Source: a virus. Taken from it: a DNA stretch of 22,748 nt. This document shows positions 1 through 22,748 of this stretch, piece after piece (position 1 is the first letter of the stretch; the number at the start of each line of letters is the position of its first letter). Location of the stretch: IMG/VR virus record IMGVR_UViG_3300025030_000430, positions 1 to 22,748 of that record; one strand, written 5' to 3'. The translations under genes and the position numbers were made by a program. The notes under the pieces are model-generated. The model did no database searches. It saw only the letters and a program-made list of their open reading frames with translations, and had not been told where the DNA came from.

Positions 1-347
1 CCGGACGCAGCGCGAACGGACACCTTGATCTTCATCGGGCGACCGTGGAGCTGCTGGCTGTCCTGCACCTGCAACACACCAGTAGCGTGGCAGATCGCGC
101 TCAGTTGCTTGTAAGCAATTTCCTGAGCGACCGGATTGGCGTTGCGGAGGTTCAGACGTCCGAACACCTTGCGGTTGGCGTACTGACCGTCCAGGACACT
201 GAAGCGGAGCTCCAGGTAGGCACCGGAACCGTCCTTCGTCGGCTTCATTTTCGACTGGTCGATTTGTGCGTTGTACCATCCGGCCGGGATAGCTTCGATG
301 GAATCAGCGGGGGAGACGGTGTTAGCGTCAAAGTTCAATTGTGCCAT
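1..347 (-). CDS. DUF669-type phage protein, probable ssDNA-binding partner of the adjacent recombination ATPase (partial, C-terminus off window)
   Basis: The reading frame starts at the ATG at 347 and runs open to the left edge, giving about 115 N-terminal residues (begins MAQLNFDANTVSPADSIEAI). A good TAGGAG site lies just upstream of the ATG. The pattern 'IPAGWYNAQIDQSKMKPTKD' followed by 'YLELRFSVLDGQYANRKVF' is the one I know from DUF669 phage proteins, which usually sit directly downstream of a Sak4/AAA_24 ATPase, as here. They are generally taken to be OB-fold-like single-strand DNA-binding proteins. The family match is by recognition of sequence pattern, and the ssDNA-binding role is inferred from family and context. 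Only four bases separate its ATG from the stop of the upstream ATPase gene, so the two are surely co-transcribed. Confidence 0.8.
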   Translation of the reverse strand, partial: MAQLNFDANTVSPADSIEAIPAGWYNAQIDQSKMKPTKDGSGAYLELRFSVLDGQYANRKVFGRLNLRNANPVAQEIAYKQLSAICHATGVLQVQDSQQLHGRPMKIKVSVRAAS

Positions 348-351
348 GGTT

Positions 352-1032
352 TCAAGCTCCTAAGATTTTCGCGAAAAGTTGTGCCAGGTGGGGCGGTTCT
401 ACGGCAGCCAGGACACCTGAGCGATCCTTGGCTTCGTATTGGAGGTCAGGTTGAGTCTGCAAGAAGCGATATGACTCACCCTGAGGCGTCTTGTTAATAC
501 CGAGGCGGAATACCTCGTCGAAGAAGTAGGGCAGTTTGGAGGCCAACTTGCTGCCAGGCATTGAGGGTCCGTACTTGACCACACCTGTCAGCTCGTCCTT
601 CGTGGGCTCCATCTTTGCGCTCATATACACGTTGCGGCCCGGAAGGTCACGGAAGAGGCGGATGGTGGTTTCCATCTTCTCGATCAGTTCCCCGTATGCT
701 TGGCGCGGATCCTTGGCCTGCCGCTTCGCGTTGTTGAGCACCACTTCACCAATCTCGGACAGGCTATCAATGCAGATGGTCTGAAACTGCTTGGCTTCCG
801 CACTGCGCTCGCACCACGCATAGACGTCGCGAAGGTCATCCACTGTGGTCACTTTGACCATCGGGATCTGCATGTTGCGGAGGGACAGCTCGCCACCCTC
901 GGCAGAGATCAAGAACGGTGCTGGTGCAGTGCTCGCCAGCACGGTTTTACCCGCTCCCGCTTGCCCATAGACCAACACCTTCACACCGTTGAGTGCAGCA
1001 GCGCGATCGGTAGTTGTGAAATTCAATGCCAT
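352..1032 (-). CDS. Sak4-like / AAA_24 phage nucleotide-binding ATPase
   Basis: This 226-aa protein has a clear P-loop, GQAGAGKT at residues 23-30, and a Walker B-like strand TICIDS with Asp89. The region 'EGGELSLRNMQIP' after the first strand is typical of phage AAA_24 (RecA-core) ATPases. Members of this group include Sak4, a minimal Rad51/RecA-like protein that promotes single-strand annealing together with a phage SSB. The DUF669 gene immediately downstream and the DNA ligase upstream fit a homologous recombination or replication-repair role in the host cytoplasm. The gap to the ligase stop is nine bases, indicating one operon. The ATPase assignment is secure; annealing or recombinase activity is inferred from family and neighbours. 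Confidence 0.88.
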   Translation of the reverse strand: MALNFTTTDRAAALNGVKVLVYGQAGAGKTVLASTAPAPFLISAEGGELSLRNMQIPMVKVTTVDDLRDVYAWCERSAEAKQFQTICIDSLSEIGEVVLNNAKRQAKDPRQAYGELIEKMETTIRLFRDLPGRNVYMSAKMEPTKDELTGVVKYGPSMPGSKLASKLPYFFDEVFRLGINKTPQGESYRFLQTQPDLQYEAKDRSGVLAAVEPPHLAQLFAKILGA

Positions 1033-1041
1033 TGTGGCCCC

Positions 1042-1935
1042 TTACATATCAATCAGGTCACGGAAACCGAGCCACACCGGAAAGCGTGGCGCGTCCTTGA
1101 CGCCTATCTCGAAATGCTTGTATTTGACGATCGCACCGACCAATCGGTCTCGCTGCTGCCAAATCTGCTTCCGGTGAATAGCAGTGTATCCCGTTCCGAT
1201 CTTGAAGGCAATACCAGTCGCGCAGTCTTCAACCTGCAAAGCGCCAAGGGTACCCATCGGAACAAGGTTTTCCTGATGACTGCTGCGCTTTGTGTGCCCT
1301 AGCTCATCAAGCTGCGCCTCGTTGGCGTTGTGCATCAACTCTTCGAATCCGGTGATCCGTGCTTCGCCATCGCTGAATCGCTTGAGCTTGAGCAGGTAGC
1401 CTTCACGCGCTGTGCTGCGCCCATGCTTGTAGAGGCCTGCGGGCGAACGTAGCATCACGCCTTCGTAACCCTGAACGAGCACTTCGGATTCGTATTGCAA
1501 GAGCTGCTCTTCGCTGGTGATGTACCGTTGCTCCAGCAGCTTGACGCGAGGGAACTTGTCACCATCAACAATATCGGTCACGCCACCAATAAGACGCGGG
1601 AGCCTGTGGTTGTAAGGTCGCTTCGGATCAGGGTCGTTGAAGTAATCAAAGACGTAGAACGTGAAGTCAGGAGCTCCGTCCTGTGACATGACCCCGCTAC
1701 TGGTGACACGATATACGTCTTCGGCAGCAGGCGGGCCCACAATGAGCTCACCGTCCAGACCTTCCAGCATGGGGTTCCCGAGGTACTGCTGCACAACCCG
1801 ATTCGGGATCGGCTTCAGTGTGCGGGACAGGGCTTGCGCCCCGCTGACCACACATCGAACGCCGTCCAGCTTCGGGCTCGCATACAGAGGGAACACCAGC
1901 TTCGCAGGTGCTCCCACAGCGAGCATCGGCTTCAC
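1042..1935 (-). CDS. ATP-dependent DNA ligase
   Basis: This 297-aa protein shows the nucleotidyltransferase motifs in order: motif I KLDG with the adenylated Lys22, an LDGEL segment with Glu63, motif III around FYVFDYF (91-99), motif IV EGVMLR (158-163) and motif V LLKLK (181-185). A short OB-fold-type C-terminal domain follows. The size is that of small phage ligases lacking an N-terminal DNA-binding domain (T7-like group). It would seal nicks during phage replication, recombination or repair. The start is a GTG at 1935 lying inside the CTGTGA end of the upstream 49-aa gene, so translation is coupled. An internal ATG at codon 4 is an alternative, but the GTG fits the operon spacing. Confidence 0.93.
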   Translation of the reverse strand: MKPMLAVGAPAKLVFPLYASPKLDGVRCVVSGAQALSRTLKPIPNRVVQQYLGNPMLEGLDGELIVGPPAAEDVYRVTSSGVMSQDGAPDFTFYVFDYFNDPDPKRPYNHRLPRLIGGVTDIVDGDKFPRVKLLEQRYITSEEQLLQYESEVLVQGYEGVMLRSPAGLYKHGRSTAREGYLLKLKRFSDGEARITGFEELMHNANEAQLDELGHTKRSSHQENLVPMGTLGALQVEDCATGIAFKIGTGYTAIHRKQIWQQRDRLVGAIVKYKHFEIGVKDAPRFPVWLGFRDLIDM

Positions 1936-2081
1936 AGAGGAACCTCCTCGCGGCGGATGTTGCCCTTGGCGTCCTTGAACGTGACGAGCACCGGAGCTGG
2001 CTTATAACCGAGCGCCTTTGCCATCAGGTATGACAGGATCGTCGGCTGCTGACGCTCCAAAAGAGTGACGGACTTGTTCAT
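1932..2081 (-). CDS. Small conserved-looking protein of unknown function (49 aa)
   Basis: A 49-aa frame (MNKSVTLLERQQPTILSYLM...) fills the space between the ThyX and ligase genes exactly. Its ATG overlaps the ThyX stop as ATGA (2078-2081), and its TGA overlaps the GTG of the ligase gene. An AAGGAA site precedes the ATG. Overlaps at both ends are strong evidence that it is translated. The predicted fold is an N-terminal helix (about 4-25) followed by two strands (31-36 and 41-47, VLVTFKDAKGNIRREEV). I do not recognise the family. The position suggests an accessory role in DNA metabolism, but nothing in the sequence proves it. Confidence 0.75.
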   Translation of the reverse strand: MNKSVTLLERQQPTILSYLMAKALGYKPAPVLVTFKDAKGNIRREEVPL

Positions 2082-2782
2082 GCGACGAGTTCCTTGTAGA
2101 GGTTAATGAGGCCCGGGATGGTAGGCTCCAGCAGCTCGACCACTGCATTGGCGTAGGCTTGCGCTTCCACCTGTGCGTGGCTGTGCGTCCGCAGTGCCAG
2201 GAAGTGCATAAGGTTCCGGAGGTCTTGCTTCCAGAGCCAGTGCGTGTAGTGGTTCAAGGATAAGAACAAGCGTGCGTGCTCGGGTGCCACGCCTCGCCCA
2301 ATAGCCTGCTCGTACATCTCATAACCCTCCTGGCAATGAAGGTTGAGATAATGCTTGAATTGCTCTTGGCTATCCTGATCCAGGTTGTCTTCCTGCCCCT
2401 GCTTCTTGTTGGCAGCTTTGCCACCCACGACTTCGGGAATGTACCATTCCGCAGGAAGCGTCACATAACGACCGCTCACCTCGTTGAGTGCAGCGGTGCG
2501 GTGACGCACAAACTGCCGAGCGACAAAGATGGGCAGCTTCATTTCCAGCCACACCTCGATGGACTCGAATGGGGTCATGTGCTTATTCGCCAGCAGGTAG
2601 CGGTTCAGCTTCATCTCGATTTCGTACGAACGCTCCAGGTCGGAAGCGTCAAACGACATGCGGGCACTGTTTGCCACATCAACGTCGCTGGCGTCAAACT
2701 CTGCGTCTGCCCGGCGGGTGGGCCCCGCAATGTTGCGGAGCGTCACAAAGCCGTGGTCGAGGACTTTCTTGGTGTGCGTCAT
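2078..2782 (-). CDS. thyX: Flavin-dependent thymidylate synthase ThyX
   Basis: The 234-aa product carries the ThyX signature RHRX7S (Arg93-His94-Arg95 to Ser103, within FVRHRTAALNEVSGRY), which binds FAD and dUMP. It also has the C-terminal DLRNLMHFLALR segment typical of the tetramer active site. ThyX methylates dUMP to dTMP using methylene-tetrahydrofolate and NADPH, supplying thymidine nucleotides for phage DNA synthesis. Length matches the family (about 210-260 aa). It overlaps the upstream 144-aa gene by four bases (ATGA-type) and the downstream 49-aa gene likewise, so it is translationally embedded in the operon. A residue stretch rich in Lys, Gln, Asp and Asn (about 117-135) looks like an insertion loop before the helical C-terminal part. 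Confidence 0.96.
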   Translation of the reverse strand: MTHTKKVLDHGFVTLRNIAGPTRRADAEFDASDVDVANSARMSFDASDLERSYEIEMKLNRYLLANKHMTPFESIEVWLEMKLPIFVARQFVRHRTAALNEVSGRYVTLPAEWYIPEVVGGKAANKKQGQEDNLDQDSQEQFKHYLNLHCQEGYEMYEQAIGRGVAPEHARLFLSLNHYTHWLWKQDLRNLMHFLALRTHSHAQVEAQAYANAVVELLEPTIPGLINLYKELVA

Positions 2783-3213
2783 GCTTGCTCACCCGCTTTC
2801 TTGGCCTTCGCGGGCAGCACGATTTCAAGCGCAGGAGAACCGGGCTTCACAATCAAAGCACGGTCAAAGAGCTGGCGCTGCTCTTCGGTCAGCGTGCGGT
2901 ACTCCTTGAGCACAAGGCTCGGCTTGTATTGCACCAGCGCATCGGCGGAGATGCCAGCTTGCGCGAACTGTTCTTTCATTGCACCCAGGGCGCCCGGGTC
3001 AATGTCGCGGTTGATAGTGTATTTGCCCTTCAGCACCCATCCGTCAGCCAGCGGTGCGGAGTTGGTGCCTTCGGTCGGTGCAGGGAAGTAGGCACCGAAG
3101 ATCTTCTGGCGCAGCAGCATCTCGGACGCTTTGATGCGCTTCAGTTCGTCTTGCAGCCGATACCATTCTGCCAGGTCTTCCTGGGATACAGCATTGTTTG
3201 GAATAGAGGTCAT
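2779..3213 (-). CDS. Conserved-type phage protein of unknown function (144 aa)
   Basis: The protein begins with a predicted helix rich in charged residues (about 10-40, EDLAEWYRLQDELKRIKASE), followed by 'FGAYFPAPTEGTNSAPLADG', a small beta region, and a C-terminal part 'LTEEQRQLFDRALIVKPGSP'. The tail is Lys/Ala rich. I have the impression of similar proteins in replication operons of podo- and siphoviruses beside DUF669/AAA_24 genes, but cannot assign a function. It lies six bases from the stop of the MazG-like gene and overlaps ThyX by four bases, so it belongs to the same transcript. There is no signal peptide or membrane segment. Confidence 0.85.
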   Translation of the reverse strand: MTSIPNNAVSQEDLAEWYRLQDELKRIKASEMLLRQKIFGAYFPAPTEGTNSAPLADGWVLKGKYTINRDIDPGALGAMKEQFAQAGISADALVQYKPSLVLKEYRTLTEEQRQLFDRALIVKPGSPALEIVLPAKAKKAGEQA

Positions 3214-3219
3214 GTTGTG

Positions 3220-3603
3220 TTACTCCTGCGAAAAGAGTTCGCCTTGGGCGGGGTTCTTGTCAGCGCGTTCTTGCGCGTGTTTGTCGCTGTAGGTGCCGGA
3301 GCTGTAACGCTTGGACAGCTTGGCGATGTTGTGGTCAAGCACTTCCTGGCGGGTGATGCCCAGACCCTGGCGCAGGCCTTCCATGTAGAACTCCAGGTCG
3401 CCCAGCTCTTCAACCACGTTCTCGCGGTCAATGGGCTTGCGGTAGATGGCAGCTTTCTTGACAGCGTCCAGCAGTTCGCCAGCTTCACCAGCGATGCCGA
3501 CTGCCATGTGCAGCGAGTGGGCGTCTTCAGCGGTCAGGGTTGCAACAATGTCGGCGCCGGGCTTGGCAAGCGCAGCAACGAGTTCGGGGTGTGTCACGTT
3601 CAT
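3220..3603 (-). CDS. MazG-like nucleotide pyrophosphohydrolase
   Basis: The 127-aa product has the all-alpha NTP-PPase metal-binding pattern: EAGE (Glu40, Glu43) on one helix and EELGDLEFYM (Glu66, Asp69) on the next, separated by the usual YRK loop. The C-terminal KLSKRYSSGTYSDKHAQERADK is typical of phage MazG-like proteins. Such enzymes hydrolyse (d)NTPs to monophosphates plus pyrophosphate, or degrade alarmone-type nucleotides. With ThyX two genes away, nucleotide-pool control during phage replication is the likely role; the actual substrate cannot be read from sequence. A TAGGAG ribosome binding site precedes the ATG. A 68-bp gap upstream, the largest within the left operon apart from the one before the HTH gene, may hold a secondary promoter. 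Confidence 0.9.
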   Translation of the reverse strand: MNVTHPELVAALAKPGADIVATLTAEDAHSLHMAVGIAGEAGELLDAVKKAAIYRKPIDRENVVEELGDLEFYMEGLRQGLGITRQEVLDHNIAKLSKRYSSGTYSDKHAQERADKNPAQGELFSQE

Positions 3604-3639
3604 CGGTCTCTCCTAGTGAGTGCGGAATGCACGGTTGTT

Positions 3640-3668
3640 AATGTAACGGAGCCTGCGTTAAGAAGCAA
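3640..3668 (-). promoter_or_regulatory. Possible sigma70-type promoter for the mazG-thyX-ligase segment
   Basis: On the minus strand TTGCTT (3668-3663) is separated by 17 bases from TACATT (3645-3640), 37 bases before the MazG-like start. The -35 and -10 match consensus at 3-4 of 6 positions each. It lies in the only sizeable gap (3604-3671) of the lower operon, which supports it, but the match is weak. Confidence 0.28.
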
Positions 3669-3671
3669 ATA

Positions 3672-5918
3672 TCAAAGCACATCAGGAAGGCTGACGATAC
3701 GATAACACTTACCAGTGAAGTTCCATTCGGGCGGAACCTTGTCTTTAGCAACCTCCACCAGATACCCGCTATCAACAAGACTGCGGATGGTGTGGTCCAG
3801 TGCAAGCGTCTGCCCGAGCTTGTGCTTGACGAATGAGTTCGTTCGCTGCAAACGGATCTGGAGGTATTTCCGAGCGACCACACCAGACTTCCGCATCTCG
3901 TCCGGTATCTTGTATCCTGACGAGATGGGGTGTTGCAGGTAGTCGGCAAGCGTTGCCAGCAGCTTACGCTCGCGCACAATGTCACCGTCACCCACATCAC
4001 CGTCCGACATCTTACGTCGCATGATGGAAATATCGCGGTGAATGAGGTTGAGCGCCCATTCTGCGTGCTCCTCTGTCACAACAGGTGACGCAGGACAATC
4101 CGTGACCGCCATCAAGCCTGCAACCTTCAAAGTCTTCAGGTGAGCACGGTTCCACATCTGCCGCCAGGACTCGTCGTCCGTTGCGTTGATCTGCTGGTCG
4201 CAATGTTTGTCAAATGCGTCAAGCATGATCTGAGCTTCGCGGGACAATGCAACGTCCCTGAACCCGCCAGGCGGGCACTGCATGACAGCGTTAGCACCGT
4301 TCAACAGGATCTCATAAAGGTCACCCGGGATGGGAATACTGTTCGCAGTGTTGAATTCAGGCCTAAGACCAGCGTACTCGATCACAATGAAGCGGGACAT
4401 AAAACCATCCTGCATCATTGTATTCGTCAAAGACTCGTAGAACGTGTCAGGTGTTGTTTCTCCAATCATGCTGTACGCAACACCGTTCGTCGATGCGATG
4501 TTCTTTTCCTTGTCGCTGTATCCGATACCGCCAACAATGGTGCCCGCGCTGGACTTCTGATACAGGTTTGTCATCACGGTACGCAGAGACGACATCGGAC
4601 CCTCAGTGTGGTCATCTGACATCTTCCGCAGCTTGCGCCCCCATTCACCAGCCACATTGACAAAGCTGCCTGACTTGCTATTGCTGATCGCTTTCACCAG
4701 TGCTGGGCCAGATGCGTAGTCGCTAAAATCCACAAACTCCGAGAACGCAGTGGCACCCGAGTTCATCATAACGTGGGACAGCTTGCTGATGCTGCTGTGC
4801 ATTGCTTCTTTTCCGACTGCACTGCGAGCCACGAGCACGATGTAGAGGTTAAGACCGCTCCCGCTGATGTTGTAGGCTCGACCATACAAACCAGCGACAA
4901 GACCTAGGGCAGACACAATGGCAACCTCTCGCACGGGACGCGGTGCAAGCGCATAGAACCAGCGGGCAAGCTCACCCACATAGCCCGGAGGCCACTCCAG
5001 CGTCGATTCCGTTGCAACGGGGAGCAAGCGTTGCGGCGCAACCTGGGCCACAAGCTGCACAGCGTTGGCCTGGGCCATTACCACAGCAGCGTCCTCGCGT
5101 TGCTGCCGACCGCGAATCATCGCCAACGTGCGATCAAGATAACGATTATTCTTTTGTGCTTTGTCCCGTTGTCCAAGACCTGACAGTCTAAACAGGCGCC
5201 TGACTTGCTCGTTGGATTTAGAGTAGAAACACAGCATTGACAGCAACGACAAATCTGCCTCGGATTGGGATGGGTAGCCAATGCCTGCCCAGTCGCCTGT
5301 CCAGAGCTGCTTGAACTTGTCACCGTTCGAAGCGTCAGCCGCCTTCTGCCAGAGTTGTTCGTCGGTAATGGTTTCATCCTGCTCCACCAGTTCCACGTGA
5401 TTGGTCTGTGCAGCAGCACGAATCTCCGCCACCAGCAAGTCCAGCAGCTCTTGCCGCTGCTCAACTGGTTTTGCGAAGCCTGGAAGGGTGTCCCCTGTGC
5501 AGATAATGAAACGCTGCTGCGAATACACCTCCACACCGTCACGACGGCAACCCATGCCCACCTTACCTCGGATCCAGATGTGCAAGCCCCGCCCCGAGCG
5601 CGAGCGTTCCGTGTAACTGTCAAACGCTTGCACAATCTTCCAGAACCGATCAAGCTGCTCTGGTGGCGTGTTATCTTTGACGTCAAGGTCAATGCAGGTG
5701 AAGTCGTCGTCTTCCGACAACACGAAACCAATGCCCGCATCGTTGCCCCATTGGGCAGCAGTGAGCGCCGTGCTATACCAGTCTGACCAGTTGGAAGGGT
5801 TTGTGACGCTGGCACGGTGCCCGCTGGTGGTGAAAGGGCTCTTGTCCGGTGCAGCGATGCACCACTTGGGCACATACTTCAGGTCGTCGGGTAACTGTTC
5901 CCATTGCTGTGGAATCAT
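3672..5918 (-). CDS. Primase-polymerase (NrS-1-like PrimPol) fused to a DUF3987-like helicase/ATPase domain
   Basis: This 748-aa protein begins with a PrimPol catalytic domain (about 1-170). It has CIDLDV with Asp77 and Asp79, SGRGLHIW with His113, and GVEVYSQQRFIICTGD with Glu130 as the third acid. A segment at about 185-268 (KFKQLWTGDW...SEADLSLLSMLCFY...RDKAQKNNRYLDRTL) resembles the helicase-binding domain of the NrS-1 polymerase family. The remainder (about 300-740) resembles DUF3987 phage helicase-like domains, but its P-loop reads ARSAVGKE (364-371), lacking the first Gly and the final Ser/Thr. It would prime, and perhaps extend, DNA and couple this to unwinding at the replication fork. 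No separate DNA polymerase gene is visible in the window. Its ATG overlaps the HTH gene stop by four bases. Confidence 0.9.
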   Translation of the reverse strand: MIPQQWEQLPDDLKYVPKWCIAAPDKSPFTTSGHRASVTNPSNWSDWYSTALTAAQWGNDAGIGFVLSEDDDFTCIDLDVKDNTPPEQLDRFWKIVQAFDSYTERSRSGRGLHIWIRGKVGMGCRRDGVEVYSQQRFIICTGDTLPGFAKPVEQRQELLDLLVAEIRAAAQTNHVELVEQDETITDEQLWQKAADASNGDKFKQLWTGDWAGIGYPSQSEADLSLLSMLCFYSKSNEQVRRLFRLSGLGQRDKAQKNNRYLDRTLAMIRGRQQREDAAVVMAQANAVQLVAQVAPQRLLPVATESTLEWPPGYVGELARWFYALAPRPVREVAIVSALGLVAGLYGRAYNISGSGLNLYIVLVARSAVGKEAMHSSISKLSHVMMNSGATAFSEFVDFSDYASGPALVKAISNSKSGSFVNVAGEWGRKLRKMSDDHTEGPMSSLRTVMTNLYQKSSAGTIVGGIGYSDKEKNIASTNGVAYSMIGETTPDTFYESLTNTMMQDGFMSRFIVIEYAGLRPEFNTANSIPIPGDLYEILLNGANAVMQCPPGGFRDVALSREAQIMLDAFDKHCDQQINATDDESWRQMWNRAHLKTLKVAGLMAVTDCPASPVVTEEHAEWALNLIHRDISIMRRKMSDGDVGDGDIVRERKLLATLADYLQHPISSGYKIPDEMRKSGVVARKYLQIRLQRTNSFVKHKLGQTLALDHTIRSLVDSGYLVEVAKDKVPPEWNFTGKCYRIVSLPDVL

Positions 5919-6154
5919 GCAGTAGCTCCCCGACGAGCATCTAGAATGATCTTCCAGGCGTCCAAGTAATCCGAAACCTTGGACCGTTCCCAGATAAAGA
6001 TCTTGCCCTGGATGTCGATGGGGTCAGGGAGCTTACCCGTGCGGCGTGCGAGCAGAATGGTGGTTCGTGTCACGCCCAGCTTTTCCATAATCTCCGAGCT
6101 TGTGATATACCGCTCGTCAAATTCGCGCTGGGCGTCATTGACATTCGACGTCAT
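5915..6154 (-). CDS. Small helix-turn-helix DNA-binding protein (AlpA/excisionase-like)
   Basis: I chose the ATG at 6154 (79 aa), which has an AGGA site seven bases upstream. An in-frame ATG at 6220 would add 22 residues, but it would place the promoter-like element at 6187-6215 inside the gene. Residues about 16-68 (RYITSSEIMEKLGVTRTTIL, then RRTGKLPDPIDIQGKIFIWE) form a winged HTH of the AlpA/MerR type, where a helix pair is followed by a short wing and a 'W-x-x-S-K-V' helix. It is translationally coupled to the primase-helicase gene (ATGA). It could be a replication initiator accessory factor that binds the origin, or a regulator acting on the inverted repeat upstream of its own gene; both are inferences. 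Confidence 0.85.
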   Translation of the reverse strand: MTSNVNDAQREFDERYITSSEIMEKLGVTRTTILLARRTGKLPDPIDIQGKIFIWERSKVSDYLDAWKIILDARRGATA

Positions 6155-6179
6155 ATTGGTATCCTGTGGTGAGGTGATT

Positions 6180-6218
6180 GCGTTGCATTGTACCGACTCA
6201 GCAAAGACATCGCAACGC
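6180..6218. repeat. Inverted repeat GCGTTGC/GCAACGC bracketing the promoter
   Basis: The arms 6180-6186 and 6212-6218 are perfectly complementary, with a 25-bp spacer. They lie in the 67-bp gap between the AT-hook-like gene and the HTH gene. The arm sequence resembles the GCGTTAGC arms of the inverted repeat at 6951-6981, suggesting a shared binding protein; this is inference. Confidence 0.5.
6187..6215 (-). promoter_or_regulatory. Candidate promoter for the HTH and primase-helicase genes
   Basis: On the minus strand TTGCGA (6215-6210) and TACAAT (6192-6187) are separated by exactly 17 bases, matching sigma70 consensus at 4/6 and 5/6. The HTH start is 33 bases beyond the -10. A perfect 7-bp inverted repeat, GCGTTGC (6180-6186) and GCAACGC (6212-6218), flanks the promoter. 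One arm overlaps the -35 and the other covers the predicted start site, an arrangement expected of an operator. Confidence 0.5.
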
Positions 6219-6221
6219 ACG

Positions 6222-6854
6222 TCACGGGATCCATTTTGGTGCCCCGCGTTCCTTCCATTCCGAATACTCCGCCAGGGCTTTCATATAAGCCTCTTTCAGC
6301 TCGTTGTAACGCACACGATACGCTTCGCACTCAGCAAGCCATTCCTGATAACGAGTTCCTTTTTCCGCCTTAGCGGCGTGGGCAGCTTCATTCCTCGGCC
6401 GCCCACGCTTCGGGCGCTCAATGAGGACTTCTTTGTGTGTGCGTGCCCGCTCATAAAGGCAATGCAGCATGAACGAGTCCGCATCTTCTGCAAGGAAAGC
6501 GACGTCGTGCTGCCACCAGTCTTCACCATTGGTAATGATGTAGATTGCATTCGGTATCATTCCAAAGCTGCGATTGAAGTCCGCTGCGACAAGCTCATGG
6601 GGTTTGGAGCCTGTGTATGTGCTGCGCTTCATTGCCTGGTTTGTTGGAATGGTTGTGGGCAGCTTCCCCGTGAGCATTGCACGATGCACCATTGAGCGGA
6701 GGAATGGTGCCCCCGATGGCCACAGGCCTTCCGGGTAGCCCGCAGCAACAGCAGCATCCAAGAAGGCGCGTTCGTACTGTGCAAAGTTGTTCTTGAAGTA
6801 TTCAGACGGCAAGGACGCGCCGATGAGGTCAGCTGATATGGGTTCGAGTTGCAT
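6222..6854 (-). CDS. Unknown phage protein with AT-hook-like basic motif
   Basis: The start at 6854 (MQLEPISADLIGASLPSEYF, 210 aa) is preferred over a frame-extended start at 6911. A strong AGGAG sits seven bases upstream, and the 6911 start would overlap the predicted promoter. Residues about 1-150 look globular and mixed alpha/beta, with no family I recognise. Around residues 146-152 there is ERPKRGRPRN, a close match to the AT-hook core (R-G-R-P flanked by basic residues), followed by a Lys/Glu/Ala-rich helical, probably coiled-coil, segment (about 155-200). The motif, and its position as first gene next to an AT-rich non-coding region, suggest DNA binding at the origin or promoters. This is inference; GRPRK motifs can also be fortuitous. 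Confidence 0.8.
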   Translation of the reverse strand: MQLEPISADLIGASLPSEYFKNNFAQYERAFLDAAVAAGYPEGLWPSGAPFLRSMVHRAMLTGKLPTTIPTNQAMKRSTYTGSKPHELVAADFNRSFGMIPNAIYIITNGEDWWQHDVAFLAEDADSFMLHCLYERARTHKEVLIERPKRGRPRNEAAHAAKAEKGTRYQEWLAECEAYRVRYNELKEAYMKALAEYSEWKERGAPKWIP

Positions 6855-6882
6855 GGTGTGCTCCTGAGTGAAAGTGCCATTT

Positions 6883-6911
6883 ATAATAGGTGGCAAACGG
6901 TCCCAGGGCAA
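6883..6911 (-). promoter_or_regulatory. Candidate leftward early promoter
   Basis: On the minus strand TTGCCC (6911-6906) and TATTAT (6888-6883) are separated by exactly 17 bases, matching consensus at 4/6 and 5/6. The first leftward gene begins 29 bases past the -10. This is the best sigma70-like match for starting the whole left operon. Confidence 0.5.
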
Positions 6912-6950
6912 CGATCATAAAATTAAAAAGACGTCGTGATATGCGGAGTT

Positions 6951-6981
6951 GCTAACGCTAAAAGATATGAATTGCGTTAGC
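6951..6981. repeat. Inverted repeat GCTAACGC / GCGTTAGC
   Basis: Perfect 8-bp arms at 6951-6958 and 6974-6981 are separated by a 15-bp AT-rich spacer. The right arm runs into TTAGCTGCTAA, a second short near-palindrome containing an ATTAGC box. It has no T-tract, so it is more likely a protein-binding site than a terminator. Confidence 0.55.
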
Positions 6982-6998
6982 TGCTAATTTTCGGGGTA

Positions 6999-7047
6999 TA
7001 GGGTGGTGGCCTTTATTGGTGGGGTGGTCCCTCGAGCCACCACCCTA
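6999..7047. repeat. Large inverted repeat, 12-bp perfect arms (TAGGGTGGTGGC / GCCACCACCCTA)
   Basis: The arms are 6999-7010 and 7036-7047, with a 25-base loop that itself carries GGTGGGGTGGTCC. The stem is GC-rich within otherwise AT-rich DNA and would fold strongly in single-stranded DNA or RNA. Neither side has a T-run, arguing against a simple rho-independent terminator. Strand-initiation hairpin, structured RNA or a dimeric protein site are all possible. Confidence 0.6.
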
Positions 7048-7321
7048 CCTTTAAAGATAATCTACCTCTCTATTTAATAATTACTAATTTATATGTTGTT
7101 TATAGGGTATATATAGAGCACTGGTAAGGGTTTGCAGCGATTAGCATCAGCTGCTCTTTGGGTTCGTTATTATGCCGCTCGGCGAATAAATTGTACGGAT
7201 TCCGCAATGTGTGCAGAAAGTTGTGCAGCGTTACGGGTGGAACAGTGAAGCGATAATAATTTAGGCTCGGTGGTGCAAATTAGCCATCGGGCGGCGCGAA
7301 AAGATCTCGGTCCGGTGATTG

Positions 7322-7351
7322 TTGCTAATGGCGGAGCACTGTGGTCATAAT
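7322..7351 (+). promoter_or_regulatory. Possible rightward early promoter
   Basis: TTGCTA (7322-7327) and CATAAT (7346-7351) are separated by 18 bases, matching consensus at 4/6 and 5/6. The -35 overlaps an ATTAGC box, consistent with regulation through that motif. A weaker alternative, TTGTGC (7360) with TAAAAT (7384), lies closer to the gene and again overlaps an ATTAGC box. Confidence 0.35.
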
Positions 7352-7418
7352 AACGTGCGTTGTGCTCAAGCTGGTTCTGTGCTTAAAATTAGCCTTCCCA
7401 ATCGCATAGGAGTTAGAT

Positions 7419-7676
7419 ATGTCTGTCGGTAATAAACATCCGCACTATCACAAAGACGTCAGCAACCTGCAGACGGTCGATGTGTATCGTGTGCTGGCGC
7501 TATTCAACGTCACAGATCCTTGCATTCAGCACGCGGTCAAGAAGCTGCTCGTCGCTGGTGGGCGGGGTGCAGGTAAGGACATCGGCAAGGACGTCCAGGA
7601 GGCAATTGACAGCCTGGAACGATTCAAGGAGATGCGTGTCGAGGACACCGTCGGAAGGGACAGGTTTCAGCCATGA
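7419..7676 (+). CDS. Conserved-type phage protein of unknown function (85 aa)
   Basis: This is the first rightward gene, with a strong TAGGAG site six bases before the ATG. The 85-aa protein (MSVGNKHPHYHKDVSNLQTV...) has a His-rich start, the segment VDVYRVLALF, and a conserved-looking GGRGAGKDIGKDVQEAIDSL stretch ending in an amphipathic helix. GGRGAGKD superficially resembles a P-loop, but it sits after a helix rather than a beta strand and the protein is far too small for a NTPase. I believe similar small proteins occur in early regions of other phages with this 'HYHKDV' start, function unknown. It overlaps the next frame by four bases (ATGA at 7673-7676). Confidence 0.85.
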   Translation: MSVGNKHPHYHKDVSNLQTVDVYRVLALFNVTDPCIQHAVKKLLVAGGRGAGKDIGKDVQEAIDSLERFKEMRVEDTVGRDRFQP

Positions 7677-8071
7677 AGAAAGAATGCTGTCACGGTGACT
7701 GTAATCAAGGGCGCACCTGCCCGAACCGCAAACCAAAGGAGAACGCTATGCCGACGCACGGACAGAGCAAGTCAATGAGCATGGTGGAAGCTGTGGTCAA
7801 TAGCGTTGTAGGCCTGGTCATCGCTATGGTCGCCACTGCCGCTATCTGCAAGGCATACGGCATCCCGATGACGTGGGAGAACAACTTCATCATCACATTC
7901 TGGATGACTGTGCTCAGTGTGTTGCGGTCGTACCTGCTGCGACGACTGTTCAATGCACAGTGGCGCCCACGATTGCAGGCATGGTGGATCGTTCGGCGAC
8001 CCGCTGTCATTCAGTTCATTGACCGCATGGCAGACGCACATGGTAAGTGGCGGAGTGGCAGGAGATTCTGA
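7673..8071 (+). CDS. Small phage membrane protein (DUF7220-like), with optional Cys-rich N-terminal extension
   Basis: The core (from Met26, MPTHGQSKSMSMVEAVVNSV...) has two hydrophobic segments (about residues 37-60 and 70-86) and an Arg-rich RSYLLRRLF end, resembling two-helix phage inner-membrane proteins with the 'QSKxMSxVEAxxN' start. There are two possible starts. The ATG at 7673 overlaps the upstream stop (ATGA) and adds 25 residues, MKKECCHGDCNQGRTCPNRK..., a Cys-rich micro-protein pattern seen in phage early genes. The ATG at 7748 has the stronger site, AAAGGAG six bases upstream. Both products may be made: a 132-aa form and a 107-aa form. Its role at the membrane is unknown. Confidence 0.75.
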   Translation: MKKECCHGDCNQGRTCPNRKPKENAMPTHGQSKSMSMVEAVVNSVVGLVIAMVATAAICKAYGIPMTWENNFIITFWMTVLSVLRSYLLRRLFNAQWRPRLQAWWIVRRPAVIQFIDRMADAHGKWRSGRRF

Positions 8072-8418
8072 TGTCGTTCAAAGCTCGGAAGATTTCTGAG
8101 CAGCTCAACTCCCGCGAGTTCCAGTTGGCGGTCGTTACCTACTGGACTCAGCGGTGCCGAGAGTTGCTGCATGAGCGGGCAACCCTGCCCCGTGACGAAC
8201 TGGAATACCTTGCGGAGCAGGCGGGAAAGTTCAAGAACGAGCGCCTGCGCGAGGGCATTGCCAGCTTGATTGGATGGGGTGACGATGAACGTGCGGAGCT
8301 CGAGACGTTCTGTGCGATCGCCCTGGAAGTCATGAAGCAGGCAAGCCCGAGCAAGTTGCGTGAGGCTGCACTTCGTGTAGAATTGCGGTTCCTAATGAAC
8401 CAGCCGGAGCACAAATGA
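8071..8418 (+). CDS. Unknown helical phage protein (115 aa)
   Basis: The start at 8071 overlaps the previous stop as TGATG and has GCAGGAG seven bases upstream; an in-frame ATG at 8047 would lie inside the previous gene. The protein (MSFKARKISEQLNSREFQLA...) is predicted almost wholly alpha-helical and rich in charged residues, with no membrane segment and no motif I recognise. It overlaps the pyrimidine-dimer glycosylase start by four bases (ATGA), so it is part of a translationally coupled chain of early genes. Confidence 0.8.
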   Translation: MSFKARKISEQLNSREFQLAVVTYWTQRCRELLHERATLPRDELEYLAEQAGKFKNERLREGIASLIGWGDDERAELETFCAIALEVMKQASPSKLREAALRVELRFLMNQPEHK

Positions 8419-8837
8419 CACGCATTAACCTAGTCCCGCCCCAAGAATTGATGGATCAGCACCTGTTCGCTGAGTTCCGTGAGATCAAGATGGTGCCCAA
8501 GTCCCTTGCTCGCAGCATTGCAGCTCGTGGCGTGGAAGGTGTGCTGAAACGCATCCCACCAGCATTCACCCTGAACACTGGTCACGTGAGTTTCTTCTAC
8601 GACAAGGGTGCCTACTTGCGTGAGCGTTATGCACTGCTGAGGCAGGAACTTGAACGACGAGGCATTAACTTCAATCGTGAGTCCGAGCTTGACCCGGACG
8701 GAACGATGCTTGCGGCGCCTTGGTGTGGTCACTACACTGCAACACCTGAAGCACTGCAAATCATTCGGACCCGCATTGCGGAGAAGATTGCCATTCAACC
8801 TCACTGGTATCGATACGAAGGGAAACCAATCATATGA
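8415..8837 (+). CDS. denV: Pyrimidine-dimer DNA glycosylase / AP lyase (T4 endonuclease V, DenV family)
   Basis: The 140-aa protein aligns by eye over its full length with the 138-aa T4 endonuclease V. MTRINLVPPQELMDQHLFAE matches the T4 N-terminus, GHVSFFYDKGAYLRER matches the central helix, and PHWYRYEGKPI matches the C-terminal WYKYYGK substrate loop. The catalytic nucleophile Thr2 (N-terminal after Met removal) and Glu23 are both present, as are Arg3, His16 and Arg22. Known enzymes cut the N-glycosyl bond at UV-induced cyclobutane pyrimidine dimers and then cleave the abasic strand by beta-elimination. It would repair UV-damaged phage DNA after infection. It overlaps both neighbours by four bases. 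Confidence 0.94.
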   Translation: MTRINLVPPQELMDQHLFAEFREIKMVPKSLARSIAARGVEGVLKRIPPAFTLNTGHVSFFYDKGAYLRERYALLRQELERRGINFNRESELDPDGTMLAAPWCGHYTATPEALQIIRTRIAEKIAIQPHWYRYEGKPII

Positions 8838-9283
8838 GCATTAACATCCGCCAGAAGGGGCAGGAAGGGGAGCGCGAGATTCAGCGTGCCCTGGAGCCCA
8901 TCGTTCGCAAGGTCATGTCAGAGGGCGGATACCCGCTCCCTGAGAAGGCCATTGTGCAGCGCAACCAGAATCAGTCAGCGGTTGGTGGCAGTGACCTGAG
9001 CAACACGTTCGGGATGTGCATCGAGGTCAAGCGCCAGGAGCAGTTGTCTATCAATACATGGTGGAAGCAATGCACCACGGCAGCAGACGAGAACAACGAG
9101 CATCCGGTGCTCCTGTATCGGCAGAACGGCAAGAAGTGGCGCTGTGTGACGCTGGTATGGCTGCACCTGCCCGGCGGTGCCCAGCAGCAAGCCAGAGCTG
9201 AGATGGATTGGGATTCGTTCCTGCACTGGTTCGAAGAATGGGTTCGGCGGACGCTTGCACAGGGCGGAGTTCCGCGAGTCTGA
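8834..9283 (+). CDS. PD-(D/E)XK nuclease, Holliday-junction-resolvase-like
   Basis: The 149-aa protein has the fold's catalytic pattern near its N-terminus: KGQEGEREIQ with Glu11/Glu13 on the first helix, GGSDLS with Asp54, and CIEVKRQEQ with Glu64 and Lys66. The segment RNQNQSAVGGSDLS followed by EVKRQEQLSINTWWKQC is familiar from small phage nucleases annotated as Hjc-like or endonuclease. It could resolve branched DNA before packaging, which fits its place just before the terminase genes, or act in repair next to the pyrimidine-dimer glycosylase. Its start overlaps that gene's stop (ATGA). The nuclease fold is well supported; the branched-DNA substrate is inferred. Confidence 0.85.
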   Translation: MSINIRQKGQEGEREIQRALEPIVRKVMSEGGYPLPEKAIVQRNQNQSAVGGSDLSNTFGMCIEVKRQEQLSINTWWKQCTTAADENNEHPVLLYRQNGKKWRCVTLVWLHLPGGAQQQARAEMDWDSFLHWFEEWVRRTLAQGGVPRV

Positions 9284-9292
9284 CGCTTCCAC

Positions 9293-9322
9293 TTGCTGGA
9301 TTGATTCCAGCTTCGCTATACT
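9293..9322 (+). promoter_or_regulatory. Candidate late promoter before the terminase genes, with a dyad in the spacer
   Basis: TATACT (9317-9322) matches the -10 consensus at 5/6, with a weak TTGCTG (9293-9298) 18 bases upstream. The interval contains a perfect inverted repeat, GCTGGA (9295-9300) and TCCAGC (9306-9311), so a repressor or activator could sit between the elements. The 71-bp gap 9284-9354 is the only clear break in the rightward operon before the packaging genes. Confidence 0.4.
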
Positions 9323-9354
9323 CCGACTGAATTAACCTTCAACCGGAGTATGGC

Positions 9355-9810
9355 GTGAGCGAATTAGCAGATACCTTGACGAAACAAGAGCGGGCCTTAC
9401 GGCAACGCTTCGTCGAGCAATATCTGGTCGATTATGACGCATATTCTGCGACCATTCGACTTGGATATCAGGAAGCCTTCGCGCAGCAGTACGCGAAGCA
9501 ATTCATGTCTGAACCCTACACGCTCAACCGCATTGCGGAGCGTGAGGCTGAAATGGGTATCCTCACGGAGCAGGACCAGCATCGCAAGAAAATCGTCGCT
9601 GGCCTGTACCGCGAAGCTCACAGCAGGTTCAACAGCGGCTCCGCCCGCGTTGCTGCACTTACACAGCTAGCCAAGATCATTGGCATTGAGGCTCCGGTGA
9701 AGACTGAGCAGGAAGTGAAGCTCACGACCGATAGTCCGCAACTGGGCCACCTGACCGTCGCGGAGATGGAAGAAATCAAGAAGAAGCTGTATGATCCGTC
9801 TGCCAAGTGA
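9355..9810 (+). CDS. terS: Terminase small subunit
   Basis: The 151-aa protein starts with GTG at 9355, with a CCGGAG site about eight bases upstream. The N-terminal half (TKQERALRQRFVEQYLVDYD...SATIRLGYQEAFAQQYAKQF) matches the HTH DNA-binding and helical pattern of small terminase subunits, and the middle is a coiled oligomerisation region. The C-terminus, QLGHLTVAEMEEIKKKLYD, resembles the tail segment of the Terminase_2-like group. It recognises the packaging site and hands DNA to the large subunit. Its last 20 bases overlap the terL start, typical of terS-terL pairs. Size is within the usual range. Confidence 0.88.
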   Translation: MSELADTLTKQERALRQRFVEQYLVDYDAYSATIRLGYQEAFAQQYAKQFMSEPYTLNRIAEREAEMGILTEQDQHRKKIVAGLYREAHSRFNSGSARVAALTQLAKIIGIEAPVKTEQEVKLTTDSPQLGHLTVAEMEEIKKKLYDPSAK

Positions 9811-11203
9811 AATTGAACTGGACCGCGCCATTGCGTCACAGTCCTTCGCTGGCTTTGTGCGTGCTGCATGGCATGTCCTTGAACCGTCCTCCGAACTGAA
9901 GTGGGGATGGTCGCTTGACGCGATCTGCCAGCACCTGGAAGCAGTCACGAAAGGTGATATCAAGCGGTTGCTGATAAACGTGCCCCCAGGCTGTATGAAG
10001 AGCCTGCTGGCAGGGGTACTCTGGCCAGCTTGGGAATGGGGCCCACAGGGGAGACCAGGGCTCCGCTATCTGGGCACAGCGCACAAACAGGATCTGGGCG
10101 TGCGCGATAACTTGAAATGTCGGCGCCTGATTCAGTCCGAATGGTATCAAGCACGATGGCCCATGAAGCTGACTGGTGACCAGAACGCTAAGACAAAGTT
10201 CGAGAACGACCACACCGGATTCCGCGAGGCCATGGCATTCACGTCCATGACTGGTTCGCGGGGTGACCGCATCATTCTCGACGACCCGTTGTCAGTGGAT
10301 CACGCGAACAGTGATGCTGACTTGCGTGCTGCGGAACTTACCTTCACTGAAGCACTGCCCACGCGGGTGAATAACGACGACTCGTCAATTGTGGTCATCA
10401 TGCAGCGCCTCCATGAAAAGGACACAGCGGGCATCATTCTGAAGCGTGACCTCGGATATGTGCATCTCTGCCTGCCCATGCGCTTTGAAGCGGAGCGCAA
10501 GTGCGTCACCAGTATTGGATTCGAAGACCCTCGCACCTACGACGGTGAATTGTTGTTCCCTGAACGCTTCCCGGAAGCAACGGTGAGCAACCTTGAGAAG
10601 ACAATGGGCAGCTACGCGGCGGCAGGCCAGCTACAGCAGCGACCAGCGCCACGCGAAGGTGGTATGTTCAAGCGTGCATGGTTTCCCGTTGTGCGGGCGA
10701 TACCAGCCGGCACACGCTTTGTCCGTGGATGGGACTTGGCTGCAACCGAAGGGGCTGGCGACTGGACTGTGGGCGTCAAAATTGGGCGTCAAAAGAACGG
10801 ACGCTTCCTCATTGCCAACGTCGCACGCGATCGCAAGTCCGCAGCAGGTGTGGAACGCTTGCTCATTAACACGGCAAGCCAGGACGGGTACGAATGCACC
10901 ATCTCGATTCCGCAAGACCCAGGACAGGCAGGTAAGGCCCAGACGTCATACCTTGTTCAGCAGTTGGCGGGATATACTGTCAAGACGAGTACCGAGAGCG
11001 GGGACAAGGTCACACGCGCTGGGCCGCTGGCAGCACAAGCAGAAGCGGGGAACGTGGATATCCTTGAGGGCGACTGGAATGACGCTTTCTTTGAAGAGAT
11101 TACCATTTTTCCGAATGGCACCAAAGACCAGACGGACGCCGCTTCGCGTGCGTTCAACGAGCTGGTGATGGGCAGCAAGTTTGATCTTGAGGCAATGATT
11201 TGA
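9791..11203 (+). CDS. terL: Terminase large subunit (packaging ATPase and nuclease)
   Basis: The 470-aa protein has an N-terminal packaging ATPase with a Walker A of the T4/T7-like form, VPPGCMKSLL (Lys70, Ser71), a Walker B RIILDDP with Asp164-Asp165, and the coupling segment VVIMQRLHEKD (about 201-211). The C-terminal RNase H-like nuclease begins with VRGWDLAATEG (Asp315), where the Asp is a metal ligand. A direct repeat TGGGCGTCAAAA lies just after this motif but leaves the protein sequence normal. It translocates DNA through the portal and cuts concatemers. Length is typical. It overlaps terS by 20 bases and ends ten bases before the portal ATG. Confidence 0.96.
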   Translation: MIRLPSEIELDRAIASQSFAGFVRAAWHVLEPSSELKWGWSLDAICQHLEAVTKGDIKRLLINVPPGCMKSLLAGVLWPAWEWGPQGRPGLRYLGTAHKQDLGVRDNLKCRRLIQSEWYQARWPMKLTGDQNAKTKFENDHTGFREAMAFTSMTGSRGDRIILDDPLSVDHANSDADLRAAELTFTEALPTRVNNDDSSIVVIMQRLHEKDTAGIILKRDLGYVHLCLPMRFEAERKCVTSIGFEDPRTYDGELLFPERFPEATVSNLEKTMGSYAAAGQLQQRPAPREGGMFKRAWFPVVRAIPAGTRFVRGWDLAATEGAGDWTVGVKIGRQKNGRFLIANVARDRKSAAGVERLLINTASQDGYECTISIPQDPGQAGKAQTSYLVQQLAGYTVKTSTESGDKVTRAGPLAAQAEAGNVDILEGDWNDAFFEEITIFPNGTKDQTDAASRAFNELVMGSKFDLEAMI

Positions 11204-11213
11204 TGAGGACACC

Positions 11214-12563
11214 ATGAGCGAACAATCTACTGAAGCATCGCGGGACGACGGTCCGTATGAGAACGTTTTTCTTAACGTCGGCAACAAGGGTGACCGGAGC
11301 GCATACACGCGAGCGGTGACGCCTCGTCTGCTGCAATACACCGAACTCGAGGGTCTTTATGAGGGTGACGGGTTTGCCCGCCGAATTATTGACCTGCCCG
11401 CCGAGGAAATGGTCCGCGCTGGTTACGACATTGAAGGCGTGGATGACGATGGTGAGGTTCGCGCCGAGCTGGAGGGCATTCAGGCACTGGAAAAGCTCTG
11501 TGACGCGCTGCGCTGGAGTGCGCTGTATGGTGGCTCCATTGTGGTCATGCTGATCAACGATGGTGGTACGCTGGAAGAACCGCTTGTCGTTGAGAAAGCG
11601 AAGTCGCTTGAGCAGTTGCGCGTCTATGATCGCTGGCAGGTAACACATCACCAGAAATACCTTGACCCGAACGACATGCGCTTCGGCAAGACTCAGCTCT
11701 ACATGGTGTCCCCTATCGAGGGAACCCCTTACGTCGTGCATGAGTCGCGCTGCATTGTGTTTGATGGGACGCCTGTGCCTGACCGCATCCGCGAACGGAA
11801 TGACGGATGGGGTGCCAGCAAGTTGCAGCAGTGTTATGACCAACTGACTCGCTTCGGCATGTCGCACGTCTGGGCCAACGCTCTGCTGGAACGTGCTCAA
11901 CAGGCAGTCCATGGGATCCCTGAGCTGACGAACTTGCTGCGCTCGCCCGGCGGTGAGGCACTGGTTCGCAAGCGTGTGGATCTGGTCGATATGACCCGTT
12001 CGATCAATAACACCATCGTTATTGATGCTGCTGAATCGTACGACCTGAAATCGACACCCTTGTCCGGTGTGGCTGACATCCTTGACCGCTTGGGCCTTGC
12101 GCTATCTGCTGTCACGGGTATGCCCGAGGCGCTGCTCTTTGGGCGCCAACAAGGTGGGCTCAACAGCACGGGGAAGAGCGACCTTGAGAACTGGTATGCG
12201 AAAGTCGGCCAGATGCAGAACACCATCCTTCTGCCTGCGCTGGACAGGCTTTGCGAGATTCAGCTTCACGTGATGGGCCGCTATGTCGAGGACTACCTGA
12301 TTAAGTTTAATCCGCTGTACGTTCCGTCCGCCAAGGATATTTCTGAGACCGATTACAAGCGAGCACAGACGTTCGAGATCCTGAACAACATTGGAGCCCT
12401 GGACGCGAGCGAGATTCGCAAGATGCTTCCGGACGAGGGTTATGACATTGACGACGTCGATACCATGCCCGAGACGGAAGTGGAAGAGCCCGAAGTTCCC
12501 GCAATGACCACACCTCCGCAGGATGCTGGCAATGGCCCAGAAAACAACCTTCAACAATCCTGA
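11214..12563 (+). CDS. Portal protein (DUF1073 / HI1409-type)
   Basis: The 449-aa protein lies between terminase and the MuF-like gene, the canonical portal position. Its sequence (EGLYEGDGFARRIIDLPAEE, ALRWSALYGGSIVVMLINDG, VTGMPEALLFGRQQGGLNSTGKSD read as separate segments) matches the DUF1073 family of portal proteins. Twelve copies form the ring through which DNA enters and leaves the capsid. The C-terminus is acidic and Pro-rich (about 415-449), as often seen before a MuF overlap. Public databases sometimes attach an anti-CBASS Acb1 name to this domain family; nothing here supports that function. The last 32 bases overlap the next gene. Confidence 0.92.
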   Translation: MSEQSTEASRDDGPYENVFLNVGNKGDRSAYTRAVTPRLLQYTELEGLYEGDGFARRIIDLPAEEMVRAGYDIEGVDDDGEVRAELEGIQALEKLCDALRWSALYGGSIVVMLINDGGTLEEPLVVEKAKSLEQLRVYDRWQVTHHQKYLDPNDMRFGKTQLYMVSPIEGTPYVVHESRCIVFDGTPVPDRIRERNDGWGASKLQQCYDQLTRFGMSHVWANALLERAQQAVHGIPELTNLLRSPGGEALVRKRVDLVDMTRSINNTIVIDAAESYDLKSTPLSGVADILDRLGLALSAVTGMPEALLFGRQQGGLNSTGKSDLENWYAKVGQMQNTILLPALDRLCEIQLHVMGRYVEDYLIKFNPLYVPSAKDISETDYKRAQTFEILNNIGALDASEIRKMLPDEGYDIDDVDTMPETEVEEPEVPAMTTPPQDAGNGPENNLQQS

Positions 12564-13350
12564 CAGCCAGGAGCGCGAATACACGCGCCTCCTGCTGCGC
12601 CACTCGAAGCAGTTGCAGGCGGACGTGAATAGCGTCCTGCTGCCCCGCTTGCCCGGGCTGAAGGCCGAGTATGAAATAGACGCCCGGACGGACGGGTGGA
12701 TTGACACGCTCGATTCCTTAATGGCGGAGCTTGCACGCATGGCGCTGACTGCGATGGGCAGTGTGGTCACAAAGCTGCCTGGAATGTTCAGTGCTGTCAG
12801 CAAGTTCAACGAGGGGCAGTTCAAGCTCGTTGTGAAGGCCAACACGGGTCTTCCGCTGCCACCTGTAATGCCTGGGGCGCCGACGTCCGCTGTGCTGGGC
12901 GTGTCAGTGTTCCGAAGCGAGCCTTACCTGAAACCGCTTGCTGAAGGATGGGTGAGTGAAAACACTGCACTTATCAAATCTTTACCGACACGTCTGCACC
13001 CTGAGATTGAAGGCATCATTCGCCGTGGTGTTATGAACGGGGCGTCCGTCAAAGACTTGACAGCACAGATCAAGGCTCGCTATGGTGTCACCGACTACCG
13101 TGCCAAGCTGATTGCTCAGGACCAGACTTTGAAGTTGAACGCCGACCTCACGCGCTACCGCTTGCAAAGCGTTGGCGTCAAGGAGTATGTGTGGCGCAGC
13201 GTACAGGACAGCAGGGTGAGGCCTGGGCACGCTGACCGCAACGGTAAGACGTACTCTTGGGACAAGGGGCCTAGCAACGGGCAGCACCCAGGGCAGGAGG
13301 TGCGGTGTCGCTGCCGCGCTGAGGCTGTGTGGGACGAAGGGGAAGATTGA
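12532..13350 (+). CDS. MuF-like minor head / head morphogenesis protein
   Basis: I chose the ATG at 12532 (MAQKTTFNNPDSQEREYTRL..., 272 aa), which has an AGGA site at good spacing; an in-frame ATG lies three codons earlier. The C-terminal VGVKEYVWRSVQDSRVRPGH, followed by a SNGQHPGQEVRCRCRAE ending, is the hallmark of the SPP1 gp7 / Mu gpF domain (RxxH with a CRC pair at the C-terminus). These proteins are injected or lie inside the head near the portal, and take part in capsid assembly. The N-terminal two-thirds is mostly helical. The gene overlaps the portal gene by 32 bases. It is complete and of typical length. Confidence 0.9.
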   Translation: MAQKTTFNNPDSQEREYTRLLLRHSKQLQADVNSVLLPRLPGLKAEYEIDARTDGWIDTLDSLMAELARMALTAMGSVVTKLPGMFSAVSKFNEGQFKLVVKANTGLPLPPVMPGAPTSAVLGVSVFRSEPYLKPLAEGWVSENTALIKSLPTRLHPEIEGIIRRGVMNGASVKDLTAQIKARYGVTDYRAKLIAQDQTLKLNADLTRYRLQSVGVKEYVWRSVQDSRVRPGHADRNGKTYSWDKGPSNGQHPGQEVRCRCRAEAVWDEGED

Positions 13351-13397
13351 TGAATCAATGCCTTTGCAACTTGAATCCACTGTGCATATACTGCTGA
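13350..13397 (+). CDS. Possible 15-codon leader peptide before the protease/scaffold gene
   Basis: A tiny frame, MNQCLCNLNPLCIYC, starts at an ATG overlapping the MuF stop (TGATG) with GGGGAAG at ribosome-binding distance, and stops two bases before the preferred ATG of the protease gene. That ATG has no ribosome binding site of its own, so reinitiation from this leader would explain its translation. No homology is claimed; this may be chance. Confidence 0.25.
   Translation: MNQCLCNLNPLCIYC
13364..13392 (+). promoter_or_regulatory. Candidate promoter upstream of the capsid gene cluster
   Basis: TTGCAA (13364-13369) and TATACT (13387-13392) are separated by exactly 17 bases, 4/6 and 5/6 matches. 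A transcript from here would begin at or within a base or two of the ATG at 13400, implying a leaderless message for the protease/scaffold gene while supplying extra transcript for cement and capsid genes. Confidence 0.4.
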
Positions 13398-13399
13398 CC

Positions 13400-14485
13400 A
13401 TGGAAGCTATCCGATACGACCGCACAGAGATCAAGGCCACTCGCACTGACGAGGGTTATCTCGTGGATACCCCGATCGTCGGGCGTGTTGGAATTCAACT
13501 CTACAAGAACGCTGACGGAACTATCCGTCGCGAGCTGCGCCCTGCGGAAGAAGTGTTCCACGCCGATTCCCTGAAGAGCTTTGCTGGTAAGCCCGTCACG
13601 GACGAGCACCCTGGCGAGCCTGTCACCGCAAAGAATGCGAAGCGACTGTCTGTTGGCACCATGCAAGGCGAAGGCAAGCAAGACGGTGACAATGTGGTCG
13701 CACCAATTATCATTCACGATGGTGAAATGATTGACAAGGTAATGAAGGGTGGCAAGCGTGAGCTGTCGCTCGGTTACAAGGTCGATCTTGAAGAGACGCC
13801 TGGTGTGTGGAACGGCCAGGAATATGATGCGATCCAGCGAAACATCCGGGTCAATCATCTTGCAATCGTTCCGCGGGGTCGTGCAGGTAATGCCCGCCTC
13901 AATTTAGACCGGCATGATGCCGTTTCGTTTAACCCTCAAGAGGAAAATGCTATGCCTGAGAATCTGAGCCGTATTCGGCTGGATAGCGGCCTGGAATATC
14001 AGGCGGCTCCCGAAGTCGTTGTGGAGGTTGAAAAGCTCCGCAGTGACAAAGCCGAACTGACCACGCATGTCGATGAGCTGCAAAAGCAACTCGACACCGT
14101 TGCCGCAGAACGCGACACCCTGAAATCCCAAGTGCAATCGGCGGACAAAGTTCGCGCAGATGCTTTGGAAGCTGCTCGCGCTGAAGTCAAAGCCCGCGCC
14201 GAACTGGACAAGGTTGCTGAAACCTTCAAGGTTGATGGCACCGGCAAGACCGACCGCGAAGTCAAGGAACTGGTGATCAAGTCCGTCCGCACCGATGCTG
14301 ACCTGACCGGCAAGTCCGACGACTACGTCAATGCAGCGTTCGACCTGACGGTGTCGATGAAGAACGACGCCGCAATGGCCGCTCAACGCGCTGCTGGCGC
14401 AAAGCGTGATGACGCTGGTGAGCAAACCGACACCGGCTCTTACAAGGGCTTCATGTCTCAACTCGGTAAGAAGGAGCAGAAATAA
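13400..14485 (+). CDS. Capsid maturation protease fused to scaffold (DUF2213-type)
   Basis: From the ATG at 13400 the product is 361 aa (MEAIRYDRTEIKATRTDEGY...); an in-frame ATG at 13358 would add 14 residues that do not resemble the family start. The N-terminal half (to about 180) is DUF2213. It has VTDEHPGEPV with a likely catalytic His and KRELSLGYKVDLE with a likely catalytic Ser, followed by NHLAIVPRGRAGNARL, a layout like S78 prohead proteases. The C-terminal half is a long coiled coil (about 210-285) and a helical tail, fitting an internal scaffold. The protein would guide capsid assembly and then cleave itself and partners. Protease activity is inferred from motif layout and position. 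Confidence 0.86.
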   Translation: MEAIRYDRTEIKATRTDEGYLVDTPIVGRVGIQLYKNADGTIRRELRPAEEVFHADSLKSFAGKPVTDEHPGEPVTAKNAKRLSVGTMQGEGKQDGDNVVAPIIIHDGEMIDKVMKGGKRELSLGYKVDLEETPGVWNGQEYDAIQRNIRVNHLAIVPRGRAGNARLNLDRHDAVSFNPQEENAMPENLSRIRLDSGLEYQAAPEVVVEVEKLRSDKAELTTHVDELQKQLDTVAAERDTLKSQVQSADKVRADALEAARAEVKARAELDKVAETFKVDGTGKTDREVKELVIKSVRTDADLTGKSDDYVNAAFDLTVSMKNDAAMAAQRAAGAKRDDAGEQTDTGSYKGFMSQLGKKEQK

Positions 14486-14937
14486 TGCAAACCACGATCA
14501 GCCAATACGGTGCCGCAGCCTTCAAGGGTATGCTGGACGGCATCGGCCCCAAGAACGTCCGCAGCTACGCAGCTGAGGAAATCATTCCGGTCTCGTACCC
14601 TGTCAAGCTGGGCACCAGCCCGGACAAGGAAGTCCTGAAAGCCACTGCTGGCGCAGGTGTGGTCGGTTTCGCACTGCACGACCATGCACGCGAGCAAACC
14701 TCTGCCGGTGTGGTGCAGTACGCAGCCACTGAAACCGTGTCGGTCCTGACTCAGGGTCGCATGTGGGTGATGACCTCCGATGCTGTGGTTGCTGGTGCTA
14801 CCGCCAACCTTACCGTCGCTGACGGCACCCTGACTGATGCTGCTGTCGCAGCGGGCATCGAGGCCTTCACGCAAATCAGCGTGAAGTTCATCACCGCCAC
14901 CAGCGCAGCTGGCCTGGCTCTCGTGGAGATCAAGTAA
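14485..14937 (+). CDS. Capsid cement / decoration protein (Gp24-like)
   Basis: The ATG overlaps the protease stop (TAATG), with GAAGGAG upstream. The 150-aa protein is small-residue rich and mostly beta, with the pattern RSYAAEEIIPVSYPVKLGTS near the start, VVGFALHDHAREQTSAGV in the middle and a Val/Ala/Thr-rich C-terminal half. This resembles the structural cement protein Gp24 family that sits on or between capsomers to stabilise the shell. The position directly before the major capsid gene is the expected one. Family membership is by sequence impression and context, so moderately secure. Confidence 0.8.
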   Translation: MQTTISQYGAAAFKGMLDGIGPKNVRSYAAEEIIPVSYPVKLGTSPDKEVLKATAGAGVVGFALHDHAREQTSAGVVQYAATETVSVLTQGRMWVMTSDAVVAGATANLTVADGTLTDAAVAAGIEAFTQISVKFITATSAAGLALVEIK

Positions 14938-14938
14938 C

Positions 14939-15904
14939 ATGAACAAAGATCAGATGAAGTACGACGAAGCTGACCTCCGCGTCATCCAGAACACTGGCCG
15001 CTTCGATGCCAACGAAAGCGTGTTCTTCGCACGCCAACTGGAATTCGTCAAGTCCCAGACCTACGACATCAAGCGTGTCGGTCTGAACGCCCTGACGTTG
15101 ATTCCGGTCTCGACCGCGATCCCGGAAGGTGCAACGACCCACACTTATCGCCAGTACGACTCTGTCGGCATGGCGAAGGTGATTGCGAACTACGCCAACG
15201 ACCTGCCCCGTGCGGACGTGACCGGCAAGGAATTCACCAATCCGATTCGATCGATTGGTAACGCCTACGGCTACAACGTGCAGGAAGTGCGCTCGGCGAT
15301 GTACGCTGGCATCAACCTGAACGGTAAGAAGGCAATGGCCGCAACCCGTGCCCATCAGGAAAAGATCAACCAGCTGGCCTTCAGCGGTGACGCTGACAAC
15401 GGTCTGCCTGGCTTCCTGTCGAACACCAACGTCCCGGAAGTGACCCTGTTGGCCGACGGTACTGGTTCGTCCAAGACCTTCGCAACCAAGACCGCCGACA
15501 AGATCGTTCGCGACGTCAATGCGCTGATCAACAAGGTGATCACGCAGTCCAAGGGTATTCACCGCGTGACCGAGGTGTGGTTGCCGATCGAGCAGTACGC
15601 CCTGATCGCTACCACGCAGAACAGTGCGGCCAGCGACACGACCATCCTCGCCTTCTTGCAGCAAGTCCATCCGGGCGTGCAGTTCAAGCAGGTTGTGGAG
15701 CTGGACGGTGCTGGTGCAGGCGGTGCAGACCGCATGTACGCCATGGAAAACTCCATGGAGAACTGGCAGCTTGAGATTCCGATGATGATCAAGCAGTACG
15801 CTCCGCAGCAGGTCGGCCTGGAGTTCCAGGTGCCGGTTGAGTCGCGCTTCGCTGGTGTGATCATTGAGTATCCTCTGGCCTTTGCGTTCGCCGACGGTAT
15901 CTAA
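14939..15904 (+). CDS. Major capsid protein (DUF2184-type, HK97 fold)
   Basis: The 321-aa protein (MNKDQMKYDEADLRVIQNTG...) resembles the DUF2184 family of major capsid proteins. Diagnostic-looking parts are ANESVFFARQLEFVKSQTYD, the ATTHTYRQYDSVGMAKVIAN region and the C-terminal VPVESRFAGVIIEYPLAFAF strand. It forms the icosahedral shell. It starts one base after the cement gene stop; the GGAG in that gene's tail is ten bases upstream, rather far for a highly expressed gene, so translational coupling may help. A strong hairpin follows the stop codon. There is no long N-terminal scaffold domain, consistent with a separate protease/scaffold gene. Confidence 0.92.
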   Translation: MNKDQMKYDEADLRVIQNTGRFDANESVFFARQLEFVKSQTYDIKRVGLNALTLIPVSTAIPEGATTHTYRQYDSVGMAKVIANYANDLPRADVTGKEFTNPIRSIGNAYGYNVQEVRSAMYAGINLNGKKAMAATRAHQEKINQLAFSGDADNGLPGFLSNTNVPEVTLLADGTGSSKTFATKTADKIVRDVNALINKVITQSKGIHRVTEVWLPIEQYALIATTQNSAASDTTILAFLQQVHPGVQFKQVVELDGAGAGGADRMYAMENSMENWQLEIPMMIKQYAPQQVGLEFQVPVESRFAGVIIEYPLAFAFADGI

Positions 15905-15911
15905 GTAAAAT

Positions 15912-15941
15912 GGGCGGGGCTGGTGCAAACCAGTTCCGTCC
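15912..15941 (+). other. RNA hairpin with GNRA tetraloop after the major capsid gene
   Basis: The arms 15912-15924 and 15929-15941 pair over 13 positions, three of them G-U, around a GCAA tetraloop. The G-U pairs imply selection at RNA level. There is no T-run after the stem, so it is more likely an mRNA stabilising or processing structure, or a weak attenuator, than an intrinsic terminator. It lies in the 57-base gap between capsid and the next gene. Confidence 0.6.
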
Positions 15942-15961
15942 ATTAACTTCAGGAGAAACAA

Positions 15962-16180
15962 ATGAAAGTCAAGAACGTATCCGCACGACTGCATCACGTC
16001 GGCAATGTTTCCATCGCCCCGGGCGAGGAAAAGGAAATTCCGGACGCCTACAAGGGTTCGATCAACAAGGACGATCTGGTTGAAGTCAAGAGCGTCGCTC
16101 CTGCACCGGCTGCGAAACCTGTGGCGCCGAAGCCTGGCACCCCTGTGGCACCTGTCGCTCCTGCACAGGCTGCTCAGTAA
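15962..16180 (+). CDS. Small protein with Pro/Ala-rich tail (72 aa), capsid-associated by position
   Basis: A CAGGAG site lies seven bases before the ATG. Residues 1-45 form a compact, mostly beta segment (VKNVSARLHHVGNVSIAPGE and following), common in short proteins next to phage capsid genes. Residues about 45-72 are a Val-Ala-Pro repeat tail. At DNA level the tail contains a 20-bp near-perfect direct repeat (16094-16113 and 16154-16173, one mismatch), which explains its repetitive character. Its stop overlaps the next ATG (TAATG). It may be a minor head or linker protein; function unproven. Confidence 0.75.
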   Translation: MKVKNVSARLHHVGNVSIAPGEEKEIPDAYKGSINKDDLVEVKSVAPAPAAKPVAPKPGTPVAPVAPAQAAQ

Positions 16181-16551
16181 TGACCCCGCTCGAGTATTTC
16201 CGCCTCCTGGCCCCCGAGTTTTCAAGCGTTGCTGACGCGACCGTGAATTCGTGGCTCACGATGGCCGGGAATCTCATTGTGGTCGGTTGCCTGGATGCAG
16301 AGCGGGCAGCGATGGCGCAGGCGCTGTACGCGGCGCACCTGCTGTCCCTTACCACACGCTCGGGCCAAGGTGGCGCCGCAGCCCTGGGGCCCGTTACAAG
16401 CGAGCGCGAGGGTGATCTGCAGCGCAGCTATGGCGGGGTCAAGGGCGGTGACACCTATCTCGGCCAGACCTCCTACGGTCAGCAGTACCTTGACATCACG
16501 AAAGTGTGTTCCGGTGCTGCAATCATGACACGGGTGACCCCATGGCAGTAA
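16180..16551 (+). CDS. Head-tail connector / adaptor (DUF4054-type)
   Basis: The 123-aa helical protein (MTPLEYFRLLAPEFSSVADA...) matches the DUF4054 pattern: a helix with F-R-x-L-x-P-E-F, a second helix ending in W, an AAHLLSL helix and a C-terminal loop ending GQTSYGQQYLDI. These adaptor proteins form the ring below the portal. The gene is coupled to the preceding one (TAATG), and the next gene starts ten bases before its stop. Position between capsid and neck genes is canonical. Confidence 0.87.
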   Translation: MTPLEYFRLLAPEFSSVADATVNSWLTMAGNLIVVGCLDAERAAMAQALYAAHLLSLTTRSGQGGAAALGPVTSEREGDLQRSYGGVKGGDTYLGQTSYGQQYLDITKVCSGAAIMTRVTPWQ

Positions 16552-16997
16552 CTGACCGCGACCTCGGGTGGAAAGCAATCAAGCGCGAGGTTGAGCGGGC
16601 GCAGCGCCGTGAGGTGGCTGTGGGAATCCTTCAGGGTTCTACCGATAGCGAGGGGACGTCCATTGCCGAATACGCTACCTATAACGAATTCGGCACTGAG
16701 GACGTTCCTTCGCGCCCTTTCATGGCAATGAGCTTCGACGAGAATGTCGCAGCTATCAATTCCGACTTCAATCGACAAAGCAAGCGCCTTGTCGCAGGTG
16801 AAGTCACTGCGGATCAGGCTCTGACCATCATCGGTCAGAAGCACGCTGGCCGCGTACAGAACACAATCACCGGACGGAACATCCTTCCGGCACTTGCACC
16901 GAGCACCATTGCAGCCAAAAAAGGTTCAACGAAGACCCTCGTTGATACTGGCGCGATGACGAACGCCGTGCAGATAGAAGTCAGGGGTCGCACATGA
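16542..16997 (+). CDS. Neck / tail-completion protein (HK97 gp10 or Mu gpG-like)
   Basis: The start at 16542 (MAVTDRDLGWKAIKREVERA..., 151 aa) is preferred to a frame extension lying inside the connector gene. AEYATYNEFGTEDVPSRPFM and LAPSTIAAKKGSTKTLVDTG are hallmarks of the minor tail/neck proteins of the gp10-gpG type (a GT-x-x-x-P-x-RPF loop and a 'LxDTGxM' strand). The protein would complete the neck between head and contractile tail. It overlaps the connector gene by ten bases and the next gene by four. Confidence 0.85.
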   Translation: MAVTDRDLGWKAIKREVERAQRREVAVGILQGSTDSEGTSIAEYATYNEFGTEDVPSRPFMAMSFDENVAAINSDFNRQSKRLVAGEVTADQALTIIGQKHAGRVQNTITGRNILPALAPSTIAAKKGSTKTLVDTGAMTNAVQIEVRGRT

Positions 16998-17377
16998 GCT
17001 TCCGCAAGTCAAAAGACGTCCTGCGAGAAGCTGCTGGCACTTACACGAATGGGGTGTGGGCACCTGGAGCCCGTAGTGCGCTGACCACACTTGCGAGCGT
17101 GCAACCTGTGGTCATGGGGCAGGATATGCACGCGCTCCCAGAGGGGCGCCACCTGTCTGACTTTGTTAAGCTCTACACAAACGACAAACTCAACGTGACC
17201 GCGGATGGTGAAGGTGTGCAACCGGACATCATTATTCACGAGGGTTACGGGTATGAGATCGTGAGCATCTTTGCGAACCAGTCTGGAGTGATCAGTCACT
17301 ACAAATACATTGGCGCAAAAGTGTTCAAATTCACAACGACTGCGGACTGGTTGTCCGGCGCACTGAAGAGGCCCTAA
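16994..17377 (+). CDS. Probable head-closure protein
   Basis: The 127-aa beta-rich protein (MSFRKSKDVLREAAGTYTNG...) has GYGYEIVSIFANQSGVISHY followed by a hydrophobic strand, resembling the small stopper/head-closure proteins of tailed phages in size and composition. Gene order (portal, capsid, DUF4054 connector, gp10-like, this gene, tail terminator) supports this. It overlaps the upstream gene by four bases (ATGA) and abuts the next. I do not recognise a specific domain family, so the role rests mainly on context. Confidence 0.75.
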   Translation: MSFRKSKDVLREAAGTYTNGVWAPGARSALTTLASVQPVVMGQDMHALPEGRHLSDFVKLYTNDKLNVTADGEGVQPDIIIHEGYGYEIVSIFANQSGVISHYKYIGAKVFKFTTTADWLSGALKRP

Positions 17378-18049
17378 ATGGCAAGCAATATCAACGCAGA
17401 CCTGCCCGCATTCGGAAACGCAACGACTGCGAGCGTGCGCCAGAACTTTGCACACGCGAAGTCTGAAATCGAAGCCCTGCAGACGGGCAAGCTCAACGCA
17501 ACCGCTCAGGCAGACATTAATGCGCTGGAAGTGGCTCATGTGTTCCGTCTTGCAAGCACTCACGAGACGGTTGAGGTCTTTCAGCAGTGCGCGACGAACG
17601 ACGTTGGGCAGGTGGTGCAGTTCAACACTGAATTATTCAACAACCCTGCTGACTCGTTCGAATGGGACATCCTGAACAACGAGATCATCATTAAGAAGGC
17701 GGGCTGGTATAACTGGAACCTGAGCTTCCATGTGGTCAGAAAGATTGCTACTGGTGCAGTCGATTGGACGCTCTGGACTCAGGTCAAGGAACCCCCGGCA
17801 GGTGCCTTCAGTAATTTCCCGGCAAGCTCCCGCCGTCTGACTTTGCAGCCCGACGAAGCAAACTCGAAAGCGTTCCAGAGCTTGTCGTTCAACGTACATA
17901 CACCTGTCGCGAATACCCGCATTCGCTTCTTGCAGGCTTGCACAGACGTCACAAAGCAAGTTGGCATCATTACTTATCCAGCAGCGGGTGTGTATCCGTC
18001 TGTCGCTGGTTTGATGCTCAGTATTCACCGAATTGGATTGGAGGCTTAA
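17378..18049 (+). CDS. Virion-associated protein of unknown function, helical N-terminus plus beta-rich domain
   Basis: The 223-aa protein begins MASNINADLPAFGNATTASV, a start typical of phage virion proteins. A helical region (about 18-52, with NFAHAKSEIEALQTGKLNAT) follows, and then a beta-rich domain (about 53-223). WYNWNLSFHVVRKIATGAVD and the C-terminal SVAGLMLSIHRIGL look like strands of a jelly-roll of the C1q/TNF type, which often forms trimers. It could be a neck fibre, head fibre or decoration protein; it is unlikely to be part of the core tail machinery. It follows the head-closure gene with no gap. The fold is an impression, not demonstrated. Confidence 0.7.
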   Translation: MASNINADLPAFGNATTASVRQNFAHAKSEIEALQTGKLNATAQADINALEVAHVFRLASTHETVEVFQQCATNDVGQVVQFNTELFNNPADSFEWDILNNEIIIKKAGWYNWNLSFHVVRKIATGAVDWTLWTQVKEPPAGAFSNFPASSRRLTLQPDEANSKAFQSLSFNVHTPVANTRIRFLQACTDVTKQVGIITYPAAGVYPSVAGLMLSIHRIGLEA

Positions 18050-18050
18050 C

Positions 18051-18236
18051 ATGCCAGCGAAAGTTGTCGAATGCACCTTGAACGGTGTGAAGGGTTTCAA
18101 GTCCTCCGACGGGGGCACTTGCTACACCGGCCCAGCGGCGCGTGAGAAGGCCACAGCACAGGTGCAAGCAATCAACATCACCACGGCTCGCAAAGAAGGC
18201 GCAGCCTGGGCCAAGAAGTTGCCGCCTAAGAAATGA
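18051..18236 (+). CDS. Small basic protein of unknown function (61 aa)
   Basis: The ATG at 18051 has GGAGG six bases upstream; a longer frame would begin inside the previous gene. The 61-aa product (MPAKVVECTLNGVKGFKSSD...) has a small beta start, GGTCYTGPAAREKATAQVQA, and a Lys-rich tail. The CYTG-x-x-A-x-E-KA motif recurs at the C-termini of some phage proteins and in small phage proteins, function unknown. It overlaps the terminator gene by four bases (ATGA), so it is part of the structural operon. Confidence 0.75.
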   Translation: MPAKVVECTLNGVKGFKSSDGGTCYTGPAAREKATAQVQAINITTARKEGAAWAKKLPPKK

Positions 18237-18775
18237 TCAACCTCAAGCCTGACCTCTACACGCTGGTGAAGGCGCTTGTTGGCGCCGAGACCCTTATGTT
18301 CGCGGACCAGAATGCGCCGCGCCCTGCGCTGCCCTACTGGACGATTCGTGTGCAGGTGCAGCGAGCAGTCGGGGAAGATTACTACAGCCAGGGCGTCACC
18401 AACGATGGCGACCAGCAGATTGACGGTGTTCGAGAAGCCACTGTTCAAGTGCAGCGCATTGGCGCGGATTCCGACTTCAAAGTTGCAGAACTGCGCGACA
18501 ACCTTTCCAAGACGACTGTGCTGGAGCAATGGCAACTGAAAGACCTTGCCCTCTACAACACAGGTGACGTCCAGAACATTCCATTCCCGTTGGACAAGAG
18601 CCAGCTGGAACCCCGTGCAAGCGTTGATCTGTTTGTTCGATTTGGAAGCAGGATTCTTGACCGTGTCGGTGTCATTGAGACAGTCGATATGACGGCAGGA
18701 TATGAGACCGTGGATTTGACGCCCGGGTTTGATGCCAACCCGGATCTGGCGCAAGATATCACGGTTGTGTTATAG
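18233..18775 (+). CDS. Tail terminator (LIC_12616-type neck protein)
   Basis: The 180-aa protein (MINLKPDLYTLVKALVGAET...) lies just before sheath and tube genes. Its pattern, a leading helix, PYWTIRVQVQ, a strand with ATVQVQRIGA, DLRNNL-type helix (AELRDNLSK) and a C-terminal set of strands, fits the terminator family that caps contractile tails. It would close the tail tube and sheath at the head-proximal end. The C-terminal extension with Asp/Thr repeats (about 150-175) is somewhat longer than in minimal terminators. A TATAGT element spans its last bases (18771-18776). Confidence 0.82.
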   Translation: MINLKPDLYTLVKALVGAETLMFADQNAPRPALPYWTIRVQVQRAVGEDYYSQGVTNDGDQQIDGVREATVQVQRIGADSDFKVAELRDNLSKTTVLEQWQLKDLALYNTGDVQNIPFPLDKSQLEPRASVDLFVRFGSRILDRVGVIETVDMTAGYETVDLTPGFDANPDLAQDITVVL

Positions 18776-18776
18776 T
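18768..18776 (+). promoter_or_regulatory. Extended -10 promoter-like element before the sheath gene
   Basis: TGTTATAGT matches the extended -10 form TGnTATAAT with one mismatch. No -35 is visible at 16-18 bases. The sheath ATG is 29 bases downstream with a strong AAAGGAG site. Only the position and the resemblance to other TATACT boxes support it. Confidence 0.3.
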
Positions 18777-18805
18777 GGGCTTGATTTGAAATAAAGGAGT
18801 TCCTG

Positions 18806-20134
18806 ATGGCTTCCCTTGACGATATTGTCTCCGTACAAATCGCGCTTCAGACTGCTGGTGTTTCGCGTGGCAACTTCGGGACTCCGATGATTGTTGCTCC
18901 GCTGATGACCTTCCCTGAGCGCGTTCGTGTTTATACCAGCTACAACGCAGCGTCCGAAGACGATCTGCCGCCTAGCTTGCTGACTGCTCTGTCCGATTGC
19001 TTCGGTCAGATCCCGCGTCCGAAGCAAGTGAAAGTCGGTCGTCGTGCTGTGCTGAAGGCAGTGATTGAAGTTGCTGACCTGATTGCGCTGGGCACCTACA
19101 GCTTCAAGGTTAATGCTGAGACGTACAGCTACACGGCAGACGGTACGCCTACCAAGGCTGAGATCGCTACCGGGCTGGCGCTTGCTGTGACCAGCGACAC
19201 CGACGAAGTGATTACGGCCACAGCAGTGGGCGACACCGTGGAAATCGCGTGGATCAGCACCGTGGGTTCTGTTGAGTTGCTGACGAACCTGCAATGGGGC
19301 ACCATCAGCCCGCTGGCTGCTGCGAGTGCAGTTGCTGACGACCTGGATGCGATCCTGGACGAGGACTCCGCATGGTACGGACTTGTCCTGACCGAGCGCG
19401 TGAAGGCTGACCAGCTGAAGGCAGCAGAATGGACCGAAGCGAATGACCGCTTGTTCATCACTGCAACCGATGAAGCTGACGTCCTGAACCCGTCGCTGGC
19501 TACCGACCTGATCAGCGTCCTCAAGAACACCCGTTATTTCCGTACGGCGGTTCTGTACCACACCAACGCCGCGACGGAATACCCTGACGCAGCTTGGGCC
19601 GGTCGTGTATTCACCATTCAACCTGGCGCTGAAACTTGGGCACTGAAGTCGCTCGCAAGCGTGACGCCCAGCCCGCTGACCAGTACGCAGAAGCAAACTG
19701 TGGTCAATAAGGGTGGCAACACCTTCGAGTTCTATCAGGCGCAGATCGCTCTGACGAACCCTGGCAAGGTTGCAGCAGGTGAATGGATTGACGTCATTCG
19801 GTTCCGCGACTGGTTGAAAGACACCATTCAGGTCAATATGGTGCAGATGATGATCAACCGCGACAAGGTGCCTTACACCGACGCGGGGATTCAGCTGTGC
19901 GTGAATAACCTGCGAAAGTCGTTGCAGGAAGGTCAGAACGTGGGCGGCATTGCGCCGGACGAGTTGGATGCGAATAACAACACCGTCCCGGGCTTCGTTA
20001 TCACGTACCCGCGTTCCGTGGAACTGGCCCCGAGCATCAAGGCGTCCCGCACGCTGTCGCTGGGCTTTACCGCTCGCCTTGCTGGTGCGATCCACGTTGT
20101 GGAAATCACTGGTGCCCTGGCATACGAACTCTAA
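18806..20134 (+). CDS. Contractile tail sheath protein (DUF3383-type)
   Basis: The 442-aa protein (MASLDDIVSVQIALQTAGVS...) matches DUF3383 tail sheath subunits. It has the N-terminal 'IVxVxIxxxxxGVSRxNFGT' pattern, a central insert domain (about 80-165), WYGLVLTERVKADQLKAAEW, a domain with TAVLYHTNAATEYPDAAWAG, and the C-terminal strand AGAIHVVEITGALAYEL used for inter-subunit strand exchange. Copies stack around the tube and contract to drive DNA delivery. Its presence is the main evidence for a myovirus. A strong AAAGGAG lies before the ATG. High and even codon use fits a highly expressed gene. Confidence 0.95.
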   Translation: MASLDDIVSVQIALQTAGVSRGNFGTPMIVAPLMTFPERVRVYTSYNAASEDDLPPSLLTALSDCFGQIPRPKQVKVGRRAVLKAVIEVADLIALGTYSFKVNAETYSYTADGTPTKAEIATGLALAVTSDTDEVITATAVGDTVEIAWISTVGSVELLTNLQWGTISPLAAASAVADDLDAILDEDSAWYGLVLTERVKADQLKAAEWTEANDRLFITATDEADVLNPSLATDLISVLKNTRYFRTAVLYHTNAATEYPDAAWAGRVFTIQPGAETWALKSLASVTPSPLTSTQKQTVVNKGGNTFEFYQAQIALTNPGKVAAGEWIDVIRFRDWLKDTIQVNMVQMMINRDKVPYTDAGIQLCVNNLRKSLQEGQNVGGIAPDELDANNNTVPGFVITYPRSVELAPSIKASRTLSLGFTARLAGAIHVVEITGALAYEL

Positions 20135-20145
20135 GGAGAAAATGA

Positions 20146-20583
20146 ATGGCTGAATTGACTGGTTCCTATGATCCGTCGCAGGTGATTGTCACCGTCGGCG
20201 GTGTCATTCTGTCGGGCTTCAGTGACGGTGATTCGATCATCGCTCGCCGTGCTGAAGATATGTACTTCACCCGCGTCGGTACTGACGGCGGTGTGGCGCG
20301 TGCCCGCAACGCGAACAAGATGGGTGAGTTTGAATTCAAGTTGCTGCAAACCAGCAAGGCGAACGACCTCCTGTCCGCGCTGCTGGCAACCGACGACCTC
20401 ACCAACGACGGTCTGATCGTTAGTCCGATCGGACTGGTGGATGGTTCGGGTCGCTCACTTGCTGCTGCCACGCAATGCTGGATCAAGACCATTCCGGAAG
20501 CAACTTTCGGAAAGGAAGTGTCCGAGCGTGTGTGGGTATTCAGTGCAGCAGACCTGAAGATCTTCCACGGCGGTGGCGCCTAA
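20146..20583 (+). CDS. Tail tube protein (DUF3277-type)
   Basis: The 145-aa protein (MAELTGSYDPSQVIVTVGGV...) has the typical start 'YDPSQVxVxxGGxxLSGFSDGDSI', then RAEDMYFTRVGTDGGVARAR and the C-terminal WVFSAADLKIFHGGGA strand. This is the DUF3277 family of inner tail tubes in small myoviruses. Stacked hexamers form the channel inside the sheath. It begins 11 bases after the sheath stop with AAGGAG upstream. A stem-loop terminator follows the stop codon. Length is normal. Confidence 0.94.
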   Translation: MAELTGSYDPSQVIVTVGGVILSGFSDGDSIIARRAEDMYFTRVGTDGGVARARNANKMGEFEFKLLQTSKANDLLSALLATDDLTNDGLIVSPIGLVDGSGRSLAAATQCWIKTIPEATFGKEVSERVWVFSAADLKIFHGGGA

Positions 20584-20597
20584 GTTGAAGGAAACAG

Positions 20598-20622
20598 AAC
20601 GGGGCCCAAGAGGCTCCGTTTT
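20598..20622 (+). terminator. Intrinsic terminator after the tail tube gene
   Basis: The 9-bp stem AACGGGGCC (20598-20606) pairs with GGCTCCGTT (20612-20620) around CAAGA, with one G-U pair, and is followed by TTTT. It stands between the highly expressed tube gene and the less abundant tail chaperone, so partial termination would lower downstream transcription. Confidence 0.6.
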
Positions 20623-20630
20623 GCTATACT
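20622..20630 (+). promoter_or_regulatory. Extended -10 promoter-like element before the tail chaperone
   Basis: TGCTATACT matches extended -10 TGnTATAAT with one mismatch and directly follows the terminator. No -35 is visible. The chaperone ATG is 31 bases downstream. It would restart transcription of chaperone and tape measure genes. Confidence 0.35.
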
Positions 20631-20660
20631 TGAGGCGATAACCACAACGTGAGAGAAACC

Positions 20661-21089
20661 ATGCAGCAAGAGACCTTTATTGTCGGCACCCGCGAATTCA
20701 CAAGCGTCCGAATGAACGCCTTTGCAGCGAACACGCTGCTGATGCGAATTCAGAAGATTGCAATCCCTGTCATTGGCTCCATCACTGGTGCAGGACGCAA
20801 CCTTGGCGACGTGGATGTCAAGGAAGCTGCGGCCGTTATCAGCGAGCACCTGGACGAGTCCATCATGGAGAAGATTGTTCTTCCCATGTTTGCGGAATCC
20901 CGCGTGTATTGCGTGGAGGCCAAGAAATTCATTAAGAGTGCTGCCGACATTGACCAGTGCTTCACGACCGAAAACCTGTTCGACCTTTACCAGTTGATCT
21001 TTGAAGTCGCGAGGTATCAGTTTGGCCCTTTTTTCGTGTCAATGATGGACCGCTTTGGCAGTCTGACCGCCGACGTGAAGAAGGCGTAA
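20661..21089 (+). CDS. Tail assembly chaperone, short (in-frame) product
   Basis: The ATG at 20661 gives 142 aa (MQQETFIVGTREFTSVRMNA...); a GTG four codons earlier has a more distant site. It lies between the tube and the tape measure genes, as do lambda G-type chaperones, and shows the usual alternation of helices (LLMRIQKIAIPV, AAAVISEHLDESIMEKIVLP, LFDLYQLIFEVARYQFGPFF). It coats the tape measure during tail assembly and is absent from finished virions. Codons 124-125 sit on the slippery TTTTTTC where a -1 shift would make a longer protein. Confidence 0.88.
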   Translation: MQQETFIVGTREFTSVRMNAFAANTLLMRIQKIAIPVIGSITGAGRNLGDVDVKEAAAVISEHLDESIMEKIVLPMFAESRVYCVEAKKFIKSAADIDQCFTTENLFDLYQLIFEVARYQFGPFFVSMMDRFGSLTADVKKA

Positions 21090-21286
21090 AGACTCCCGGC
21101 AAGCTATCGGACAACCTTACCGCTGAACTGTGGATATGGCGTCCGATACTTGCAGGCAAGGTGTCATTGACGGAAGTGAAACGTGGTGTCGCTACTGTGG
21201 AGGACTTGCAGGCGCTTAACGCGCTGATGGACATGCAGGCAGACATAGAAGCGGCACAGTACGAAGAGGCGAAAGCTCAGAGGTAA
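20661..21286 (+). CDS. Tail assembly chaperone, long product by predicted -1 ribosomal frameshift
   Basis: Reading 20661-21035 in frame, then re-reading C21035 in the -1 frame to the TAA at 21284-21286, gives 125 + 83 = 208 aa. The -1 frame is open from 21005 to 21286 and lacks a credible start codon with a ribosome binding site. It nevertheless encodes a sensible helical sequence, LSDNLTAELWIWRPILAGKV and VEDLQALNALMDMQADIEAA, just as G-T extensions do. It ends two bases before the tape measure ATG. In lambda the T extension links the chaperone to the tube protein; the same role is inferred. Shift efficiency is unknown. Confidence 0.8.
21029..21035 (+). other. Slippery heptamer TTTTTTC for -1 frameshifting
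   Basis: The heptamer is phased as T TTT TTC in the chaperone frame, fitting the X XXY YYZ rule. Both tRNA-Phe could re-pair with TTT after slipping back one base. A short imperfect hairpin, GACCGC with GCAGTC (21048-21063), starts about 12 bases downstream; it is a little far and weak to be certain as a stimulator. Confidence 0.8.
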
Positions 21287-21288
21287 GA

Positions 21289-22748
21289 ATGATTGTCCGC
21301 GAACTAATCACCCGACTCGGGTTCAGCACCAACACAGCCCAGCTCAACAACGCAGAGCGGGCTACGGAGCGTCTGAAAGACCGTGCTGAACAGGCCGCGG
21401 GTGCGTTCCGGAATATCGTTGCTGCTGTGGCCAGCTTTGCAACCGTCAAGGCTGTCATTGGTATTGCGGATGAGATGCAAAACATCCGCACGCGGGTCGG
21501 TCAGTTGCCACAGACCGTGGGTGACGCTGGCGCTGCATTCGATGAGGTTGCAGCGCGTGCCAGTGCGGCAGGTGTGAAGATTGACGCCTACGCTTCGCTC
21601 TACACGAAGGTTGGCAACGCTGCCAAGGACTACATTAAGACCCAAGAAGACCTCCTGGGCATCACGGACACCATCTCACAGGCTCTTGTCGTTGGTGGTG
21701 CAAGCGCACAAGAAGCGTCCGCGGTGATGACGCAGTTCTCCCAGGCACTTGCCTCGGGTGTTCTGCAGGGCGATGAGTTCCGTTCCATGGCGGAAGCTGC
21801 TCCGCAGTACCTTGACAAACTCGCGGAGACGATGAAGATCCCTCGCGAGCAGCTCAAGAAAATGGCGTCGGACGGTAAGCTGACCGCGAAAGCTGTGATT
21901 GAAGCCACTCGCCAGATGTCGGATTACTTTGGCGAGAAGTTCAAAGAGATGCCTATGACGGTTGGGCGTGCGATGACGGTTGTGGGCAACCGTTTCAGCA
22001 TGATGCTTGACCGCATGAACCGCGAGTCCAACTTTGTCACCAAGATTGCGAACCTCATTCTTGCGGGGTTTGACAAGATTGAAGCTGGCGTTGATAAGCT
22101 GGTGCAAGCGTTCGGGGGCTGGAACAACATGCTCCGCTTCATTGGTATTGCGATCGGTGTTGCACTCGGTGCCAAAGCGATTGCAATCCTGTCCGCGTTC
22201 CGCGCCGCCAGTTTACTTGCGATGCTACCTTTCATCAAGATTATCGCGATCATCACTGCCGTTGCACTGGTGCTGGAAGACCTGTACGTCTGGATCCAGG
22301 GCGGGGAATCCCTGACTGGTTCGCTGATTGGTCCATGGGAAGAATGGGCGCCCTATGTGATGGCCGTGATCAACATGGTGCGGGATGCTGTGGTGTGGTT
22401 CGGGGAAGCGATCGGGGCTGTCGCAGCAATGATCGTCGGTATGCTCACGCTCGACGGTGACTTATTCATGGCCGGCCTGGAAGGGCTGACGACGATGCTG
22501 TGGTCAGTGATCCAGCAGTGGTGGGCCTACCTCGTTGAGTCGTTCAAAGCAGCATGGAACGCGGTGTCGCAGTTCTTTGTCGATGCAATGACAGCTCTAG
22601 GCAAGATGATTTATGACGCGATCTTTGCGCCGATCGTTAATGCGGTCAAGGATGCGTGGAACAGCGTGAAGGGTGCTATCGGCAGCGCATGGGAAGGCGC
22701 CAAGAGCTTTGTTGGCGTAGGCGGGGGCGCAGGGGCCGGCACAGGCCC
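21289..22748 (+). CDS. Tape measure protein (N-terminal part, runs off window)
   Basis: The ATG at 21289 (MIVRELITRLGFSTNTAQLN...) follows AGAGG at five bases and is open to the right edge, giving at least 486 residues. The region about 60-240 (MQNIRTRVGQLPQTVGDAGA, ALVVGGASAQEASAVMTQFS, ASGVLQGDEFRSMAEAAPQY) is the conserved tape_meas N-terminal domain. A strongly hydrophobic stretch (about 280-330) and Trp-rich helices (about 400-450, QQWWAYLVESFKAAWNAVSQ) then follow. It sets tail length and probably helps form the DNA channel through the host membrane. The position after the chaperone is canonical. The C-terminus lies outside the window. Confidence 0.93.
   Translation, partial: MIVRELITRLGFSTNTAQLNNAERATERLKDRAEQAAGAFRNIVAAVASFATVKAVIGIADEMQNIRTRVGQLPQTVGDAGAAFDEVAARASAAGVKIDAYASLYTKVGNAAKDYIKTQEDLLGITDTISQALVVGGASAQEASAVMTQFSQALASGVLQGDEFRSMAEAAPQYLDKLAETMKIPREQLKKMASDGKLTAKAVIEATRQMSDYFGEKFKEMPMTVGRAMTVVGNRFSMMLDRMNRESNFVTKIANLILAGFDKIEAGVDKLVQAFGGWNNMLRFIGIAIGVALGAKAIAILSAFRAASLLAMLPFIKIIAIITAVALVLEDLYVWIQGGESLTGSLIGPWEEWAPYVMAVINMVRDAVVWFGEAIGAVAAMIVGMLTLDGDLFMAGLEGLTTMLWSVIQQWWAYLVESFKAAWNAVSQFFVDAMTALGKMIYDAIFAPIVNAVKDAWNSVKGAIGSAWEGAKSFVGVGGGAGAGTG

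Follow-up and report, generated by a model that had tools for sequence, protein, structure and literature searches.

What does a short hexamer do that recurs within one non-coding region of a phage? The window analysed here is the whole 22,748-bp virus record IMGVR_UViG_3300025030_000430, a fragment, in which a 560-bp divergent non-coding region lies between a leftward operon and rightward genes. A sequence-only reading had taken the ATTAGC boxes clustered in this region as candidate origin iterons or a multi-site operator. The leftward genes that bear on the question were as follows.

3672..5918, minus strand: PrimPol primase-helicase (phrog_3022; NrS-1 HBD PF22763; DUF3987)
5915..6154, minus strand: 79-aa AlpA/HTH_17-like helix-turn-helix (HTH) protein (phrog_11967), the favoured candidate for binding the boxes
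6222..6854, minus strand: 210-aa fast-diverging protein with an AT-hook-like RGRPRN and a long C-terminal helix, the rival candidate binder

Farther left were genes for a Sak4-like protein, a ligase, ThyX and MazG. Rightward of the region were small genes, a pyrimidine-dimer glycosylase, a PDDEXK nuclease and terminase.

The five ATTAGC copies were found exactly where the sequence-only reading had placed them, and two GTTAGC variants are members of the same set.

6951..6956, minus strand: GTTAGC variant box, left arm of the inverted repeat GCTAACGC/GCGTTAGC
6976..6981, plus strand: GTTAGC variant box, right arm of the same repeat
6983..6988, minus strand: ATTAGC box 1, left cluster (hexamer search)
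7140..7145, plus strand: ATTAGC box 2, an invariant TTAGC adjoining the AT-rich core in 11/11 aligned phages
7279..7284, plus strand: ATTAGC box 3 (hexamer search)
7324..7329, minus strand: ATTAGC box 4 (hexamer search)
7388..7393, plus strand: ATTAGC box 5; shares bases with the -10-like element of the rightward promoter

The arms of GCTAACGC/GCGTTAGC, at 6951-6958 and 6974-6981, formed a perfect 8-bp inverted repeat (100% complementary). Outside 6951-7393 the entire record held a single further ATTAGC, at 9363. Dinucleotide shuffles of 6951-7393 gave a mean of 0.60 copies, instead of the roughly 0.2 that had been stated as the chance expectation, with P(>=5)=0.0007; after correction for any hexamer with at least two G/C, P was 0.013-0.027. 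Judged on the window alone the cluster is notable, not overwhelming, and a scan-corrected P of just 0.01-0.03 would leave some room for chance clustering in an AT-rich spacer. We accepted the cluster as real because it was conserved in the syntenic region of 11 relatives, collected with three queries (the right-hand 85-aa gene, the HTH and the primase). Each relative carried 3-8 ATTAGC clustered in its divergent non-coding region and few in the rest of its record, so the cluster was common to 12 phages including that of the window. Its recurrence in regions that have otherwise diverged refutes chance clustering, to which we assign practically no weight. The hexamer was scarce outside the region even in four complete-looking 47-48 kb genomes. 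Equal density elsewhere and absence from relatives, both named in advance as signs against the proposal, were thus not what we found. The pooled box was [AC]RTTAGC[AC] (mRTTAGCm), with no broader consensus.

The placement of the boxes varied among relatives. In L001/L002, L012 and L013 an additional gene separated the region from the 85-aa gene, and the boxes were located farther left. The counterpart of the promoter-proximal box at 7388 was missing in L001, L007, L009 and L011, and L008 carried a second box within the spacer. At L013:8171-8248 a 24-bp unit, GCGTGTAAAAATTAGCCTTGTTCA, which joins a -10-like element to a box, was present in three tandem copies before the first rightward gene. 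A nucleotide search of a phage collection with the left box cluster (60 nt) of one relative gave no matches.

The region contained further elements besides the boxes.

6883..6911, minus strand: promoter-like TTGCCC-17-TATTAT of the leftward operon (consensus scan)
6999..7047/7056: G-rich/C-rich inverted repeat TAGGGTGGTGGC / GCCACCACCCTA, 12 bp perfect with a 25-nt gap
7049..7119: AT-rich core, a putative unwinding element, running into conserved TTTATAGGGTATATATAGAGCACTGGTAAGGGTTTGCAGCG (alignment A1)
7340..7347, plus strand: TGTGGTCA, the putative PrimPol recognition word, within an invariant TGTGG-CA block
7360..7389, plus strand: promoter-like TTGTGC-18-TAAAAT, recognised by eye and absent from the consensus scan list, overlapped by box 5
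7361..7368, plus strand: TGTGCTCA, a related motif in a conserved TTG...TCAA block, containing the GTG core read by the pRN1-type HBD (PMC8076596)

The very AT-rich core reported at about 7049-7119 was present, and the reported overlap of two boxes with promoter-like elements held: box 4 (7324) lay in a scan-listed site beginning at 7322, and box 5 lay over the by-eye TAAAAT. In alignment A1 no part of the region was better conserved than the one that includes the TGTGG-CA at 7340; TGTGCTCA at 7361 could alternatively belong to a -35 element. The G-rich/C-rich repeat had the left boxes on one side and the AT-rich core on the other. Its position was partly conserved, and several relatives had similar GGTGG...CCACC arms at the same location; no consensus hairpin fold of the repeat was found across the relatives, and an Rfam search of the divergent region gave no matches.

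We next consider whether the boxes themselves belong to an origin or to promoters. Iteron origins of plasmids and phages have repeated short boxes by an AT-rich stretch and a replication gene. The short boxes here likewise adjoined an AT-rich stretch and a replication gene, and the AT-rich element at 7049-7119 was conserved with an invariant box to its right. Whereas iterons are direct repeats at regular intervals to which an initiator binds, the boxes were irregularly spaced and in both orientations, and no Rep/O-type initiator was identified. Small wHTH proteins of the P2-type Cox / AlpA kind use multi-copy short boxes in mixed orientation that overlap promoters. That arrangement is shared here in the small HTH protein and the many short mixed-orientation boxes over promoters, but no integrase was seen in the window and the HTH_17 match was weak. 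The boxes could accordingly be a multi-site operator only, through which the HTH or the 210-aa protein represses or activates the divergent promoters, without contributing to replication, whether or not the region also holds an origin. The overlap of box 5 with a -10-like element, the second spacer box of L008, the triple tandem -10 + box unit of L013, the lack of the promoter box in four relatives and the dyad formed by the left boxes upstream of the leftward promoter all fit this explanation. It accounts less well for the invariant box that adjoins the AT-rich core, away from both gene-proximal promoters, and for the restriction of box clusters to this one genome region, though other promoters must exist. 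We regard an exclusive operator role as quite possible, while leaning against it. Between iteron and operator the evidence points both ways, since a box over a -10-like element that is missing in some relatives is operator-like and the invariant core-side box is origin-like; the origin part of the sequence-only reading gained support from the strand of a second motif, the presence of that motif on one strand in the region, and GC skew.

This second motif was the word at 7340. No 8-mer was more over-represented than TGTGGTCA in the window and in four relatives; per 47 kb, about 20 copies lay on the plus strand versus 1 expected. Its copies in the window were the following.

Plus strand, TGTGGTCA: 844, 3330, 4607, 7340, 7792, 8724, 10390, 11540, 12762, 17107, 17731, 19699, 22499
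Minus strand, TGTGGTCA: 576, 1845, 12505, 17082

Together with TGTGGTTA it makes up TGTGGTYA. TGTGGTCA/TGTGGTTA were the top or near-top over-represented 8-mers in 18 genomes with this PrimPol primase, and in 69 further contigs with the primase they took the first two ranks among the 8-mers scored (467 versus 38 and 253 versus 29; 69/69 enriched). In control contigs with no detectable primase the excess of TGTGGTCA was weaker (68 versus 23.5), probably because some of them are fragments of the same phages. TGTGGTYA was about 10-fold above codon-shuffled nulls in the 15 genomes tested, in both gene orientations. Synonymous-codon shuffles left roughly 1-3 words against 4-33 observed, which ruled out codon usage or a Val-Val codon effect. 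In most genomes the plus-strand words were spaced significantly more evenly than at random, with a mean gap of about 1.8-2.8 kb, and the nonamer CTGTGGTCA was exclusively on the plus strand in the five genus genomes examined (12:0, 7:0, 9:0, 10:0 and 6:0).

The window primase offers a candidate reader of this word. Its PF22763 HBD scored above cut-off and PF09250 just below cut-off, and by phmmer it matched NrS-1-type primase chains 6k9a/6a9w with E about 5e-12. The order of a Prim-Pol domain followed by an HBD, which characterises HBD-containing AEP PrimPols of the NrS-1/pRN1 type, was found in it. NrS-1 PrimPol recognises TTTGGTTA and also GTGA/GTGG (PMC8718748), the NrS-1 genome has just two TTTGGTTA sites (PMC7102993), and these have been proposed as a possible origin of NrS-1 (PMC8718748, PMC7102993). 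The primase N-terminus and HBD are homologous in the two systems; TGTGGTTA is one base and TGTGGTCA two bases from TTTGGTTA, and the 8-nt words contain GTGG. The systems differ in that two TTTGGTTA there stand against some 18-57 TGTGGTYA per genome here, in that the words here show even spacing on the plus strand and a strand polarity near the region, and in that no box cluster is described for NrS-1 in the available parts of PMC8718748 and PMC7102993. With just two sites in NrS-1, the scattered word departs from the NrS-1 pattern, which counts against the parallel. The pRN1 HBD recognises GTG, and its docking model used GTGCTCA (PMC8076596). The helix-bundle domain of pRN1 ORF904 thus reads a GTG-containing single-stranded template, to which TGTGCTCA at 7361 corresponds here, but ORF904 is a remote homologue from an archaeal plasmid with a 3-nt requirement.

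These sequence comparisons point to TGTGGTYA as a putative PrimPol recognition site. Alternatively, TGTGGTYA could be a genome-wide word unrelated to the primase (Chi-like, a modification target or a nucleoid-protein site), its copy in the region being incidental. Recombination genes in the phages that carry it, such as that of the Sak4-like protein, would suit such a word, as would the enrichment of TGTGGTYA on the minus strand as well, which means that it is not purely a one-direction lagging-strand signal and which a pure single-fork model leaves unexplained. We consider this unlikely: the word tracked the primase through alpha-, beta- and gammaproteobacterial hosts, which disfavours a host-specific Chi-like site, it resembles a biochemically mapped PrimPol site, and it had a single orientation at the region, where its strand bias peaked. 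No earlier description of TGTGGTYA was found in the open literature searched, which returned unrelated papers only.

The strand of the word was then examined around the region, whose position was approximated in these tests as primase start + 1.4 kb. Over the 5 kb to the right, 13 lineages had 35 plus versus 6 minus words, and 0/5000 random rotations were as extreme. The strand-switch score pooled over the 13 lineages and 100 genome positions had its maximum exactly at the region, although for Greed, Vid5, Yut1, 83AMN and G012 individually the best switch point was not there. Such a switch in strand asymmetry is the expected mark of an origin that fires a rightward fork. Left of the region the word strands were near balance, which favours a start that is unidirectional or chiefly rightward over symmetric bidirectional forks. 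Within the divergent regions of 25 lineages, 14 exact words were on the plus strand and 0 on the minus strand, with about 0.43 expected per strand. The sequence-only reading had also named a GC-skew minimum elsewhere as a sign against the proposal. In three complete-looking relatives (G002, G003 and G004) the lowest cumulative GC skew fell at the region or just to its left, where gene direction also switches and confounds the signal. Together, these results suggested that the divergent region is a replication origin. In the open literature searched we found no described replication origin for Queuovirinae and related phages.

We put at about 0.55 the probability of the following reading, in which the divergent region is both a replication origin and a divergent promoter region. 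A DNA-binding protein encoded by the phage, with the 79-aa HTH as the likeliest candidate, would occupy the ATTAGC boxes and mark the origin; its binding would help to open the adjoining AT-rich core and would also modulate both divergent promoters. With the core single-stranded, the helix-bundle domain of PrimPol would read 5'-TGTGGTCA-3' at 7340 on the plus strand, a step modelled on NrS-1 PrimPol with TTTGGTTA or GTGG. On the rightward fork PrimPol would keep priming at further words on the lagging-strand template. Pfam models detected no DNA polymerase of family A or B in G002, G003, G004, G007, NP1 and MMDA13, so the genome may be copied by PrimPol itself, an unrecognised polymerase or host Pol III.

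Among the proteins that might bind the boxes, we take the 79-aa HTH as the most likely. It matched HTH_17 with E=0.003, below cut-off, and the phrog_66 excisionase/regulator family with E=5e-7; its profile had no significant relative among PDB sequences. An HTH upstream of the primase was detected in 53/56 surveyed contigs. HTHs of the Greed and L253 types had a different recognition helix and boxes other than TTARC, and this covariation fits the HTH as binder but is only suggestive, the cases being few and phylogenetically confounded. The HTH of NP1 counts against it, being 61% identical and yet found without ATTAGC, with only ATTAACAC. The binder could instead be the 210-aa AT-hook/coiled-coil protein. 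Its gene adjoins the region in all phages of the genus, its GRPR motif is invariant, and it diverges fast (29-63% identity versus 74-91% for the primase), as the boxes do between lineages. Within the genus, however, the protein diverges strongly while the box remains ATTAGC, and its similarity is no longer recognisable in NP1, with a box that differs at a single base. Binding of AT-hooks to the minor groove of AT-rich DNA has little specificity, which also argues against this protein. It had no fold match: a search of PDB and viral models with its AlphaFold model (pLDDT 88) returned no match, so its function cannot be read from the fold. We find it rather doubtful that this protein, and not the HTH, reads the boxes.

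The same arrangement extended beyond the genus. In more distant phages the region lay next to the primase gene and that of a small HTH, in most cases with a coiled-coil gene as well. NP1, MMDA13, HD01, R7M and Greed likewise had the primase followed by the HTH and then by a protein that was p210-like or unrelated but of comparable size, and in HD01 additional small genes lay within this order. Syntenic regions of distant phages often carried variant boxes: ATTAAC in L102 (eight copies) and in L205, L206 and L231, ATTAACAC three times in NP1, GGTTAAC/CGTTAACC in MMDA13 and L246, ATTAAT five times in R7M, AAAATAGG five to seven times in L101, and ATAGTG nine times in Greed. ATTAGC appeared again in L201/L258, which belong to other lineages, and several lineages had no clear box in the divergent region. 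When 26 non-genus regions were pooled, ATTAAC was the leading hexamer (59 versus 15 expected). In Sphingomonas phage MMDA13 a 12-bp imperfect direct repeat, TGCGTTAACCAT, is present in four copies within a divergent non-coding region of 1186 bp (PMC7472734). MMDA13 shares the gene neighbourhood, and its region is the counterpart of that in the window, but its box is GTTAAC, not ATTAGC; the available part of PMC7472734 gives the repeat no function and leaves TGTGGTCA unmentioned. ATTAGC would then be a lineage-specific version of a short box read by a phage DNA-binding protein.

We think it fairly probable that a phage PrimPol family, in dozens of lineages and diverse hosts, uses the 8-nt priming word TGTGGTYA, spread by selection at roughly regular 2-kb intervals with a polarity set by the origin, while the boxes are re-specified in each lineage. 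If so, the origin position and the lagging-strand priming programme could be read from sequence alone, with programmed priming sites visible as an evenly spaced genome-wide word. This would provide a candidate origin for Queuovirinae and related phages, and hundreds of phages would gain a primase recognition sequence open to testing by a simple oligonucleotide assay. The constant element (the primase word) and the fast-changing element (box and binder) would form a natural series for shifts in protein-DNA specificity. RHph_X3_2 (MW960033), whose terminase was 62.6% identical and whose primase only 25%, was without TGTGGTYA, as expected if the word goes with this primase. It had over-represented words of its own, CGACAAAG (23 versus 2.6 expected) and GGCGACAA, which may serve its different primase for priming.
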